Positions 1 through 64,000 of a stretch of 64,000 bases of DNA are shown here, piece after piece. The position numbers and the translations under genes were made by a program. Positions within the stretch are counted from its first letter, which is position 1. Every line of letters begins with the position of its first letter. The stretch is taken from positions 1-64,000 of IMG/VR virus record IMGVR_UViG_3300007722_000012; one strand, given 5' to 3'. This stretch comes from a virus. Under the pieces are notes generated by a model. It was not told where the DNA came from and ran no database searches. It saw nothing but the letters and a program-made list of their open reading frames with translations.

Positions 1-414
1 CTCGACTACTGTAAGATCGTCTTTCTTACAATTACACCAGCGACAAGCCGCGACCACGTTCATCCAAGTATCAGTCCCACCCTTGCTCTTTGGCACAATG
101 TGATCACGTGACATCTGATGATCTTTGAAACCTTGGCCGCAGTAACCACAAGTGCGCCGGTCGCGGCCGAAGAGTGTCTTGTTGCTCAGAGGCACGTTGC
201 GATCAGATGTGTTGAACTTGTCGGACCGGATCGAGATGATAGAATTTGTCTCGATGATGGACTGGCGTCCATCTTTTTGGTAGCCACCACGGGCCATAAA
301 GCTGTTGTCGCCAAGTTGCCATACCACTTGTCCTTTGGCGTGGTAGGTGATAGCATCGTTGAAGGAAATCCACGAACGAGGGTGTCCTGCTACATCTAGC
401 GCTAAAATTTGCAT
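1..414 (-). CDS. HNH endonuclease, cut by window edge
   Basis: The reading frame starts at an ATG preceded by a strong GGAGG Shine-Dalgarno sequence seven bases away and runs off the window, so the C-terminus is missing. The visible 138 residues contain a CGYC pair, then RDHIVPKSKGG and a second Cys pair in CRWCNCKK, the usual layout of zinc-supported HNH nucleases of tailed phages. It lies just downstream of the tRNA cluster on the same strand. Probably a homing-type or packaging-associated HNH nuclease; the family is clear, the role is not. Confidence 0.85.
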   Translation of the reverse strand, partial: MQILALDVAGHPRSWISFNDAITYHAKGQVVWQLGDNSFMARGGYQKDGRQSIIETNSIISIRSDKFNTSDRNVPLSNKTLFGRDRRTCGYCGQGFKDHQMSRDHIVPKSKGGTDTWMNVVAACRWCNCKKDDLTVVE

Positions 415-439
415 GATTGTCCTCCTGTGTTATTTAAAG

Positions 440-514
440 TGGTGCGCCCTAGTCGAATTGAACGACTATCGCCTAGTTCGAAGCCAGGAATATTATCCAT
501 TATACGAAAGGCGC
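440..514 (-). tRNA. tRNA-Arg(TCG)
   Basis: Cloverleaf read by eye on the minus strand: acceptor GCGCCTT/AGGGCGC, anticodon loop CTTCGAA (anticodon TCG), T loop TTCAATT, encoded CCA. It is the most distal tRNA of the cluster, next to the HNH gene. Confidence 0.85.
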
Positions 515-520
515 GTTGAT

Positions 521-595
521 TGGGCCCGCAAGGTGGAATCGGACCACCGTTTACCCATTAGAAGCGGGTAGTATTTTCCACTATACTATTGCGAG
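521..595 (-). tRNA. tRNA-Arg(TCT)
   Basis: Acceptor CTCGCAA/TTGCGGG, anticodon stem ACCCG/TGGGT around loop CTTCTAA (anticodon TCT, reads AGA), T stem GGTGG/CCACC, encoded CCA. Six bases separate it from the previous tRNA. Confidence 0.85.
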
Positions 596-615
596 AGTAA
601 AATATATTTCAATAT

Positions 616-687
616 TCCGTAGCCGGGATTCTAACCCAGATTAAAAGTTTAGGAAACTTCTGTGCTATACAGTTGCACTATAGCGAG
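616..687 (-). pseudogene. degenerate tRNA-Arg(CCT)-like
   Basis: D stem GTGC/GCAC, anticodon loop TTCCTAA (CCT) and T arm CTGGG-TTAGAAT-CCCGG are recognisable. The flanking sequences do not form an acceptor stem and no CCA is encoded. The T loop has A where C56 is nearly invariant. Probably a decayed tRNA, or one needing unusual repair. Confidence 0.5.
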
Positions 688-691
688 ATTT

Positions 692-780
692 TGGCGGAGG
701 ATGTGAGATTCGAACTCACCGGACTATTTCTAATCCACAGTTTAGCAAACTGCTCTCTTTGCCACATGAGTCATCCTCCG
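692..780 (-). tRNA. tRNA-Ser(GCT)
   Basis: Acceptor CGGAGGA/TCCTCCG, anticodon loop TTGCTAA (GCT), long variable arm as expected for Ser, T loop TTCGAAT, encoded CCA. Confidence 0.85.
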
Positions 781-786
781 AAAGTT

Positions 787-863
787 TGGTGGATGAAGCA
801 GGATTCGAACCTGCACTGAACGGCTTCTAAGGCCGTCGCCTCTACCGATTGGGCTAAGAGGGC
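787..863 (-). pseudogene. chimeric tRNA-like, anticodon TAG
   Basis: D arm, anticodon arm ACGGC-CTTAGAA-GCCGT and T arm GCAGG-TTCGAAT-CCTGC are good and CCA is encoded. However the 5' acceptor strand GCCCTCT cannot pair with the 3' strand TTCATCC. The 5' half resembles that of the TAG tRNA at 2910-2987, so this looks like a hybrid formed by recombination between tRNA genes. Confidence 0.55.
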
Positions 864-970
864 CAAAATATGGTGATAGTAGTTAACCTCTACACTATCA
901 ATGAGCCTGGATACCTTAGGACGTGTAACCCCACTTCAATATCTATATACACGAGCTACTAACTCGAATC

Positions 971-1057
971 TGGCGGAAGAGACAGGAATCGAACCTGCAT
1001 ACCCCTTTCGGAGCGAGAGGTTAGCAACCTCTTGGAATACCGTTATCCGACTCTTCC
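971..1057 (-). tRNA. tRNA-Ser(GCT), second copy
   Basis: Acceptor GGAAGAG/CTCTTCC, anticodon stem AGAGG/CCTCT around TTGCTAA (GCT), long variable arm, T loop TTCGATT, encoded CCA. Its sequence differs from the Ser(GCT) gene at 692-780, so it is not a recent duplicate. Confidence 0.85.
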
Positions 1058-1066
1058 TTTATTCTT

Positions 1067-1151
1067 TGGTGCGGGTAGTCGGATTCGAACCGACATGCAC
1101 AAGGCGGTAGATTTTAAGTCTACTGGGTCTGACCAATTTCCCCATACCCGC
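1067..1151 (-). tRNA. tRNA-Leu(TAA)
   Basis: Acceptor GCGGGTA/TACCCGC, anticodon stem GTAGA/TCTAC around CTTAAAA (TAA), long variable arm as expected for Leu, T loop TTCGAAT, encoded CCA. Confidence 0.88.
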
Positions 1152-1208
1152 ATTATTTCTCTAACTTCTATTATACAACATTTTCTTCATGCTGTCAATT
1201 ACTTTTAT

Positions 1209-1284
1209 TGGATGCAGCGACCGGACTCGAACCGATGACCTCCGAGGGTATGAACCTGGTGAGATGCCACTTCTCTACGCTGCT
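1209..1284 (-). tRNA. tRNA-Met(CAT)
   Basis: Acceptor AGCAGCG/CGCTGCA with an A-A mismatch at position 1-72, anticodon loop TTCATAC (CAT), T stem ATCGG/CCGGT, encoded CCA. The 1-72 mismatch is reminiscent of initiator tRNAs, but the anticodon stem lacks their three G-C pairs; an Ile2-type (modified CAT) tRNA is also possible. Confidence 0.75.
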
Positions 1285-1290
1285 ATAACT

Positions 1291-1374
1291 TGGTGCCGGA
1301 TGGGTGAATCAAACACCCTTTAGGTTTCCCTGACGGATTACAAATCCGTTGCAATCTCACTATGCGAATCCGGC
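1291..1374 (-). tRNA. tRNA with anticodon TGT (Thr) and long variable arm
   Basis: Acceptor GCCGGAT/ATCCGGC, anticodon stem ACGGA/TCCGT around TTTGTAA (TGT), T stem GGGTG/CACCC, encoded CCA. The variable region is 14 bases and can form AGG-GAAA-CCT, a class II feature not expected for a Thr tRNA. Confidence 0.75.
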
Positions 1375-1379
1375 AAAAT

Positions 1380-1428
1380 TGGTGGAGAACATTTTAGGTA
1401 TCCCCTGTGAAGTAGATCACTACTCTCC
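1380..1428 (-). pseudogene. truncated tRNA remnant
   Basis: A 49-base unit with perfectly pairable ends GGAGAGT/GTTCTCC plus A and CCA, but only two small hairpins inside and no T arm. Most simply a tRNA that lost its centre by deletion. Confidence 0.3.
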
Positions 1429-1522
1429 TATTACATTGCCTGATTAGACTATTGCTTGCCCAAAGGATTAGTTAACTACCTTTGTGGCTCATCCTGGATA
1501 ATGTAATCTATCCGCTGCTCTC

Positions 1523-1600
1523 TGGTGGATGATCTGAGAGTCGAACTCAGAATCTGAATATTTTGAGTATTCAAGGTATACCAATTCCCTTCAATCATCC
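1523..1600 (-). tRNA. tRNA-Leu(CAA)-like, short variable arm
   Basis: Acceptor GGATGAT/ATCATCC, anticodon stem GAATA/TATTC around CTCAAAA (CAA), T stem CTGAG/CTCAG, encoded CCA. The variable region is only about five bases, unlike normal bacterial Leu tRNAs. Confidence 0.7.
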
Positions 1601-1728
1601 GCGTATAAAAATTCCCAAAGTTTAAGTCTCCGTAAAAGTCGTAAGACGCATTAATTCATTATGCTTGCTACCAGCAATTCCTATATGGTCATTGCCCTGG
1701 ACGTGAACCAGGTTATTCTTACAAAATT

Positions 1729-1849
1729 TGGCGCCCCTAAGGGGAATTTAACTCCTCTGCCTCCGGCTTCAAATCCGGCTAACAATAAATGCAATACTAA
1801 CTAAACCCGCTAACGCAGATCAGATTTCTATGCACTTCCAATCAAGGGC
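1729..1849 (-). pseudogene. 121-base tRNA-like sequence
   Basis: The ends GCCCTTG and TAGGGGC pair over seven bases and are followed by G and CCA, with a T-arm-like AGGAG-TTAAATT-CCCCT. The interior is far too long and has only one clear hairpin (CCGG-ATTTGAAG-CCGG). Downstream, near 1690-1720, lies an isolated anticodon arm CCTGG-TTCACGT-CCAGG (CAC, Val). Read as decayed tRNA sequence. Confidence 0.3.
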
Positions 1850-1855
1850 AAAACT

Positions 1856-1934
1856 TGGCGGAGATGATGGGTAACGATCCCACCTGATAGCTTGCGTGAC
1901 AGGCAAGTGACCACACCATGCAGTCCCCATCTCC
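1856..1934 (-). tRNA. tRNA-Asp(GTC)
   Basis: Acceptor GGAGATG/CATCTCC, anticodon stem CTTGC/GCAAG around CTGTCAC (GTC), encoded CCA. The T loop is ATCGTTA rather than the standard TTCRANY, a variant also seen in the Glu tRNA of this cluster. Confidence 0.8.
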
Positions 1935-2229
1935 TTAAAAACTTTAGGTTACTACTATTTTTTACTACTCCGATCAAGGAGCGTTTGATCAATAGGTTCA
2001 CCAAGGTGTAGATAACATAGAGCTGATTAGTGCCTGCTTCTCTCGACCTAAAAATATACCATCTGCAGCATTGCTCCAAACAGTTGTGTGAGTGGTCCGT
2101 ATGCATGGGGGCTTTTACCCCGCATTTTCTTCTAGGCTTTCGACCCAGACACCGTTGATCACGGTAAGGAACACCTAGGGACCATGATGTTCGGCGCTTA
2201 CTATTTTGGGTGATCAGCCCAATCAATTT
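1935..2229. other. unassigned spacer inside the tRNA cluster
   Basis: About 295 bases between tRNA-Asp and tRNA-Tyr. One minus-strand frame is open across it, but that frame also runs through both tRNAs and the translation resembles nothing I recognise. A strong hairpin (ATGCGGGG paired with CCCCATGCAT) lies near 2100-2140. No tRNA could be folded here. Confidence 0.3.
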
Positions 2230-2315
2230 TGGTGGAGAGGATTGGATTTGAACCAATGTGCTTTTTACAGAACGGATTTACAGTCCGTCGCCTTCAACCG
2301 CTCGGCCACCTCTCC
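2230..2315 (-). tRNA. tRNA-Tyr(GTA)
   Basis: Acceptor GGAGAGG/CCTCTCC, anticodon stem ACGGA/TCCGT around CTGTAAA (GTA), long variable arm as expected for bacterial Tyr, T loop TTCAAAT, encoded CCA. Confidence 0.88.
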
Positions 2316-2391
2316 AATGTGCTATCAATTATCAAGATGTTTTGATTTTGGGCTAATCTCTTGAACCCTTTTAGCAGGGTAACGCTTAACT

Positions 2392-2490
2392 TGGCCCTCA
2401 GTATGGAATCGAACCATCGGCTTGATTTTACTCGGCAGCATTAGGTCCTTAACCATGAGCCGAATCAGTTCTACCACTGAACTACTGGGG
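2392..2490 (-). pseudogene. tRNA-like sequence with oversized anticodon region
   Basis: Acceptor CCCCAGT/ACTGAGG (one mismatch), D stem GTTC/GAAC, T loop TTCGATT and CCA are visible. The anticodon region is about 45 bases and forms one long imperfect hairpin from TGATT to AATCA. It may be a tRNA with an insertion or a fused remnant; no anticodon can be assigned. Confidence 0.35.
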
Positions 2491-2496
2491 ATAAAC

Positions 2497-2574
2497 TGGA
2501 ACACTCGATCCGATTCGCACGGATGGTTTTTCTGCTTTGCAGGCAGGTGCGTTGGGCTTCTCCGCCACGAGTGC
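2497..2574 (-). tRNA. tRNA-Cys(GCA)
   Basis: Acceptor GCACTCG/CGAGTGT, anticodon loop CTGCAAA (GCA) on a four-pair stem CTGC/GCAG, T stem ATCCG/CGGAT with loop TGCGAAT (G in place of T55), discriminator T and encoded CCA. Confidence 0.75.
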
Positions 2575-2581
2575 ATAAATT

Positions 2582-2675
2582 TGGTGGGTGCAGATGGATT
2601 CGAACTAAAACAGGAATCGAACCTGCACAACCTAACCCTATAAGTCAAGCCGTCTCCACTACGTCGGCTGCCGCC
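2582..2675 (-). pseudogene. hybrid tRNA remnant with two T arms
   Basis: A complete T arm (GCAGG-TTCGATT-CCTGT) is followed directly by the 3' end of another tRNA (GTTCGAATCCATC then TGCACCC-A-CCA). The 5' part has a D stem GCCG/CGGC but no acceptor partner for either 3' end. Consistent with a deletion fusing two tRNA genes. Confidence 0.45.
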
Positions 2676-2909
2676 TTTGTGTTTTTAAATATAACCACGC
2701 AATACTGGCCAAGGAAATTTCCATGTATCACATTGTTATATTGAAGAACACTATAGGAACCTAGCGGTTGTTCACAACCGATCCCCGCCTACTACCGAAT
2801 GTAGCTTCAGACGATAATGTACTTCAATATAACCCCTTGCACACAATGCTATCACAGCAGGTGGATCCGCAGCCCTCTGCTGCCCCCGAAATTTATTTAT
2901 GCCATTGGA
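2676..2909. other. spacer in tRNA cluster
   Basis: No cloverleaf found. It contains a stable hairpin CGGTTG-TGAA-CAACCG near 2765-2780. Probably decayed tRNA or spacer sequence. Confidence 0.25.
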
Positions 2910-2987
2910 TGGTGCCCTCGGCTGGATTCGAACCTGCACGACCTTCGTTCTAAGCGAAGTACCTCATACCAATTGGGTTACGAGGGC
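2910..2987 (-). tRNA. tRNA with anticodon TAG (Leu), short variable arm
   Basis: Acceptor GCCCTCG/CGAGGGC, anticodon stem CTTCG/CGAAG around CTTAGAA (TAG, reads CUA), T loop TTCGAAT, encoded CCA. The variable region is five bases, so this is a class I body with a Leu anticodon. Confidence 0.75.
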
Positions 2988-2991
2988 GAAA

Positions 2992-3066
2992 TGGTACTGC
3001 GTATGGGTAACGATCCCATCTATCCAGGTTGAAAGCCTGGTGACCTCACCTGAAGTCGAACGCAGT
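2992..3066 (-). tRNA. tRNA-Glu(TTC)
   Basis: Acceptor ACTGCGT/ACGCAGT, anticodon stem CCAGG/CCTGG around CTTTCAA (TTC), T stem ATGGG/CCCAT with the variant loop ATCGTTA, encoded CCA. Confidence 0.82.
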
Positions 3067-3076
3067 GAAAAAACTT

Positions 3077-3144
3077 TGGGGTAACGTACGAGAGTTGAAC
3101 TCGTACTAACAGAATCTGTGGTGCTGCCGCTACACTAACGTCAC
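3077..3144 (-). tRNA. short tRNA, anticodon uncertain
   Basis: Acceptor GTGACGT/ACGTTAC, D stem GTGT/GCAC, T stem ACGAG/CTCGT around TTCAACT, discriminator C and encoded CCA are good. At 68 bases it is short, and the anticodon arm does not form a normal five-pair stem; the candidate anticodon is CTG (Gln). C73 is typical of His, but no GTG anticodon is present. Confidence 0.45.
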
Positions 3145-3166
3145 ACTAAAGTTCTCTAAAAATTGT

Positions 3167-3258
3167 TGGCTCCCCAGAGAGGCTTTGAACCTCCATAACG
3201 GCTAGGCCGCATACACTTGATTAACAGTCAAGCCTCTTACCAGTTAGAGTACCGGGGA
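3167..3258 (-). tRNA. tRNA with anticodon GTT (Asn) and long variable arm
   Basis: Acceptor TCCCCGG/CTGGGGA, anticodon stem CTTGA/TCAAG around CTGTTAA (GTT), T stem GGAGG/CCTCT, encoded CCA. The variable region is about 21 bases with a hairpin CGGC-CTA-GCCG, a class II arm not expected for Asn. Confidence 0.75.
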
Positions 3259-3266
3259 ATAAAATA

Positions 3267-3344
3267 TGGTCTCCGATACTGGATTCAAACCAGTGTTATT
3301 CTTCGTCCCAAACGAAGTGCCACATCAGACTAGGCGAATCGGAG
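3267..3344 (-). tRNA. tRNA-Pro(TGG)
   Basis: Acceptor CTCCGAT/ATCGGAG, anticodon stem CTTCG/CGAAG around TTTGGGA (TGG), T stem ACTGG/CCAGT, encoded CCA. Confidence 0.88.
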
Positions 3345-3349
3345 AAATT

Positions 3350-3425
3350 TGGTACCTGGTGTGAGATTCGAACCCACTATCTATCGATTATCGGTCGATT
3401 GCATGGCCATATATGCTCCCCAGGC
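3350..3425 (-). tRNA. tRNA-Ile(GAT)
   Basis: Acceptor GCCTGGG/ACCAGGT (one mismatch), D stem GCAT/ATGC, anticodon stem ATCGA/TCGAT around CCGATAA (GAT), T stem GTGGG/CTCAC, encoded CCA. A hammerhead-like motif lies directly upstream. Confidence 0.83.
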
Positions 3426-3428
3426 GTA

Positions 3429-3513
3429 TCCATACCCTTCGGCTATTTGACGAGAGCGAATCATTGTCTTTTTACCCGAGAGTTTCGCTGTATTTCAACA
3501 GCTCATCAGTGGA
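3429..3513 (-). ncRNA. hammerhead-like ribozyme upstream of tRNA-Ile
   Basis: The minus strand carries CTGATGA, a perfect five-pair stem II GCTGT-TGAAAT-ACAGC, then GAAA: the full conserved hammerhead core. In a type I arrangement stem III is CTCTCGG pairing with CCG-A-AGGG (one bulge), followed by the cleavage triplet GTA, and stem I is TCCA/TGGA. Predicted cleavage is between 3433 and 3432, leaving a 7-base 5' leader on tRNA-Ile. Stem I is only four pairs and the stem III loop is long, so activity is uncertain. Confidence 0.55.
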
Positions 3514-3593
3514 ATTGGTGAACCCGTTTCTCAGCCGGTTCGGAGTCACGCGGGTACTAGTGACGCTATTCTCGTTAATGCCGAAGCATGTTT

Positions 3594-3677
3594 TGGTGGT
3601 CCCGCGTGGTAACGCACCACTTGCTACTTCCAATCTTTAAGCAAAAGTTTTACAGACTTCCGACTGGGGACAGGACC
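3594..3677 (-). pseudogene. tRNA-like sequence
   Basis: Acceptor GGTCCTG pairs fully with CGGGACC, followed by A and CCA, and there is a T-arm-like GTGG-TGCGTTA-CCAC. The centre does not form a convincing D or anticodon arm; a weak fit gives loop TTGCTTA (GCT). Probably a divergent or decayed tRNA. Confidence 0.4.
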
Positions 3678-3685
3678 TAAATTTT

Positions 3686-3818
3686 CTATTCTAAATAACT
3701 CTGTGGGACTCGAACCCAAGATAATGCCCTCCCTTCATCGGCCTGCCTGACAACGGACTAGTATTGGTGTCAGGCTATCGGTGTTCCGACTGTAGCATCT
3801 CAAAGTTATTTAGAATAG
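3686..3818 (-). ncRNA. structured RNA closed by an 18-pair stem, tRNA-like T arm
   Basis: Perfect 15-base inverted repeats at 3686-3700 and 3804-3818, extended by three further pairs in RNA, enclose a TCGG-AACA-CCGA hairpin, an eight-pair hairpin GCCTGACA/TGTCAGGC with a 15-base loop, and a T-arm-like TTGGG-TTCGAGT-CCCA next to the closing stem. The inner seven pairs look like an acceptor stem, but no CCA is encoded. It may be a tRNA-derived stable RNA, comparable in position to the small stable RNAs near the T4 tRNA cluster. Confidence 0.5.
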
Positions 3819-3819
3819 T

Positions 3820-3913
3820 CACTATTCTAGAACACACTATCTTCAACCTGCGTTTCTCACAATGCGCGATGCGGATCGTGTCCGCGCCGGCGACAATGTG
3901 TTCTAGAATAGTG
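3820..3913 (-). ncRNA. structured RNA closed by a 17-pair stem
   Basis: Perfect 17-base inverted repeats (3820-3836 and 3897-3913) enclose about 60 bases with a hairpin GCGGA-CACGA-TCCGC and a GCG/CGC hairpin. One base separates it from the previous structure and part of the arm sequence (TATTCTA) is shared. No open reading frame of note. Confidence 0.45.
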
Positions 3914-4101
3914 TGATCTGATCTTTCACAGACCCACACTATGTTAGGGTTGTTACCCTAACCCGGATTTTTAGCTTCAGAAAAGAAGTTCCATCCTCGG
4001 AGCCGCCCATTTACGATGTTATAGTGTTCGTTCAGCTCGCGTTGCTGATTCACTTTGTTAGGTTTAGTTAAAATTCGTTCGTTTCATAAAATCCTTCGTT
4101 C
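3914..4101. other. spacer between structured RNAs and terminator
   Basis: Contains a seven-pair minus-strand hairpin GTTAGGG-TAACAA-CCCTAAC near 3950-3970 and a short minus-strand frame (GTG start, 31 codons, ends near 3960) without a convincing ribosome binding site. No gene is called. Confidence 0.3.
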
Positions 4102-4138
4102 AAAAAAAAATCCCAGTACCTTTGGGTTACCGGGATTT
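4102..4138 (-). terminator. intrinsic terminator
   Basis: Imperfect 13-pair hairpin (AAATCCCGGTAACC against GGTACTGGGATTT) followed on the minus strand by nine T residues. It ends the short transcript of the 48-codon gene at 4160-4306 before the tRNA region. Confidence 0.85.
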
Positions 4139-4159
4139 GAAAATGATCGTTAAATCTAT

Positions 4160-4306
4160 TCAAATACCCGGAACCCCGGTTGTATATTCGTGTGCATTGA
4201 GCGTAATCTGCGGCGACACAGTAATCAGCTCAGAGCCGACCATATCAAAACTCGGACGGCATATAGCCAACCATAAGTTCTGTCTGTGTTTCGAGTTAGT
4301 TTTCAT
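4160..4306 (-). CDS. small hypothetical protein (48 aa)
   Basis: ATG to TGA frame of 48 residues beginning MKTNSKHRQN. It is bracketed by a late promoter (TATAAATA at 4339-4346) and the terminator at 4102-4138, which supports a monocistronic late unit. The ribosome binding site is weak. No family recognised. Confidence 0.5.
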   Translation of the reverse strand: MKTNSKHRQNLWLAICRPSFDMVGSELITVSPQITLNAHEYTTGVPGI

Positions 4307-4338
4307 ACGTTTCTATCTAAAATTTCTTTGTTACTATC

Positions 4339-4346
4339 TATTTATA
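4339..4346 (-). promoter_or_regulatory. late promoter (TATAAATA)
   Basis: Exact T4-type late -10 element 33 bases upstream of the small gene at 4306. Confidence 0.65.
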
Positions 4347-4351
4347 CATCT

Positions 4352-4374
4352 AAAAATCGGGTTTTCAAAAACCG
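4352..4374 (-). terminator. terminator of small RNA
   Basis: Minus-strand hairpin CGGTTTT/AAACCCG with a short loop followed by ATTTTT. It lies directly after the inverted-repeat RNA at 4374-4474. Confidence 0.6.
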
Positions 4375-4487
4375 TTTGAAGGATACACTGGGGTTGCTGG
4401 TGCCGGGCGACTATTCCAGTGATTTTGAACTTACGGATACTTAAACCCGGGTTACAGACCTTTATCCTTCAAACAATTTTCATTTCA
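4374..4487 (-). ncRNA. small RNA gene with own promoter and terminator
   Basis: A 12-base perfect inverted repeat (4374-4385 and 4463-4474) encloses a CACTGG/CCAGTG hairpin and a palindromic AACCCGGGTT. Upstream is a -35/-10 promoter (4494-4522) with predicted start near 4487 and downstream is a terminator, giving a transcript of roughly 115-135 bases. No reading frame: its first ATG is followed by a stop. Function unknown. Confidence 0.6.
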
Positions 4488-4493
4488 TAAGCT

Positions 4494-4522
4494 ATTATAT
4501 CACGACTTTCAATAAAAGTAAA
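4494..4522 (-). promoter_or_regulatory. TTTACT-N17-TATAAT promoter
   Basis: Minus-strand TTTACT and TATAAT separated by 17 bases, with the extension TTTATT after the -35 that is shared with promoters at 4814, 20872 and 23071. Confidence 0.7.
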
Positions 4523-4535
4523 ATAAACTTTCAAT

Positions 4536-4605
4536 CATATGAAATACGATTTCCATTGGTTATCCTTGCGGATTGCCCAAGCGGCAGCGAGTCGTATTTC
4601 ATATG
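4536..4605 (-). ncRNA. structured RNA closed by a 14-pair stem
   Basis: Perfect 14-base inverted repeat CATATGAAATACGA/TCGTATTTCATATG. Inside, on the minus strand, lie TGCC-GCTTG-GGCA and ATCC-GCAA-GGAT, the latter with a GNRA tetraloop, forming a multi-branch junction. There is no T-tract, so it is not a simple terminator. It sits between a late small gene and the next promoter. Confidence 0.45.
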
Positions 4606-4635
4606 ACGGCCGCCATGCGGCTCGTCGCGCCTACT

Positions 4636-4773
4636 TTACTTAAAGTAAGATGCGCCAAATTTAGCTAGTTCATCTTCGATCAGCTCATCCATATCCTCTT
4701 CGTCGATACCTTGGGCGTGAGCTGCCGCGATAATTTCAGCAACTTTTTCTTCAATCTGGTCGTCTGTCTACAT
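4636..4773 (-). pseudogene. small acidic protein gene with amber at codon 2
   Basis: After AAGGAAAC and ATG the frame continues TAG and then 43 codons of a protein-like acidic sequence (TDDQIEEKVAEIIAAAHAQG at its start) ending in TAA. A late promoter (4784-4791) sits at the right distance. Without the TAG this would be an ordinary small late gene. Possibilities are a point mutation, a sequencing error or suppression. Confidence 0.5.
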
Positions 4774-4783
4774 TTAGTTTCCT

Positions 4784-4791
4784 TATTTATA
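4784..4791 (-). promoter_or_regulatory. late promoter (TATAAATA)
   Basis: Late element followed by AAGGAAAC and the ATG at 4773. Confidence 0.65.
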
Positions 4792-4813
4792 ACACTTTGG
4801 TTGGTAAGAATTT

Positions 4814-4842
4814 ATTATAACACAAACTATAATAAAAGTAAA
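4814..4842 (-). promoter_or_regulatory. TTTACT-N17-TATAAT promoter
   Basis: TTTACTTTTATT followed by GTGTTATAATAAATTC on the minus strand, with the same spacing and flanks as those at 20872 and 23071. The -35 abuts the stop codon of the gene at 4843. Confidence 0.75.
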
Positions 4843-4980
4843 CTAGTACAACTTCTTCTCTAACTTCCACTTGAGTTGGGCAGCTGCCAACTCGACTTTT
4901 GTAAGTGAGTGCCAGCCGATGCAATTTCCCGTGGGACTGAGTTTGCACCAGCATGAACCGTTCTTGATTTTTGGTTTCAT
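4843..4980 (-). CDS. small Trp/Cys-rich hypothetical protein (45 aa)
   Basis: ATG overlaps the TGA of the upstream gene by one base (TGATG), indicating translational coupling. The product has CWC and a second cysteine (SCWCKLSPTGNC) followed by a basic helix ending in KLEKKLY. The frame ends in TAG. Possibly a tiny metal-binding protein; no family recognised. Confidence 0.6.
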   Translation of the reverse strand: MKPKIKNGSCWCKLSPTGNCIGWHSLTKVELAAAQLKWKLEKKLY

Positions 4981-5345
4981 CAGTGAAGAAATCTTGGTGG
5001 GTCTGTAGGATCCGATTCATCATCTTCTGCCAGATCTGAAAGCTTGAATGATTCGGCGTCGATTGTATCACCTGTGTTGGGATCTATCACAAAGACGCTA
5101 TCACTAACAGCTCCAAAAAGCGCCGCTAGAGAACGAGCTGCGTCCATGGCGACTTCAAAACGATCGGTTCCAGAGTATGGAAGATTGATACTTACATTTA
5201 GTTCTTGATCGGTACCTGTACGATCTACTCCATCATCTAGAAAGAAACCTATATTACAGACGTATTCATCTTTGAGTTTCCATAGAGAAATAACAGGGTA
5301 CCCAGAAATACCAAACGAATTCCAGTTTGGAATTGTATCTACCAT
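4980..5345 (-). CDS. hypothetical protein (121 aa)
   Basis: Starts two bases after the stop of the dehydrogenase gene (TAATATG) and overlaps the next small gene, so it belongs to the same transcript. Acidic protein beginning MVDTIPNWNSFG, with no motif I can name. Confidence 0.65.
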   Translation of the reverse strand: MVDTIPNWNSFGISGYPVISLWKLKDEYVCNIGFFLDDGVDRTGTDQELNVSINLPYSGTDRFEVAMDAARSLAALFGAVSDSVFVIDPNTGDTIDAESFKLSDLAEDDESDPTDPPRFLH

Positions 5346-5346
5346 A

Positions 5347-6618
5347 TTAGATCTTTACGACCATCGGAATATCTAGAGCGTAATCAAACCCGGCCGGTGT
5401 ATAGTTGTAATCGGCGCATTCTGCTAGAATAAGACTCCGAACCTCACCATCAAACGACACGAAGACTAGTTTTGGGGGAATTTCCGCTTCAACAAAATGT
5501 TTAAAAATTTCATTTTTCATTTTAGTTCCTTTTGATATAAGATGCATTAGCCGACTTTGTTCCCAAAACATATCCAGAGAAATATCGGCGTGATTAATGA
5601 TACCAGAAAGTTTATTATCAAGCATCAGTTCTAAAACAGCGACACCCGAGCCAGCTGTCGTTGATTGAATCGCGGATAAACCGGCGGTGCCCACATAGTG
5701 AGCCGAGAAAGATTTTCTAACATATCTGCCGGTACCGTCGACACCCTTGGCTTCGGCATAAACGACTATCACGTCATCGGTATTGAATGGGAACACCCTT
5801 AGAAATTCTGCCTTAATATCTTTAAATATACCGCTATTTCTCGAAACAGCATTGAGAATATAGTTATAGTGAGTTGGATAACGAAGAGTTTTATAGGCAA
5901 CGTTTGCAACATGTTTTAGTTCTTTAACTAGAGAACCAATACCACCCGAGGTGTATGCTGCTTCATATTGTATACCATCAGCATAAACTGTTTCCAATCC
6001 CGTAAGTGGAGCATACGTTTTTTCAATACCATGGGCGCGAACTCGGCAAGGACGAATGAACTCATTGACTAGACCATCAACGGACCATGATAGATTATAT
6101 AGTTTAGCGCCTGCACCGTTTACGTTGCGGGGAAGTGCTCCAACGCTAATCATTAGATTGGAACACACGCCTGGCATTAGATCGGTACCGATAATATCCT
6201 TAACGAGCTTGTGACCCAAATAGTTAATGAAACCTGGCGCGAGACCGCATTTCACTGCGCAAGTTAAACCGCTATCCTTATAGATAGTCTGAACAGTATC
6301 GGCGACAACATCATCTTCTGTGAAATCGATATAGTGACAATTAGCGGCGACTGCGGCGCATGCAATAGTTTCATTATAGTTAAATGGGAGTGCGACAATA
6401 ACATGAGTCGCGCCAACACTGACCAGCTTTTCAGTGATCTGAGCTGTGGTCATAGTATCAAAATCTATTGCGTGTTCAGGAATCAGAGATAGTTTATCCC
6501 AAGTCTGAAATCTAGTTATAGCAGCAGCACCATCTTTTTCAAAAAAGAGGTCGTAGATAAATTTTCTGCAAGCAGAACCGATTTGACCAGAACCAAAAAT
6601 AATAATTTTAGTATTCAT
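5347..6618 (-). CDS. saccharopine dehydrogenase-like oxidoreductase
   Basis: A 423-residue protein with an N-terminal Rossmann nucleotide-binding loop (IIIFGSGQIGSACRKF), residues such as FTEDD and LAPGF in the region typical of saccharopine/carboxynorspermidine dehydrogenase-like enzymes, and a C-terminal domain consistent with that family. The family acts on lysine-derived or polyamine-derived imines with NAD(P)H; the substrate here is unknown. The start was placed at the ATG after GGAAACTAAT rather than at an upstream TTG. Probably an auxiliary metabolic gene, lying between gp41 and small genes. Confidence 0.7.
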   Translation of the reverse strand: MNTKIIIFGSGQIGSACRKFIYDLFFEKDGAAAITRFQTWDKLSLIPEHAIDFDTMTTAQITEKLVSVGATHVIVALPFNYNETIACAAVAANCHYIDFTEDDVVADTVQTIYKDSGLTCAVKCGLAPGFINYLGHKLVKDIIGTDLMPGVCSNLMISVGALPRNVNGAGAKLYNLSWSVDGLVNEFIRPCRVRAHGIEKTYAPLTGLETVYADGIQYEAAYTSGGIGSLVKELKHVANVAYKTLRYPTHYNYILNAVSRNSGIFKDIKAEFLRVFPFNTDDVIVVYAEAKGVDGTGRYVRKSFSAHYVGTAGLSAIQSTTAGSGVAVLELMLDNKLSGIINHADISLDMFWEQSRLMHLISKGTKMKNEIFKHFVEAEIPPKLVFVSFDGEVRSLILAECADYNYTPAGFDYALDIPMVVKI

Positions 6619-6642
6619 ATTAGTTTCCAAAATATTATTTAT

Positions 6643-8013
6643 TTATGACATTTTAAAACCATTGAACTTGGATGTAGCAACTGAAGCAAGTCGTTGTGGC
6701 ATTACAGCTGATACTGCAGGTTTAGATAGAGTTTGAGCAGATGCTTCAAGCGGATAAAACGTCATTTTAGTCTTATCTAAACCGCAGACAAACTTATCAA
6801 GCCCACCATATCGATTTTTCAACATCTTAATAATTACTTGGTTCATCGCGTTCAACTCTTCTGTGGCTATAATAGCGAATGCCATATCGAGACTCATGAT
6901 CAATCCAATAGAATCCGCAGTATCCGTTAGCGATACATCCGAATTATCGAAGCCGCCTCGGTTCAATTGATGACCCGTAAGCACGGGAATATCATTCTCG
7001 ATAGCCAATGAACGAAGTTCTTCGGCGATAGTTTTAATGAAGGTGTTGGTGTTGGTACTTCCACCCATCTTTATTCTAGCCGATGAGCAGATTCCGAGAT
7101 AATCGATGATAAGCAAGTCTGGAATAAAATTCTGTTTAGTTTTTAACTCATCAAGCAAACCCCGAAAGTGGCTAGAATGAGCAGCACCAGTAGGATATTC
7201 CTTAACATACAACTTACCGTGAGTTTTAGCCGAGATATTTTCGATCTTTGACATATAACTCTCTTTTTTCATACCCTTGATAGAATCAAGTTGTATGTTC
7301 ATTAGATTTGCGTCCACACGTTCGGAAATACGGATTTCTGACATCTCCATAGTGATATACAGAACGTTCTTACCTATCTTTAACGCATGCGCCGCAGTAT
7401 TCGTCATAAAGATTGACTTACCACCACCCGACTGGGCGCCGACAGAGGTAAGAGTTTTCTTACCCATACCGCCCTTTGTAATACCATCGAGTTCTAGAAT
7501 ACCGAACGAGATTTTATCTTCCTTCATGGTGTATTGATTGAAACGAGAATCTGCATCGCCAAGATAGTTATGCCCAACGCTAGAGTCGAAGTTAACGGAA
7601 ATCGCCTCCTGAAGTAGTTTTGGGATAGCATCTTCAGTAAGAATAGATTTCCCGTCGAGAATCATGATGGATTCCATGATCCCTAGATATACAGAGCGTT
7701 TTTTGCAGAACTCCTCGGCGGCTGGTAACAACCAATCTATATCAGTCTGGGTGCTCGAAAATGCCGAAACCTTCTCATATGCGGTATCAATCTCGGTGTC
7801 GGATAATTCTTTATTAGATTTTAGTTCCAGGTTTAAAATTTCTTTTGTGATAGCCCGATTGTGCTTATTAAAGAAGTCCGAGACTATCGTGAGAATAGTT
7901 GCTTCAGCTTTGTCTTGAAAATATTCTGGCTTTAGAAAAGGAATTACGATCCTACTAAATGTTTCATTTATTAGCAGATTTGCTAAAATTGTCCCCTCGA
8001 TCTTCACTGTCAT
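6643..8013 (-). CDS. 41: replicative DNA helicase, gp41-like (DnaB family)
   Basis: 456 residues. The RecA-fold core has Walker A GAQSGGGKS, Walker B in LLIIDYLGI and a downstream TGHQLNRGG motif, all in DnaB/gp41 order after an N-terminal helical domain. It would unwind DNA at the fork with primase. A GTG six bases upstream is an alternative start; the ATG follows AGGGTGA. No intein is present. Confidence 0.9.
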   Translation of the reverse strand: MTVKIEGTILANLLINETFSRIVIPFLKPEYFQDKAEATILTIVSDFFNKHNRAITKEILNLELKSNKELSDTEIDTAYEKVSAFSSTQTDIDWLLPAAEEFCKKRSVYLGIMESIMILDGKSILTEDAIPKLLQEAISVNFDSSVGHNYLGDADSRFNQYTMKEDKISFGILELDGITKGGMGKKTLTSVGAQSGGGKSIFMTNTAAHALKIGKNVLYITMEMSEIRISERVDANLMNIQLDSIKGMKKESYMSKIENISAKTHGKLYVKEYPTGAAHSSHFRGLLDELKTKQNFIPDLLIIDYLGICSSARIKMGGSTNTNTFIKTIAEELRSLAIENDIPVLTGHQLNRGGFDNSDVSLTDTADSIGLIMSLDMAFAIIATEELNAMNQVIIKMLKNRYGGLDKFVCGLDKTKMTFYPLEASAQTLSKPAVSAVMPQRLASVATSKFNGFKMS

Positions 8014-8063
8014 ATTCACCCTGTTTATCCATTATACACCGCACTTAATAAAGATGAAATAAT

Positions 8064-8594
8064 TTATCGAAGAATATCCTTTGGCATCGCCGCCGTACCC
8101 TCAGCGGCAAGCCTATCTAGAAAACTCAGCGCATCTTCGGTCGGTCTACCCTTCATCTCGCCCGCGGGTCGCCCTAAATTAGCTATGAGATCCTGAGCAG
8201 CGTTGCGTGGATTAGCTTCTTCAAAGGCGCGTGTTTCAGATGCAAGTTTAGAAGCACGAGAGCCTTTAGCTTCGGCGATAAGTTCATTTACTTCTTCGAG
8301 CCCAACATCAGTGCCGCCATGATACTGAAGTTCGCCGGAGCCGATTTGCTCGAGTATCATCTCGTGCAATAGATGAGCGATGCTATCCTGGAACTCAAGC
8401 AAGTCGTTGGGCTGATCGATAGAAACTATCTGGTAGCCAAAGCTCATGCAAGGTTCATTTGTATTTGGATCTGTATCGACAGACACCTTTCCGTATTTAA
8501 ATGAAATACCATCAAAGTTGCCCGAGTTAATGGTGATGATACCGTCATTATCTTCATTATAAATTACGGAGACGTCTTGTGTTGTTAGTTTCAT
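8064..8594 (-). CDS. hypothetical protein (176 aa)
   Basis: Start codon overlaps the TGA of the upstream zinc-ribbon gene (ATGA). The product has a beta-rich N-terminal half and a helical C-terminal half, with no motif recognised. It sits between uvsX and gp41 genes, so a replication-related accessory role is conceivable but unsupported. Confidence 0.65.
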   Translation of the reverse strand: MKLTTQDVSVIYNEDNDGIITINSGNFDGISFKYGKVSVDTDPNTNEPCMSFGYQIVSIDQPNDLLEFQDSIAHLLHEMILEQIGSGELQYHGGTDVGLEEVNELIAEAKGSRASKLASETRAFEEANPRNAAQDLIANLGRPAGEMKGRPTEDALSFLDRLAAEGTAAMPKDILR

Positions 8595-8824
8595 GTTATT
8601 CTCTCTGTAAATTTGTGATTTAAGCTTGCCGGGTATGCGCTACCCAATTGTCCTGGTATATTGCTAGCGGTGCAAGCATTATCATGATCGTTTGCGTGTG
8701 GGCACCGTTTATTGCCACATAACGGACAGAGAATCATCAGAGTCATTGCATACGGTATGTAACCGACCATTACACCCTCATTACACTTATGGCACCAGCA
8801 TGACGGGGTAGGTGTTAATTTCAT
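8591..8824 (-). CDS. small zinc-ribbon protein (77 aa)
   Basis: Contains CWCHKC near the N-terminus and CPLCGNKRCPHANDH in the middle followed by another Cys, a pattern I recognise from small phage proteins of unknown function with paired zinc-binding cysteines. Four-base overlap with the next gene implies coupling. Confidence 0.7.
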   Translation of the reverse strand: MKLTPTPSCWCHKCNEGVMVGYIPYAMTLMILCPLCGNKRCPHANDHDNACTASNIPGQLGSAYPASLNHKFTERIT

Positions 8825-8840
8825 TATACGATCCCATTCA

Positions 8841-9044
8841 TTAGGCTACTCTGTATCCGTGATACGCACACGATGGGCAACCAATATTCCTTGGTGGGTT
8901 TGAGGTCAGCACCATGCCGTCTAGGTCGTTCAACTCTTCTCTACATACTGAGCAAGCTATCCCATTTTTCTGTGGGTAAGTGTTTAGCCGCGAGTACATA
9001 TCTTCGCGCTGATGATTGTGTTGTTCTAATGTTTTTAGGTTCAT
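8841..9044 (-). CDS. small zinc-ribbon protein (67 aa)
   Basis: Two CxxC pairs (CSVC and CPSC) about 25 residues apart predict a single zinc ribbon. The ATG overlaps the uvsX stop (TAATG), placing it in the uvsX transcript. Function unknown. Confidence 0.7.
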   Translation of the reverse strand: MNLKTLEQHNHQREDMYSRLNTYPQKNGIACSVCREELNDLDGMVLTSNPPRNIGCPSCAYHGYRVA

Positions 9045-10129
9045 TAGTCGGCCGCCAGTTCAGCGTCAATGCTTTCATCAGTTAACATTGTGCCGCTCGA
9101 AACTTTATACTTGTCGCCTACCCATTCTTTGAAGGATGATGATGCCAAGATTGGATTCCAAAATATCGCGTTGTTGGTATCTACTTCTTTGTATTTTGTA
9201 ATTTCGATTTCGCCAGTATCCATGTTAACTCTAGAATATCGAGCATTCTGTGGCTTGATGACGTGACCCGATTCCAGAGCCATATCAAGTAGACCAGACC
9301 ATTTATTGATGCCGCCCTCGTGAGTAACCTGAATAAAGATTTTAGTTTTTTCGCGACTATATCTAGACTTTTCTACATTAAGTACAAAGTTAAAGCCGAT
9401 GAGCTCGGTACCATCTTTTTGCTGTTGACGACCCACGATAAAGATTGTATCAGAGCTAAGATAGATACCTGTACCACCCGAGACGATTGGCTTCGAAAAC
9501 ATTTCCTGAGTCATATATACATGCGCAACCGCTATCATTGGAACATCAAGTTTGTGCAGGTAGGGTGTGATCATACGAAAGATAGACTTCATCTGCTTTG
9601 CGCGAGACATATCTTGTACCGATTTACCTTCAATCGCGTCTTCCATTTCCTTTTTGGACGACATATTTCCAGTTGAATCGACTACGAAGATAACATGCTC
9701 ACCTCGTGTAAGACCCTCTAGCTGTTTCATCACATCGAATTTGAAATCTTCCATATTCATTATTGGGGTATGGAGCACGCGGGTCATATCAATGCCCAAC
9801 GAGTTGAAGTAAGAAGCTGGGGTGCCGAATTCGCAGTCGTAAAAAATTAAAACAGCATCGGGATACTTGTCAAGATAGGATTTTGCTAACACTAATGAAA
9901 ATAATGATTTGAAGTGCTTGGATGGACCCGCGAAAAGTGTCAGACCTGGGCAGAAACCGCCCTCCCAGTCACCCGAAAGAGCGATGTTCAGCGCGGGAAC
10001 AGGCGTCGTAATCATATCTTTCTTTGTAAAATATTTTGACGACGACAGAATTTCTGTATCAGAAATTGTAGAAGTCCGACGAAGACGATCCATTAGCGAA
10101 TTTGTAGCAGTGAGTGTTTTAGTAGCCAT
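9044..10129 (-). CDS. uvsX: UvsX recombinase (RecA family)
   Basis: 361 residues with the UvsX-type Walker A GPSKHFKS, Walker B in VIFVVDSTGN and a RecA-like core. It forms presynaptic filaments on ssDNA for recombination-dependent replication, assisted by UvsY (42996-43433). The start follows AAGGAAAC, with a GTTTAT-N22-TATAAT promoter (10148-10181) just upstream. Confidence 0.93.
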   Translation of the reverse strand: MATKTLTATNSLMDRLRRTSTISDTEILSSSKYFTKKDMITTPVPALNIALSGDWEGGFCPGLTLFAGPSKHFKSLFSLVLAKSYLDKYPDAVLIFYDCEFGTPASYFNSLGIDMTRVLHTPIMNMEDFKFDVMKQLEGLTRGEHVIFVVDSTGNMSSKKEMEDAIEGKSVQDMSRAKQMKSIFRMITPYLHKLDVPMIAVAHVYMTQEMFSKPIVSGGTGIYLSSDTIFIVGRQQQKDGTELIGFNFVLNVEKSRYSREKTKIFIQVTHEGGINKWSGLLDMALESGHVIKPQNARYSRVNMDTGEIEITKYKEVDTNNAIFWNPILASSSFKEWVGDKYKVSSGTMLTDESIDAELAAD

Positions 10130-10147
10130 AGTTTCCTTTGTTATTTA

Positions 10148-10181
10148 ATTATATACCGATTTCCGAGAACTAGTAATAAAC
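10148..10181 (-). promoter_or_regulatory. GTTTAT-N22-TATAAT promoter (uvsX)
   Basis: Minus-strand GTTTAT at 10176-10181 overlapping the end of gp43, 22-base spacer, TATAAT at 10148-10153. Spacer matches those at 14879, 18110, 18997, 23528, 26953 and 62716. Confidence 0.75.
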
Positions 10182-11116
10182 TAGAAAAATTCAGAAAGAT
10201 CGTTCTTAAATTCTGTTTTCCACCCCATTGGCGAAATCATTAGCTCAACTGCTGCAAGGAACACCTTTTCGAATTGAAGATCGAAATCGATATACTTGTG
10301 CAATCCAAACTCAGTTGGTAATTTTCCGTCAACAGACCAACCAATGATATTCTCGTGCAGAATGTTGGGTTCTTTAAGATAGATGAAACGAATTTTGTTG
10401 CCCTCTTTCAGCATCTCGTATTTTTTGGTGAGTTTTAGTTTCTTAAGCAGGTGGTTATGAAGTAGGGCGGCACGAACGTGGATTGGTGTACGTAATCCGT
10501 ATATCGTGGATTCATTACTATATTCTTTAAGGTTAGATACGCCACGCGGAAATGCAATCTCTTCTACACTATGAATCATGAAATCTGCTTTGATGCCCGC
10601 AATATACTTTTGCATTTCTACTTCTGTGCTATCGAAGATAATATCTATACACTCTTTCAAAGCTTTCTGCACAACTTTTGGCGTCGACGACTTAACAATT
10701 TCCATCCCCATTATTTTCAATTTTGGTGTGGCGTATGATACTCCCTCCGACGAATAAACACGGAGAAAATATTTCTTCATGGCTAGCTGTACCATGTGCG
10801 ATGCAGCGACTTCAAGCTTCATGTTGAAGGTATTTTCAATAACGTTTAAACTAGTCGATACACTATTAGTGATATCTTTGATCACAGGCGACATTTTATC
10901 GATTGCAAGCTTTTCAATCATCCTGATGTTTTGTTCAACGGTTTGCGTGGGTGCATATCTTTTGATAACCGGGTCAAGGCAAAAATATCCGGAATTGTGA
11001 ACTGCTATATTATTAGCGAAGAAATTGTGATTGTTTTCTACTTCGATATCATAAACATCTACTTCCTGGATACCAAGATCTTCTATAACGAAATCTGATT
11101 CAAATGTTAAGTTCAT
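10181..11116 (-). CDS. 43: split-intein C half fused to gp43 C-terminal polymerase domain
   Basis: Residues 1-41 end with FFANNIAVHN, an intein C-terminal motif (block F/G, HN), followed by S42 as the +1 residue. Residues 42-311 (SGYFCLDPVIK...) continue family B polymerase just after motif C and run through the thumb. Trans-splicing with the product of 12192-14252 would restore ...YADTD-SGYF.... The start overlaps the end of the endonuclease gene by 17 bases. The frame ends in TAG. Confidence 0.9.
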   Translation of the reverse strand: MNLTFESDFVIEDLGIQEVDVYDIEVENNHNFFANNIAVHNSGYFCLDPVIKRYAPTQTVEQNIRMIEKLAIDKMSPVIKDITNSVSTSLNVIENTFNMKLEVAASHMVQLAMKKYFLRVYSSEGVSYATPKLKIMGMEIVKSSTPKVVQKALKECIDIIFDSTEVEMQKYIAGIKADFMIHSVEEIAFPRGVSNLKEYSNESTIYGLRTPIHVRAALLHNHLLKKLKLTKKYEMLKEGNKIRFIYLKEPNILHENIIGWSVDGKLPTEFGLHKYIDFDLQFEKVFLAAVELMISPMGWKTEFKNDLSEFF

Positions 11117-12173
11117 ATTTTATTTTCTGTATTATGTTTTTTGGGTCTTCTAAGAAATCTGATTCCCAAACGATTAAAGTCCTAATTCCGCGCTCTTCTT
11201 TTAACGCTGTAATTTTTCTTTTGTCAGCTTCCCACAATTCTAGTGCAGTTTGTGGTCCACCAGACCACGGCTTACGTTTAGTTGGAATATCATTCGGTGC
11301 ATAAATCTTTGGGTTGGCGTGGTAGTGGTCACCATTATATTCTATACATATATTATACTCAGTATTCACATAGTCAAAAAAATATGGTCTATGATTCAAT
11401 TTAGACCAAACAACATATTCTCCCGCCTTTGTTGCGTAATATGATTTATCCTTTAGCTGCGGCAATTCTATCTCCAATAACATTATCATATTCTGGCTTG
11501 CTTTAGAATAGAATGTATTTGTTCTTGAGATAGTATCTAGGAATTTGAGTGGGCCGATCTCGGGCCCATACTTTCTAACAAAATTATCCATAGTATGGCC
11601 CTTCTCAGAGCACACTCTCTTATACTCAGATAGACCACGCGTCTCTCCAAACTTTTCAACAAAATAAGCTAAAGAGACCCCAACTGACTGCTGTTTTACG
11701 CAATACGCATCAAATTTAGTAGAACCATCAATGCGCCCATGCTTAGAAATTTGGTTTTCTAGTGTAACTGCGCGAGATCGATTATAAGAACCAAAATCAT
11801 CTAGAGTCATGTTGTATTTCTCTTGCTTATATTCGAAGGTGTTAGTCAGTGACTGTTTTTTTCGATATATATCCCAACGTTTAATACCATCAATTGAACC
11901 ATAGAAATGCTTCATTTTCGCTAGAGTCACGGCATTCCCAAATGATAAATGTGTGGTATACCATGCCACTAAATCAACAGGTAAATGGTTGGATGAAATA
12001 AGAAATTCCAAATTCTTAATGATATTCTGTGATTTGAATCGACCTTCGTTTGATGCAGAAAATAGACAAACTAGATTATCAAATCTATCTGGTAGACATA
12101 TTAAGTTTAGACGTGATATTTGTTTTTTCAAAAAAGAACTTGGGTCATTTAACAGCAATTTAGTTGATTTCAT
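11100..12173 (-). CDS. Vsr-like (EDxHD) homing endonuclease between split-intein halves
   Basis: 357 residues. The C-terminal region has IEYNGDHYH (E278, D282, H283, H285), the EDxHD-type active site of Vsr-related homing endonucleases that occur inside fractured intein genes, preceded by repeated KHGxxxG-type units (about residues 85-215) that may bind DNA. It lies exactly between the two gp43 intein halves. No Shine-Dalgarno is evident, but a late promoter (12203-12210) sits 30 bases upstream inside the 3' end of the N-terminal gp43 gene. Confidence 0.85.
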   Translation of the reverse strand: MKSTKLLLNDPSSFLKKQISRLNLICLPDRFDNLVCLFSASNEGRFKSQNIIKNLEFLISSNHLPVDLVAWYTTHLSFGNAVTLAKMKHFYGSIDGIKRWDIYRKKQSLTNTFEYKQEKYNMTLDDFGSYNRSRAVTLENQISKHGRIDGSTKFDAYCVKQQSVGVSLAYFVEKFGETRGLSEYKRVCSEKGHTMDNFVRKYGPEIGPLKFLDTISRTNTFYSKASQNMIMLLEIELPQLKDKSYYATKAGEYVVWSKLNHRPYFFDYVNTEYNICIEYNGDHYHANPKIYAPNDIPTKRKPWSGGPQTALELWEADKRKITALKEERGIRTLIVWESDFLEDPKNIIQKIKYELNI

Positions 12174-12191
12174 TATGGGGACACCGATTGA

Positions 12192-14252
12192 TTAGTATAT
12201 TATATTTATACATTTATCAAATCGGGTAATCTCAGCTGGTTTGATTGACAGAATCCTATTATTACGCAAAATCATAACACTATGATCTTCTGTGACTGTG
12301 ACAGAAACCCCACCAACGGTAATTTTAAACATCCGTTTCTTTACTCGATGCTTCATGACGTGGAGTACATTATTATGTTCTATAGCCTTAGTGCTTAGAT
12401 TGATAGACGGTGTAATATCAGTTGTTACCGGCTTTACATAACTCTGATTAAAACTATCTTCATACACATAAAAATTCCTATTCTTTGCGTAATATTCAGC
12501 TATAGTGATATCTTTACCATTGATTTTTACCATAGTATCACCAGTCACGGAATCTGTGTCGGCATAAAAGAGGGTGCCCGTGCAATCCATCTTCATAACT
12601 TCTGTGAAGCGATTATCAAACTTTGCTTCTAATGAACGAAGCAAGAGTTGGCCCGTGAGCGTGATACTCTCGGCGACGTGACTGTTGAAATATCTAAACC
12701 CAGCATTTGCCAAGGCGCCGTACAATGAGTTCAATGAAATTTTATAGGCTTGTTCTGTATTCGATAATGCTGCACGAGTTTGGTTCAGTTTGTGGAGTTC
12801 GTCTTTATCACCAGATGTTCGCTTGAGATCTTCCATTTTTCTCTGGATATCCAGCATGGCGTTTTTAGCGTCACGGCGTTTCTTCATGTATGTTTTTATA
12901 ACGATGGGAATAATGCCCGGGATATCTTTTCTGTATAACGAACCGTTGGCGCCCATACAGACATTTTTATCTTTGTTTTCGATATTGCCACTCAAACATT
13001 TTTCTACAGTACTATCACACTGGCCGATGTAGGTTTCTGGCGATAGGTTTAGCGCCATCATGACGCTGGGATACAAGCTGGTGAAATCGAAGCTCACTAC
13101 ATTCTTGTACATGCCTGGTATGGGTGTTTTTACATAGGCGCCCTGGATACCGAAGGCTTCACCAGTATGCTTACGCTGGGGTGACACAATATTCCGCGCC
13201 AGCAATTCGTTATGGAGAATAGCGTCCCAAGTTTTAACCGGAGAAAAGACGTCGGTGTAGTTAATCTTGGCCTCATAAGCAATCGTTAACGCGAGTTCGA
13301 TCAAACGTAACTTATCATTAAGTTGGCCAACTAATTCTGCGTCTCGAACGTTATATTCTACATAGGTATGAAACTCATCGCTGAAGAAGGCGTCAAACGA
13401 TTCGGTTGGGTTTTCGAGTTTGCTCACACCGAGTTCTTCTTGTGCGATAGATCCAAGCGCCCACGATTCGCGAGCCTTAGTGGTGAACTTCTTCATTAGT
13501 GCCATCATATCAAGAACAGATATACCCGTGATACTATACTCAAGTTCGTCGCGGCCTTTGTAGTTGCGAAGTTGAAAGTCAACCAATCCCCATGGAGAAA
13601 GCTTCTTGGCAAACTCATGACCTAAGACGATTGTGATGCGATTAAGAAGATAAGGCACATCGAAGCCGTCTACGCTCCAACCAGTGACGATATCTGGATA
13701 AGCTTGGGACCAAAAAGCCAAGAATAACTTCAGCAGTGCTTTTTCGTCTCTGCATTCCGTATAGGCCGTCACTACATTGTGTTTGCCTGTGGGTACATAG
13801 CCTTTGATGCCCCAAGTATAACACCGCTTGGTGTGGATATCTTGGACTGTGATCAGCTGGATAGTTCCCAATGCGTATTTTGGGTCAGGGAAACTTCCAT
13901 CTGGAGCTGAGCCGACCTCGATATCTACCGAATAAACTTTGATGCGAGAGAAGTCCCACCCGTGAAAGTCATATTGATTTGCATATTGAAGAACTTCATT
14001 CTGTTGCCCAAACACTTCTATGCCCGATACCCCGGCATAAGTCTTACACCAATCCCGGGCATCATGCATATTGCCCGGTTGTACTTCCTTAACTTTATCA
14101 CCATACAGTGAGGCCAGACCAGAAGTAGAGTTTTCGTCTCTAAGATAATAAGTAGGTTGCCATGCATCTTTGCGAAGTGATGAGATCCCATCAACTACTT
14201 CACGAACTAGGATAGAGTTGCCGGCGCGGGCTATATTTGTGTAGAATTTCAT
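12192..14252 (-). CDS. 43: gp43 DNA polymerase N-terminal part fused to split-intein N half
   Basis: Residues 1-567 are family B polymerase: exonuclease motif SVDIEVG, Exo II region GWSVDGFDVPYLL, motif A DFTSLYPS, motif B NSLYGALANAGF and motif C ending YADTD. At S568 (SVTGDTMV) an intein N-terminal half of 119 residues begins, with block B TVTEDH. The gene stops after KCINIIY. The polymerase is thus made as two proteins joined by protein trans-splicing; the extein total of 837 residues fits the T4 enzyme (898). Confidence 0.92.
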   Translation of the reverse strand: MKFYTNIARAGNSILVREVVDGISSLRKDAWQPTYYLRDENSTSGLASLYGDKVKEVQPGNMHDARDWCKTYAGVSGIEVFGQQNEVLQYANQYDFHGWDFSRIKVYSVDIEVGSAPDGSFPDPKYALGTIQLITVQDIHTKRCYTWGIKGYVPTGKHNVVTAYTECRDEKALLKLFLAFWSQAYPDIVTGWSVDGFDVPYLLNRITIVLGHEFAKKLSPWGLVDFQLRNYKGRDELEYSITGISVLDMMALMKKFTTKARESWALGSIAQEELGVSKLENPTESFDAFFSDEFHTYVEYNVRDAELVGQLNDKLRLIELALTIAYEAKINYTDVFSPVKTWDAILHNELLARNIVSPQRKHTGEAFGIQGAYVKTPIPGMYKNVVSFDFTSLYPSVMMALNLSPETYIGQCDSTVEKCLSGNIENKDKNVCMGANGSLYRKDIPGIIPIVIKTYMKKRRDAKNAMLDIQRKMEDLKRTSGDKDELHKLNQTRAALSNTEQAYKISLNSLYGALANAGFRYFNSHVAESITLTGQLLLRSLEAKFDNRFTEVMKMDCTGTLFYADTDSVTGDTMVKINGKDITIAEYYAKNRNFYVYEDSFNQSYVKPVTTDITPSINLSTKAIEHNNVLHVMKHRVKKRMFKITVGGVSVTVTEDHSVMILRNNRILSIKPAEITRFDKCINIIY
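12203..12210 (-). promoter_or_regulatory. late promoter inside gp43-N for the endonuclease
   Basis: TATAAATA occurs within the last codons of the gp43-N/intein-N gene, giving a predicted start about 23 bases before the endonuclease ATG. Confidence 0.6.
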
Positions 14253-14264
14253 AACTGTAAATTT

Positions 14265-14849
14265 TTATTCTGTTCCAGCTAGAATCATGCACAGATCCTT
14301 GGCCGCATCTGCGCATGGGCTATGAAGAACTACATTGGACATATTAAAGTCTGGACACTTGGATAAATCAACCTTAGCAGAACCTCGGCCGCCAGATGAA
14401 TAAAAGCAATCGAGGAATGTGCGCACGTCACGAAAGTTGTAGTACGGCATAAACTGTTCTACATTAGCACTCTTGCACAATGAATCGAGCCATACTTTAT
14501 CGATGCCGCCGCGGGTGAATACTATACTCTTTTTTGCATCCGGTTTGGAGAAGTAAAAAGTCGACAACGCGGATAGCCCATCTATCATTGATAGATCAGT
14601 AGCGCTGGGCATAATGCCGCGACGTGCTTCCTTGGACTGTTTTTGCCACCAGGTCAGCGTATCTTTGTCGATGAGCCGGCCAGCGGCTTTCTGCTCGGCC
14701 ACATTGAACTTGACGTATATAGAATCCGCCAAAAGCCCGGCATAGGTTAACGGCCGCGTATCATCGTAATATACAAGGCCTGCGGAAACGATGATCGACG
14801 AACCGTCTGTGCCAAAAGTTTCAAAATCGAGTCCGAACATTCCGCTCAT
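14265..14849 (-). CDS. dexA: DexA-like 3'-5' exonuclease
   Basis: 194 residues of DEDD/RNase H-fold exonuclease character: LDFETFG near the N-terminus, a middle DTLTWWQKQ stretch, FTRGGIDKVWLDSL, FRDVRTFLD and a C-terminal HSPCADAAKDLCMI in the order seen in T4 DexA. Likely degrades DNA to recycle nucleotides or process ends. Its own GTTTAT-N22-TATAAT promoter lies immediately upstream, and gp43 follows 12 bases after its stop. Confidence 0.78.
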   Translation of the reverse strand: MSGMFGLDFETFGTDGSSIIVSAGLVYYDDTRPLTYAGLLADSIYVKFNVAEQKAAGRLIDKDTLTWWQKQSKEARRGIMPSATDLSMIDGLSALSTFYFSKPDAKKSIVFTRGGIDKVWLDSLCKSANVEQFMPYYNFRDVRTFLDCFYSSGGRGSAKVDLSKCPDFNMSNVVLHSPCADAAKDLCMILAGTE

Positions 14850-14878
14850 AAAATCTCACAATTTTCATAATATAATCT

Positions 14879-14912
14879 ATTATAACCTACTTTTCTTAGG
14901 CAGGAAATAAAC
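14879..14912 (-). promoter_or_regulatory. GTTTAT-N22-TATAAT promoter (dexA)
   Basis: GTTTAT at 14907-14912 abutting the stop of the upstream small gene; TATAAT at 14879-14884. Confidence 0.75.
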
Positions 14913-15122
14913 TTAATCCATAATGCTTTTGATCCATGCCGCTGCGATAGCTTCTTTATCAAAAAATCTAACTAAAAATTGACATGGAACACTTTGCTGC
15001 GCGGCGAAAATGAGGATATTGTTTTGATTTGTCGTCGAAATACAGAACCTCCAATCACCGGCAATAAGCATCGGGAATTTATCGATGGTTGTTTCGAAAT
15101 CACTCTTTTGGCTAGACTTCAC
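14913..15122 (-). CDS. hypothetical protein downstream of regA (69 aa)
   Basis: GTG start overlaps the regA TGA (GTGTGA), so translation is probably coupled to regA. The product begins MKSSQKSDFETTIDKFP; no motif recognised. A GTTTAT promoter box follows its stop directly. Confidence 0.55.
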   Translation of the reverse strand: MKSSQKSDFETTIDKFPMLIAGDWRFCISTTNQNNILIFAAQQSVPCQFLVRFFDKEAIAAAWIKSIMD

Positions 15123-15535
15123 ACCCGTTTTCCTACAGTGTATTTGGCGACCAGAATCCAGTCCTTCTTTTGAGCGAATGGAATAATTTTGATCGTAGAT
15201 ATTGGTACAACTAAATCAGACTTCTCGATGATTTTACATAAACCCCACTGTTCAAGTAAATCTGCAATCGTGGTTCGACGGGCGATATCGTTATAGTCAA
15301 GTTGTGTCGGCCGTCCATCTAGAGCAAACAATTCTTTAAAGTTCATAATATAGTAATGCCCGCGGCGATGGAGAATGTGGCAGGTCTGAAACAGGGTTTT
15401 TCCGTGTAACGAAGCCACACCTATACGTGTTAGAGTTTCTTTGATTTTTAGAAAGGCGTCTGGGTCTGGTAAAATAACCTCATACATACAACTTTCGGTC
15501 CAGTGGTATGGGGCAGATAAATCTTGAGCATTCAT
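15119..15535 (-). CDS. regA: RegA translational repressor
   Basis: 138 residues matching T4 RegA along most of its length: DPDAFLKIKETLTRIGVAS, CHILHRRGHYYIMNFKELFALDG, LEQWGLCKI and a C-terminal KKDWILVAKYTVG. RegA binds the initiation regions of early mRNAs, classically including the clamp and clamp-loader messages, which are its neighbours here. The N-terminus is about 15 residues longer than T4 RegA. A TATAAATA element followed by GGAGG lies 29 bases upstream. Confidence 0.9.
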   Translation of the reverse strand: MNAQDLSAPYHWTESCMYEVILPDPDAFLKIKETLTRIGVASLHGKTLFQTCHILHRRGHYYIMNFKELFALDGRPTQLDYNDIARRTTIADLLEQWGLCKIIEKSDLVVPISTIKIIPFAQKKDWILVAKYTVGKRV

Positions 15536-15563
15536 AGTAAAGTCTTATTGTTATTGACCTCCT

Positions 15564-15571
15564 ATTTATAC
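15564..15571 (-). promoter_or_regulatory. late promoter-like TATAAATA before regA
   Basis: Exact late element 29 bases upstream of the regA ATG. A late promoter before an early regulator is unexpected; it may be fortuitous or permit late RegA synthesis. Confidence 0.45.
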
Positions 15572-15575
15572 TATG

Positions 15576-15968
15576 TTATCGCCCACCTTTGTACATTCTT
15601 GCGGTTAGTTCCTCAATATCACTGGCGGTGAGAACCAAAGAATACTGCTCAGCGACTGCTTTACTACAGTTATATGCATCTGATATAGTCTGAATATTTG
15701 TGTCTTTGATGGGTTTTGCCCAAGAAGCAAATCGCTTTTTCTTTGGTAGAATGGCGTGGTGGTAGAAGTCATGCTGCCATTTGCGGGGTGTTTTTGAGAC
15801 AGCCATTGTGTTCATTTCAACGGATAACATGATAGTATCATAGAAGTTACTAAAACCCCGATTCGTTAAAAATGGGGTATACAATTGCTCGGTTTCAGCA
15901 TCATAACTATAGTCCCGTTCAGAACTCAATTGTTGAATGATATCGAAAGCCGTTTTGGTCTTATTCAT
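15576..15968 (-). CDS. 62: clamp loader small subunit, gp62-like
   Basis: 130 residues with YTPFLTNRGFSNFYDTI, an EMNTMA stretch and a basic KKKRFASWAK, the conserved core of T4-superfamily gp62, in the expected place between gp44 and regA. It forms the clamp loader with gp44 to load gp45. The start was set at the ATG overlapping the upstream stop (ATGAATAA) rather than an upstream GTG. Confidence 0.8.
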   Translation of the reverse strand: MNKTKTAFDIIQQLSSERDYSYDAETEQLYTPFLTNRGFSNFYDTIMLSVEMNTMAVSKTPRKWQHDFYHHAILPKKKRFASWAKPIKDTNIQTISDAYNCSKAVAEQYSLVLTASDIEELTARMYKGGR

Positions 15969-16236
15969 CAACTTCACTTATTATGATAGTGCGTCCTGGG
16001 AATTTGTCTGAAGCCATATCAACAAGTTCATCATAATTTTTACTCTGGGCAAGATGCTGCCCAATGATCATGATACGGGCATAATATGTATCAGCGACCT
16101 TGTAGATTTCAATATTAACAGGGAATGCATCGAGTATTTCTGTGAGTTGGGCTTGGAGATTAGATATTCGACCACGACCGTGACCATACCAGTAACCAAA
16201 CAGTAAAGCTGATACTATGTAGACAATATATTCCAT
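15961..16236 (-). CDS. small membrane protein (91 aa)
   Basis: The N-terminus (MEYIVYIVSALLFGYWYG) is a single transmembrane segment followed by a mixed soluble region. It is inserted between gp44 and gp62 with a one-base junction to gp44 and an eight-base overlap with gp62, so it is co-translated with the clamp loader. Function unknown. Confidence 0.65.
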   Translation of the reverse strand: MEYIVYIVSALLFGYWYGHGRGRISNLQAQLTEILDAFPVNIEIYKVADTYYARIMIIGQHLAQSKNYDELVDMASDKFPGRTIIISEVDE

Positions 16237-17175
16237 TTAATCTTTCACGGGATCAAGCAAGGCCATTTCAATAAGAGCGGCCGATAAAGTAATCTGCTGG
16301 TCCACAGCGAATGTAGATTTATATCCATAATCGGACATTAAAAGTATCATTTGCGGAATAGTTTCTGGCTTAAAATATTCAAAACAATTTTCGTAAAAGT
16401 CTCGAAATAAAATCATCATCTCGATGTCAGCGTTTTCACCGACCCATCGTCTCATGGCTTTAAAATCTTTATCCTTGACCGCCGCGAGAAGTTCTTTATA
16501 CGATGCAGAAGAGTCCCCGAGCAGAATACCAGAGTCTATCTTGCCGGTGACCGAATAGCGTTGCAGTTCATTTAAAGTTTTGCGGAAGTCAGGAAAAAAT
16601 TTGTTGACGATTTGAGCAACAACATGCGCTTCAAATTTGATATCATTTATCTTCAAAATCGCCAAAACGCGCTTGAACATCTTTCCTGCCAGTTTTGGCT
16701 TCTCAGACGCCATGGCTGTGAACTCGATAATCAGTGCCCGAGACTGAATTGCGGGAATGATTTTAGCGAGCGAATTGGTGGTAAAGAAGTAGCGAGTTGA
16801 GGAAAATGATTCAATCATCCCTTTGAGTGCATTCATCGCATTCGCAGAAAGAGAATCTGCTTCGTCAAATAGTACGATCTTTGTTGCACCAGTCAATGAG
16901 ACTGAACTACTAAATGATATTACTGATGAACGAATGTTATCAATAGAACTATCTAACCCGCAATTGATTGCCAGTATATCAGACTCTAAATCATGAGCTA
17001 TTGCGTAACATAAACTGGTTTTTCCAGTCCCAGGCGGGCCCGTCAAGATGAGGTGCTGAATACTATTGGAGGCAATAGCAGCCTGAACCATCTTGATGGT
17101 TTCTTCGGGCAAGATGCAGTCTGCTACCGTCTTTGGTCTGTGAGCCTCAGCCCAAACTTTTTCATTGGGGTTCAT
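16237..17175 (-). CDS. 44: clamp loader large subunit, gp44-like AAA+
   Basis: 312 residues with Walker A GPPGTGKT, Walker B FDEADSL, an FFTTN sensor I and the SRALIIEF arginine-finger region of clamp loaders. It hydrolyses ATP to open gp45 and place it at primer ends. Length is close to T4 gp44 (319). Confidence 0.93.
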   Translation of the reverse strand: MNPNEKVWAEAHRPKTVADCILPEETIKMVQAAIASNSIQHLILTGPPGTGKTSLCYAIAHDLESDILAINCGLDSSIDNIRSSVISFSSSVSLTGATKIVLFDEADSLSANAMNALKGMIESFSSTRYFFTTNSLAKIIPAIQSRALIIEFTAMASEKPKLAGKMFKRVLAILKINDIKFEAHVVAQIVNKFFPDFRKTLNELQRYSVTGKIDSGILLGDSSASYKELLAAVKDKDFKAMRRWVGENADIEMMILFRDFYENCFEYFKPETIPQMILLMSDYGYKSTFAVDQQITLSAALIEMALLDPVKD

Positions 17176-17196
17176 AATAAATTCCGAAATATAAAT

Positions 17197-17859
17197 TTAA
17201 CTATTAAATTCAGAAGTACTCTCAAGTGCAACAAAAAATACCGCGTTACCCCCAATGAGCTTAAATCGTGCGATTTTCTTGGAACTGATGCTCACAGCAT
17301 AGTCGCCAGCAATTAGTTTCAAGTTTTCCGTCTTGAAATTGGCTTTGAAGGTGAGATCGGTATCACCAAGCGGTACTGTGAACGAATTAGAAGTAGCAGA
17401 TTTCAAATCAGATACGTCAAAGGATAGCAGACCGCCCTCACCGACGAGCGAAATATCCGAACTCCGTAATACACCGGCCGTGCGAAGGATTAACGACAAA
17501 GTTTCTTGCGATAGTTTGAAGTCCAAATCAGATGTTGGAAATTTTAGAGGCTTGGTGGGCACGATCAAGATGGATGTATCGGCTGCGTAGTATTTGATTG
17601 CGTTGCCGCCTTCCGAGATCATCGCAAGCTTGGGCTTGAAGACTACATCTGGGTCATTGAATAGCGATAGGGCGCCTAGAAATTCGGATAGATCGTAGAT
17701 GCCAAACTCAGTTTCGAAGACCTCGACGACGGCGATATCTGCTAGAACATTTTTCTGCGGGCTGATGGTTGAAACCACACTGCCGGGTTTTAGAATTATG
17801 TTCTGATTTATCGTAGATAAATGTTTCAGAATTGTGATTGTCTCTTTTGAAAATTTCAT
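17197..17859 (-). CDS. 45: sliding clamp, gp45-like
   Basis: 220 residues, close to T4 gp45 (228), located directly upstream of gp44 as in T4. The sequence has the alternating strand/helix composition of clamps (SKETITILKHLSTINQNIIL near the start). It tethers gp43 to DNA and, with gp55, activates late promoters. Confidence 0.88.
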   Translation of the reverse strand: MKFSKETITILKHLSTINQNIILKPGSVVSTISPQKNVLADIAVVEVFETEFGIYDLSEFLGALSLFNDPDVVFKPKLAMISEGGNAIKYYAADTSILIVPTKPLKFPTSDLDFKLSQETLSLILRTAGVLRSSDISLVGEGGLLSFDVSDLKSATSNSFTVPLGDTDLTFKANFKTENLKLIAGDYAVSISSKKIARFKLIGGNAVFFVALESTSEFNS

Positions 17860-17900
17860 TTCATTTCTTTCATATTAAAGTAGTAGCAATATTGCCATTT

Positions 17901-18077
17901 TTAGTTTAAAACACTGATTCCCACGGAGCGTTCATAAAGGCGTTTGGCAAGAACCTTATCAGATTCAACCATAGGGTGACCAATTACATCTGACATAATT
18001 TGAATTTCTTCAATCCAATATTGTTGTTCTATATTGGATAAATTTTCAAATTGAATAGGTTTAATATTTGTGTGCAT
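17901..18077 (-). CDS. small hypothetical protein (58 aa)
   Basis: ATG to TAA frame beginning MHTNIKPIQFENLS, just downstream of the promoter at 18110-18143 and upstream of gp45, so it would lead the clamp operon. Helical and mildly acidic. No family recognised. Confidence 0.6.
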   Translation of the reverse strand: MHTNIKPIQFENLSNIEQQYWIEEIQIMSDVIGHPMVESDKVLAKRLYERSVGISVLN

Positions 18078-18109
18078 TATATTAGATATTAATTAGTTGC
18101 TGATAATCA

Positions 18110-18143
18110 ATTATAACTTATTTTTTAGAATTATATAATAAAC
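18110..18143 (-). promoter_or_regulatory. GTTTAT-N22-TATAAT promoter (gp45 operon)
   Basis: GTTTAT at 18138-18143, exactly 22 bases, TATAAT at 18110-18115. It drives the small gene, gp45, gp44, gp62 and regA. Confidence 0.8.
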
Positions 18144-18337
18144 TAATATCGGTCCTCGGCAGTAAGAACCGAATTAGCTGACCATTTACCGTCGGAATAT
18201 ATCCACATGTAAGTATATCCGTAAACGGATCGAGCGCTGTCCATTGCAATCGCTATTTTCTCGCCGGGTGGTGGGAATTTCAGATCCGCTCTAGAATCGA
18301 CTTGGGCCATGTAATAAGTCGGTGCTGCATCAAGCAT
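18143..18337 (-). CDS. small hypothetical protein (64 aa)
   Basis: Placed from the ATG eight bases after the stop of the MazZ-like gene; a longer frame overlaps that gene by 88 bases and is less likely. Aromatic C-terminus (YTYMWIYSDGKW). Function unknown. Confidence 0.5.
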   Translation of the reverse strand: MLDAAPTYYMAQVDSRADLKFPPPGEKIAIAMDSARSVYGYTYMWIYSDGKWSANSVLTAEDRY

Positions 18338-18345
18338 ATCATCCG

Positions 18346-18714
18346 TCACACAAGATTCTGGCTCTGGTGATTTTGAACGGTAGGAAATTTGTGGCCTGAT
18401 TCGGCTGAATCTAACAAAAACATGAGGCAACAACCAGCGTGAGCGAGATGATTTTCGCCAGTTTCTGGATCAGTTTGTTCGCCCGACATGTGGGCGAAGA
18501 CGTGGCGCAACATCGCGTCCATATAACGTGTCTCGGCGCCAGCTACGTGAAGCCAGTTATGATCTTCGTATTTACGACTGCCTATTGTTAGAACTCGGGC
18601 GATAGCCAAAACGGCGTGCGGCGGCAGTAAGCCAAGACGCGGCTTGCCAGAATCGAACTTTCGTCCAATTGGCGCAGCCGCGGTTGAACTCGGGTCCGGA
18701 AGAACTCGAGTCAT
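18346..18714 (-). CDS. MazZ/DUF5664-like dATP/dGTP pyrophosphohydrolase
   Basis: 122 residues following the DUF5664 pattern: KPRLGLLPPHAV, ARVLTIGSRKYEDHNW, ALRHVFAHMSGEQTDPETG and HLAHAGCCLMFLLD. In phages with 2-aminoadenine DNA a member (MazZ) makes dGMP from dGTP to feed that pathway, but the family is wider and no PurZ is visible in this window. It probably adjusts nucleotide pools. It starts six bases after the upstream HTH gene. Confidence 0.75.
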   Translation of the reverse strand: MTRVLPDPSSTAAAPIGRKFDSGKPRLGLLPPHAVLAIARVLTIGSRKYEDHNWLHVAGAETRYMDAMLRHVFAHMSGEQTDPETGENHLAHAGCCLMFLLDSAESGHKFPTVQNHQSQNLV

Positions 18715-18719
18715 ATGCT

Positions 18720-18932
18720 TTACTTAACGTTCATGCGCCATGCGCTGAATTTAACGCCAGCTTTGGTCGTACGCGTGTTTGCATAGATTGTGGCACCGGC
18801 TGCACGCAATTGGCTAATTGCGGCAGATGGATTTGACAGACCGAATTTGGTCAACTGAGCAGATGTCAGTTCTTTGCCGGATTGAAGGGTCGCTAGCACA
18901 CGTGCTTGCATCGATTGTTTAGCTTTAGCCAT
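18720..18932 (-). CDS. small winged-helix-like DNA-binding protein (70 aa)
   Basis: MAKAKQSMQARVLATLQSGK followed by TSAQLTKFGLSNPSAAISQL, a helix-turn-helix pattern, then a beta wing. The start at MAKAKQ follows AGGAAAC; a longer in-frame start has no such site. Possibly a transcriptional regulator; it leads a short operon with the MazZ-like gene. Confidence 0.7.
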   Translation of the reverse strand: MAKAKQSMQARVLATLQSGKELTSAQLTKFGLSNPSAAISQLRAAGATIYANTRTTKAGVKFSAWRMNVK

Positions 18933-18996
18933 TCTATAGTTTCCTATGGTACCGAGAATAAAAAATTTTGCCAACTATCGGAGTCGCTGATTATTA

Positions 18997-19030
18997 ATTA
19001 TACCACGGTTTTTGTGGTACGAAAATAAAC
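18997..19030 (-). promoter_or_regulatory. GTTTAT-N22-TATAAT promoter (HTH/MazZ operon)
   Basis: GTTTAT at 19025-19030 and TATAAT at 18997-19002. The spacer contains a hairpin TACCACAAAAACCGTGGTA that includes part of the -10. A second hairpin CTGTAC-AAAC-GTACAG lies just upstream (19037-19052). Confidence 0.75.
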
Positions 19031-19063
19031 TCTAGTCTGTACGTTTGTACAGCCTTTTAATAG

Positions 19064-19294
19064 TTATGGGAGTTGGACTGTCGGCACGTCGCGCCATTCA
19101 ACTTCGTGTGTGAAAAATTCGAGCCAGGCCTGTTGAAGTTTCTTTTCTTTCGTCGTCATAACAAAATCTTCGTCGACGTGGCGGGTGGCTATAAACTCAA
19201 ACCATCGAAGCTCGCCAGAACATTTCCAGACTGGGGTATATGTGAGTCGCGAAGCACCCGAGGGTATAGGTATAACGGAGGTATTTGAGATCAT
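19064..19294 (-). CDS. hypothetical protein (76 aa)
   Basis: ATG overlaps the upstream TGA (AAATGA). Product MISNTSVIPIPSGASRL... has two tryptophans and an acidic C-terminus. Last gene of the CobT-CobS operon; no family recognised. Confidence 0.6.
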   Translation of the reverse strand: MISNTSVIPIPSGASRLTYTPVWKCSGELRWFEFIATRHVDEDFVMTTKEKKLQQAWLEFFTHEVEWRDVPTVQLP

Positions 19295-19629
19295 TTCTTT
19301 TTCCTAATATCTAACTTTGCGAGTTCTGCCTGATAACGGATTTCCATCTCGGTATCTGGTTCCGCTTGCTCATCTACAATTTCCTCAACTGTACTGAATG
19401 GGAACTTGTAAACACCTCGAGAAATTGCGTTATTACTTATTAGCCAGAGAGGTTTGGAAACTTTAAACTGCTTTCCTTCTACCCGGCGTGCTGTAAAATT
19501 GGCGTGAATATCCTGGAGATCCTTGTAGGATAGAACACCTTTTGTTACATCAAGGATATTTGGGAAATGTTTTTCAACGAGGTTAACCCAGCGCTGTTTG
19601 GCTTTGGAAAGATCTGAATAGCTTAGCAT
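19291..19629 (-). CDS. hypothetical protein (112 aa)
   Basis: Starts at TAATG overlapping the CobS-like stop, so probably coupled to it. The middle part (SKPLWLISNNAISRGVYKF) is hydrophobic and the C-terminus is charged (KLDIRKKK). Function unknown, perhaps an accessory to the ATPase. Confidence 0.65.
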   Translation of the reverse strand: MLSYSDLSKAKQRWVNLVEKHFPNILDVTKGVLSYKDLQDIHANFTARRVEGKQFKVSKPLWLISNNAISRGVYKFPFSTVEEIVDEQAEPDTEMEIRYQAELAKLDIRKKK

Positions 19630-20846
19630 TATACTGGACTCACTGGCACAGGCGCAAACGGGGTGCAGTCATAATTATCAGATACTGTGTCTGATTTAAG
19701 CACATATATCTTATCAAACAGGTCACGAAATGCAGCTGCCGTAAATGAATCGAATCGGTTTGTGCAGAGTTCGATTGCGAGTTTGATATCGCCGTAGATC
19801 GAATATGCAACCACGATGTGATTCAACCTACGAGTTGAAACCACGTCCTCGATACCGCCGTCGGTATAGGTTCTACGAACCGTATCAGTCCACTTTACTA
19901 GGGCTGCAGCAAGATCTTTATCCACGCAGTTATTAGCACCCATCCAGTTAAGAACCATCTTTTGTTCCTCGGTTGGTGATGGAAATTTCTGTTCGAATGT
20001 GCAACCGAACCGCTCCAGAAAAGCTGTATTCTGGAGATTAGTGCCGAGATATTTGCCGTCATCGGTACCCATACCCTTGGTGTTGCCGATACCCACGATA
20101 TTAAAACCTGGGGCGGGCGTGATGTACTCACCCGTAAGAGGGAAGAAGTATGGGCGACCTTCTGCGATACACTGAAGCACTAGCGCAAGACGAGTATCAA
20201 GAGCATCAACTTCTTCTAAGACGATCAGGGCGCCTGTGCGCATGGCTACAAGTAGAGGGCCTTCAACAACTTTGATATTTCCATCTTCCAGAGTTTTCGA
20301 GCCGATTAACTTTTCTTCGTCCGACTGAACTGAGCAGTTGATACGAAGCATGGGAATTTTGTTCTTGGCGCAGATGTTGATCACCATGGATGATTTGCCA
20401 TTGCCCGTGGGCCCCGTGATGTAGACTGGGAAGAACTTGCGTGATGCAATAATTTTTTCCGCATTTTTATAGGTGCCGAACGGGACGTAGCCGGGTTCAA
20501 GTTTTGGCACTACTGCCACGACTTCTGTTGCTTTTGCAACCGGTTTTTCGGCCAAGGAAATCGTAGTGAAAGTTGCGGTTTGTTCTACAGGGGCTTGAAT
20601 GGGAAACTTGGCCAGTTTTTTGCCGATGCGAGGGGTTGCAATCGGGGCGCCGTGCCCGGTAAATTTGTAGATGCCGTGGCGAACCTTAACCGACATTGCG
20701 ATTAGTTCGTTCTGCATTTTTGGGTCGGGAATACCAAGGCGAGCGCATGCATTGCGCACATCCTGGCGATCATAAACGCCCTCGGTTTTAAAGCCCATGG
20801 CATTTTCTTGCATAAGCGCGATGACGTTTTCAATGGGAAGATTCAT
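19629..20846 (-). CDS. CobS-like AAA+ ATPase
   Basis: 405 residues. After an N-terminal domain of about 130 residues comes a MoxR/CobS-type AAA+ module: Walker A GPTGNGKS, Walker B LIVLEEVDAL, sensor I GIGNTKGMG and a C-terminal helical region. In cobalamin synthesis CobS works with the VWA protein CobT; phage versions are generic AAA+/VWA pairs of unproven role. The CobT-like gene is the preceding gene and a TTTACT promoter precedes this gene, so regulation may be independent. Confidence 0.85.
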   Translation of the reverse strand: MNLPIENVIALMQENAMGFKTEGVYDRQDVRNACARLGIPDPKMQNELIAMSVKVRHGIYKFTGHGAPIATPRIGKKLAKFPIQAPVEQTATFTTISLAEKPVAKATEVVAVVPKLEPGYVPFGTYKNAEKIIASRKFFPVYITGPTGNGKSSMVINICAKNKIPMLRINCSVQSDEEKLIGSKTLEDGNIKVVEGPLLVAMRTGALIVLEEVDALDTRLALVLQCIAEGRPYFFPLTGEYITPAPGFNIVGIGNTKGMGTDDGKYLGTNLQNTAFLERFGCTFEQKFPSPTEEQKMVLNWMGANNCVDKDLAAALVKWTDTVRRTYTDGGIEDVVSTRRLNHIVVAYSIYGDIKLAIELCTNRFDSFTAAAFRDLFDKIYVLKSDTVSDNYDCTPFAPVPVSPV

Positions 20847-20871
20847 TATGAGCCTCAGTTAGTATGAATTT

Positions 20872-20900
20872 ATTATAACACAACTTGCAATAAAAGTAAA
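20872..20900 (-). promoter_or_regulatory. TTTACT-N17-TATAAT promoter (CobS-like)
   Basis: TTTACTTTTATT, 17-base spacer ending GTG, TATAATAAATTC. Nearly identical in flanks to the promoters at 4814 and 23071. Confidence 0.75.
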
Positions 20901-20904
20901 AACT

Positions 20905-23064
20905 CTATGCAATCTCTGTAATAAAAGTATTAGCCACGAATCTAGAAGCCTTCGTCTTTAGAGAATTACCTGATGCAGCTTTTGCCATCTGGGCTGCAGT
21001 CATTGTGCGGGATACCCGGTCGAATACCTCGGAATAGCCAGGGCCTTCTTGGGGAAGGATGAAGAACTGATGATAACCAGGTAGATTGTAACTTGCGTAG
21101 CCCTGTTTTTTCAATTGAGATTTAACGACTTTGACTTCCGACTTAAACCTGTCCCAATACTGTTCTTTTTGTTTGTAATATCGCAAAGCCGCAGTAAGAG
21201 AGCGGAGCGACTCTGGAGCGATAAAGAAACCGATAATTTTAACATCTGGATGATCATTGCGGATCACTGTGATAAGTTTTTTCTGAAGTTCGTTGCGATT
21301 ATCTTGATGATTCGAGCCTAGAGATATGGGATAGAACCGATTGGTGATTGTGCTGTTCAAAAAGATTTTAAAAGCATATAGATTTATATCTTCATTATAG
21401 TTAGCAACAACCTCCGTATCAGTAGCCCCGCCGTCCGTGAGAATAATCAATGTCGTTTTTTGAACATTGTATTTTGCTTTAAACTCTGTAAGATATGCAT
21501 TGACGAATAACAGTGCCTCGATGAGTGGCGTTGTGCCCATCTTATATTTCTGCTTGATTTTATCATTTGTCTGCGACTTCAGGATAGCAAGATTATCATA
21601 TAGAACTACTGAGATGAGATCCATATCGATCCGCTTCATTCCGCTTTTGTAAAACTGGAGCATAGAAATTTTGTCGGAGTTGTACATGAATAATTCATTA
21701 TCTTTGCGCTTGGCAAAAATGTTCCTGGATACCTCGGTTGCGGCAATACCGTCCGCCATAGTGTATAATTGGGGTCTATCCGAAAAGGCTAGAACTTCAA
21801 ATTTTATATCAACCGCTGTACAGAACGAGACCAGAGTAATAATCTGTGCCATGACATTCTTGAAATCATAAAGCATCGAACCAGAATAGTCCAATAGCAT
21901 AATGAAGCCGTGAGAAGTCTCGTTGACTTCTATCTTGTACTGTTTGAATATTTCTGTGGCGATCTTATATTTGTGGATTTTCGACATGTTCAACACGCCG
22001 GATTCTCCAACTGCAGTTCTCCGCAATTTTATAGCAGCCTTCTTCATCTCGAAGGTTTGAACCATGTGCGATACAAGTTTAGAATTTATCTCACGGAATT
22101 TGCGATAGCCTTCGGACTGCCGTTTTTCCAGTTTACGAAAGTCATCTAGAATTTCAGACACCGGAATTAACTTCACGGATTGCGCCAATTTTGTCTTGAT
22201 GTTGTAGATTTTGGAGCCAAGCGTGGCTGCCGTATGTCCAAGACTCTCATCGAAATTATCTTGGGTTTCGGAGTCGAGATAGTCGGCAGATTTATCGGCC
22301 TGAACTTCATCCTCTTCAGATTCATCTTCCTCTTCAGATTCTTCATCTGATGGCTCGGAAGATTCATTTTCTTCCTCTCCCTCTTCAGATTCATCGTCCT
22401 CACCCTCATCCTCTTCCTCTTCTTCTGGGATTTGTTCGTCGTCTTCGTCTTTTGGTGGCGGTAGTGGCTTATCTTTGCGCTTTTCCTCAGGTTTTGGCTT
22501 AGGCGCATTAGCTTTAGCGTAATCGTAGATTGCTTGAGCGATCTCAACTGCATCATCTTCAGTTACAACTTCAGTCAAGACGTTTAAGAAGCCTTCTTCG
22601 ACTGCGTTAAATTTCAAGTTGATCTGACGACCGAGTTTGAAGTGCATGTTGATGCGGTCGATAAGATTCAGTTTCGAAGTATCGCGGCCCGAGAGTTTGA
22701 AGAAGTCAGCTGCGTGAAACTCTGTGTAACCAAGATGGAAGTCACGCCGGAGACCGGGAAACTTTTCCTTCATCAGACGCTCAATACGAGCATCCTCGCA
22801 AACATTCAGATAATGACGGAATTTTGGGCGAGTTTTATCGAACGCGTTATTGACATATTTTTCAGTCGTAAAGAGAGCATGCCCCGTCTCATGACCAATC
22901 AACAAAGTTTCTTGAACATGAGAAATGTTTTCCCATAGTGGGAGTATCAAAGTTCTATCTTTGATACCGAATGAGGGGGTTGCACACCGTTGGCGAACAA
23001 TTTGGATGTTCTCTGCGGCAAGCAATCTGCCGAGCAGATCAAGAGCAGTGTTTTCTGTATTCAT
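20905..23064 (-). CDS. CobT-like VWA protein with HExGH zinc-peptidase motif
   Basis: 719 residues. Near residue 45 there is GHETGHALF, an HExxH zinc-metallopeptidase-type motif, then a helical region, a very acidic stretch (about residues 210-270, mostly E, D and S), and a VWA domain with the MIDAS motif DYSGS. The acidic linker and VWA are CobT-like. With the CobS-like ATPase it resembles AAA+/VWA chaperone machines. The ATG lies about seven bases after the -10 of the promoter at 23071, so the mRNA would be leaderless. An upstream in-frame start overlaps the promoter and is less likely. Confidence 0.8.
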   Translation of the reverse strand: MNTENTALDLLGRLLAAENIQIVRQRCATPSFGIKDRTLILPLWENISHVQETLLIGHETGHALFTTEKYVNNAFDKTRPKFRHYLNVCEDARIERLMKEKFPGLRRDFHLGYTEFHAADFFKLSGRDTSKLNLIDRINMHFKLGRQINLKFNAVEEGFLNVLTEVVTEDDAVEIAQAIYDYAKANAPKPKPEEKRKDKPLPPPKDEDDEQIPEEEEEDEGEDDESEEGEEENESSEPSDEESEEEDESEEDEVQADKSADYLDSETQDNFDESLGHTAATLGSKIYNIKTKLAQSVKLIPVSEILDDFRKLEKRQSEGYRKFREINSKLVSHMVQTFEMKKAAIKLRRTAVGESGVLNMSKIHKYKIATEIFKQYKIEVNETSHGFIMLLDYSGSMLYDFKNVMAQIITLVSFCTAVDIKFEVLAFSDRPQLYTMADGIAATEVSRNIFAKRKDNELFMYNSDKISMLQFYKSGMKRIDMDLISVVLYDNLAILKSQTNDKIKQKYKMGTTPLIEALLFVNAYLTEFKAKYNVQKTTLIILTDGGATDTEVVANYNEDINLYAFKIFLNSTITNRFYPISLGSNHQDNRNELQKKLITVIRNDHPDVKIIGFFIAPESLRSLTAALRYYKQKEQYWDRFKSEVKVVKSQLKKQGYASYNLPGYHQFFILPQEGPGYSEVFDRVSRTMTAAQMAKAASGNSLKTKASRFVANTFITEIA

Positions 23065-23070
23065 GAGTTT

Positions 23071-23099
23071 ATTATAACACACTCATGAATAAAAGTAAA
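23071..23099 (-). promoter_or_regulatory. TTTACT-N17-TATAAT promoter (CobT-like)
   Basis: TTTACT at 23094-23099 and TATAAT at 23071-23076. The predicted start coincides with the ATG at 23064. Confidence 0.75.
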
Positions 23100-23357
23100 C
23101 TAGGTTACATCAGTTACATTGATAGCTGTTGCTCCGTCAGAATCTTTTTCAAACTCGACTACGCAGTTGTTAACGGTTTCATCGAATGCTGGTGATTCAT
23201 CGAAATCTCCTATTAGTTCATAGGCGGCTTCTCGAAATCGATCATCACTACCAAGAATGACGTGCTGTACGAGAGCATGAATGAGTTCCAGCTTTGAACT
23301 CGAAAGCCCATCGAATGTGTAGGTACCCTTAGCACTGAGATATTTGATTTTAGCCAT
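23100..23357 (-). CDS. hypothetical protein (85 aa)
   Basis: Starts at ATG overlapping the end of the upstream small gene (ATGGCTAA). MAKIKYLSAKGTYTFDGLSS followed by helical and acidic segments. Function unknown. Confidence 0.6.
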   Translation of the reverse strand: MAKIKYLSAKGTYTFDGLSSSKLELIHALVQHVILGSDDRFREAAYELIGDFDESPAFDETVNNCVVEFEKDSDGATAINVTDVT

Positions 23358-23508
23358 GATTATCAACTTCGTCCGGGATGGAATCTTCCACCAAAGCAGC
23401 TTTCATCATCGCCATAGCTTTTTGGAGTGAGGTAGTAATAACATCACTCGATGGCAGGTGAACCAAATAGCCACCCTCGTGTTTTTCAATCGAAACATAA
23501 ACTGTCAT
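23350..23508 (-). CDS. small hypothetical protein (52 aa)
   Basis: Strong ribosome binding site (TAAGGAGAG) five bases before ATG, 20 bases after the -10 of the promoter at 23528. Product MTVYVSIEKHEGGYLVHLPS then a Met-rich helix; it overlaps the next gene by eight bases. No family recognised. Confidence 0.65.
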   Translation of the reverse strand: MTVYVSIEKHEGGYLVHLPSSDVITTSLQKAMAMMKAALVEDSIPDEVDNHG

Positions 23509-23527
23509 AAACTCTCCTTAAAAATCA

Positions 23528-23561
23528 ATTATAATACATGAACCTGAATACAGAAATAAAC
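23528..23561 (-). promoter_or_regulatory. GTTTAT-N22-TATAAT promoter
   Basis: GTTTAT at 23556-23561 directly after the gp46 stop; TATAAT at 23528-23533. Confidence 0.75.
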
Positions 23562-23562
23562 T

Positions 23563-25257
23563 TTACTGAATTTCCATTACTGAGAAGTCGTTCTTTTTGA
23601 TAACGTGGATCACTTGATCGTACATGTCGGTGGCTGGCGAATTATGGCTAATAACAAAGATATTTCCTCCATCCAATTGGGATAGAATATTTACGAAAGA
23701 TTCCTTGGCATTTAGATCTAAATGTTGGTCGCCGACCTCGTCTAGAAATAATAAATTAACTGAGGCACTGTTCTTCAGTTCCGTAATCTGACGGAACGCG
23801 AACAAGATACTCAAGTCGATTTTTGTTTTCTCGCCCTCTGAGAAGGAGTTGTAACTGAAATCATCGCGCCCGCGGGATAGGATACTCTCATTAAAACCCT
23901 CATCCAAAGTAAAATTTATGAAGAAGCCGAATTCGGCTAGGTACTTGTTAATCAGCCGATTGAGAATAGGGGTATACTCGCGGATAATCGCCGACTTGAT
24001 ACCAGTATCCTTCAGGAGCCCAGCAACTACTTCTTGAATGGATTTTTCGGTTAATAGTTCTTTTTTGCGGGCGATGAACCCCAAAGCGACTTCAGCTGCA
24101 TTCTTGAGCTTGATTTTTTCGTCCTCTAAACCGGATGTATCTTGCTCCAAAACATTTATACTTTCTGTGATAGTAATCGACTCGAGCTTGGATTTTTTTA
24201 TCTCAAGCTTCGTGTGGTCGTTTTCCATCGTGTGGGATTTGATATCGTCATCGAGAGCAGCGTTGTGAGATGTAACAGATGAATACACATCCTGCTTGAG
24301 GCGCAACTTTAGAAGTTTTTCTAAGCCGTTAGCAATTTTCTCAGCCGTCAGTTTCTTTGTAATTTTCTTGTGATCGTCTGTTACGCACTGAAGGCAGGTT
24401 GGGCATGATTCGAGGTTGCCTATCGCAATTAAACTTTTTGCTAAACGATCATTTGAATCTTCAAGCAAAAAGATTTCACGAGAATAATCTGGGACGGCTT
24501 CGCGCTTTCTATCATTTAGTTCAACTATTTTATCTTTATAATCACTAATTACCCACTCTAGTTTCGCAGTGGTAGCATTGATCGTATCTCGTTGCGATTC
24601 TAGCGAAGTTACTTTATCCTGATGGTGCTCTTCCATCAGCTTGATAATTTTGATCTGATTTTGGGTATCGACTTTTGCGGCGTCAAGTTTTGTAGTTACA
24701 TCAAGCAGCGTGGCTCGGCATTCGAGAATTCGCGCTTTCAGCAGAACATTCATCTCCGAGAAGATGGCGATATCTAGAACGTCTTCGATTACGTCTCGAC
24801 GCTGGCCAGCGGGTAACTGCATGAACGGGGTAAAGCCCGCGGTGCCTATAAGAACAACCTGGCAAAACGTTTTGTAGTTAATTTTCAGAATAACATTTTC
24901 AAGATAAGCTTGGTAATCTCTTGTGGCAGCTTCTTGATCAAGCAATTTACCATCTTGATAGATTTCAAAAATACCTGGTTTCATCCCCCGAATAACTTTG
25001 TATTCTATCGACCCAATATTAAACTCGATAGTCGTTAGCATTCCCTTTTGGTTAATAGAGTTAACCAATTGTGGAAGCTTAATGTTTCTATAGGGTTTGC
25101 CAAATAGTGCATAACAGACGGAATCAACCCATACGCTTTTGCCACTTCCCGATGAACTTGCTATAAGCGTGTTTTTATACTCGTTAAGTTTGAGGGGGGT
25201 TGGCGCGTTGCCGTAGCTCAGAAAATTGCGGATCGAAATCGAAGTGAGATTTATCAT
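23563..25257 (-). CDS. 46: recombination nuclease subunit gp46 (SbcC/Rad50-like)
   Basis: 564 residues, as in T4 (560). Walker A SSGSGKS near residue 37, a coiled coil interrupted by a CPTCLQC zinc hook, the ABC signature FSEGEKTKIDLS and Walker B LLFLDEVGD. It forms the DNA-end processing complex with gp47. The start overlaps the gp47 stop by four bases. Confidence 0.95.
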   Translation of the reverse strand: MINLTSISIRNFLSYGNAPTPLKLNEYKNTLIASSSGSGKSVWVDSVCYALFGKPYRNIKLPQLVNSINQKGMLTTIEFNIGSIEYKVIRGMKPGIFEIYQDGKLLDQEAATRDYQAYLENVILKINYKTFCQVVLIGTAGFTPFMQLPAGQRRDVIEDVLDIAIFSEMNVLLKARILECRATLLDVTTKLDAAKVDTQNQIKIIKLMEEHHQDKVTSLESQRDTINATTAKLEWVISDYKDKIVELNDRKREAVPDYSREIFLLEDSNDRLAKSLIAIGNLESCPTCLQCVTDDHKKITKKLTAEKIANGLEKLLKLRLKQDVYSSVTSHNAALDDDIKSHTMENDHTKLEIKKSKLESITITESINVLEQDTSGLEDEKIKLKNAAEVALGFIARKKELLTEKSIQEVVAGLLKDTGIKSAIIREYTPILNRLINKYLAEFGFFINFTLDEGFNESILSRGRDDFSYNSFSEGEKTKIDLSILFAFRQITELKNSASVNLLFLDEVGDQHLDLNAKESFVNILSQLDGGNIFVISHNSPATDMYDQVIHVIKKNDFSVMEIQ

Positions 25258-26309
25258 TGGGTGTTAATTGCTTCCAAATAGAGCGAAGTAACATATGCTT
25301 TGACTGCAGTTTTATCCACTGAGATATTCATCCCATCTATATATTGAGAAATGATTGTGCTCGTATCTTGTAACTCGATTGACGAATCTATTTCACCCCC
25401 ACTCAAATCTTCTTGCGGTTCTATAATTTGTAGATCGTACGGATCGGCAAGCTTGAGGGAGTTGAGAAAGTTGTCGAAGTCGAGAAGATTCTTTTTTGAT
25501 TCAACGATTAGCTTAACATATTTACCTGTAACCGACTTTGGGTTTGTATAGCACCCATCTTTATACCTGAGCTTTATGAACATGAAGTCCGGATTTGGAA
25601 TGTATGTATACTGCAGTGTCTCGGTATCGAGAACCGTGAAGCCCCTCTGATCGCCTGAATCACCCCAATTCAGTTCATACGGGGTACCGACGTAGTTAAT
25701 GCGATTGCCATCTAGAAACGAACGGGTGTGGTAATGGCCCGACAATACAGACGAATATCGGTCGAACTTTGACACATCGATGCCGCCGTGACCTGGAATG
25801 CCTCGTTGCATCATAGCTCCCGCGATCTCCAGATGACCTATGAGAACATCACCAATATTCTTACGATTCAGGAATTCATCTACTTCAGCTTGATTCTCTG
25901 TACATATCCACGGGAGCATATCTATTGTAGTGCTGCCGAACTTAACGGGTGTTGGGTGATCGTAGGCGATAACTGTGCCGTCTTGAATATACTCTTGGAG
26001 AAGTAGAGAAATGGTATTATAGCGAAGCGATTCACGGAGTGTGATATCATGGTTGCCAACGAGTGTGTGCATAACAAAGTTACGTTGGCGCATCACATCG
26101 AAAATACCGGGCTTGATAAGATGATGCGACTTCAGATGGAGCTGTGTTCTGTGATCGAAAAGATCACCAGTCTGAATAATCGTACTTATACCATGCTCTT
26201 CCATATACGGAAATAGAAGCTCGTTAAAGAACTTGATTTGGAACTTAGCGAACATTGAACTACCGGAGCGTATCCCAAAGTGGGTATCCCCCACGATCAC
26301 TACCCGCAT
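25254..26309 (-). CDS. 47: recombination nuclease subunit gp47 (SbcD/Mre11-like)
   Basis: 351 residues with calcineurin-type phosphoesterase motifs in order: GDTHFG, QTGDLFDHR, LVGNHDI, IGHLEIAG and SGHYHTRS. Nuclease partner of gp46. ATG touches the gp55 stop. Confidence 0.95.
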   Translation of the reverse strand: MRVVIVGDTHFGIRSGSSMFAKFQIKFFNELLFPYMEEHGISTIIQTGDLFDHRTQLHLKSHHLIKPGIFDVMRQRNFVMHTLVGNHDITLRESLRYNTISLLLQEYIQDGTVIAYDHPTPVKFGSTTIDMLPWICTENQAEVDEFLNRKNIGDVLIGHLEIAGAMMQRGIPGHGGIDVSKFDRYSSVLSGHYHTRSFLDGNRINYVGTPYELNWGDSGDQRGFTVLDTETLQYTYIPNPDFMFIKLRYKDGCYTNPKSVTGKYVKLIVESKKNLLDFDNFLNSLKLADPYDLQIIEPQEDLSGGEIDSSIELQDTSTIISQYIDGMNISVDKTAVKAYVTSLYLEAINTQ

Positions 26310-26887
26310 CAGGTAAATGCCTCTAGCGCACCTGGTTTCTCGGGTTTCTCGGGCTTTTTGGGCATCATTGCTTCCACCTCAGCGGTACCAAGGCCATATA
26401 TAAATTCATTAAGATTAATAAGGAACTCACCGGAATCTTCATCCTGTGTGGCGAACGACTCTAAGTCGGCGGAATATACAAGAGCGCGTTTGATTCTAGT
26501 TTGCTTGGCCTCAATCTTGATGCGATTGATAAATGCAAAATGGATGGCCTGAGAAAAGTAACTTAGGGGAGAAGTAGAAAGGCCTGTTTCAGCGTTGCGA
26601 CGATCTGGATCATACGACCGAACGTACTTTAGGCATACCATCACCCCATCACCAATCATTTCGTTAATAAAGCTGTATCCGCGGAAGTTATGCTTCATTG
26701 CTATACCCTGGGCGATGCGGAAAAAGCAGGCGCCTAGATAATCATTAACTCCAGGGGTTTCTAGCCCTGCGGCAAGTGCGAGATCGCACTGTTCTTTATA
26801 GGCAATTAATGCGGAATGCATTTCGTTTTTCGATAGATAGTGCTTTGGGTTGGAGGAATCAACCGGCGGTTTGAGAGTTTGTTGCAT
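26309..26887 (-). CDS. 55: late sigma factor gp55
   Basis: 192 residues, similar in size to T4 gp55 (185). Contains a sigma region 2-like helix pair (GYSFINEMIGDGVMVCLKYV, RSYDP, FSQAIHFAFINRIK) as in gp55-family sigma factors and is placed upstream of gp47 as in related phages. It directs host RNA polymerase to TATAAATA promoters with gp45. The C-terminal tail (PEKPEKPGALEAFT) may be the clamp-binding end. Confidence 0.88.
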   Translation of the reverse strand: MQQTLKPPVDSSNPKHYLSKNEMHSALIAYKEQCDLALAAGLETPGVNDYLGACFFRIAQGIAMKHNFRGYSFINEMIGDGVMVCLKYVRSYDPDRRNAETGLSTSPLSYFSQAIHFAFINRIKIEAKQTRIKRALVYSADLESFATQDEDSGEFLINLNEFIYGLGTAEVEAMMPKKPEKPEKPGALEAFT

Positions 26888-26911
26888 AATATTATTTTAG
26901 TGATTATAATT

Positions 26912-26946
26912 CATTATAACACACAACCCAACATGCGAAAATAAAT
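26912..26946 (-). promoter_or_regulatory. promoter of the gp55-gp47-gp46 operon
   Basis: TATAAT at 26912-26917 with an ATTTAT box 23 bases upstream, a slightly diverged member of the GTTTAT class. It is back to back with the plus-strand promoter at 26953. Confidence 0.55.
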
Positions 26947-26952
26947 ACCAAA

Positions 26953-26986
26953 GTTTATTTTAGCTTCTAAGAAAGGATGGTATAAT
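26953..26986 (+). promoter_or_regulatory. GTTTAT-N22-TATAAT promoter of plus-strand RNA 1
   Basis: GTTTATTTT at 26953, TATAAT at 26981-26986, 22-base spacer ending in AAGGATGG. The same sequence occurs at 62716-62749. Confidence 0.8.
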
Positions 26987-26992
26987 ATATTA

Positions 26993-27085
26993 TGTTCCCG
27001 GTTGGTAGTTGCTGTTGGTAGGTTGATGCCTGCTTACTACCTTACTGGATATTCTCGCAGCGAGGCCGCTAGGCCTATGATAGCT
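26993..27085 (+). ncRNA. plus-strand small RNA, copy 1
   Basis: Conserved with copy 2 (62756-62856) at about 90 percent or more over promoter and body, although neither encodes a protein. GGTAGT pairs with ACTACC across a loop, and GGCC-GCTA-GGCC forms a second hairpin. It runs opposite to all neighbouring genes, and its 3' part points at the end of the gene at 27101. Confidence 0.65.
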
Positions 27086-27100
27086 TAAAGCTAGCTGAGA

Positions 27101-27379
27101 TTATGTTCTCAGTGAAGCCATATCTATAGTTCCACTACAGGTGGTGGTATCCGATGGCCACGATGCTGTTTCTAACCACGCCAGCGGCCGATACTGGCTA
27201 TCGCGAATCCCAACCCCAGATGGATAGAGAATTGAAGTTGGGCCAACAATCATATTCAGAGAATTTAAAAGATTTCTTGCTTCTTCTATGCTGATTGTAA
27301 ACTCACGCCCCTGAATCTTTATAGTTATTTTGGATGTAACTTCTATGGGATGGGGTTCTAGATATTCAGATGATTTCAT
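27101..27379 (-). CDS. hypothetical protein (92 aa)
   Basis: Good ribosome binding site (AAGGAACTT) before ATG. MKSSEYLEPHPIEVTSKITI followed by a beta/helix pattern; C-terminus GTIDMASLRT. The plus-strand RNA 1 is convergent with it. Function unknown. Confidence 0.6.
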   Translation of the reverse strand: MKSSEYLEPHPIEVTSKITIKIQGREFTISIEEARNLLNSLNMIVGPTSILYPSGVGIRDSQYRPLAWLETASWPSDTTTCSGTIDMASLRT

Positions 27380-27404
27380 AATGTAAGTTCCTTTGTATTA
27401 GTTA

Positions 27405-27412
27405 TATAAATA
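27405..27412 (+). promoter_or_regulatory. late promoter of GIY-YIG gene
   Basis: TATAAATA on the plus strand, followed by a leader with hairpin AGGA-CTACGAA-TCCT and then AGGAG before the ATG at 27478. The same arrangement precedes four other homing genes in this window. Confidence 0.75.
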
Positions 27413-27477
27413 TACTTGTGTCACCCACAGGACTACGAATCCTCGGCGACTCTAGTCAAACCTTATTAGGAGTCTTT

Positions 27478-28068
27478 ATGACCAGCAAACTTATTTATTA
27501 CGTTTACGCCTATCTTCGTTCAAAAGATAGCAAAACCGCCAAAGCTGGTACACCTTATTATATCGGCAAAGGTATGGGTAGACGAGCTTATAATAAGCAT
27601 GGTCATATACCTTCACCAAAGGAAAAATCTAATATTGTATTTCTAGAAGTTGGGTTGACTGAGTCAGATTCTTTCATCCTTGAGATTGCTTTTATAGTTT
27701 TATACGGTAGAAAGGATCTTAAGACTGGCATTTTACTTAATGCAACTGATGGTGGTGAAGGCGCCAGAGGCGCCATTAGATCTATTGCTACTAGATCAAA
27801 AATATCTTATATTCATCTTGGGAAACAAAAAGGCCATCAATCAACAGAACACCGGGCTGCAATATCTGCTGTAAAACTAGGTGTATCAAGAAAACCTTTC
27901 TCTGATGTACATCGAGCAGCATTGGGGCGAAATGATCAAGGCCGGCCATGCACAATTGACCAAATTGTCGTATATAAGTCTCGAAAAGATTTGATTAATG
28001 CCCTTGGGAGCGGCAGATTCGGCTTAAAACATCCTTCTTTTAGATATCTAACGATTCAGGGAAATTGA
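27478..28068 (+). CDS. GIY-YIG homing endonuclease
   Basis: 196 residues. The nuclease domain has IYYVYAYLR and PYYIGKGMG (the GIY...YIG pair), a conserved Arg in GRRAY and Glu in FLEVGL. The C-terminal part has a modular DNA-binding character (SKISYIHLGKQ, EHRAAISA). It is on the strand opposite to its neighbours with its own late promoter and overlaps the 3' end of the next gene by 29 bases. Confidence 0.88.
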   Translation: MTSKLIYYVYAYLRSKDSKTAKAGTPYYIGKGMGRRAYNKHGHIPSPKEKSNIVFLEVGLTESDSFILEIAFIVLYGRKDLKTGILLNATDGGEGARGAIRSIATRSKISYIHLGKQKGHQSTEHRAAISAVKLGVSRKPFSDVHRAALGRNDQGRPCTIDQIVVYKSRKDLINALGSGRFGLKHPSFRYLTIQGN

Positions 28069-28576
28069 TTGCTTTGAATTTTTTGCGACGATTTAAAGTG
28101 CCAAGCTTTTTCTCGAATGTAGCAACACCAGCGCCCGTAGCATTGGCGGGCGCATCTTCATCGATTGGGTTGAAGCGACATTCCTCTTCATCTATCCGAT
28201 AAAGTTCATCCAATATTCCATTAAATTCAGGGCAGTCGGCTTCGCAGAGTTCATTGAATCGTGTAATGCACTGTTCGTTTAGTTCAGCTTCAGACCAGTT
28301 ATTTTCTACAGCTTCACGCATCAAGAGATATGCCGCAACGGCAGAACCGATTTTTGTGGAGCCGCCTGGTATAAGCGAAATCATTCTCTTCAAGTTCCAA
28401 ACGAGACGATGCAACATGGATGTTGAATTTTTCTCATCCGATGTTACAGCCTTGCGAACAGTCTTACCCGAGCTATCCAGTAAACCAAGTTTGAATGCAG
28501 ACGTGCTCTCAATTGGAGTGATAAGCAAATATACCACGCGCAACGCGGCTATCGTATCTAATATCGTGGCTGCCAT
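28040..28576 (-). CDS. conserved T4-superfamily protein of unknown function (178 aa)
   Basis: Begins MAATILDTIAALRVVYLLIT then SEKNS-like and LHRLVWNLKRMISLIPGG. I recognise the pattern from conserved hypotheticals of T4-like marine phages that neighbour structural genes. The gene touches the next one at its start (28576/28577). Function unknown. Confidence 0.7.
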   Translation of the reverse strand: MAATILDTIAALRVVYLLITPIESTSAFKLGLLDSSGKTVRKAVTSDEKNSTSMLHRLVWNLKRMISLIPGGSTKIGSAVAAYLLMREAVENNWSEAELNEQCITRFNELCEADCPEFNGILDELYRIDEEECRFNPIDEDAPANATGAGVATFEKKLGTLNRRKKFKAINFPESLDI

Positions 28577-28930
28577 TTATATTTTTCCCAACTGTATAAT
28601 AGTATTTTCATCAAGTTCGATGTCATATCTATTGATAATTTCAATCGGAAGTCGGTTCAAGTATAACAAAAACGGAAATAACACTGGATAAAGTTCCACT
28701 GGCAGTTTAAAGATGATAAGCTCGGTTGCGTTTTTACCAAACACATTGAAGAGCACTATCAGATTATTCAAAACCAACCTGTAAGAAGGTGTTTCCGGAA
28801 GCTTATCAATAAGCTTCTTTATCCCCATTATACGACCAAGATCAGAGTTGAATTCCTCTAGCGAAACACACTGCACATTGCTATATGAGTGTAACGCTAG
28901 ATGAAGGAACTCAGATTCCGAAGTTAGCAT
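28577..28930 (-). CDS. conserved T4-superfamily protein of unknown function (117 aa)
   Basis: Helical protein with EEFNSDLGRIMGIKKLIDKL and LNNLIVLFNVFGKNATELI, a pattern seen in conserved hypotheticals of T4-like phages. It is translationally close to both neighbours, suggesting a shared virion-assembly role (inference). Confidence 0.7.
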   Translation of the reverse strand: MLTSESEFLHLALHSYSNVQCVSLEEFNSDLGRIMGIKKLIDKLPETPSYRLVLNNLIVLFNVFGKNATELIIFKLPVELYPVLFPFLLYLNRLPIEIINRYDIELDENTIIQLGKI

Positions 28931-28933
28931 CTA

Positions 28934-29506
28934 TTATGCGGCAACTGTTACAGTCAGTGATGCACCACGTGATGTAACCTGAGCGGTCCCGCCATTACCG
29001 CAAACAACGCGATAGCGGTTGGATGTTAGGCCAGTCGAATCAGAGATGCTCAGAGTAGCTAACAGGGCACCTAGATATACACCGGCATTTGCGATATTAA
29101 CATATGCGCCTGTGCCACCGGTTTGTAACTGCCACTGATAGGTTGTGATACCTGTACCAACCACCGTGAAGGATGTAGCTGTGGCTGTAGCAACTGTAGT
29201 GTTAACTGGCTGTGTACCGATAACAATTTCAACATCACCAACAACCAAATCGTCACCCTTAACGTCGCCAGATACTGCATCAGTAACTGTAAATGCTGCG
29301 AGGCATTCAACTTTGTATGTGAGCGAACCGTCGCTGTTCATCTTTTCAACGACGCGATGCCAACCCGGGGATGTAATACCCTTGATTCGATTAGCAGTTA
29401 ATTTTGATTCTTCGAGCGACACGAATACGATTTCCGCATCTGGTACCGTTGGCTGAAGCCACTTTGGCATACCGGCTGTGGTATCTTTATTTGTAAATGT
29501 AGGCAT
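28934..29506 (-). CDS. virion protein with C-terminal Ig-like domain
   Basis: 190 residues. The first 70 or so form an unknown N-terminal domain (MPTFTNKDTTAGMPKWLQPT); from about 105 on, YQWQLQTGGTGAY, then a stretch ending NRYRVVCGNGG is an immunoglobulin-like domain of the type found on phage capsids and tails. A late promoter overlaps the stop of the upstream gene and the ATG follows AAAGGAAAC. Probably a decoration protein. Confidence 0.75.
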   Translation of the reverse strand: MPTFTNKDTTAGMPKWLQPTVPDAEIVFVSLEESKLTANRIKGITSPGWHRVVEKMNSDGSLTYKVECLAAFTVTDAVSGDVKGDDLVVGDVEIVIGTQPVNTTVATATATSFTVVGTGITTYQWQLQTGGTGAYVNIANAGVYLGALLATLSISDSTGLTSNRYRVVCGNGGTAQVTSRGASLTVTVAA

Positions 29507-29524
29507 AATTTGTTTCCTTTGTTG

Positions 29525-30799
29525 TTATTTATATAATTCAGCTTGCCGTTTTTTGAGGGCGGTATGCATCACATCTTTGAAATGGGCGCGATCTGCGAAG
29601 CCCGCAGCCTTAGTACCTCGAACTTTTGCGGATAAAGCGTCTTTATACTCTTTGGTATCTCGTTTAGTTCGATCTATTTTATAAATGCCATCATAGGTAC
29701 CAGACGGCCGACCAACTGACTTGGGGTCTGCTTTACCGCCTGTGTATGGGTTGCGTGGTGTTTCACGAGCCTTGTATATGGTACCACCCTCAGCTGATTT
29801 CGTTGTGGTTGGTGCGTCACCTTTCCAGTCGATCTCAGACGGTTTCTTTTGCCAGTCAAATGTGGATTCACCCATTTCAGCTTCTGTAAGCTGATCATGT
29901 CTTGCATGAGCAGCACCGAGATTATATTTAGTTTGACGAGCGGTCAGACCTATAGGCTGAATATGATATCCATCCGGACGAACACCGATAACTTTATGGG
30001 GGTGGCCTTTATGAGGACCAACCGTTGGAATAACTGTGTCACCGAGTTTGTGATGGATTTCGACCAGTTCTGATGAACTTGGGTGTTCTTTTTTCCAACC
30101 TTCTTCAAGTTGAGCGGTTAAAGTTGCAAGTTGTAAATCAATAGCAGCTTCTGTTGTTTCGTAAAGTTCTTTATAGTCTTTGAATGTTAACATTTTATTG
30201 GCCTCGTTGCGTGATTTTTTAGAGGTTTTAACCCACTTACCCATTACACGTTTTGGATGGTATACATCGAGGGCTTCATCCATATCTGCGACACGCCCCT
30301 TATTCAAGGTATCAAGATCTTTAATATATTTAGCTCCCCTGGCTTTTTCTTCACCGCCACCATATTTGTCCTTGGCGAGATGAACGAGATCTTCATTAAT
30401 TCCATGTTTCAACCGATGAGCAGCAATTTTATCTTTATGATAATTTTTCATTGTATATGAAGTAGCACTATTCATTGCACGAGTGTGATGATGAATAGCA
30501 TTTTTTGCCATTTCTACTTTATCACGACCACTATTTGCAAGTTGTACATCTGTATCAGTGATAGACGCGGCACGCGCGTGGGCATTATAACCCTCATCTA
30601 TACTATCTACCGAATCATTCAGTTCAATGCTATTGATCACATCTTCATTCCTATTATTCGCAAATACTTGACTTACTGGTATCTTTTTCGGTACCATTTT
30701 GCCTTTGTTATTTACGACCATGATGGTTTTACGAATAGCTGAGTCCGATGAGACTGATTTAATCTCTTCGCCATCGATATATTCTTTTAGAGATATCAT
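29525..30799 (-). CDS. putative internal head protein (424 aa)
   Basis: Basic, helical protein starting MISLKEYIDGEE, like the capsid-targeting peptides of T4 internal proteins. A second copy of such a motif (MLTFKDYKELYE) occurs internally near residue 205. There are repeats of His-rich basic sequence. Likely packaged in the capsid and processed by the gp21 protease; this is inference from the N-terminus and context. Confidence 0.6.
   Translation of the reverse strand: MISLKEYIDGEEIKSVSSDSAIRKTIMVVNNKGKMVPKKIPVSQVFANNRNEDVINSIELNDSVDSIDEGYNAHARAASITDTDVQLANSGRDKVEMAKNAIHHHTRAMNSATSYTMKNYHKDKIAAHRLKHGINEDLVHLAKDKYGGGEEKARGAKYIKDLDTLNKGRVADMDEALDVYHPKRVMGKWVKTSKKSRNEANKMLTFKDYKELYETTEAAIDLQLATLTAQLEEGWKKEHPSSSELVEIHHKLGDTVIPTVGPHKGHPHKVIGVRPDGYHIQPIGLTARQTKYNLGAAHARHDQLTEAEMGESTFDWQKKPSEIDWKGDAPTTTKSAEGGTIYKARETPRNPYTGGKADPKSVGRPSGTYDGIYKIDRTKRDTKEYKDALSAKVRGTKAAGFADRAHFKDVMHTALKKRQAELYK
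29526..29533 (-). promoter_or_regulatory. late promoter of the Ig-like gene
   Basis: TATAAATA overlapping the TAA stop of the upstream gene, 20 bases before the ATG at 29506. Confidence 0.65.
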
Positions 30800-31527
30800 C
30801 GTGTTGTCCTATGGGTTAATCTGTTCTTTTCAATAGTACGAATTCGACTTGTAAGCTTCAGAGCCAATCTACCGATTACTTTTGATCTCGCGACGATAAT
30901 TCGTTCGATTCTAGATTTCTCTGCAAACCCCATTGATGCAATAGATTTACCACGAGACAATCTTTTCTTCATAAGTTTGATAGCCATCCTTCTAGCTTTA
31001 CTATTTATCTTGGCATTTGAACTATGCCTACGAAGAGCAATCTTCACAGCACGTAATCGTTTACCCGATGTACGAGCAAATCGCATTCTTGACTTGATAC
31101 GTTCAGCTCTAGATAGAATTTCGTTGAGTTCTGACTCGTTCATGTCTTCATCTAGACCATCTAACTCTTCACCGGTTTCGTCATCAATCATAACCAATTC
31201 GCCTGGTTCATATTCATCAATGACGTCTTCCCAGTCATTAATATCTTTGATCATGTCGTCAAGTTCTTCATCCGACACTTCACCATCTTCTTCTTGAGCA
31301 ATTGCTTCTATTTTTTCAATGATCGCGGGTAGAACTATATTAGATGTATCAATGCCAACAGACTCAGCCAACTTCAACATTTCTTTGATGATTTCTATTT
31401 GTTGGCCAGTCATTGGCCCACACGATTCTACTGAGTTATCAATGATTCTCTGGGCTGATTCATTTATTAGCGGCGTATAATGTAACGACTTGGCTATAAT
31501 TATAGCCGCCTGTATTGCAATAGTCAT
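30796..31527 (-). CDS. putative head/scaffold protein, acidic then basic (243 aa)
   Basis: The first half is strongly acidic (EEDGEVSDEELDDMIKDIND), the second half strongly basic (KSRMRFARTSGKRLRAVKIA, KLMKKRLSRGKS). The charge switch suggests a DNA-binding internal protein or core protein separable by protease. The start overlaps no gene; its stop overlaps the next ATG. No enzymatic motif. Confidence 0.55.
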   Translation of the reverse strand: MTIAIQAAIIIAKSLHYTPLINESAQRIIDNSVESCGPMTGQQIEIIKEMLKLAESVGIDTSNIVLPAIIEKIEAIAQEEDGEVSDEELDDMIKDINDWEDVIDEYEPGELVMIDDETGEELDGLDEDMNESELNEILSRAERIKSRMRFARTSGKRLRAVKIALRRHSSNAKINSKARRMAIKLMKKRLSRGKSIASMGFAEKSRIERIIVARSKVIGRLALKLTSRIRTIEKNRLTHRTTR

Positions 31528-31558
31528 TTTAATCCGTTCTACTTATTATAGATATTTA

Positions 31559-31981
31559 TCATTTTAAAAAGGCCATGGCCTCGATGCGTCTTCGCGTCAC
31601 AAGCCCATTTAACTTCTTACCGCCACCAAAGACCCACTTATTAAGTTCTGTGATAACTCCTGCATTGTCGGCGGCGTTGATTCGTTTTCGTAGCGTAGAA
31701 GCGCGAAGCCGACCAAGACCAAGATTGTAAGAAAAGTCAGCAATAGCGCAGAGTTGATCACCTTGCAACGATGGACATAAAGCTAACGCACCTCGCGCAA
31801 AGAATAAAGCATCTTCTTCCATCCGACGATCAGCGTACTCTCGTGTCCAAGGTTTACCAGGAAATACATCGGGGCCAGTTGATCCCCATCCGCACGTCCA
31901 AACACCCGCGGGGCAGAGATAAGGCATTAGATGTAAGCCTTCGAACCTCTTAATCAGCGTGTGTAATAGACCGAGTTCCAT
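31559..31981 (-). CDS. endolysin, lysozyme family GH24
   Basis: 140 residues with FEGLHLMPYLCPAGVWTCGWGST: catalytic Glu, then Cys and Thr at the spacing of the E-x8-(D/C)-x5-T triad of phage lysozymes, and a C-terminal GLVTRRRIEAMAFL typical of the family. It cleaves peptidoglycan. No signal peptide, so it relies on the adjacent holin. ATG overlaps the holin stop. Confidence 0.9.
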   Translation of the reverse strand: MELGLLHTLIKRFEGLHLMPYLCPAGVWTCGWGSTGPDVFPGKPWTREYADRRMEEDALFFARGALALCPSLQGDQLCAIADFSYNLGLGRLRASTLRKRINAADNAGVITELNKWVFGGGKKLNGLVTRRRIEAMAFLK

Positions 31982-32448
31982 TACTTGCCCAGTTTCTGCA
32001 TGAAGCGGTTACCGAAGAAGAAGCCTGTGATCGTACCGAATAATGTCATATCAAAGTCGTCCATTATGAAGCCCTGGGACGATAATTTGAAAACCCACAG
32101 GCATAATCCCACGGTTGCATATGACGGACGAACGACAGAGTTCCAAGCATCGACCCACTGAATACCAGTCGGTTTATTAGCAAATCGCATTGCCGCAGTG
32201 AAGGCCTCTGACTCAGCGACAGCCACGGCGGCATCACTTTGAACCTCGAGTGTCTTAACACCAAGTTCAGCTTGTAATCGGATAATGGCGTGTGTCCGCT
32301 CAGAGGATCTATCATCCATCCGCGATTGCAGTTCCATCATCGCAACTTCTTGCGCGTGATCTTGCCGTTTGTTGATGAACGAGGAAATTTCCCCGAATAG
32401 CATGCGGAATACTGAGCCGCCTAGAAATGAAAAGAGTGCAGTAAACAT
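31981..32448 (-). CDS. holin of the 3TM family
   Basis: 155 residues. N-terminal hydrophobic segment, a central amphipathic coiled coil (HAQEVAMMELQSRMDD), then the WVDAWNSVVRPSYATVGLC segment and a last hydrophobic stretch, matching three-TM holins of the gene-transfer-agent type. It sits directly before the endolysin. Confidence 0.75.
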   Translation of the reverse strand: MFTALFSFLGGSVFRMLFGEISSFINKRQDHAQEVAMMELQSRMDDRSSERTHAIIRLQAELGVKTLEVQSDAAVAVAESEAFTAAMRFANKPTGIQWVDAWNSVVRPSYATVGLCLWVFKLSSQGFIMDDFDMTLFGTITGFFFGNRFMQKLGK

Positions 32449-32456
32449 ATTATTCC

Positions 32457-32750
32457 TTACTTTTTATTTATGATTTTTGTTTCTTCTAACTGGCGCTTAA
32501 ATCTTTCAATCAATGCTAAATCTTGTTGTGATTTATTCGGCTTTGTTTCCAGTTCGAACAGCTTATCTTCTAGGAGTTGTCCTCTCAAACTATTTAATTG
32601 TAACCGTAATTCTTGAGCCTGATTTTGCTGATATTTATTAAAGTCTGCTGCATGAGCATATCGCGTATCAACAATTAATACGGCGCCAATTAGTGTACCA
32701 ATTGCTGCAACAGCACTCGCGGCTTTTGTTAATGTGCTGAGCTCTTTCAT
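32457..32750 (-). CDS. small membrane/coiled-coil protein, possible spanin-like (97 aa)
   Basis: A hydrophobic N-terminus (about residues 8-28) is followed by AHA and a long helical region (FNKYQQNQAQELRLQLNSLR). Overlaps the upstream small membrane protein gene by four bases within the lysis cluster. It could be an inner-membrane spanin subunit, but sequence evidence is only positional. Confidence 0.55.
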   Translation of the reverse strand: MKELSTLTKAASAVAAIGTLIGAVLIVDTRYAHAADFNKYQQNQAQELRLQLNSLRGQLLEDKLFELETKPNKSQQDLALIERFKRQLEETKIINKK

Positions 32751-32983
32751 GGTTTATCCATCTTCTCTTTCAAAGACTGTTTTATCTCAGATAATACTTC
32801 CATAATTGGGGACAGAGCATCTTGTAATCTGTCATATCGTACATAATCAGATGACATACGAATCTCGAGAGTTGCCAAATCTTTTCGTAAACTCTGGGTC
32901 GCGCCATACAGCTCTCTAGCAAACCAACCAAGAATGGCGCAAATTATACTTAGTGCTGCTATAGCTAATTGAGAATATTCCAT
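32747..32983 (-). CDS. small membrane protein of lysis cluster (78 aa)
   Basis: One transmembrane segment (about residues 5-25) followed by a coiled coil with YVRYDRLQDALSPIMEVLSE. Coupled to the next gene. A lysis accessory role is likely from position only. Confidence 0.55.
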   Translation of the reverse strand: MEYSQLAIAALSIICAILGWFARELYGATQSLRKDLATLEIRMSSDYVRYDRLQDALSPIMEVLSEIKQSLKEKMDKP

Positions 32984-33016
32984 TTTATCTTTCTTATTTA
33001 ATTATATATTTGAAAA

Positions 33017-33370
33017 TCAAAAGGTTTGAATGTGTAATTGACCGAACATAATCTTGACAATCTTTGTGGGACTAATATTGTCTACTGCAATAATTTCATA
33101 GACATATCTCGGATATACTAAAAGTTTTGTATCAGAACTCAACATACTCATATTAAATGTACCAGGTTCTTCTGTAACCACGCAGATAGGTGAAACAGGC
33201 TCAAGGCCCACACCAGTATATCTTTTGATCGCGCCCACAAGTGTGACTCCAGTTAGATCAATTGGCTGAGGATAGTCTGGTGTAGCATCAAGAAGAGTAA
33301 AATTCTTCGTATAGGACGTACCCTGATTGAAATATAAATCTAACTGAAGTGCTTGAAACTGTTCTAACAT
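33017..33370 (-). CDS. putative virion protein (117 aa)
   Basis: Begins MLEQFQALQLDLYFNQGTSY and continues with a beta-rich pattern (PIDLTGVTLVGAIKR), as in small tail or baseplate-upper-like domains of other phages. No ribosome binding site stands out. Function uncertain. Confidence 0.6.
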   Translation of the reverse strand: MLEQFQALQLDLYFNQGTSYTKNFTLLDATPDYPQPIDLTGVTLVGAIKRYTGVGLEPVSPICVVTEEPGTFNMSMLSSDTKLLVYPRYVYEIIAVDNISPTKIVKIMFGQLHIQTF

Positions 33371-33388
33371 GGCGTTTTATTCTTTAGC

Positions 33389-33658
33389 TTATGGGAGGAC
33401 GTGAAATTCGCCCTTGTGGCCATTAGATTTATAATGTGCCGATGCAGCCTTTTGAGCATCACCGAACGTACCAGTGTTGTGGAAAACCCGGTCGTTATCA
33501 ATATTAAAATTTAACGGGTGCTTTGAACTAAACATCCAGGTACCATGACCGGTTGGTGCCCGACCGTTGTTGAAATGATAATGTTCTTTGGAAGAGTAAG
33601 ATGCTTTCGATTCGTCCAACACAGATTCGATAAGCCCTTTGATTTTTGTATAATTCAT
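33389..33658 (-). CDS. hypothetical protein (89 aa)
   Basis: The start at MNYTKIKGLIESVLDE follows AAAAGGAAAAAT; a longer frame without a site is rejected. The N-terminal helix resembles the capsid-targeting-like peptides nearby. The rest is rich in His, Asn and Phe. Function unknown. Confidence 0.55.
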   Translation of the reverse strand: MNYTKIKGLIESVLDESKASYSSKEHYHFNNGRAPTGHGTWMFSSKHPLNFNIDNDRVFHNTGTFGDAQKAASAHYKSNGHKGEFHVLP

Positions 33659-33675
33659 ATTTTTCCTTTTATTTC

Positions 33676-35463
33676 CTATGCAAACATGCGAACGAATTTC
33701 ATCCACTCTTCCTTGGATCCGCCCTGCTGTTCTATTCCTGCGCGAGTGTTTAGCCCCCTGACAAGCTGTCGCAAATTTACTGTTTTATCAGCAACTTTTC
33801 TGGTTTTTAGAAGTTCTACAACCTCAATTCTGTCTTTATCCGACAGTTCATAATCAACATCAAGTTTAATTTTATTGGCGATCTTCAACATGAACGAATA
33901 CATTTCTTCGTTCGTAGGGTCAATATTAATAACGTAGGCGCGTGTACGAAGCGCTCCATCTGGGTCGAGCTTGTTAAGCGACAAATTACTAATGAAGATA
34001 ATCTTACCCGTGAAATCAAAGAACCTAGGTAACGCTTCCCCTTCACCTTCTTCATCATAATCCTCGGGATCAACATAGCCCCGACCACCCTTCATCCATG
34101 AGATTTTCCGGCGCTTCGAAGTATCAGCGGCAGCCTTGATCAGATTTCGTCCTTCAACATCTTGTAGAGCAGAATCGGCATCATCAAATAGAAGAATTTC
34201 CGTCTTGTGATCAAATAATACGCGATACAACCCGGCGGGCGACGCAGAGCCAGCCACTTTGAAGTAGCCCTCACCATCAGTTTTACCTGCAGCAGCAAGA
34301 ACATCTTCTACGTTGACGGTTTTTCCGACACCACCTCTACCAGCTAAGAACAAACCATTCGTCGCATTCGCCATAAGCAATTTTACACCAGATTGAAGAG
34401 CATCCAAACTTTCCTCATAGGTCATCCGTTCGATATCCGACTCGGTCGCCCCATCTACATCTACTGTTTCTTTACCGCCCGCTGTTACTGTATAGGCTGT
34501 TGCATCTTCACCACCTGAGATATAAGCAAGCACTGCCGCGGCATCAATCTTCTTTACATGTTCTTTAGCGATAACATGCTTCAGACCTTCTTTGGTAAAC
34601 AAGTTGCCGTGATTCCGCTTGATAGCTTCGATAGCCTTGTTCCACCGTGGGCCGTACTTCTTGACACCACCAGCTTTATTTTGGTCAGAAATAGAAATAC
34701 CTTGTGTCAGTGCAGCCAGAATATTCGATACAGTTTTATGAAGTTCACCTGAAGTATAAGTTGCTTCATAGATTTCAGAGACTCTGGCGAAATCTGTGAT
34801 TAATGGTCTTTCATAAATAGACACTTCTTCATTCACAAAGATACCCTCGCCATCTCGGTCGAGTTTGCCATTGACAAAATCAACTATGAATGGTAATACC
34901 TTGGTCAACGATTGGGCTTCATCGAACTTGACGTGATGACTTGGATATGGTTGCGGGCTCTTGTGGCCATCCCAATAGTCCATAGAAATAAGACCGTTTG
35001 CTTTGCCGACATTATTACCGACCCAATTTAGACGAATCGCTTGATTGCCATGAACAAAGAACTTGATACCGACGCCTTTGCCGCCTGATGCGGGGTGGAA
35101 GACTTCGGGCACAGGATACGCATAGACCTTACCAATTTTATTTTGGAGATATCGTCTGATTAAAACCACAGCCTTGGGAAAGTCTGCAGACCGAATAGCC
35201 TCAGTGATAACTTTGTTGCAAGTACATTCTGTGTTGCCGCACTGATCACATGTGGTACAAACTATATCTTCGCCGATAGTATCTTTACGATTCATCTGAG
35301 CCAGCTCTTTAGCCCTAGCCTGCGGTGATTGGATGGTACCGTCAGAATTCTTTTTGAGCTTGGTTTTTTTCCAATCGCCTTCAAATTTCCATGACGTAAT
35401 CTTATCAGCTTTTTTGTTAATTTCTACCTTAAATTCAGATAGAATTTGTTTTACAGTTTTCAT
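33676..35463 (-). CDS. AAA+ ATPase with zinc-finger and capsid-targeting-like N-terminus
   Basis: 595 residues. N-terminus MKTVKQILSEFKVE resembles the T4 capsid-targeting sequence. Cys69, 72, 75, 80 and 82 (CTTCDQCGNTECTC) could bind zinc. Around 370-430 is a P-loop module: Walker A AGRGGVGKT and Walker B ILLFDDADS, with a FISNLS sensor I. The C-terminal helical part has LRQLVRGLNTRAG. No family match I can name; possibly an ATPase delivered with the genome. Confidence 0.75.
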   Translation of the reverse strand: MKTVKQILSEFKVEINKKADKITSWKFEGDWKKTKLKKNSDGTIQSPQARAKELAQMNRKDTIGEDIVCTTCDQCGNTECTCNKVITEAIRSADFPKAVVLIRRYLQNKIGKVYAYPVPEVFHPASGGKGVGIKFFVHGNQAIRLNWVGNNVGKANGLISMDYWDGHKSPQPYPSHHVKFDEAQSLTKVLPFIVDFVNGKLDRDGEGIFVNEEVSIYERPLITDFARVSEIYEATYTSGELHKTVSNILAALTQGISISDQNKAGGVKKYGPRWNKAIEAIKRNHGNLFTKEGLKHVIAKEHVKKIDAAAVLAYISGGEDATAYTVTAGGKETVDVDGATESDIERMTYEESLDALQSGVKLLMANATNGLFLAGRGGVGKTVNVEDVLAAAGKTDGEGYFKVAGSASPAGLYRVLFDHKTEILLFDDADSALQDVEGRNLIKAAADTSKRRKISWMKGGRGYVDPEDYDEEGEGEALPRFFDFTGKIIFISNLSLNKLDPDGALRTRAYVINIDPTNEEMYSFMLKIANKIKLDVDYELSDKDRIEVVELLKTRKVADKTVNLRQLVRGLNTRAGIEQQGGSKEEWMKFVRMFA

Positions 35464-35528
35464 TAGTGATCCATTAATTTGTTAACAAGTTGACGGCGAT
35501 GCGTATCGCTCGTTGCCCCAAGACTGTG

Positions 35529-36782
35529 TCAGGGCTCTGATGTGTTCACGTGTGTTGTATGACCATCTGCGTGTAAAGCTGTATCACCAGCGGATAGTGC
35601 AATTGCGGCTTTTAGTTTTTTCTCTGTGGCTTCCGCATTATTAACTGGCGCATCACCGACATCTTTTTGCTTTACGATGTCGGCAAAGGTTTTTATTGTA
35701 TCGGCTTCTGTAATCGGATCAAGTTCATTGAGCAGTGCGCACTTGTGGCTGTGGTGGAATCCCACCTTACCATTTTTGTAACTGATTTCGTAAACAGACC
35801 CGTGTTTACCCTTTACTTTACCGTATAGCCTCTTGCCCGACTCGTGGGTCACGCACACGTTATCGTTCTCTTTTAGATCATTGGCAAACTGCTTTTTAGT
35901 CGCCTGCATGATACCAGAAAATTTCTTGTTTGCTTTCTTAGCCCAAGTTGTAGCCAAGTTAGGTTCATTATCAGTATGATAGAAGTCTGCATTTTTATCC
36001 GCCATGGTCGCCTGTTCACCAGCCTTTTTCTTATAACGACCAAGTAGGTCTGACGAGAGTTCATCTAGATTTTCAACTTCTTCAGACACCTCGTCGGGTA
36101 CCTTGATGATATTCTCGTCGTACTTGATGCCGACGGATTTCGCCAATTCCAACATACGCAGGATAATTTTCAGACTCTCGCCGCGAATCATCATGGAGTT
36201 CTTACGCGCGTTTCTCAGAGCTAGATTAACCATCGTTTCTGGGCTAGAACCGTGGGAATCAACGCCCAAAGTATCGGCAATGACGGCGGCTACCTTGAGT
36301 TTATCAGTTTGAGTTTGTTTTAGGTTATCTGGCATGGCTTCTTTCAGGTAGATATGGTTATCTAGTTCGTCAATTCGGGTTAAACTATTTATCAAAGTAG
36401 AAGTGTCGTTCTCTGAGTATGCCTTAAGTGCTTTTAGAATAGCTATTGAGTCAATAATTTGTCCGGAATTATACTTGGTGATGGTTGATTCAAAGCAAAC
36501 CGAAGCAATTGGATCGGCAATGCTTGTGATAAGACCTTTGAAGTAGTTTACTGTGTCCTTCGGTGCGTGCTCAGGTAGTGATGATACCTCGGTAATAAAC
36601 TTCTTCACCAGATTTCCCGTGGCATCGGAACACGTTAGATAATTAGTACCCCGATCAAGAATTTGATATTTGCCGTCGTCATCTTCCACCATCGCCCCAA
36701 GACGGAAGATATCTCCGCGGATAAACTTCTCGCGGATGGGGAGAGCTTTTTGTGATGTGAAATCTTTGAAGGTTATTGTCAT
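35529..36782 (-). CDS. putative internal head protein (417 aa), in-frame extension after TGA
   Basis: Starts MTITFKDFTSQKALP. Helical with a central acidic segment (VPDEVSEEVENLDELSSD) and a C-terminal KH/SH3-like stretch (GKRLYGKVKGKHGSVYEISY). After the TGA at 35529-35531 the same frame stays open for 21 more codons ending SDTHRRQLVNKLMDH and TAA, which overlaps the next ATG (TAATG). The natural end may therefore be 35463, with the TGA a mutation, error or readthrough stop. Confidence 0.6.
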   Translation of the reverse strand: MTITFKDFTSQKALPIREKFIRGDIFRLGAMVEDDDGKYQILDRGTNYLTCSDATGNLVKKFITEVSSLPEHAPKDTVNYFKGLITSIADPIASVCFESTITKYNSGQIIDSIAILKALKAYSENDTSTLINSLTRIDELDNHIYLKEAMPDNLKQTQTDKLKVAAVIADTLGVDSHGSSPETMVNLALRNARKNSMMIRGESLKIILRMLELAKSVGIKYDENIIKVPDEVSEEVENLDELSSDLLGRYKKKAGEQATMADKNADFYHTDNEPNLATTWAKKANKKFSGIMQATKKQFANDLKENDNVCVTHESGKRLYGKVKGKHGSVYEISYKNGKVGFHHSHKCALLNELDPITEADTIKTFADIVKQKDVGDAPVNNAEATEKKLKAAIALSAGDTALHADGHTTHVNTSEP

Positions 36783-36785
36783 AAT

Positions 36786-37592
36786 CTAAGGTCTATAATC
36801 TATTCTAAATGCTAATCCTGTGATACCACTTCTTGATTTTCCACGGATATCAAGCTTAACTTTATTCAACACACTATGGACGAATCCTATATCAATTTCA
36901 TGAAACCCACTTGGGCTAATGATACTATCAGCGACAGCACCTTTATATGTTTTTAGGGTTTCTTCTCCTGTCATTGCCTCAAATATTAGAGCGGCAAAAA
37001 AATCTAAATCATCGTCTATATACTTTAACAAAGCCCCCATTAGAAATTCTTTATTATTAACCAACCACACTTCATATGATCTGTCTGTTATAATTTTCCC
37101 ACCATTCAAGAATTCATTAATAATTTTTGGCGATGCTTCTTTCATGATTCTCGTTTTATTAGTCTCAGAAAGCAGTCGAGTTGGCATAGTTTTCAACTCC
37201 TTGATGATAGATTCAAGAACTCTACCTTTTGCCCGCCCCAAATGTATCGCCGCAGCAGAAAATAACTCGGCAGTAGAACTACCCTGGCCAGAGGCTAATT
37301 GGACTGCACCATCCATCTTAACAGATGCATAATATATAGTAGTTCCGATTTTAATAACGATATCTGTCTTCGGCTCTGGTTTAGCGCTGATCGGCCGCCC
37401 TACCGGATTTTTCGGGTCATCAGAGTGCCAAACTTCAATCATCTTATTACCTGCAAAAGTGTGAAGATGTTTGGCACATCTCTCACCCTGAACTACAATA
37501 TTTTGACTATATTTTCTTTTCATTGATTCGGACGTTGGAGATAATAAATCAACTATCTTCCATTCCAGATCAACTCCTTCGGATGCGGCCAT
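36786..37592 (-). CDS. putative PD-(D/E)XK-like nuclease (268 aa)
   Basis: Contains PKTDIVIKIG followed by YYASVKMDGAVQL, that is D...SVK as in the core of restriction-endonuclease-like folds, within an alpha/beta context, and a helical C-terminus. Two bases separate it from the upstream gene and three from the next. The assignment rests on a short motif and is tentative. Confidence 0.5.
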   Translation of the reverse strand: MAASEGVDLEWKIVDLLSPTSESMKRKYSQNIVVQGERCAKHLHTFAGNKMIEVWHSDDPKNPVGRPISAKPEPKTDIVIKIGTTIYYASVKMDGAVQLASGQGSSTAELFSAAAIHLGRAKGRVLESIIKELKTMPTRLLSETNKTRIMKEASPKIINEFLNGGKIITDRSYEVWLVNNKEFLMGALLKYIDDDLDFFAALIFEAMTGEETLKTYKGAVADSIISPSGFHEIDIGFVHSVLNKVKLDIRGKSRSGITGLAFRIDYRP

Positions 37593-37593
37593 A

Positions 37594-39342
37594 TTACTTG
37601 ACCCTCGCTTTGATCAGATTCATTATCTGCTTCACATCGCCATCACTCAACTTCACCGACATCGCGCCCCTCATATTCTCAAAGTCGCCTTCTTTGGCCC
37701 ATCGTCTTATGTCCGAAGCGTGAACGCCATCTGCATCTCCGCTTCGGGTATTCGTTATATCGTGCCGACTAATAACTTTGATTGATGTAAAGTGATATTC
37801 TTTTTCATTATACTTATTGAGTAGTGTGGCAACTTCCATAACTCGATCGTCGCCGATAACGACTAGCAGTTCTGTGTAACCCTCTTGCGCAAGCAATTTA
37901 GCAACACCAATCATGTGAGCCGCTCGTGGCGGCGGTCGTTGAAACAGACCGGCGTGATTCGGATACATCTTGTTTAGATATTTAAGTTTCTCATCTACTG
38001 TGAGGGGGTTCTTCTTGTTATCAACGGTTGTCGATACGAAAATGATCGGGCGCCCTCGAGCAACGGCCGCAGCCTTCAGGGTGGCATCGATGAGATGCAT
38101 GTGTTCTTTGTGGGGCGGTTGGAATCTGCCAAGAGGAACGATGACGGCTAGATTAGGCTTTGCTGATGTGGCTTCGGTTACGGAAACTTTACGATTGGCT
38201 GATGCGGCAAAGTTCTGTGCGGAGAATTCAGAGCGCTTTACGAATTTTGTAGTGCCGTGCACGTTATAAGATACGTAGCCTTCTACGTTGGCCTGCTTCA
38301 GATCACCAAATTCATTTTTAAAGAATCTCCGAATAGGTTGCAGAGCATTCAGCTCATCAATTACTCGATCCTTTAGTTTTTCAATAGCAGTGTGAACCTC
38401 AATCACGTTCTCAAGGGCTTTGCTATTTTTAGTTAAAATATCTAAAATGTGATCAAGAACTTTCTGCTTGGCGTCCTTGCTTTTTGGCGTCTTGACTTTA
38501 TCAATTTCTTTACCGAACTTAGCCTTAACAGAAGCTACGAAGCCATCGAAAGATGTAGTTGTGTTATTCTTGACGGTGAAATTCTTGTAGATCATGAACA
38601 GCGGTTCGATTTCTGCACTTGACATAACCGCCAAACCGGGACGTGACACAGTATTGAGGTCCTGGCGCAGTGCGTTGATATCAGCTTGGATGTGACCATA
38701 GCTAGAAAGCACCGGCGCCGTCACGGGCATCGCGAAAACGTTTTTCGAGTGTTTAGTATCAGAAGATGAAATCTGGACACGTTTACCTTCTTGCGTGTAC
38801 TTGGTGTGGACCGCGAAGCCGACTCTTGAGGTACCAATCTGGCGCCCCAAGTCTGAGTCGACGGGGATGGCATTGGCTACGGTGTTCGGCTGAAAGATGT
38901 AATGGGGAATATCGTCGATATCGCGGGTCTCGACATCAGACCGAGCAAACATCATATCCCCCTGAAGGATCGCAGTCGAATTGTAGATACTCGGGAAATA
39001 CTTTAGAGCGAGTTTAAGTTTGGAAACTAGACCCGGCGCATGGCCGTGATTATGCTCGATATCAGCATTCGTGAAGTTGTACTTTGGATTTACGTTGAAA
39101 ATAGATTTGGTCGCAACAAAGAACTTACCGTCAATTTTGCCGAAGAAGACGCTTGGGCTACCATCGATCTTAGTATCTGATGCGGTCGTCGGTATACCCT
39201 TGACTAGCTCGATGAGGGATACTAGAATCTTTGGGATACCCTTGGCGCCGTGGGTAATCAATAAGTCTTCGAGATGAACGTAATGGGACTTATCACCCTC
39301 GGATGAGACCATCTCGTCAAGAAATTGTTTGAAACCGATCAT
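37594..39342 (-). CDS. bifunctional protein: KxDG ligase-like domain plus HxxH nucleotidyltransferase domain
   Basis: 582 residues. N-terminus MIGFKQFLDE resembles a capsid-targeting peptide. Residues 58-62 (KIDGS) and FFVATKS match the nucleotidyl-lysine motif layout of ligase-like enzymes (I recall a DUF6267-type domain). From about 396, VPLGRFQPPHKEHMHLI (HxxH) and DGVHASDIRRWA match cytidylyltransferase/NMNAT-type enzymes. Both domains would transfer nucleotides; substrates are unknown. It overlaps the upstream stop by one base. Confidence 0.72.
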   Translation of the reverse strand: MIGFKQFLDEMVSSEGDKSHYVHLEDLLITHGAKGIPKILVSLIELVKGIPTTASDTKIDGSPSVFFGKIDGKFFVATKSIFNVNPKYNFTNADIEHNHGHAPGLVSKLKLALKYFPSIYNSTAILQGDMMFARSDVETRDIDDIPHYIFQPNTVANAIPVDSDLGRQIGTSRVGFAVHTKYTQEGKRVQISSSDTKHSKNVFAMPVTAPVLSSYGHIQADINALRQDLNTVSRPGLAVMSSAEIEPLFMIYKNFTVKNNTTTSFDGFVASVKAKFGKEIDKVKTPKSKDAKQKVLDHILDILTKNSKALENVIEVHTAIEKLKDRVIDELNALQPIRRFFKNEFGDLKQANVEGYVSYNVHGTTKFVKRSEFSAQNFAASANRKVSVTEATSAKPNLAVIVPLGRFQPPHKEHMHLIDATLKAAAVARGRPIIFVSTTVDNKKNPLTVDEKLKYLNKMYPNHAGLFQRPPPRAAHMIGVAKLLAQEGYTELLVVIGDDRVMEVATLLNKYNEKEYHFTSIKVISRHDITNTRSGDADGVHASDIRRWAKEGDFENMRGAMSVKLSDGDVKQIMNLIKARVK

Positions 39343-40322
39343 TATATTACCGAAGTTTTAACTGGTGAAGATACCCCAGAATCAAATTTAGCCCGTTCAG
39401 ATGCTACTCGTGTAATGACCCCGGTTTTCGGATGATGATGATCCCACCGAATCCCGCCGTTACCGGCTTTCTTCATGTGAATATTTGCGTGATCTTTTAG
39501 AATATGATCAAAGTGGGTAGATGGTGAATGGACTTGAGTTTTGTGATCTGCATTCTGACCGGATGCATGAGCCCTAATATGGGGGATTTGATTGGGTGTA
39601 GCGTGTAGAAGATGCCGTAAGTGATGAGCTCTATCTTTGCTGGTCATTTTCTGATAAGCACCGTGCCAGTCATCTCTGATATTTTTCAAGGCCGTTCGGC
39701 CGTGTTCTGATGCAACTACATTGGCCGTCTCATCTGTCTTCAGATGCGCCTTAGCTTGTGTATCATTCATACCAGCCATTTCAGTACGTTGATTAACTAT
39801 TTTCTGTCTGGCGCCTTTTATGTGATGAGTAGTATCGACGCCCAGACGTTTGTCAACGGCCTTATGACCCTCATTATGAACGCCAGGTTGCGCCCCATGT
39901 TTTTGAGTACTTTTTAATGAAATGCCATGATGTGTTCCATCGTGGTGTTGTACCATAACATCAGATGCATCTTCATGTTGACTAAGATTATGTTTACCGT
40001 CAGTAAATTTCTTAATATCTCCAGCCTTTGAAACAATACCAACCTTCTTAAAGCTTGAAACTCCGAGATGTTTCTTAATATGTTCAGTCGCGTGCTGTGC
40101 CTTTTTGTGTTCATCTTTGTATTTTTCACTAGTTGAACCACCGACTTGGTACATTAATTTATCGTGATGATCTTTATGATAATCATCAATAAACTTACCC
40201 CCATTTAGATGTTTAGCAACCAAAACTTCATGAATTTTCCCATTTAAGTCTGATGTACTTAGATTTTTTGCTGTAGTTTTGGCTTCTTCGAGCCACTCAA
40301 GCCAATTTTTGAAACCAATCAT
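39342..40322 (-). CDS. His-rich protein with capsid-targeting-like N-terminus, possible nuclease (326 aa)
   Basis: Starts MIGFKNWLEWLEEAKT. DASDVMVQHHDG followed by HGISLKST gives a D...SLK pattern compatible with a PD-(D/E)XK core, and HEVLVAKHLNGG precedes it. The rest is unusually rich in His and Lys. Probably a packaged protein; nuclease activity is a weak inference. Confidence 0.55.
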   Translation of the reverse strand: MIGFKNWLEWLEEAKTTAKNLSTSDLNGKIHEVLVAKHLNGGKFIDDYHKDHHDKLMYQVGGSTSEKYKDEHKKAQHATEHIKKHLGVSSFKKVGIVSKAGDIKKFTDGKHNLSQHEDASDVMVQHHDGTHHGISLKSTQKHGAQPGVHNEGHKAVDKRLGVDTTHHIKGARQKIVNQRTEMAGMNDTQAKAHLKTDETANVVASEHGRTALKNIRDDWHGAYQKMTSKDRAHHLRHLLHATPNQIPHIRAHASGQNADHKTQVHSPSTHFDHILKDHANIHMKKAGNGGIRWDHHHPKTGVITRVASERAKFDSGVSSPVKTSVI

Positions 40323-40364
40323 TTTATATCCCCATCAATATGTTTAGATTATTTATCACTTAAT

Positions 40365-41068
40365 CTAATACTTTAACTCCAACTGCTTGATTGTATACTT
40401 AAAATCTTCTTTTATGTAAATGGCCAGCCGCTCTTCCATGTGGCGTAGTGTTACGTTCTTTTTCGCCTTGGCGCTACTTCGAAAATCATCTGCAATGTCA
40501 AAAATCTTGGCCCGGTTTTGCCTTCCTTCAACCGCAATGTGCGTCCAATGCCCTGGCGCACCCGGATAGCACTCTTTGTAGGGCAAGCAAAGATCAAATT
40601 CTCAAGGCTTGGAATGTTAATCCCTGTGCTCATCAGCGACTCCGTGGCAACTATAATCGCATTCTCATCGGTCTCCAGAATTAAGCGAATCCGATCTCGT
40701 TCCTCGATCTTGACACCGCCATGGATAAAGTATATCGGCCGACCATCCGCTGCCTTCTCAGAAATCATCTCATACAGAATCTTGCCGTGCTGTTCAACAT
40801 AACGATATAAAATTAGAGTATTACCCTTAGTCGCCAGCGCTAGGTTGGTAATGAACTTATTGCGTGCAGTATTGGCGATGATCTGCTGAAGTTCTTCCCG
40901 ATAATCCATACCCTTTAGCGCCTTACAGAATACATCGGGATGCTTTAATAGTAACACGCGGATATCTATTGGGACCGCTTGACCAGCTTCTATGAGTTCG
41001 GCCGCAGAGATAATCTGATGAACCGGGCCAAGCAAACCTATCAACAGCAACCTATTTACTGTACTCAT
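40365..41068 (-). pseudogene. uvsW: UvsW helicase C-terminal half, frameshifted
   Basis: From MSTVNRLLLIGLLGP to RTLRLKEGK the frame encodes superfamily 2 motifs IV-VI (GNTLILYRYVEQ, ATESLMSTGINIPSLENLI, RQGIGRTLR). Around 40503-40522 the homology moves to the -1 frame, which continues AKIFDIADDFRSS and ends at 40365 like T4 UvsW. One base is missing. There is no slippery heptamer, so programmed shifting is unlikely. With the N-terminal half it makes a normal UvsW. Confidence 0.8.
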
Positions 41069-41130
41069 AATATATTCTCGATTTCTAAATTGTATAAATA
41101 ATAGTGACGACCACGATTATGTCTTTCTAA
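41069..41130. other. 62-bp insertion splitting uvsW, possible homing-gene scar
   Basis: It separates two uvsW reading frames that would otherwise be continuous. On the plus strand it carries TATAAATA (41093-41100) followed by AGTGACGACCACG, similar to the promoter-leader segments that precede the GIY-YIG genes at 27405, 41970 and 43462. Confidence 0.55.
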
Positions 41131-41946
41131 CTAAGATGACATAGTTCCAGTTGTACCTATTCTGTGCCCAGTGTTAACAAACCCCTCAATGGCAGCACAT
41201 ACAACAGCCGCAGAAAATAAATGGGCTTCATCACAAATTAATACATCGGTTCCAGTTATTAGTTTCTGATAGTTCTCTTTGTCGGACTTCAACATTGATG
41301 CTATTGTCTGCCAGGTCGATACGGTTACAGCCTTGCCAAAGACTCGTTCCTTACCAGCATACAGTGAGTGAATGTTTGCGTCGACATCCCATCCATTGGC
41401 GCTAGAATAATCTTTAAAATCGTTAGCCATCTGATTTACTAAATTTACAGTAGGAACTATGAGCACAAGCCGTTGATCATTTTCGAGACAATACCGGATG
41501 ATAGAATAGATAATAAGCGACTTGCCCGACGAGGTGGCAGATTCTAAGATGAGTCGTTTGTTCGATAGCGCTTTGTGAACGGCATCGATTTGGTAGTCGC
41601 GAATCTCGATAGGCACACCTCGACCATATAGATTCAAACCAAGCATGAACTCGTGAACATCGCCGCGAGTAATTTTTATAACTGGGCTGAGTTCAGGCGC
41701 GATGTTGATCTCGTAGTTACGAGTTTGGGCAAACTTTAGGATAAGTTCGATGAGACCTTTATACACGAGCTTGGTACGAAGATTGTAGAGACGAATTTTT
41801 CCGTCCCATTGGCCATTTTTAAATTTAGGTGCGAATTTAGCACCAGGCACATCGAAACAAAAAAATTCCGCCAATTCTTGTTCAGCCGAAGCTTCTTGAC
41901 ATATTACTCTAATATGAGTTTCATTGTGAGGGATAAGATGAATCAT
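41131..41946 (-). CDS. uvsW: UvsW helicase N-terminal half
   Basis: 271 residues from MIHLIPHNETHIRVICQE. The N-terminal domain (NGQWDGKIRLYN) and helicase motifs Q, I (ATSSGKS), Ia (VPTVNLVNQM), II (CDEAH) and III (IGTTGT) are all present, then the frame stops after MSS. UvsW unwinds branched DNA and R-loops. Either a split functional helicase or an inactivated gene. The start was moved inside the longest frame to match T4 UvsW. Confidence 0.85.
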   Translation of the reverse strand: MIHLIPHNETHIRVICQEASAEQELAEFFCFDVPGAKFAPKFKNGQWDGKIRLYNLRTKLVYKGLIELILKFAQTRNYEINIAPELSPVIKITRGDVHEFMLGLNLYGRGVPIEIRDYQIDAVHKALSNKRLILESATSSGKSLIIYSIIRYCLENDQRLVLIVPTVNLVNQMANDFKDYSSANGWDVDANIHSLYAGKERVFGKAVTVSTWQTIASMLKSDKENYQKLITGTDVLICDEAHLFSAAVVCAAIEGFVNTGHRIGTTGTMSS

Positions 41947-41969
41947 AGTAAAGTTCAAAATTATAGATG

Positions 41970-41977
41970 TATAAATA
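41970..41977 (+). promoter_or_regulatory. late promoter and hairpin leader of GIY-YIG gene
   Basis: TATAAATA, then a leader that folds GGTAAT/ATTACC with inner GGTG/CACC, then AAGGAG before the ATG at 42039. Confidence 0.75.
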
Positions 41978-42038
41978 AGTGGTAATCGCGGTGCGGAAAC
42001 ACCCATTACCTCTAGTCGAATCTGTTTAAGGAGTCTTT

Positions 42039-42995
42039 ATGACCAGTCATCTTATTTATTATACATATGCTTATCTCAGAGCCAAAGATAGCAAAACAGC
42101 TAGAGCCGGCACGCCATATTATATTGGTAAAGGTAAGGGAGATCGCGCATTCTCTATGCACGGTAAAAAATCTCCGCCAAATAAATCCAGAATTGTATTC
42201 CTAGAAACACATTTAAGTGATATCGGTGCATGTGCGCTCGAGCGCCGATATATAAAATGGTATGGGCGTATAGATATTGGCACTGGAATTCTTCGAAATC
42301 TCACAGATGGTGGCGATGGTATTGGTGGATTTAAAGCAACAACAGAACAAAATAAAGCTAGGTCACTTAGGCTAAATGGTATTCCGCAATCAAAAACATA
42401 CTTAGAAAAGGCTGCTGCTACACGAAAAAGAAATAAAGCAGAAGGCAAATTGCACAAACGCCACTCAAAAGAATCAATAATACGACGGTTGGCTACAACT
42501 ATAGCAAATAAAGAAGCCGGATATATTCGTAAACCCAGATCAGAAGAATCATGTATAGAACAGGGAATCAGACAAACCGGTTTACTCTGGACAGATGAAA
42601 TAAAGATGAAGGCTAAAAACACTAGAGACGAAACAAAAGCTGCTGGTGTTATTCATGCATCAACCGGAGTTTCTCAAAGCTCAGAACATATAGCCTCACG
42701 GCTAGCAACGAAATCAAAAAATAAAGCTGATGGTATACTTTACAAAAGGCACTCCGCTGAGTCCAATAAAGCTAATGGTGATCGCCAGAGAGGAGTTCCT
42801 CAAACTGATGATCGCATTTCCCGAGCTAAAGCTACGAGGGCGGCTAATGAAGCAGCTGGTATATCTAGAAAATCCCCTTCAGTAGAAATGAATAAAGCGA
42901 ATTCGGATAGACAACTCGGGACAAAAAGAACAGAGGAATCTAAAGCTAAGGGTAGAATTACTAGGGCTAAAAATAAAGCAGATAAAACAGCATAA
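42039..42995 (+). CDS. GIY-YIG homing endonuclease
   Basis: 318 residues. IYYTYAYLR and PYYIGKGKG form the GIY-YIG core, with GDRAF and FLETHL behind it. The C-terminal two thirds consist of repeated basic modules (KHR-type: KRHSKES, KRHSAES, ATRxxNKA) that presumably bind DNA. It lies between uvsW and uvsY on the opposite strand and ends one base before the uvsY stop. Confidence 0.88.
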
Positions 42996-43433
42996 TTATG
43001 ACCCAGAGCGCCAGCGGATAAAATCCACAGCATTCTTGATGTTGAAGGATCTTGCCCGAATTTCTTGCAAAACTGAATCCAAAAAATACAAGATTATTTT
43101 TAGGTATTCCTGACGACCCAGCAAAATCTGCATATCGGGCGACGCGATTATCATATCCGATACATCTGCGCGGAGCGTCTTATAAGCCCACTGATCCCAG
43201 TCTTTATCTTTGAGTTCGGCGCTCGTCATTTCGCCTCGGAAGTATCGACCGCGCAATACTTGCAATTGCGCAATTTCCATCTGCAACTTCACGAGTTGCA
43301 TCTTTATAGTAAGCGCTTCATTCACATAGTTACTGTGGAGGTTGGATGTGCGCAACGCGGCGCCAGAGAGGTCATTTTCCGAAATCACAGCATCAATCGC
43401 CCATTTTTCCTGAAGTTCTTTAAGCGTAGCCAT
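42996..43433 (-). CDS. uvsY: UvsY recombination mediator
   Basis: 145 residues, close to T4 UvsY (137). Conserved elements include a long central helix (EALTIKMQLVKLQMEIAQLQ), YYxGR-like RGRYFRGE and the C-terminal ILYFLDSVLQEIRARSFNIK. It loads UvsX onto gp32-covered ssDNA. Next to uvsW, as in T4. Confidence 0.88.
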   Translation of the reverse strand: MATLKELQEKWAIDAVISENDLSGAALRTSNLHSNYVNEALTIKMQLVKLQMEIAQLQVLRGRYFRGEMTSAELKDKDWDQWAYKTLRADVSDMIIASPDMQILLGRQEYLKIILYFLDSVLQEIRARSFNIKNAVDFIRWRSGS

Positions 43434-43461
43434 AATTATATAATTCCCGAAATTAAAGTTG

Positions 43462-43469
43462 TATAAATA
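43462..43469 (+). promoter_or_regulatory. late promoter and hairpin leader of homing gene
   Basis: TATAAATA followed by a hairpin GGCA...GGAA-TTACAAG-TTCC...TGCC and then AAGG before the ATG at 43539. Confidence 0.75.
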
Positions 43470-43538
43470 GAATAGGTGGCACCCAGGAATTACAAGTTCC
43501 GTGGATGCCGGTCACCCATAAACTTACTTAAGGCTTAT

Positions 43539-44318
43539 ATGAGCAACGAAATTATTTATCCCCAATTCATGCCCTATGTTTATCTGGGTATCAAACCAGA
43601 TACGGATGAGTTCTACTGGGGCTCTAGATGGGCTAATGCAACAAAACACAAAAGAACACCGGAATGTAATTTTATTCACTTCTACCGAACCTCAGCACCT
43701 GAGATAACAGCAATATTTGATAGCTTTGATTGGTTCATCTTCGAAGAATTTGTTGAACCAGATGATGCTTATGACTTTGAACAACTTTGCATATTCGAAG
43801 ACTGGGACAATCCATTAATTTTGAATAAAGTGTGTCACTATGGGGCAAAAGCTAGATTTCGACCGGATACAAAAAGTCAAAAACTAGCTGAGACTACAAT
43901 GGCCAAAATTAACCCAGAAACAGGCACATCTATTAAACAAGATGCGCATAAAAAATCCGTTAACACAAAGTCTATAATCAACCCAGAAACGGGTACATCT
44001 ATTTATTGCGTCACCGGCAAAAAATTTGGTCATACCATGGCAGTAATAAACCCAGAAACTGGTACTTCTATTGCACAGGATTCTGCTAAAAAAGCCGCTA
44101 CCACAACTTCAGCTATCAACCCAAAAACAGGCAATACATTTGCCAAGGATAGTAATAAACTGGGTGTCGCCACAATGAGATTAGTCAACCCTGAAACTGG
44201 TTTTACCTATAAAGAAGAACAGAATATGCGTACAGTTTTAGCTAACAGAAAAGTTGATCCAGTTACTGGTCTGAATAGATTGGAACAGAGAAAACTTTCT
44301 AGAGTTCTGTTAGTGTAG
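43539..44318 (+). CDS. GIY-YIG-type homing endonuclease with NPETG repeats
   Basis: 259 residues from MSNEIIYPQF. The nuclease part reads YVYLGIKPDT and FYWGSRWAN in place of GIY and YIG, with a later EEFVEPDDAYDFE. The C-terminal half has five near-repeats of INPETGTS every 20-25 residues. A longer frame start lies inside the leader hairpin and is rejected. Strand and promoter match the other homing genes. Confidence 0.75.
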   Translation: MSNEIIYPQFMPYVYLGIKPDTDEFYWGSRWANATKHKRTPECNFIHFYRTSAPEITAIFDSFDWFIFEEFVEPDDAYDFEQLCIFEDWDNPLILNKVCHYGAKARFRPDTKSQKLAETTMAKINPETGTSIKQDAHKKSVNTKSIINPETGTSIYCVTGKKFGHTMAVINPETGTSIAQDSAKKAATTTSAINPKTGNTFAKDSNKLGVATMRLVNPETGFTYKEEQNMRTVLANRKVDPVTGLNRLEQRKLSRVLLV

Positions 44319-44337
44319 CCATAATATAGTTATCGCG

Positions 44338-44877
44338 TTAAGCGACAGTTAATGTAAAATAAGAGTATGCAAAAGTTACGTTGGCGATAATGGGTTCAGA
44401 GTCTGAATTATTTGAACTGAACTGCAGTCCCGATAGTCTCGTAGGAAAACAGTCAACAAAGTGCGCCTGTATAATAGGCAGCTGATCGTTGCCCAAAACA
44501 TGCAAAATTCCATCTGTGTACCCCTTGGCTAACTCAGATAAACTTGCAGAATTTTTACTATTACGCATCAGTGCGCTGTATTGTTCGTGATTTCTGGGGA
44601 AGCCCATTCCAAACATCCAGTCGTATATTGCGCTATAGTTTGACATTTTCTCGTCGACGACAAATGTGCAGGTCAGATCATCATAAGTTAGAGTTTCGCC
44701 GGGCACAGGAAAGTCGTGTACAGATGTAGACATCGGCGCAATACCTAGACTGATACCCGGCAATTCAACCGATTGTACCATGAAGGATATTTCTTTAAAC
44801 TTCGTGAGCGCAAATAGATAATTACCAGTACCGAATAACGGGTTGATATTGATCGGTGATGGGCAGGTTAGAGGCAT
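44338..44877 (-). CDS. tail-tube-fold protein (gp19/gp54-like)
   Basis: 179 residues with FALTKFKEISFMVQSVELPG, HDFPVPGETLTYDDL and FVVDEKMSNYSAIYDWMFG, the pattern of tube-fold proteins in T4-like tails. Located between gp23 and uvsY where relatives place a tail gene. It may be a tube initiator, a terminator or a second tube protein; which one is not clear. Confidence 0.7.
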   Translation of the reverse strand: MPLTCPSPININPLFGTGNYLFALTKFKEISFMVQSVELPGISLGIAPMSTSVHDFPVPGETLTYDDLTCTFVVDEKMSNYSAIYDWMFGMGFPRNHEQYSALMRNSKNSASLSELAKGYTDGILHVLGNDQLPIIQAHFVDCFPTRLSGLQFSSNNSDSEPIIANVTFAYSYFTLTVA

Positions 44878-44895
44878 AATTATTCCTTCAGTTTA

Positions 44896-44982
44896 TCAGC
44901 CCACGACGTATCGATAGCCTGAACCGTGTTTTTCAAGACGGCCGCCAATTTGGGCTGCAGCTGCCGTTGTTAGTGTAATCAT
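44896..44982 (-). pseudogene. IscA/HesB-like remnant (28 codons)
   Basis: Reads MITLTTAAAAQIGGRLEKHG then SGYRYVVG and stops. This is the N-terminal strand-helix of IscA-type iron-sulfur proteins (typically about 110 residues with later cysteines), so it is probably a truncated remnant. Overlaps the end of the decayed segment upstream. Confidence 0.5.
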
Positions 44983-45120
44983 TTTTTGTGAGCGATCAGT
45001 GTTACTTTTTTAATTTTATTAATTTCTTTATCGGACTCATGATCATGATCTCTATCGAATGTCTTTGGATTCCATCGCCCGTCGATATGAGTATCATGAT
45101 CGGTTTCAGCATCTAATCAT
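44979..45120 (-). pseudogene. displaced C-terminal segment of the upstream gene
   Basis: A protein-like stretch (AETDHDTHIDGRWNP, HESDKEINKIKK) lies in a third frame after the stop of the gene at 45121. Another frame reads LGNKLDD across the junction. Two indels would join these into one C-terminus, so the gene end is probably decayed or misread. Confidence 0.45.
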
Positions 45121-45618
45121 CTAATTTATTCCCAAGATTAATTGGCTTCTTGATTTATGGTCCCATCCGTGAACATGGATACCAGGTTCTTTACTCAACT
45201 TGTGCCAGAGATTTTTACCACCAGCCGACTGTAGGTCGGACGATTGAAGAATCTTGCCATGCTTCTTTATAAGATGAGCGTAAACCTTATGAAGTGGCAA
45301 TGTGTTTGATTTATGAGCTTCTACCGTATCCGTTTGTTCAGTCGCGCCAACGTGTGCTGTTTTAATGCTTGCTACAACTTTGCCGTTTTTGACCACATGA
45401 TATTCTGCAGATTTTGGATTTTTCGCAGCTAGTCGACCGTCAGCGGTCCATTGAGTATGATGGAGTGAGTGTTCGGTATCGATATGTGATAAATGTATCG
45501 AGTGAGGGGCTACAGTCTTAAGTGACTTGCCAAGATGTTGAATTAATGGGTAGCGGCCGCCCTTTTTGTCAACATCACCAAGCTCCACTTCGGCTAAATA
45601 TTCTTTGAATGAGATCAT
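45121..45618 (-). CDS. hypothetical protein with capsid-targeting-like N-terminus (165 aa)
   Basis: Starts MISFKEYLAEVELGDVDKKG: FKEYLAE matches the capsid-targeting consensus (MKTYQEFIAE in T4) with a possible gp21 cut after YLAE. The mature part (WTADGRLAAKNP, HLIKKHGKILQSSDLQSAGG) resembles GNAT-like small phage proteins, an uncertain match. Coupled by overlap to the PLA2-like gene. The C-terminus appears frameshifted. Confidence 0.6.
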   Translation of the reverse strand: MISFKEYLAEVELGDVDKKGGRYPLIQHLGKSLKTVAPHSIHLSHIDTEHSLHHTQWTADGRLAAKNPKSAEYHVVKNGKVVASIKTAHVGATEQTDTVEAHKSNTLPLHKVYAHLIKKHGKILQSSDLQSAGGKNLWHKLSKEPGIHVHGWDHKSRSQLILGIN

Positions 45619-45974
45619 ACTGACACCTTTGGTGCAAACTTGAGTTTCGCCGAGAAAAATGCCCTCGCGGCAACTGCTTTTATACGAGTCGCCAAGGGGT
45701 GGCTTTTATCTTTAGATATTCTACTTAACCGGCCAACGAAGTGGTGATCTGCCTTTGCTCGGTGTGCCAGTGCATGGGTTTTGTCGGGCATTTCGCGACT
45801 TTTTTCGTAGGCCACGTCGTGATGGAACGCGGCCTTATCTAGTTTGTCGATTGGTGTGCCACCTTTATTACCAGGCCCCATGTAGTTACCATGAATTTGG
45901 GTAAACTTCTTCGTAGGCGACAGTGGGTTCTCGAGTAGTTCGATTTCGGCGAGGTATTGTTTGAAGGTGATCAT
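45615..45974 (-). CDS. phospholipase A2-like protein with capsid-targeting N-terminus (119 aa)
   Basis: Residues 1-10 MITFKQYLAE are a capsid-targeting-like peptide. Residues 31-36 YMGPGN match the calcium loop of parvovirus VP1-type PLA2; D46, the H52-D53 pair, Y56 and D76 follow in the spacing of that family (D..A..HD..Y, later AD). Such enzymes hydrolyse phospholipids to breach membranes. A late promoter lies immediately upstream, with the predicted start at the ATG. Confidence 0.78.
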   Translation of the reverse strand: MITFKQYLAEIELLENPLSPTKKFTQIHGNYMGPGNKGGTPIDKLDKAAFHHDVAYEKSREMPDKTHALAHRAKADHHFVGRLSRISKDKSHPLATRIKAVAARAFFSAKLKFAPKVSV

Positions 45975-45978
45975 TATC

Positions 45979-45986
45979 TATTTATA
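45979..45986 (-). promoter_or_regulatory. late promoter of PLA2-like gene
   Basis: TATAAATA whose last base is five bases before the ATG, so a transcript starting at the usual distance would have no leader. Confidence 0.6.
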
Positions 45987-46074
45987 CGAACGAATATTTC
46001 AGTAGGAAGACCTTGTGACCACAGTCCCAGAACTTCCTATAACGTGCGGCAAAATAGATCTCAAAATGCAGACG

Positions 46075-46096
46075 AAAAAAGAGACCCGAAGGTCTC
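46075..46096 (-). terminator. terminator after GIY-YIG gene (copy of the gp23 terminator)
   Basis: GAGACC-TTCG-GGTCTC followed by TTTTTT on the minus strand. Identical stem, loop and T-tract to 47072-47093. It overlaps the last codons of the homing gene. Confidence 0.9.
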
Positions 46097-46985
46097 ATCT
46101 ATTACGCGGTAGCATACCTCGAATCCAACCTTCAGGCTGGGTACCAGGTCTAAACCTAGACGCTGCTATCCCATTATTCCAAGTTTGTGAACCCTTAAGT
46201 TTGGCAGAACATCCGGCTGACTGGGCAGACCTATCCCAATCTATACAACCGAGTATCCACGGTGTTCCGGGGTCTGTTTTGAACTTTTTGTTCTTTACTC
46301 CATCATTATAGAATAGAGTATCAGTATTGAATGCTACTGCGGACTTTAGGTTTGTTTTGGCAGACACACTTTGGAGTTCAGTTTTTGGTGATGTGATGAG
46401 ACCGAGCTTTTGAATATCTGGGTAATCTTTATATAAACGACCATAGTATGTACCATCCGGGCGAGAATAAAAGCTACGACCAGTCAATTTTTCTGAGAGA
46501 GATTCGTAACGGTCGATTTTATTTTCCTCACGATGTTCTTCCGATAGCCCGATAGTCCAGCCAGCATCAAGATATAGTTGGAGTTCGCTTACAAGAACAC
46601 ATTTGGTTTCTTTGAATCTCCGGAGTTCTATAACTCGATATATGTCTTTTGATCTTCGCATATTTTCACGAGCATCTTCGGTCATAATAAGCCCACTAAC
46701 ACCCTCACCACCATCTGTGAGATTATGAAGCACTCCGGTACTATTATTTACACGACCGTAGTGCTTTATCGTACTCTGCTCAAGTATAAAGGCTGCTGCT
46801 TCAGTTAAATTAGTTTCGATGAAGATGATTTTAGATATATCTTTTGGCACAGATATTCTGCCGTGCCTGATATAAGCCCGATTATTACACCCTTTGCCGA
46901 TGTAATACGGTTCACCAAGTTTGCCTGTCGCACTTTCGTTCGCGCGAATATAGGCATAAACATAATAAATAGTTTTGTTGGTCAT
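46095..46985 (-). CDS. GIY-YIG homing endonuclease
   Basis: 296 residues. IYYVYAYIR, PYYIGKGCN and FIETNL mark the nuclease domain; the rest has NUMOD-like modules (SGLIMTEDARENMRRSKD, GRLYKDYPD, WNNGIAASRFRPG). Located between gp23 and the PLA2-like gene, co-directional with them, with its own late promoter and flanked by two copies of the same terminator. Confidence 0.88.
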   Translation of the reverse strand: MTNKTIYYVYAYIRANESATGKLGEPYYIGKGCNNRAYIRHGRISVPKDISKIIFIETNLTEAAAFILEQSTIKHYGRVNNSTGVLHNLTDGGEGVSGLIMTEDARENMRRSKDIYRVIELRRFKETKCVLVSELQLYLDAGWTIGLSEEHREENKIDRYESLSEKLTGRSFYSRPDGTYYGRLYKDYPDIQKLGLITSPKTELQSVSAKTNLKSAVAFNTDTLFYNDGVKNKKFKTDPGTPWILGCIDWDRSAQSAGCSAKLKGSQTWNNGIAASRFRPGTQPEGWIRGMLPRNR

Positions 46986-47045
46986 AAAGACTCCTAAGAA
47001 CGGTTGACTAAAGGTAATGGAACTTGACGGTTCGCGATTACCACT

Positions 47046-47053
47046 TATTTATA
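47046..47053 (-). promoter_or_regulatory. late promoter and hairpin leader of GIY-YIG gene
   Basis: TATAAATA, then GGTAAT/ATTACC enclosing GAAC-CGTCAA-GTTC, then TTAGGAG before the ATG at 46985. Confidence 0.75.
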
Positions 47054-47071
47054 ACTACTAAATTCAAATCT

Positions 47072-47093
47072 AAAAAAGAGACCCGAAGGTCTC
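47072..47093 (-). terminator. terminator after gp23
   Basis: GAGACC-TTCG-GGTCTC plus TTTTTT, 46 bases after the gp23 stop. A shorter T run on the other side could also stop plus-strand transcription. Confidence 0.92.
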
Positions 47094-47138
47094 TTTTGTG
47101 TTTTCTACTATCATCTTTTGGTAGATGATAAGCAAATA

Positions 47139-48401
47139 CTACATCAAATTCAAAACGCGAATTTTTCTAAAGTAAATGTTGGTTCCAGATGCCAGTGAGG
47201 TAAATGGGTTAGCAACGAAGCCATAACGTGTGCGGAAAGCCAGTTTTGGTTGGAACGTGTTAGGATCAGTAGCACGGTACAGTGTCAGCGGAATGTACGG
47301 GCAGTAAAAAGCGCCAGCATCGAAGCGGCTAGAACCTTTGTAACCAACCATCAAGAACTGCTCGGCTGTTTGATTTGCAGCAAACGGATCAACATACACT
47401 TTGTAGCGACCATTCAGGACACCAGCGAATGTAGAAGAAGCCTCGTCAACTTTCAGATCAGCACTGATCGCTGGAGCGTAGTCCAGAACACCAGCCATTG
47501 CCAAAGCAGAAGCTACGTCGGAAGAGCAAACAATAAAGTTGCCTTTGCCGCGACGTGTTTGTTGATAGATCGCATTGGCTTCACGTTCGATTTGGAACAT
47601 CAGACCTTTAAACTTCTCAACTGACCACCGACCGTTTGAGTCAATATCCAGATCGAATGCACCTGCAACAGCTGTACCGACTTGGGCACCAACTTGTGCC
47701 GATACGTACACTGTACGGATAACTTCACGGTTGATTTCGTTGATAATTTCTTGTGACAGAATGTTTGACAGTTCAGCTTCTGCGTCCAGACCATGAACAG
47801 ATTTCAAGTCTTGAGCAAGCTCAACACTGTATTCTGCTTTCAGAGCACGGGAAACCGCAACTACTGAAGTCTTTTCGATGCTGAATGCCATCTGATTGAA
47901 TGTACCACCTGGAGTACCAGTAAGTGAACCCAATGTTTCTGCTTCTGCTGTAGACATACCTGTACCGGTTGTTGAACCAGCAACTTCAGGACCACCTGCG
48001 TGAGTACCTTTACCAGCGAAGTCTGTATCAGCTTCGTTGAACAGAGCCTCAGTACCACCTTGTGTCGAATACTTAGATTTCATCGCGAAGATCAAACCTG
48101 TAGGCAGAGTCATTGGCTGAACACCGCACATGTCGTAAGCGATCATGGCAGGCATAGCACGGCGAACCAAGCTAATCAGTACTGGGTCGAAACGAGCAAC
48201 ACCACCGGTGTTAGGCAAGTCGCCAGCAGAGTTACCTGGAGCATCTTCAAACAGGGCAGCACGTTCTTCACGGGCTGAGCGTTCTTGGTTTTCGAGTAGG
48301 ACAGCTGTGTCCATTTTACGTTGATGATCAACGATTTTTGGCATCGAAACTGAGTCCAGAATTGGAGCCCACTTTTTCAGCAAGTCTTGATTTGTAGCCA
48401 T
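47139..48401 (-). CDS. 23: major capsid protein gp23
   Basis: 420 residues. MATNQDLLKKWAPILD at the N-terminus, an acidic region ending in ALFEDAPGN where prohead protease maturation is expected, then FDPVLISLVRRAMPAMIAYD, the hallmark of gp23 in T4-like phages, and a C-terminal FRTRYGFVANPF. It forms the capsid hexamers. Late promoter 28 bases upstream, AAAGGAAAA ribosome binding site, terminator downstream. Confidence 0.96.
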   Translation of the reverse strand: MATNQDLLKKWAPILDSVSMPKIVDHQRKMDTAVLLENQERSAREERAALFEDAPGNSAGDLPNTGGVARFDPVLISLVRRAMPAMIAYDMCGVQPMTLPTGLIFAMKSKYSTQGGTEALFNEADTDFAGKGTHAGGPEVAGSTTGTGMSTAEAETLGSLTGTPGGTFNQMAFSIEKTSVVAVSRALKAEYSVELAQDLKSVHGLDAEAELSNILSQEIINEINREVIRTVYVSAQVGAQVGTAVAGAFDLDIDSNGRWSVEKFKGLMFQIEREANAIYQQTRRGKGNFIVCSSDVASALAMAGVLDYAPAISADLKVDEASSTFAGVLNGRYKVYVDPFAANQTAEQFLMVGYKGSSRFDAGAFYCPYIPLTLYRATDPNTFQPKLAFRTRYGFVANPFTSLASGTNIYFRKIRVLNLM

Positions 48402-48428
48402 TTTATTTTCCTTTTGTAATGGATATAT

Positions 48429-48436
48429 TATTTATA
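48429..48436 (-). promoter_or_regulatory. late promoter of gp23
   Basis: TATAAATA 28 bases upstream of the gp23 ATG. Confidence 0.8.
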
Positions 48437-48452
48437 TAATCTAAAAATTAGA

Positions 48453-49523
48453 TTATTGTGTGGATCGTTCGATTGCAGTTAGGTATCTTGCCATGTCTGG
48501 AGATATCTTAGTGCTCTCTTCAAGAGTTTCAACAGGTCCGTCAGTCATGAACTCTTCGACAAGGGTTGTAACTTCAGGCTTAGCGGATGCAGAGAAATAA
48601 CTCTCTTTGATCACGGCAAGCTTTTTGTCAAAACCTTCTTCTACGTAGCTCAGTTCCTCTGCCAGGGCGCGAAACTTTTCAGCATCAGTTTCTACGAGGC
48701 CTTCAACAGCTTCATCGATCATAATCTGACGATTAATTTCTTTGAGTGTCGAAACCAGTTCAACTGTTTTTGCAACCTCTTCATCGAGACGGGCTTCAAG
48801 TTCTGCTACTTCGGCTTGGGCAGCTTCTACTAAGTCATATTTTTCATCTGGTACATCAATATAGTGACTTTCGAATACTGTCTTCATGCCGGAAACAAAA
48901 GACTCAAGAATTTCTGTCTTAATTCCGCGGTTAATTGCTAGTTCATTTTTTTCCATCCACTGCTCGACCATAAAGTCAAGATATCCATCAACTTTGTCAA
49001 CTAGACTTTCTTTCAATGCAACCGACTCTTCTAGAGCGGCTGCTTTAAAACCTTCTTGGAGTTCTTCATTTGTGGCCAATAGTGCCGCAACTTTAACTTC
49101 CAATTCTTGTTCTACACGCATAGATACAGCTGCTTCAAAGAGCTCTGCCGCGGTAGTCTTAAATTCTTCTGATAGGTCTTGACCTTCAAATAGTTTACCT
49201 AGATCCACTTTTAGTTCCTCAGATTCTTTAACATCTTTTGCTTTTTTGTCTTTGATAGCTTTCTTGAAGTCTTCTTCCTTGTCGCCATCTTTGTCGTGAT
49301 CTACGAAATCTGGTTTATCTTCTTTGCCGTCGCCGTCTGAATCTTCATCATCATCGGTCTCGATTTCAGACTTGCCATCAGACTTATCATCTTCATCTTC
49401 GTCTTCGTCTTCGTGTTTTTCTACTACTACTTCGGCGACTTCTTCAAGCGCCAAAGTTTCTTGTGTTTTTAGATCTTCGGCAAGTTGGGCCAGTTCGATC
49501 AATTTGTCTTCTACGGTTTTCAT
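48453..49523 (-). CDS. 22: prohead core scaffold gp22
   Basis: 356 residues, extremely acidic near the N-terminus (D/E-rich run about residues 37-80) and otherwise long helices (EAAQAEVAELEARLDEEVAK). Composition and place between gp21 and gp23 fit the scaffold, which is degraded by gp21 during head maturation. Confidence 0.88.
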   Translation of the reverse strand: MKTVEDKLIELAQLAEDLKTQETLALEEVAEVVVEKHEDEDEDEDDKSDGKSEIETDDDEDSDGDGKEDKPDFVDHDKDGDKEEDFKKAIKDKKAKDVKESEELKVDLGKLFEGQDLSEEFKTTAAELFEAAVSMRVEQELEVKVAALLATNEELQEGFKAAALEESVALKESLVDKVDGYLDFMVEQWMEKNELAINRGIKTEILESFVSGMKTVFESHYIDVPDEKYDLVEAAQAEVAELEARLDEEVAKTVELVSTLKEINRQIMIDEAVEGLVETDAEKFRALAEELSYVEEGFDKKLAVIKESYFSASAKPEVTTLVEEFMTDGPVETLEESTKISPDMARYLTAIERSTQ

Positions 49524-49545
49524 ACGTGTTCCTTATTGGATATGT

Positions 49546-49553
49546 TATTTATA
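49546..49553 (-). promoter_or_regulatory. late promoter of gp22
   Basis: TATAAATA 23 bases upstream of the gp22 ATG. Confidence 0.78.
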
Positions 49554-49583
49554 CAACTTAAATTTCGGGTTCCATCAATATAG

Positions 49584-50231
49584 TTACTTTTTCGCCGAAA
49601 TTGCTTTCAGGAAGTCGGTAAACAACGTGAGTTTTTGAGTTTCAGTTAGTTTTGGTTTGAGTAGCTTTTTAGTCTGTTCTACAGCTTGACCCGAGTCTGT
49701 AATGAGCCATTCTTGTGATTCATTGATAGCGTCTACAAAGCAATTGATGCCGGACGGATCTACTACTGCATCCACAGCAAAAAGAGCAAAGTCATCTTTT
49801 ACATAGGTAGTTCCATTAGATTCATAAACCGAGCCGAGCGCGCGAGTAGAAACACCCATTTTGACGCCGCCGGATAACAAACCTTCAAGAATCTGGCCCT
49901 GAGGTGTTTTTAGAACACGTGCACGGCCCATCGCCTTGGAACCAACCATCTTCAACTCTGTCACCAAATGACTCGCGAATTCTGGTTTCGGCATCGGCCG
50001 ATTTTCTGGATGTGATAATTCTGAGATTGCTCGGCCCTTTGATACGTAATCTTCACAATATTTCTTAATGGCGGATTCCATAACCGCCTGTGGATAGATA
50101 CGATTATTTCTGTTTTTTAATTCAGCTTCTGCGAATATCCCAGTTAGATATGTGTGTTTAATCCCATCGGCACCTGCTTCATTCAGATATTCAATATTTG
50201 CTGGTTCCGACCACTCTTTTAACAGTATCAT
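49584..50231 (-). CDS. 21: prohead core protease gp21
   Basis: 215 residues, as in T4 (212). FAEAELKNRNNRIYP, ISELSHPENRP (catalytic His region) and GGVKMGVSTRALG (catalytic Ser region) are the conserved blocks of this serine protease. It cuts scaffold, capsid and internal proteins after acidic motifs of the (L/I)xE type. Confidence 0.93.
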   Translation of the reverse strand: MILLKEWSEPANIEYLNEAGADGIKHTYLTGIFAEAELKNRNNRIYPQAVMESAIKKYCEDYVSKGRAISELSHPENRPMPKPEFASHLVTELKMVGSKAMGRARVLKTPQGQILEGLLSGGVKMGVSTRALGSVYESNGTTYVKDDFALFAVDAVVDPSGINCFVDAINESQEWLITDSGQAVEQTKKLLKPKLTETQKLTLFTDFLKAISAKK

Positions 50232-51170
50232 TTAAACTTCCTTTATCAGTGAAACACAGAATTTTCGTTGAACTTGTTCCGAACAAGTTTTTAGGTAATT
50301 TACAAAATAGTCAAGTGTTGATCTATTATCTGTGATATATTTATACATTGGCTTCTTTATTTTACAATTATCTGGATTCAAAAGATATTCAATAATTAGT
50401 TTTCTATTTGAGCCACCAAGCTGTGTATTCCTTACAGCAAGGGTCAATGTTCTTGCTTGATCTAGTGTTTCACATATTCCAGATATACCAGATAAATTGT
50501 TGTCTAAAACATATTGTCTAAATTCGCCCGTACTTCTAAATTCTAATGGATACAGGGATACACCTCTTAATGGGTGTAATATTAACAAACTATTAACTAA
50601 TTTAGACGTTGGGTCTTTCCATCTAGAGGATTGTTTTACACTCTTATTTGCTGCTATTTCTGGTCTATTTTGTACTATTTTCTGAATATCAGATCTTAAT
50701 TTCTTAGATTCTGGCGTATTACTAACTTCTTTCATTTTTATGCAATGTTGCTCTTTCCATTCTTTACTACGCCTTACACCAAACATCTGATTTTTCTCGC
50801 CGGGCATTGGAATACCAAAGCACCCTGCACTATTTGCATATGAATAATTAAAGAATTCATTAGAACTAACCACATTTAATTCAACTTGAATATCATTTTC
50901 AATTTCCAACAAAGCGCCTTTTTCGATATCTATACAATTAAATAACACCCTTTTACTAAACCTGTCCGGGTGTTGTTTTACTTCATTCTTCCAAAAATCT
51001 TTCCATCTTTTACTGCTAACTGTACCATAATATTTAGTTAGATCTTTAATAGTACTACCGATATACTTCCACGGCAGGCCTTTATCATTACCGACCCAAG
51101 GCAAATATATTATCTCATAAACTATTAAGTTTTTCGGATGACTTTTATCATAAATAATTTCGTTGCTCAT
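50232..51170 (-). CDS. GIY-YIG homing endonuclease
   Basis: 312 residues. YEIIYLPWVGNDKG then WKYIGSTI is a GIY-YIG pair; later FWKNEVKQHP and an acidic LLEIEND. Its stop touches the gp21 start, so it sits in the head operon between gp21 and the gene at 51244, with its own late promoter and leader hairpin. Confidence 0.83.
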   Translation of the reverse strand: MSNEIIYDKSHPKNLIVYEIIYLPWVGNDKGLPWKYIGSTIKDLTKYYGTVSSKRWKDFWKNEVKQHPDRFSKRVLFNCIDIEKGALLEIENDIQVELNVVSSNEFFNYSYANSAGCFGIPMPGEKNQMFGVRRSKEWKEQHCIKMKEVSNTPESKKLRSDIQKIVQNRPEIAANKSVKQSSRWKDPTSKLVNSLLILHPLRGVSLYPLEFRSTGEFRQYVLDNNLSGISGICETLDQARTLTLAVRNTQLGGSNRKLIIEYLLNPDNCKIKKPMYKYITDNRSTLDYFVNYLKTCSEQVQRKFCVSLIKEV

Positions 51171-51229
51171 ATAATCTCCTAAGGTTGAGTAAAGTCACTT
51201 GGAACTAGTAATTCCGTGGGTGACACTTC

Positions 51230-51237
51230 TATTTATA
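51230..51237 (-). promoter_or_regulatory. late promoter and hairpin leader of GIY-YIG gene
   Basis: TATAAATA followed by GTCAC...GGAA-TTACTAG-TTCC...GTGAC and then AGGAG before the ATG at 51170. Confidence 0.75.
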
Positions 51238-51243
51238 CTATAT

Positions 51244-51657
51244 TTATGCTGTAGTAGATGTTATATCGTCATAACTACCAAAAGTTTCTGGGTTAAGTTT
51301 AGATTTGTACCCAGATACTTTACGCAGGGTCAGATAAACTTCACCTGTACCTGTAGTGGTTACAACTATATCTTTGTCGTTTTTAATATTATCGGCATAG
51401 CCACCATTTCCACCCATATCTAATTCGCCTGCATTCTGTTGCAGATTCAGGATACTTACTCCATCACGAACGACCGTAATTTTATCACTCGCACCTGGAG
51501 AAATATTCCATTGGGCGAACGTGATGTTAACGGTTGGAGTACCTTGTACTATCATCGTTGACGACAATAAGTCAGTAGCTAGATTAATAGTCCCACCTGC
51601 ACCGTAAACCTTGACAACAGCCAAAGTTTCGGTTTGTTTTAATACTGCGATTGGCAT
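51244..51657 (-). CDS. putative small virion protein (137 aa)
   Basis: Beta-rich sequence (MPIAVLKQTETLAVVKVYG, ITVVRDGVSILNLQQNAGE) resembling a single-domain capsid or tail decoration protein. Two bases separate it from the upstream gene. Family not identified. Confidence 0.6.
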   Translation of the reverse strand: MPIAVLKQTETLAVVKVYGAGGTINLATDLLSSTMIVQGTPTVNITFAQWNISPGASDKITVVRDGVSILNLQQNAGELDMGGNGGYADNIKNDKDIVVTTTGTGEVYLTLRKVSGYKSKLNPETFGSYDDITSTTA

Positions 51658-51659
51658 TT

Positions 51660-53678
51660 TTATCCCTTAACTTCTAATTTACCAGATTCGGCGTTTGGCG
51701 CTGGTTTTGATTTTGCTTTGAGCTTAGCTAATAGTTTAGCCACTCGAGTCGCCGAGCTCTTTTGCATGAGTTGGCCAATGCCTTCAGTAACAGTCTCAGA
51801 TTCGTTCTTGTGCGCATCATTCTTGACACGATCCAGATCACGTGTACCATGAACCTCAACCGAATCATTTTCATCAGCCCATTTAGCTAAGTGATCGTGG
51901 TTCTTGAAGGATTTTCTCCACGGAGTAGCTTTCATACCACGGATGCCCTGAGCTTCAATAGTATGATTTGATGGGATACTATGCATTTCGACGAGCGCGC
52001 CTTTATCGCGCCGGGCGAAAAAAGCGCTAAGACCCTTTAGCCGTTTTTTCAATATTGCCCTTGCTGCTTGGTCTTCAGACTCAGCTACGTGTACCGCGTG
52101 TTTCGCGATGTGTTTCTTGTGAACGGCAATCAGAGTTTTGTTTCCCGCTGCTGCGCCGTGGAACATATTTGGGTTAGCGGCCAGTGCAGTCTCAGCTTGC
52201 TTGATAATTTTGGTTGATGTAGCGACATTCACGAATGTGTGAGGACCGCCTTCGTCAATCTCTTCGGATTCTTTGACCGACCTAGCCTTCTTAGCTGCAA
52301 TCGCAGCGTGTTCAGCAGCTATCCTTGCTTTCGCAGCAGCCAATAACTTGTCGCCTCTTCTTCTCGCATGAATCAACGAATTTTTCCGTAACACCTTATC
52401 GGGGGCATGATCGGACGCGCCCATTATTTCGTCAAGTTCTTCGGATTCATTCTTATCCCACCGGCCTGATCTCACGTGCTTCCTAAGAGCTTCTGCTTCA
52501 TCCTCAGCTTTCTTTTCTCGGGCATTCTCACGAGCTTGTGCTTGCTTATTACGAATAGCATCACCTTTTGCCATGTGGTTGTCAAATTTATTATCACGTT
52601 GTGTAGCGTCTAGTGCTTCTTTAACGAGCCGTTTGACGGCAGACCCAATACCCATGATTCGTTTGCCCGTAGTTTCCATGGATTTAGCCATAGACATATG
52701 GTCCGCGCCGACTGCTCTCTTTATTACTTCTTGATTGCTGTACTTATCTTTCATGTGCCGATTGGTAAAGCGATCGACCTCGTCAGCTTCCGCTCTTTTT
52801 GTTGCGGTCGCACCATGGGATAGAGCAGCAGAGTTTGCAGCCTTGTTAACATACGAACCCAGAGTAGATTTAGATAGTTCATCAAGTTCTTCGGATTCTT
52901 TTACTGCCCACTGATCTTTAATTTTTGTTGCGGCTCGAGCAACAATTTGTTTTCTCAGAATTCTTCGCGCAACTGGGCCATCAGCAGTATTAGTGGTTAC
53001 GCCTGTTTTTGGGTCGTATGTTCGTTTAATAGATTCAAGACCCTTGGTTTCATCAAGCTCTTCTGATTCATTCTTTTTGGCTTGGGATGGCAAAGGTTTG
53101 CCCAAATATTGAGCCTTAGCATCCGCCAGTGTTCCAGCGTCATCGCAATCGGCGGCTTTTTTGAGAGCTCGCATCTTATCTACATACTTTTGATCGCCCG
53201 CTTTATCTAATTTACCAGGGTGTGGTTGGTATTGCGATTCTTCCATTTCTTCGGACTCGTTCTTTGTTTTACGAGCGCCGCGGGCGGCATTACGAGCACG
53301 AACTCCAACATTGTGAGCATCGATTGCAGTCCGATGTTCTTTTTCAAGTTCATCCGCTAAATCGGTTAGATGATAATGCGGCTTTTTGCCAACATCCTTA
53401 GACTTGTTAATAAAGCCTTCTACGTCGATACGATCTTTTTTGATATCGGCCAGCGAACGAGCTTCAAGAAGCATTGTACAAGATTCAATTTTACGGATGT
53501 TTTCAGTTTCAGCGATTGAACCACGAATCAGCCTGTGCTGACCCATGCGCGCGGTACGAATCATTTCTTTGAGCTTAGCGTCAGAAAACTCTGTATAACC
53601 AGAGGCAGCATCGACGCCGGCTACTCGTTGAGTTTCCAAAAACGCACCGATTTCATTAAGTGATTGACGGTAGTCCAT
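51660..53678 (-). CDS. putative internal head polyprotein with repeated ESEELDE motifs (672 aa)
   Basis: Basic, helical protein with acidic sites spaced along it: ESEEMEE (141), ESEELDE (204, 261, 411), ESEEIDE (470), ESED (533) and ESETVTE (625). The intervening modules are strongly basic. The site at 261 is followed by LSKSTLGSYV, also found in the next gene upstream. The sites look like cleavage points for the gp21 protease, so the product is probably cut into several basic peptides inside the head. Confidence 0.65.
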   Translation of the reverse strand: MDYRQSLNEIGAFLETQRVAGVDAASGYTEFSDAKLKEMIRTARMGQHRLIRGSIAETENIRKIESCTMLLEARSLADIKKDRIDVEGFINKSKDVGKKPHYHLTDLADELEKEHRTAIDAHNVGVRARNAARGARKTKNESEEMEESQYQPHPGKLDKAGDQKYVDKMRALKKAADCDDAGTLADAKAQYLGKPLPSQAKKNESEELDETKGLESIKRTYDPKTGVTTNTADGPVARRILRKQIVARAATKIKDQWAVKESEELDELSKSTLGSYVNKAANSAALSHGATATKRAEADEVDRFTNRHMKDKYSNQEVIKRAVGADHMSMAKSMETTGKRIMGIGSAVKRLVKEALDATQRDNKFDNHMAKGDAIRNKQAQARENAREKKAEDEAEALRKHVRSGRWDKNESEELDEIMGASDHAPDKVLRKNSLIHARRRGDKLLAAAKARIAAEHAAIAAKKARSVKESEEIDEGGPHTFVNVATSTKIIKQAETALAANPNMFHGAAAGNKTLIAVHKKHIAKHAVHVAESEDQAARAILKKRLKGLSAFFARRDKGALVEMHSIPSNHTIEAQGIRGMKATPWRKSFKNHDHLAKWADENDSVEVHGTRDLDRVKNDAHKNESETVTEGIGQLMQKSSATRVAKLLAKLKAKSKPAPNAESGKLEVKG

Positions 53679-53782
53679 ATTATTCCTTTGTTCTTTTGGG
53701 GAGAGCTGCAGTTAGTATTGTTATTATAGTAGTATTGTTATTCTGTTGCAAAACTCTCGCCAAAAGAGTATTTCTCTTTTGT

Positions 53783-53790
53783 TATTTATA
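53783..53790 (-). promoter_or_regulatory. late promoter upstream of the polyprotein gene
   Basis: TATAAATA about 105 bases upstream of the ATG at 53678. The intervening 115 bases hold GAGAG/CTCTC repeats that can pair, and no gene. Confidence 0.5.
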
Positions 53791-53793
53791 TAG

Positions 53794-54171
53794 TTATTTT
53801 ACTAACTTGTTAACGGCCTTACTAACACCCATACGACGTTTGTCAGCCATTTTTTCTTGTTCCGCGCCAGCACCCGTACCGTCGCCATATTTTTTAGCTT
53901 TAGCAGTCTCAGAGCCTTCAGTGTAACCAGCATCAAAGCCTTTACTCTGAACATCATGTGTTGCCTTCTTTACATATGAACCTAATGTAGACTTGGACAA
54001 TTCGTCAAGTTCTTCGGACTCGTCCACAGTATCGAACATACTCTGCGAAATTTCCATTCTACGAACTTCGATAGCGTCCTCTATTTTGGACTGCATAATA
54101 TTTTCGAAAGTCGCTTCCATGTCGCGCGTTTTTCCGGACTGGATAAGATTGATAAGGTTAAGTGTACTCAT
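53794..54171 (-). CDS. prohead core protein (gp67/gp68-like)
   Basis: 125 residues starting MSTLNLINLIQSGKTRDMEA with a long helix, then ESEELDELSKSTLGSYVKKA and a basic tail. It occupies the place of T4 genes 67/68 between gp20 and gp21. The acidic site suggests cleavage by gp21. Start overlaps the portal stop by four bases. Confidence 0.75.
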   Translation of the reverse strand: MSTLNLINLIQSGKTRDMEATFENIMQSKIEDAIEVRRMEISQSMFDTVDESEELDELSKSTLGSYVKKATHDVQSKGFDAGYTEGSETAKAKKYGDGTGAGAEQEKMADKRRMGVSKAVNKLVK

Positions 54172-57104
54172 TTTGATTTTCCTTTAGATTGTTTTAATTT
54201 TTGAGCATGTAGCTCGGCGTTCTGGTCCATTTTTTGCGCATGGAGGTCCTGATTCTGTTGCGGTTCTGCCTGGCCATCATCTGGAGCCTGATCTGGTTCT
54301 GGTTCGGGTGTCATTTCCTGCTGAATCTTCATCATAGTAATTTGATTAGATATCTCCGTAGGAATTGCGACTTCGCCTTCCTTCTTGATTTCTTTATCCA
54401 TTACAACGATCTCGTCATCAGCAAGCATTAGAACATTTTTCATTATCCACGCTTTAGAATAGTACTTACCAAGATACGGATCGATCGTCTGCAGCACAGT
54501 TATGCGGTTAGACAACAGCTCAGTTTCCTTGAGTTCTGTGAAGTGGTTGTCGCGAATAAAGTCGTAACGAATCTTTGTCCTAATTGTTTCCCATTCGTCA
54601 GCACGAATAAGACTCTTAGCGATTAATTGAATACGAAGTAAATCGTGAAATAAACTTGAAAAACGAAGTCTTAAACGAGCAACGAACTTACCAAACTTCA
54701 ACTCTTCCCGTGTAACTTCTGATGAACGACCAAGACTAAACCCCGTCTCAGGTTTCATACGACCTATTGGCACGTTCAATGATTGATATAGTTTGTTTTG
54801 GAAATATGCAACGAAATCGGCCGTGATCAATGATGAAGCACCTTGGAGCGTAGTTATTTCGGTCCCTTTGGAGTTCATCACGAACACACCAGATGTCAAT
54901 GCAAAGTTATGGTAATCGTGGTGTAGATTATTTCCATCCACAGTCAATGTACCAACATCCATCTTTTCCGAACGATATATAACCGAAACTACTTTATGGT
55001 TAGTAGCGGCCGGATTGGCCACCTTCATGGTCCGTGTCGTTGACATTCCATCGAAGTTACGAACCATGAACTCGGATATATTGGTGTATCCATTGCGACG
55101 GATCAGCGAGTCGAACTTATTTTTGAGATCCGGATATACAGTGGCAGCTGCAATACGAATTTCGCCGTCCGTTATTTTAGGATATACAATTTTGGATAGA
55201 TGAACCTTGATTGCATTCAGGTCGTATGAAGCATATTTGGCATTCGCATTCCTATATGTACCGCTCCACTTTTCCTTATATTCCGCCGAAGTCAGTGATA
55301 ACTTATCGGCATCGCGCAATTCAGCTATCTTGGCATTTCCTTGTTGAGATATGTCTGATGTGAAGCCAGGAGACCATTTCAGCAGATAATCCGCGTGTGA
55401 CAATGACAATTTATCAGCCTCACGCATTTCCTTAATGGTTTCTCTACCTTTAGTGAATGCTCCAATGATACGTTCATCTACAAGGTTATTCGCCGCTATT
55501 TCAAGTTTTCTGGCTTGACCAGCTTCTGTCTCAAAAAACGCCTTACCTGATGCTGATAGACGTGCACGGTGTTGAGTTTGATCACCCGACCAGTTCATTC
55601 TACCAACACTCGAATGCAGAGCGAAGTGATCCAACTTGGTCATTATCCTCAGATTTGATGGGTCATTGTTATACCGATCGAAGTCGACATGATGCACAAC
55701 TTCACCGTTGATAACTGGGCGATCCATGTATGACGACACCATCCGATGCGCGAATGTCCATTCATTCGTATCATTCTGCTGCACCGCGGTGTATGTGTTA
55801 CCATAGTCCTTATGTTGCAGCTGCGTCTTTTTGGTATTGAACGGCATCAATGACGAGCCTGGAATCAGGTGCTCTGCGCGGATCTTGGTACCATCACGAA
55901 GGATGAACTTGTGGTCTGGTGTAGCCGTAATGACTTCACCGTTATCAAGCGTGATATCGAGTACTGTAGCGTTCTTGTGGGTAATGCCAGCCCATGTTAT
56001 CAATCCAGGGACGACAGTGCCTTCTGGTGATACGGAATAAGTCCAGTTTTCTTTGCCAGATTCAAACTCTGCAATTAGAGTTTCGAGTGTAGCTTCACGG
56101 CCATCCAATAAAGTTATTGAAGTATCCCTCACGGCAAGACAGCCATCTCTTCTGGGCATCCAGAAGTCTTCGATCATGCTGACGTGCTTTTTAGCATCGG
56201 CTATCTCACCAGTCGATGCATTATAAACAAGTTTGTTCTTAAACTTGTTCATCACATCAGTAACATACTGTTCAGCTTTTATCTTAGGTAAATTACCAAC
56301 GTCGATATAAAATACACGACGATCAGGTGCTCGTGTAATCGTGTAAATCACGATAGCATCTTCAAGCATCTTCAATTGATTAGCCGGTTTGATAGCCTTA
56401 TTCAAAAAGCCAACAACCAAGCCTGAACTATCTACTACACCTGAGTGAGCCATAACAACTGAATCTGATGTTAGCTTGATACCAGATAACGCGGTCTCTG
56501 AAATGCCTTTATCATTGTAGATGTAATATTCATCAATTGAATCAACGACCTCAACACCCTTGCCATTATTTTTCTTTTTGATATTACGAACCTTCTTGAT
56601 CTTCATTGGATCAACCATTCGTAACTCAGCGATACCCTGTCTCACATCAGAATTTTTGAATAAGATATGAAAGTATATTTTTCCATCAACATACCATTTA
56701 CGGAAGATATCATGACCTTCAAGATTAAACTCGAGCTTATCAAGAATCTCAATGAATGCTGCTTGAAATTTGTCTTTTAGAGGATCGGAGATTTTGAGAT
56801 TGTCAAGCTCGAGTTTGACGGGATAATCATCTTGGTCAGATACGATACACTCATTAACGATATCGATAATTGCAGAATCAACTTCAGGATATATTGAGGT
56901 TTCTCTATAACGTCTAATCTGTTCATTCTCAGTCTTAGCTACATTATCGATGTCATATGCATAGCCCTGCCACCCACCCGATACAACAGATGTATCGATA
57001 ACAAGCGATCCGTCATTTTTATTTGGTGGGACAACCGACGGTATTTGCTCACCGCCAGTTTTATCTTTAACCCTAAATCCAAAAATATCTTGCCAACTTG
57101 CCAT
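54168..57104 (-). CDS. 20: portal protein gp20 interrupted by an intein
   Basis: 978 residues. Residues 1-321 and 745-978 are the portal (RETSIYPEVDSAIIDIVNE, WMPRRDG, then SKGTEITTLQGAS), together 555 residues versus 524 in T4. Residues 322-744 are an intein. The portal forms the ring at the packaging vertex. Splicing is required to give a functional protein. C-terminal end is Gln/Lys-rich. Confidence 0.93.
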   Translation of the reverse strand: MASWQDIFGFRVKDKTGGEQIPSVVPPNKNDGSLVIDTSVVSGGWQGYAYDIDNVAKTENEQIRRYRETSIYPEVDSAIIDIVNECIVSDQDDYPVKLELDNLKISDPLKDKFQAAFIEILDKLEFNLEGHDIFRKWYVDGKIYFHILFKNSDVRQGIAELRMVDPMKIKKVRNIKKKNNGKGVEVVDSIDEYYIYNDKGISETALSGIKLTSDSVVMAHSGVVDSSGLVVGFLNKAIKPANQLKMLEDAIVIYTITRAPDRRVFYIDVGNLPKIKAEQYVTDVMNKFKNKLVYNASTGEIADAKKHVSMIEDFWMPRRDGCLAVRDTSITLLDGREATLETLIAEFESGKENWTYSVSPEGTVVPGLITWAGITHKNATVLDITLDNGEVITATPDHKFILRDGTKIRAEHLIPGSSLMPFNTKKTQLQHKDYGNTYTAVQQNDTNEWTFAHRMVSSYMDRPVINGEVVHHVDFDRYNNDPSNLRIMTKLDHFALHSSVGRMNWSGDQTQHRARLSASGKAFFETEAGQARKLEIAANNLVDERIIGAFTKGRETIKEMREADKLSLSHADYLLKWSPGFTSDISQQGNAKIAELRDADKLSLTSAEYKEKWSGTYRNANAKYASYDLNAIKVHLSKIVYPKITDGEIRIAAATVYPDLKNKFDSLIRRNGYTNISEFMVRNFDGMSTTRTMKVANPAATNHKVVSVIYRSEKMDVGTLTVDGNNLHHDYHNFALTSGVFVMNSKGTEITTLQGASSLITADFVAYFQNKLYQSLNVPIGRMKPETGFSLGRSSEVTREELKFGKFVARLRLRFSSLFHDLLRIQLIAKSLIRADEWETIRTKIRYDFIRDNHFTELKETELLSNRITVLQTIDPYLGKYYSKAWIMKNVLMLADDEIVVMDKEIKKEGEVAIPTEISNQITMMKIQQEMTPEPEPDQAPDDGQAEPQQNQDLHAQKMDQNAELHAQKLKQSKGKSK
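54873..56141 (-). mobile_element. intein with HNH homing endonuclease in gp20
   Basis: 423 residues from C322 (CLAVRDTSI, block A) with block B TATPDHKF near 394-400, an HNH segment HHVDFDRYNNDPSNL around 471-485, helical DNA-binding modules, and a C-terminal end FVMN followed by Ser. The penultimate His usual at inteins is replaced by Met, which may slow splicing. Inserted at a highly conserved portal site. Confidence 0.85.
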
Positions 57105-57131
57105 TATATATTACCTATTCAATGTTCTTAA

Positions 57132-57153
57132 ATTCTAGCACTAAAGCTAGAAT
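57132..57153 (-). terminator. hairpin between gp19 and gp20
   Basis: Perfect eight-pair stem ATTCTAGC/GCTAGAAT with loop TTTAGT, followed by TTTAAG. The T-tract is poor, so it may be an attenuator or mRNA processing site rather than a strong terminator. It overlaps the last base of the gp19 stop. Confidence 0.5.
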
Positions 57154-57680
57154 CATTTCCCTAGATTAAGCCAGTAATTGTAAGCAAACGTCACATTGAA
57201 TTCTTGAATTTGGTTATTTGCTTCCCATGCCAATTGGATCTCTGATACATTGATTGGATATGCGTCATGAAATCTATATCGTTGCATTGTTTGATCAGAA
57301 CGATCCAATTGATGAACTTCTAATTGTGCTTGATAAATCGATGGTTGCATTATACCATTTGTTGAATCGGCCTTCGAAATAGCATTTACCCAATTTTCAA
57401 ATGCCGAACGAACAGTAAATTCGTTGTCATTATAGATTGAGATAGTCCAAGGCTGGAACGTACGCTCGCCCGCGAAGTGAACTTCACGCCCACGATACAT
57501 CACGGGAATGTCGGCGATATCGGCCGACGGTATTGTTCCGCCCTTCGCCATAAATTGAATTTTTGTCGCCGCGACTTGACCGCCATTAGCAATACCTGGT
57601 ATTGCGCAAAAAATTCTGAATTGATTTGAACGAGCACCACCGGTGTTCATTTGTGCTTTAAATTGGGAGATGTCTGCTAT
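57153..57680 (-). CDS. 19: tail tube protein gp19, probable ATA start
   Basis: The tube fold is clear (GGARSNQFRIFCAIPGI, FQPWTISIYNDNEF, EIQLAWEANNQIQEF). The first ATG would start inside the conserved N-terminus; eleven codons upstream, after GAGGAACCCAAA, an ATA codon begins ADISQFKAQ, which matches the normal beginning of tube proteins. I therefore start the gene at ATA (57678-57680), giving 175 residues. T4 gp19 has 163. Confidence 0.85.
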   Translation of the reverse strand: MADISQFKAQMNTGGARSNQFRIFCAIPGIANGGQVAATKIQFMAKGGTIPSADIADIPVMYRGREVHFAGERTFQPWTISIYNDNEFTVRSAFENWVNAISKADSTNGIMQPSIYQAQLEVHQLDRSDQTMQRYRFHDAYPINVSEIQLAWEANNQIQEFNVTFAYNYWLNLGK

Positions 57681-57711
57681 TTTGGGTTCCTCTTTCTTGT
57701 GAAACTGTTAA

Positions 57712-58284
57712 CTATTTATGGTGAAATACGTAATGGCTTTTTAATCTAACGACAGATATAACGCATTTACATATAATACACATACATTTATATTTTGACT
57801 CATTGCTGTGTGGCCCTTTTTTGACCCCTAGTAGGGATAATCCATATAATCTTGATGCTTCCATCCTACCCGGTCGTTCTTTTTCTGTCCATGGAAGCGA
57901 GTTAGCCTTAGATATTTTCTCTAAAGAACCAGGTTTCCATTTTCGTTTTGCGCCTCTTTGATTTGATGCCCCTAATTTAGCCGCTTTTATACAAATACTG
58001 ATATTATCGGTTTTATTTAAGAACTTATCAGATTTTACTGCACCAATACGCCTCAATATTTTATGTTCATATTCTCTACACGCGTTTATATCTTCGCCAA
58101 ATGTTTTTCGTATATCTATTATATCAGGTGTATCATGGTCTTTTATAAATTTAAGAACATGTTTACTTGATGTAAAATATGATACAAGTAATTCTTTTGG
58201 TTCACATCCATTCGCATATCTAATACCAATATAGTATTTATTTAATTTTTTCCAACCTATTACATATAGGTAACAATTTCTCAT
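57712..58284 (-). CDS. GIY-YIG homing endonuclease
   Basis: 190 residues from MRNCYLYVIGWKKL with NKYYIGIRYANG as the YIG part and REYEHKILRRIG later. The C-terminus has CMCIICK and HYVFHH, a possible zinc finger. GGAG lies before the chosen ATG; an upstream in-frame start lies in the gp18 terminator. No TATAAATA is seen, unlike the other GIY-YIG genes, so expression may depend on readthrough from gp18. Confidence 0.8.
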   Translation of the reverse strand: MRNCYLYVIGWKKLNKYYIGIRYANGCEPKELLVSYFTSSKHVLKFIKDHDTPDIIDIRKTFGEDINACREYEHKILRRIGAVKSDKFLNKTDNISICIKAAKLGASNQRGAKRKWKPGSLEKISKANSLPWTEKERPGRMEASRLYGLSLLGVKKGPHSNESKYKCMCIICKCVISVVRLKSHYVFHHK

Positions 58285-58298
58285 TTTTGTTCTCCAAC

Positions 58299-58336
58299 AA
58301 AAAAACCCCACTGAAGTTTTGGAAGAACTGGAGTGA
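58299..58336 (-). terminator. terminator after gp18
   Basis: Minus-strand CTCACT/AGTGGG stem with an inner AGTT/AACT stem, followed by seven T residues. Confidence 0.75.
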
Positions 58337-58376
58337 GTTCTTATCGGGCGGCCTCCCTATCCAACACTTAATTTAG

Positions 58377-60323
58377 TTAGACAGCGCCAGCAATCTCTTC
58401 AAACGATACACCAGTTCGCGTTGCGATAAAGTTAAGTTCAATGAAGTTAATGCTTCGTGCGGGTTGAATAAAAATCGATGCAACAAACCTATTAGTATCA
58501 ATTACCTGTGGCGTGTTGTTACTTGTGTCGCATACTACTTTGAACTCAAACAAACCACGGCGCCCTTTGACATCGCGTAGGAATGGTTCGACCATCGCAA
58601 CAAATTGCGAACGAGTCTGTATATCATTGATTTCAAATAACTGGAATTTTGCTGCAGTAGCAATAGCCTTTTCAAGCACGATAAACAAACGACGGACATT
58701 AATACGATCGAACGCCGATGGCTTTGTTAGACCAGTCTTATCGCCATATAGCACAACACCCTGACCTGGGAATGATACAACTGGATTAATACCATTTTTG
58801 TATAGATTATCACGGTCGGTTTTTGTTGGGCTAAAAGCTAATTTAACTACGTTCTTAATAGAACCACGAGTCAGACCTGCGGGTGAGAACCATGGATCAT
58901 TTGTTTCGTCTGTACGAGCGCACAACCCGGCGATATCACCATTAAGTGGAACCCAACGATATTTATCTGCATAACGATCATACTGATACTTGTAACCAGA
59001 ATCCACAACGAAGTATGAACTTGATGGAAGTTCATCACGGAAGGCAATGAGTTTTGTAGCAATATCGGATGTATTACCAACTAAGACGGAACCAGAACTT
59101 ACATCTTCTGGGCTAACGAATGCCAAGCAATCTTTCCGCACTTCCGCGACATTTTGAATTACCCAATTTGCAATGGTTGCATTTGCTTTACCAGTAATTA
59201 TTAAGGATAGATCAATTGCTTCGTCGTTTGTAAATAAAGCAAAGCCAGCAATTCGTTGTCCTGTGGTTGCTATAAAGTAATCAACACCACCAGCCAGAGC
59301 ACGAGTTATTGCCGTAGAACCGATTGAAGCAAATACAAACGCATCTGCATCTGTGCCCCAGTTAGTACCTGCAGTAGGATGATCCATATTCCAAACAAAG
59401 TTACTCTGTTCTTTTAAAACAGTACGATAATAAGCAGAAGATCCATCTTCTTTTTTACCATCAGAGGCCTTAGATACATATTCAAATTTCTCCAGGACCG
59501 TGCCCGCTGCTCCTGACCATTTAGCATCTTTGTCAACAACGACAATATGTAGTTCATCACCTACACCACCACGTGAAGATGTATAGGAAGAAGTGCCTGG
59601 AGCGCTTGAAAATTGATCTTTATACGCCCAGGTTGCAAACGAAGCTGTATCAGCCATAGAAACAAGAAGTGAATTACCGATAGAACCTGGATACTTAGCA
59701 GCAAACTCACCTACATAAGCTTCGCCATTTTCAAACGAAGCTGAATATTGATCCGAACCATTAATTTTAATACCACCGGTAACTAGAACTGCATCACCAA
59801 AAGTTGCCGCAACAATTGTCTGACCAGTAACTGCTACATCGGTTATGGTTATTACTGGATTTATTGTATAGCCAGAGCCAAGGTTTGTAATTACAAGTTC
59901 AGTGATAGAACCGCCGACAATTACTACATCAGCCGTAGCTTGAATACCCGACGTATCTGGACTAGCAATAACAACTGTAGCCGAAGCATAGTTAGTACCA
60001 CCCGTAGAAACAGGAATTGATAAAATGGTAGAAACTAGAATTGTAACTGCATTACGCTGACTAGTAGTATCAGAGCGAACCACAAGCAGATTATTTGAAT
60101 ATGCAAGAAAGTTTGCTGCGGCGAACCAGTTTGATGCATTTAGATCATTTGGTTTACCGAATCGAGTAACAAGAGAATTTTCCGAGTTAATCATCATAAC
60201 TTCTAGGACGGGGCCCCAGCCAGCTTCGATGACGGCTGCACCAATTGAAGTTGCTACTGCGGGAACTACGTTTGTTAGATCGGTTTCTTTAACCAATACT
60301 GAGGGAGATAATTGAATCGCCAT
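58377..60323 (-). CDS. 18: tail sheath protein gp18
   Basis: 648 residues, as in T4 (659). MAIQLSPSVLVKETDLTNVV and a C-terminal domain with RLFIVLEKAIATAAKFQLFE and FIQPARSINFIELNF are typical of sheath proteins. Contracts to drive the tube. AAAGGAAAA ribosome binding site. Confidence 0.95.
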   Translation of the reverse strand: MAIQLSPSVLVKETDLTNVVPAVATSIGAAVIEAGWGPVLEVMMINSENSLVTRFGKPNDLNASNWFAAANFLAYSNNLLVVRSDTTSQRNAVTILVSTILSIPVSTGGTNYASATVVIASPDTSGIQATADVVIVGGSITELVITNLGSGYTINPVITITDVAVTGQTIVAATFGDAVLVTGGIKINGSDQYSASFENGEAYVGEFAAKYPGSIGNSLLVSMADTASFATWAYKDQFSSAPGTSSYTSSRGGVGDELHIVVVDKDAKWSGAAGTVLEKFEYVSKASDGKKEDGSSAYYRTVLKEQSNFVWNMDHPTAGTNWGTDADAFVFASIGSTAITRALAGGVDYFIATTGQRIAGFALFTNDEAIDLSLIITGKANATIANWVIQNVAEVRKDCLAFVSPEDVSSGSVLVGNTSDIATKLIAFRDELPSSSYFVVDSGYKYQYDRYADKYRWVPLNGDIAGLCARTDETNDPWFSPAGLTRGSIKNVVKLAFSPTKTDRDNLYKNGINPVVSFPGQGVVLYGDKTGLTKPSAFDRINVRRLFIVLEKAIATAAKFQLFEINDIQTRSQFVAMVEPFLRDVKGRRGLFEFKVVCDTSNNTPQVIDTNRFVASIFIQPARSINFIELNFIATRTGVSFEEIAGAV

Positions 60324-60391
60324 GCTATTTTTCCTTTGTTAACTGGGTAAATTGGATATTTACCTTTTATTTATCAAAACTAAATTTCGGG

Positions 60392-61999
60392 TTAATTAAA
60401 CACGAACCCATCTATGATTTCTTCAGACCCATCGTTATGAAACCCGATTGGGAGAGCGTCCTGTTCTTCCTGTAATCTACGTTCCACGATAATTCGCTCT
60501 TTGACCGAGACATCCGTGAGTTCCTCGAACTTAACGCTGGATGTTAAGTAAGCGAACATAACTAATGCCATCACAAGATCGTCGTTACCTGTATCGGCTT
60601 CGAATGACTTACCTTTGGCCACAAAGTTGCTCAGTTCGATCAAGATTTCTGCGTCGTTCAAGACTAGTTTATCCATTTCGACCAGCTGTTTGAGCAAGTT
60701 ACACCCCAACCGCTTAGTCTTAGTCGTGGTTCGTACACCAGCAACTGAGTTTTGCCCACCCCAAATGACAATCGTACTAGAGTTACTTCCACCCTTGACG
60801 TTATCGCCTCTTGTCGAAAAGACAGTTTCCTCATACTCAAGGTCGTAGTACAGTGCATTAGCCACCGATTCCCCGATATCGTTGTTCTCGATATAGCAAA
60901 GTGCACTGTTGTACTCCAGCGCCATCTTATGGATGACCATCGGATATAACATACTTGAAATGGTATTATTCCGATATTTGAAAACAACTTTATAAGGCAA
61001 GTCTGTGACATCAATAATCAAGAAGGCTGAATAATCTCCACCAGTCCCTCGAGCAGTATCTGCGCACAAAGTATATTTATGGTTTTCAATCGGTCGTTCA
61101 TAAACACAGGTAGTACTATTCGTCAGCAGTGGGGTAACAAACGGGATCGATTTTAGTTTAGCGGCTGAGATTAACGTGTTAGAAGCGCCTATAAAGTCGC
61201 CTTCCATTTCTTGCGCGAATTTTATTGGGCCCAGGTCGATCTTCATATTATCGGCCCAGGCTTGATCACGAGTTGGAATTGAACGCCAATCTGCAAACAC
61301 AGCTGTGAATTCGTTAATTTTGTTCTCAGCTTCTTTCCACATCTTGTAGAAATGGTTCATTCCTGCGGGCGTGCTAATGATAGCAAGTTTAGAAGTTTTA
61401 CCAGATGAAATCGTTGGATAAACAGAGGCAAAAAACTCATCTGCTATATTGTTTGAAATGTGGGCGAACTCATCTAGAAATAGTAAGTTGATAGATTCTC
61501 CCCGAATAGCCGAGGCAGATGTTGCGGAGGCGAGAATACGACTCCCATTTTCTAGTTCAATAGAAGATTTATTCCAACTACGCACACCATGTTGCAACCA
61601 TTTTGGTAGATGCTCATAAGCCAATTTTGTTCGAGCTAAGATTTCCCGGGCTAGTTTAGCCTTATTAGCAAGAATGGCACAAGTTTTAGATTCATTGAAG
61701 ATAATATAATGAACGAAATATGCAGCCATAACTGTAGTTTTACCGAGCTGACGACTGCAGTTTGCTATAACCCGATTGGTATTATGGACGGCAAGAATAA
61801 TTTCTTTTTGAAACCCATAAAGTTTCATGGGCTGTAACCCAAAGTCGATCGTTACTATTTTGATATACTTCTCGATGAAGTAAATAGGATCATCACGACA
61901 GGTTTTCCACTCTTTGATTTGATCAAGCGTCCAATCTACTTGAACACCTAAACTTTTTATGAGTTGATTGCCTAGATAACCTCTATCAAATATAGCCAT
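60392..61999 (-). CDS. 17: terminase large subunit gp17
   Basis: 535 residues. Walker A-type CSRQLGKTT, Walker B LLFLDEFAHI and a C-terminal RNase H-like nuclease domain with CADTARGTGGDYSA, IENNDIG and NDDLVMALVMF. It packages DNA through the portal. It follows gp15 by two bases; no gp16-like small subunit gene lies between. Confidence 0.96.
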   Translation of the reverse strand: MAIFDRGYLGNQLIKSLGVQVDWTLDQIKEWKTCRDDPIYFIEKYIKIVTIDFGLQPMKLYGFQKEIILAVHNTNRVIANCSRQLGKTTVMAAYFVHYIIFNESKTCAILANKAKLAREILARTKLAYEHLPKWLQHGVRSWNKSSIELENGSRILASATSASAIRGESINLLFLDEFAHISNNIADEFFASVYPTISSGKTSKLAIISTPAGMNHFYKMWKEAENKINEFTAVFADWRSIPTRDQAWADNMKIDLGPIKFAQEMEGDFIGASNTLISAAKLKSIPFVTPLLTNSTTCVYERPIENHKYTLCADTARGTGGDYSAFLIIDVTDLPYKVVFKYRNNTISSMLYPMVIHKMALEYNSALCYIENNDIGESVANALYYDLEYEETVFSTRGDNVKGGSNSSTIVIWGGQNSVAGVRTTTKTKRLGCNLLKQLVEMDKLVLNDAEILIELSNFVAKGKSFEADTGNDDLVMALVMFAYLTSSVKFEELTDVSVKERIIVERRLQEEQDALPIGFHNDGSEEIIDGFVFN

Positions 62000-62001
62000 A
62001 T

Positions 62002-62706
62002 TTAACTTGGATCCCAGATACTGCTTATAACTTCTCCAGTATCTAAGTCGCCTATTGCAGTATAATACGCGTGAGGATCTTTAGTATTAATGTCAGCATC
62101 AACACGAGTAATACGTGATGCAGGACCTGGGTTACCGTATAGATTAAGTTTCAATGTGAAGTCAAATTGATGTGTTGATAATTGAACATTACGGAAGTCA
62201 CCTTCATAATCTTGATTTGCCGTAACCGAATTGAGTATGATAGGAATATTCTGGGTAATCTTCATATCTTCTACCGTGTTGATCGACATGATAAATTCGG
62301 GCATAAACTTAGGTAGAATTTGTTCAACAACCGACAGAGCATCTTGCGTACCCTTCGTTAGAAGATATAAACTAATATTCAGGTTGTATGGAACGGGTGC
62401 GAAGATACCAGCACCATCACAAATTATTTTCGAGTTACGATTCGCTACGCGGGTGGGGTCGTAGGAGTAGCTGGTGATCTCGAACGCCAATCGAGGTAGT
62501 GTAACTCTGATTTGAGCATCAAGATCTGGATCCTGACGAAGCCTAACGAGGATATTTTCCTTTGGTGCGTAGGTTATAGGTACATTAAGAATCTGCGCAA
62601 TTACACTGTTCTCGTCCCGACGAATCACCTTTAGCTTTGAGAAGAGTGCGCCGAAGCCCACAACGGTATTTGCTATAGTCTGATGGTAGAATTCTTGCTC
62701 AAACAT
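62002..62706 (-). CDS. 15: tail sheath stabiliser/completion protein gp15
   Basis: 234 residues. MFEQEFYHQTIANTVVGFGA, PITYAPKENILVRLRQD and PVPYNLNISLYLLTKG with VEQILPKFMPEF match T4 gp15 order. It caps the tail sheath before head joining. Confidence 0.9.
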   Translation of the reverse strand: MFEQEFYHQTIANTVVGFGALFSKLKVIRRDENSVIAQILNVPITYAPKENILVRLRQDPDLDAQIRVTLPRLAFEITSYSYDPTRVANRNSKIICDGAGIFAPVPYNLNISLYLLTKGTQDALSVVEQILPKFMPEFIMSINTVEDMKITQNIPIILNSVTANQDYEGDFRNVQLSTHQFDFTLKLNLYGNPGPASRITRVDADINTKDPHAYYTAIGDLDTGEVISSIWDPS

Positions 62707-62715
62707 ATTTGTAAA

Positions 62716-62749
62716 GTTTATTTTGGTTTATAAGAAAGGATGGTATAAT
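62716..62749 (+). promoter_or_regulatory. GTTTAT-N22-TATAAT promoter of plus-strand RNA 2
   Basis: Same boxes and spacing as 26953-26986; the shared spacer end TAAGAAAGGATGG is identical. Confidence 0.8.
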
Positions 62750-62755
62750 ATATTA

Positions 62756-62856
62756 CGTACCCGGTCGGTAGTTGCTGTTGGTTGGTTGATGCCTGCTTAC
62801 TACCTTACTGGATATTCTCGCAGCGAGGCCGCTAGGCCGCTAGGCCTGTGATAGCT
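62756..62856 (+). ncRNA. plus-strand small RNA, copy 2
   Basis: Nearly identical to 26993-27085, with a few substitutions and one tandem duplication of an eight-base unit (GCTAGGCC). It reads against gp14 and ends at its stop codon. GGTAGT/ACTACC pairing is conserved. Confidence 0.65.
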
Positions 62857-63517
62857 AGAATGAGCCAAACGGATTTTGTGGGTTGTTAGCTATAAACTCT
62901 TCGGCTCTAGTTGTGAACTTATTATTATCAGCATTACCGTGACCAAGCGATTCATCTGGATCAAGGCGCTGATCTGTATCCTGTGTAAATTTCTGTTCAA
63001 AGATATCCACTTCTGGAATACCAGTAGATATTTTCTCAGAGCTGTAACGGAACAATTCTACTGAGAGCTTGTATGTGTAAAACTGGCCGAGTTGATAAAA
63101 TGGTGATTGATGATCAACGAATTTAATTTCAAAAAGACCTTTATTAAAATTAGCATAGATAAGATCACCTTCTGAAGGTCGGTTAGGTAGTACTGATGTG
63201 CCATGTTGGCCAACCGATTTACCCCATGATGACTTACTTATCTGAAAGATCGCGGTCGATTCAATCTGTAATCCAAATTTAGATGCAAAGCTATTCTGCC
63301 CCCCAAAACTATCCATGGTTTCAACATAGATATTGATTGGGTATGCATGCTTGAATTCTGATAAGCGATCCTCGCCAAGAATAGTATCTTCTGCAACTAA
63401 TGCTCGAGGAATATACAGCATCGGCATCGAGTGTATATCTATCGCTTCTGCATGCAATTTTTCCAAGATGAGATTAGAATTTCCATATTTAGATGGAATG
63501 AGACGCAATGTTGACAT
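62855..63517 (-). CDS. 14: neck protein gp14
   Basis: 220 residues in the gp13-gp14-gp15 order. AYPINIYVETMDSFGGQNSF and LPNRPSEGDLIYANFNKGLFE match gp14-family neck proteins, which join head and tail. Stop is TAG at 62855. Confidence 0.85.
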   Translation of the reverse strand: MSTLRLIPSKYGNSNLILEKLHAEAIDIHSMPMLYIPRALVAEDTILGEDRLSEFKHAYPINIYVETMDSFGGQNSFASKFGLQIESTAIFQISKSSWGKSVGQHGTSVLPNRPSEGDLIYANFNKGLFEIKFVDHQSPFYQLGQFYTYKLSVELFRYSSEKISTGIPEVDIFEQKFTQDTDQRLDPDESLGHGNADNNKFTTRAEEFIANNPQNPFGSF

Positions 63518-63520
63518 AGG

Positions 63521-64000
63521 TTACATCATGAAGAAGCCCAACGGAGCTTGGTTGTTTATGATCTCATCCTCGATATCCTTAATCTCTGCATTAGCATCTG
63601 CTAGCATGGATTTTCCATCCATCGTAATACCGCCGGGCATCGTAATGTTATCAAATTTGTAATACGCCATCGCCCACTTTTTCTTGAATCGTGCTGTTGT
63701 ATATTCCTTGAATAGACGGTTATTCCAGAACTTGGTGTTCTCTTCAGGATTCAGAATTGCATAACAATCCAACATCAGCCAAGTACCCACGACAGCCCTA
63801 AGATTCCAATTCATATCAATATAGAGCTTGTCAGAGTTACGGTTAAATCTAAACTGTCTCTGAATATTGAGTTGGTTTTCAATCAGTGAGAGATGCTGCA
63901 TAACCTGACTATAATACACCATGTCGGTCGAAGCTAGATTTCGCATCATGTCAGAAGCTCGGAACTGGTATTCAAAGTCAAAAATATTGGCTTGAGTTGC
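63521..64000 (-). CDS. 13: neck protein gp13, N-terminus outside window
   Basis: The frame is open to the window edge; 17 codons before the first internal ATG (...DFEYQFRASD) align with gp13, so that ATG is not the start. MMRNLASTDMVYYSQVMQHL, NRNSDKLYIDMNW and KFDNITMPGGITMDG match the C-terminal half of T4 gp13. Confidence 0.9.
   Translation of the reverse strand, partial: ATQANIFDFEYQFRASDMMRNLASTDMVYYSQVMQHLSLIENQLNIQRQFRFNRNSDKLYIDMNWNLRAVVGTWLMLDCYAILNPEENTKFWNNRLFKEYTTARFKKKWAMAYYKFDNITMPGGITMDGKSMLADANAEIKDIEDEIINNQAPLGFFMM

What the first reader, a model, noticed from the sequence alone, without database searches (positions are those of the whole stretch)
10181..14252. DNA polymerase gene fractured by a split intein with a Vsr-like homing endonuclease between the halves
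gp43-N ends in an intein N-half (S568 SVTGDTMV, TEDH), gp43-C starts with an intein C-half (FFANNIAVHN|S), and the gene between encodes an EDxHD/Vsr-like nuclease. The insertion point is inside polymerase motif C (YADTD|S). Fractured genes of this kind have been described mainly from metagenomic sequence; here the polymerase of a T4-type phage depends on trans-splicing. Seen: both halves, motifs, order. Known: split-intein biology and the Vsr-like homing family. Inferred: active trans-splicing.
Basis: partly seen in the sequence, partly recalled or inferred. Interest (0 to 1): 0.88.

Follow-up and report, generated by a model that had tools for sequence, protein, structure and literature searches.

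The report
Phage polymerase split by trans-splicing intein
The DNA-copying enzyme of this T4-like phage is encoded in two pieces that carry the halves of a self-splicing protein joint, with a selfish DNA-cutting gene between them; the arrangement is real but already known from cultured phages, where related joints have been shown to splice, and databases show it is widespread.

Summary
On the minus strand, gp43-N (14252..12192) ends in a 119-aa intein N-half (S568-Y686). An 18-bp gap follows, then a 357-aa Vsr-like nuclease (12173..11100), then a 41-aa intein C-half plus gp43-C (11116..10181). The junction is YADTD|S...HN|S, inside polymerase motif C, and the known splicing residues are present. 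The IntN model matches the crystallised Aes123 PolB1 split intein (9HTH) at 1.3 A. Siblings with about 70% identical polymerase have the gene uninterrupted.

It is not new in kind. Aeromonas phages (Aes123, Aes508, AS-gz), Campylobacter CP21/F379, Tenacibaculum PTm1, Vibrio VPALA and others carry the same order at the same motif. Four homologous PolB split inteins trans-splice in vitro. My survey gave 102 distinct loci; of 55 found by IntN alone, 29 have a full Vsr-like nuclease, 6 a partial one, 9 none, 4 another insert, and 7 are contiguous.

Best reading: a split-intein/homing-endonuclease element whose trans-splicing restores gp43. Splicing and homing by this copy are inferred. Possibly unpublished: nuclease and split state change often among relatives, and the element has shifted by two codons more than once.

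The parts
12552..14252 (-). gp43 N-extein, residues 1-567: exonuclease and palm up to motif C (YADTD)
   Evidence: PF00136 3.2e-29, PF03104 6e-18; phrog_262 9.8e-171
12195..12551 (-). intein N-half, 119 aa, S568-Y686: Ser1, NX Lys-His68, N3 T87-x-D89-H90
   Evidence: AlphaFold pLDDT 90.5, Foldseek 9hth E 1.5e-10, TM 0.88, rmsd 1.3
11100..12173 (-). Vsr-like homing endonuclease, 357 aa, free-standing ORF between the intein halves
   Evidence: family alignment A4 of 54; phrog_22677 4.6e-57; model pLDDT 91.8, top fold hit Vsr 1cw0 prob 0.99 but E 0.039
11526..11924 (-). helical repeats (residues 84-216) with recurring YG...G...Y motifs, probable DNA-binding arm of the nuclease
   Evidence: secondary structure of model; invariant columns; DNA binding is inference
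11148..11417 (-). Vsr-like catalytic core of the nuclease, residues 253-342, with D267, E278, H285, D317
   Evidence: alignment to E. coli Vsr 1odg/1vsr, E 0.025; conserved or nearly so in 54 sequences
10994..11116 (-). intein C-half, 41 aa, ending VHN; its start overlaps the end of the nuclease ORF by 17 bp
   Evidence: TIGR01443 2.3e-7; 9hth 9.3e-10
10181..10993 (-). gp43 C-extein (Ser+1 GYF..., thumb), 270 aa plus stop
   Evidence: PF20286 2.1e-6; RB69-type gp43 structures about 2e-22

Best explanation
This is a gp43 (PolB) gene fractured by a mobile split-intein element of the Aes123 PolB1 type. The two polypeptides are made separately. IntN and the acidic IntC associate, Ser1 and Ser+1 carry out oxyester protein splicing, and Asn41 of IntC cyclises. 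This joins YADTD to SGYF and restores motif C and a full-length polymerase. The Vsr-like protein encoded between the halves is a homing endonuclease that cuts intein-less gp43 at or near motif C, so that recombination copies the whole cassette into co-infecting relatives. Shown here: anatomy, residues, fold, empty sites, relatives. Inferred: splicing by this pair, cleavage by this nuclease.
For: Exact junctions and an intact residue set. IntN model superposes on 9HTH at 1.3 A. Homologous Aes123, CP21, LCGC14 and GOM-OPS-1 PolB split inteins trans-splice in vitro (PMC11923092; PMC12707363; PMC13014065). Ser1 in 100/102, terminal HN in 101/102 and N3 DH in 102/102 distinct loci. Empty-site siblings L007-L009. 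Insert GC 34.7% vs window mean 41.9% (rank 2 of 625 stretches). 77 of 80 loci found through the nuclease have at least one half of this intein beside it. In sibling L007, two other genes (uvsX, gp41) carry precise split-intein inserts absent from L008, which is 91-95% identical there.
Against: No protein or transcript data. The wild-type Aes123 pair splices only about 30% in vitro, so efficiency here is unknown. The nuclease's match to Vsr is weak (profile E 0.025, fold E 0.039). Charge separation between the halves does not differ between split and contiguous relatives (p=0.37), so it gives no support for adaptation to the split state.
Confidence: 0.9

Rival explanations
1. The halves are not spliced; gp43-N and gp43-C assemble non-covalently into an active polymerase and the intein is a relic.
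For: In Aeromonas phage 25, split 43A and 43B co-purify and have polymerase activity, and split NrdA of Aeh1 works in pieces (PMC2988022).
Against: Every splicing residue is kept here and in nearly all of 102 loci, unexpected for relics. The break lies inside motif C, with 119 and 41 extra residues at the active site. Homologous pairs splice in vitro.
Confidence: 0.06
2. The intervening ORF is not a working homing endonuclease (degenerate, or with another function), and the cassette is now inherited vertically.
For: Partial or absent nucleases are frequent in relatives (6 partial and 9 none of 55). Nuclease identity tracks extein identity more than intein identity (partial r 0.48 vs 0.23).
Against: The ORF is full length with the conserved positions kept, and siblings at about 70% identity lack the cassette.
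Confidence: 0.25
3. The broken gene is an assembly or sequencing artefact.
For: The data are metagenomic.
Against: A second contig (L006) is identical through the locus, though it could stem from the same sample; the same order occurs in many independent genomes, including isolates.
Confidence: 0.01

Closest known systems
Aes123 PolB1 split intein and gp43 locus of Aeromonas salmonicida phages (Aes123, Aes144, Aes509, Aes508, AS-gz)
   Same: Same gene, same site (Y.DTD|S...HN|S), order IntN - Vsr-like ORF - IntC, Ser1/Ser+1; IntN 39% and IntC 71% identical
   Different: Aeromonas gp43 has a further break upstream (43A/43B); here the rest of the gene is intact. Nuclease about 32% identical. One Cys in IntN here.
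Fractured PolB of Campylobacter phages CP21/F379, Tenacibaculum PTm1, Vibrio VPALA, Lak phage, SRB7757
   Same: Split intein at motif C with a Vsr-like ORF between; the CP21 intein splices in vitro (PMC12707363)
   Different: Distant hosts and polymerases; SRB7757 has an oddly redundant C-half
'Fractured genes' with a Vsr-like (EDxHD) endonuclease, Dassa et al. 2009
   Same: Enzyme gene broken by a split intein with a free-standing endonuclease gene between (definition from my own knowledge; paper not held)
   Different: Described from metagenomes; whether polB was among its genes was not checked
E. coli Vsr and EDxHD homing endonuclease I-Bth0305I
   Same: Catalytic core aligns with Vsr
   Different: Has an N-terminal helical repeat arm; similarity below usual significance; I-Bth0305I itself was not among the fold hits

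Membership tests
Ser1/Ser+1 PolB split intein (Aes123 PolB1 type) | Inserted in PolB motif C between D and S, Ser at +1 | tested here: met
   YADTD|S...HN|S; siblings read YADTDSA
Ser1/Ser+1 PolB split intein (Aes123 PolB1 type) | Ser1, NX (K/R)-His, N3 TxxH, C-terminal His-Asn | tested here: met
   S1, K67-H68, T87-D89-H90, H40-N41; motif NX from PMC10189870
Ser1/Ser+1 PolB split intein (Aes123 PolB1 type) | Intein fold | tested here: met
   IntN model vs 9HTH TM 0.88, rmsd 1.3 A; IntC by sequence only
Ser1/Ser+1 PolB split intein (Aes123 PolB1 type) | Protein trans-splicing activity | not testable with these tools
   Shown in vitro for four homologues, not for this pair
Fractured gene (Dassa type) | Conserved enzyme gene in two ORFs ending/starting with intein halves, endonuclease ORF between | tested here: met
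Vsr-like / EDxHD homing endonuclease | Vsr-type core with catalytic D, H, D | tested here: met
   D267, H285, D317 align to Vsr D, H, D; match weak, E 0.025
Vsr-like / EDxHD homing endonuclease | Leading conserved Glu of the EDxHD signature | tested here: inconclusive
   No upstream invariant E; an invariant E278 lies between D267 and H285
Vsr-like / EDxHD homing endonuclease | Cuts the intein-less allele | not testable with these tools
   needs biochemistry
T4-type gp43 (PolB) | Exo and pol domains, match to phage gp43 along both exteins, T4-like replication cluster | tested here: met
   phrog_262 on both parts; uvsX, gp41 and gp44 homologues nearby, by similarity and order

The most novel reading that the evidence does not exclude
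The motif-C split intein with its Vsr-like nuclease is one of the common selfish elements of T4-like and giant phages. It changes repeatedly between contiguous intein, split intein with nuclease, and split intein after nuclease loss, and it has shifted by two codons (YxD|TDS to or from YxDTD|S) more than once. The fractured state would then be a recurrent, partly reversible stage of the homing cycle, not a rare dead end.
Probability: 0.5. Interest if true: 0.55.

Novelty: new member of a known kind. Interest (0 to 1): 0.38.

Why it matters
It adds a new phage lineage whose replicative polymerase must be put together from two precursors, and points to a large source of cysteine-independent split inteins for protein engineering. 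The wider set of alleles (with nuclease, without, contiguous, empty) makes a question testable that fractured genes raised: does nuclease invasion split inteins, and can they re-fuse?

Tried and rejected
Reading it as a rarity: rejected by isolates and the survey. Charge separation as evidence for adaptation to splitting: no difference from contiguous relatives (p=0.37, only 7 contiguous). Nuclease and intein moving strictly as one unit: only partly supported, as the nuclease tracks the extein more (partial r 0.48 vs 0.23). A nuclease profile from nine divergent sequences gave no searchable stretch; five closer ones worked. Pfam has no accepted family for the nuclease. The Dassa 2009 paper is not held. 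No paper in the library reports a survey like the one here, but subscription journals are largely missing. The two halves were not folded together, because joined halves are not a sequence read from the window.

Full report
OBSERVATION. gp43-N (14252..12192, 686 aa) has the PolB exonuclease and polymerase domains and then an intein N-half from S568. gp43-C (11116..10181, 311 aa) starts with a 41-aa intein C-half. Between them lies a 357-aa ORF (12173..11100), 18 bp after the first stop and overlapping the third ORF by 17 bp. The insertion splits motif C between YADTD and S. Siblings L007, L008 and L009, whose polymerase is about 70% identical, have one uninterrupted ORF reading ...FYADTDSA.... 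The exteins therefore join without a missing or extra residue.

THE INTEIN. IntN and IntC match the solved Aes123 PolB1 split intein (9HTH) by sequence (4e-24; 9e-10). A model of IntN from 40 aligned window and IMG/VR sequences (pLDDT 90.5) superposes on 9HTH at 1.3 A over 112 columns, TM 0.88. Ser1, the NX Lys-His pair typical of Ser1 inteins (motif from PMC10189870), the N3 T-x-D-H and the terminal His-Asn followed by Ser are all present. One non-catalytic Cys (C114) makes the intein cysteine-independent, not cysteine-less.

THE NUCLEASE. A 54-member alignment keeps D267 and E278 invariant and H285 and D317 nearly so. The profile aligns this region with E. coli Vsr, pairing D267, H285 and D317 with D, H and D of Vsr, at a weak E of 0.025. 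The model (pLDDT 91.8) has an N-terminal arm of helical repeats and a Vsr-like core; its best fold match is Vsr 1cw0 (probability 0.99, E 0.039). A Vsr-like homing endonuclease is the best reading; DNA cleavage is inferred. The conserved leading Glu of the EDxHD name was not found.

KNOWN RELATIVES. The same order at the same site is annotated in Aeromonas salmonicida phages, down to 'putative VSR endonuclease', 'N-intein' and 'C-intein'. It is also present in Campylobacter CP21 and F379, Tenacibaculum PTm1, Vibrio VPALA, a Prevotella Lak phage and a Nitratidesulfovibrio phage. Klebsiella KP13-7 has it two codons upstream. Trans-splicing has been measured for the Aes123, CP21, LCGC14 and GOM-OPS-1 PolB split inteins (PMC11923092, PMC12707363, PMC13014065). 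The finding is therefore a new member of a known kind.

SURVEY. Two scans of IMG/VR, one seeded with the nuclease and one with IntN, plus the isolates, gave 102 distinct loci with a complete pair. Ser1 occurs in 100, HN in 101, N3 DH in 102. Residue +1 is Ser in 84, Thr in 17 (YxD|TDS) and Cys in one (L119). Among 55 distinct loci found by IntN alone, 29 have a full Vsr-like nuclease, 6 a partial one, 9 none but still split, 4 another insert (a GIY-YIG gene in L198), and 7 are contiguous. On an intein tree the +1 residue, which marks the insertion position, changes 4 times (shuffled mean 17), whereas nuclease/contiguity state changes 18 times, about as often as shuffled labels (19). Nuclease gain and loss and split/contiguous changes thus look frequent; position shifts are few but more than one. 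These counts are not frequencies in nature: each scan lists only its best 80 matches, the seeds favour close relatives, and the tree is a quick one whose support was not examined.

MOBILITY. The insert is 34.7% GC against a window mean of 41.9%. In the sibling pair L007/L008, 91-95% identical in uvsX and most of gp41, L007 alone carries a split intein in uvsX (about 440 bp) and a split intein with a Vsr-like gene in gp41 (about 1780 bp), both at precise junctions, while its gp43 is empty. The window shows the reverse: gp43 occupied, uvsX and gp41 intact. This mosaic is what homing predicts, though precise loss would look alike.

RIVALS. Non-covalent assembly of split polymerases does occur in Aeromonas phage 25 (PMC2988022), so splicing is not proven by need alone; but the break here lies in motif C and the splicing residues are kept throughout the family. 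A dead or diverted nuclease remains possible for this copy.

VERDICT. Observation confirmed and interpretation supported. Novelty is low for the locus itself, moderate for the pattern across relatives. Not shown: splicing of this pair, cleavage by this nuclease, and any cost or benefit to the phage.

Noticed in passing
L007 3713-5234 and 5734-8899: A sibling phage with empty gp43 has fractured uvsX (split intein, no nuclease) and fractured gp41 helicase (split intein with a Vsr-like ORF), both absent from near-identical L008.
   Followed up: partly
L010 2654-3243; L090 2333-4093; L119 1618-3150: Related inteins sit at YxD|TDS (L010, L090) or Y|CDTDS (L119) instead of YxDTD|S, a few codons upstream.
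   Followed up: partly
L198 5364-6062; L055 302-961: A GIY-YIG endonuclease with a NUMOD3 motif replaces the Vsr-like gene between the same intein halves.
   Followed up: partly
L087 3746-4183: Nitratidesulfovibrio phage SRB7757: the C-half ORF carries intein N-region motifs (NX and N3) in addition to an N-half ORF that also has N3.
   Followed up: no
L051 2440-5724: The polymerase ORF carries a second, contiguous intein-like insert upstream of the motif-C split intein.
   Followed up: no
window 50238-51194 (-): Low-GC ORF (about 33%) of 319 aa beside a gp21-like protease gene, resembling a free-standing GIY-YIG endonuclease by eye; no Pfam hit.
   Followed up: partly
window 440-3344 (-): Cluster of 15 tRNA genes.
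   Followed up: no
L008 6822-7667: A probable DNA adenine methyltransferase gene (by eye) lies between gp43 and uvsX in the sibling, absent from the window.
   Followed up: no
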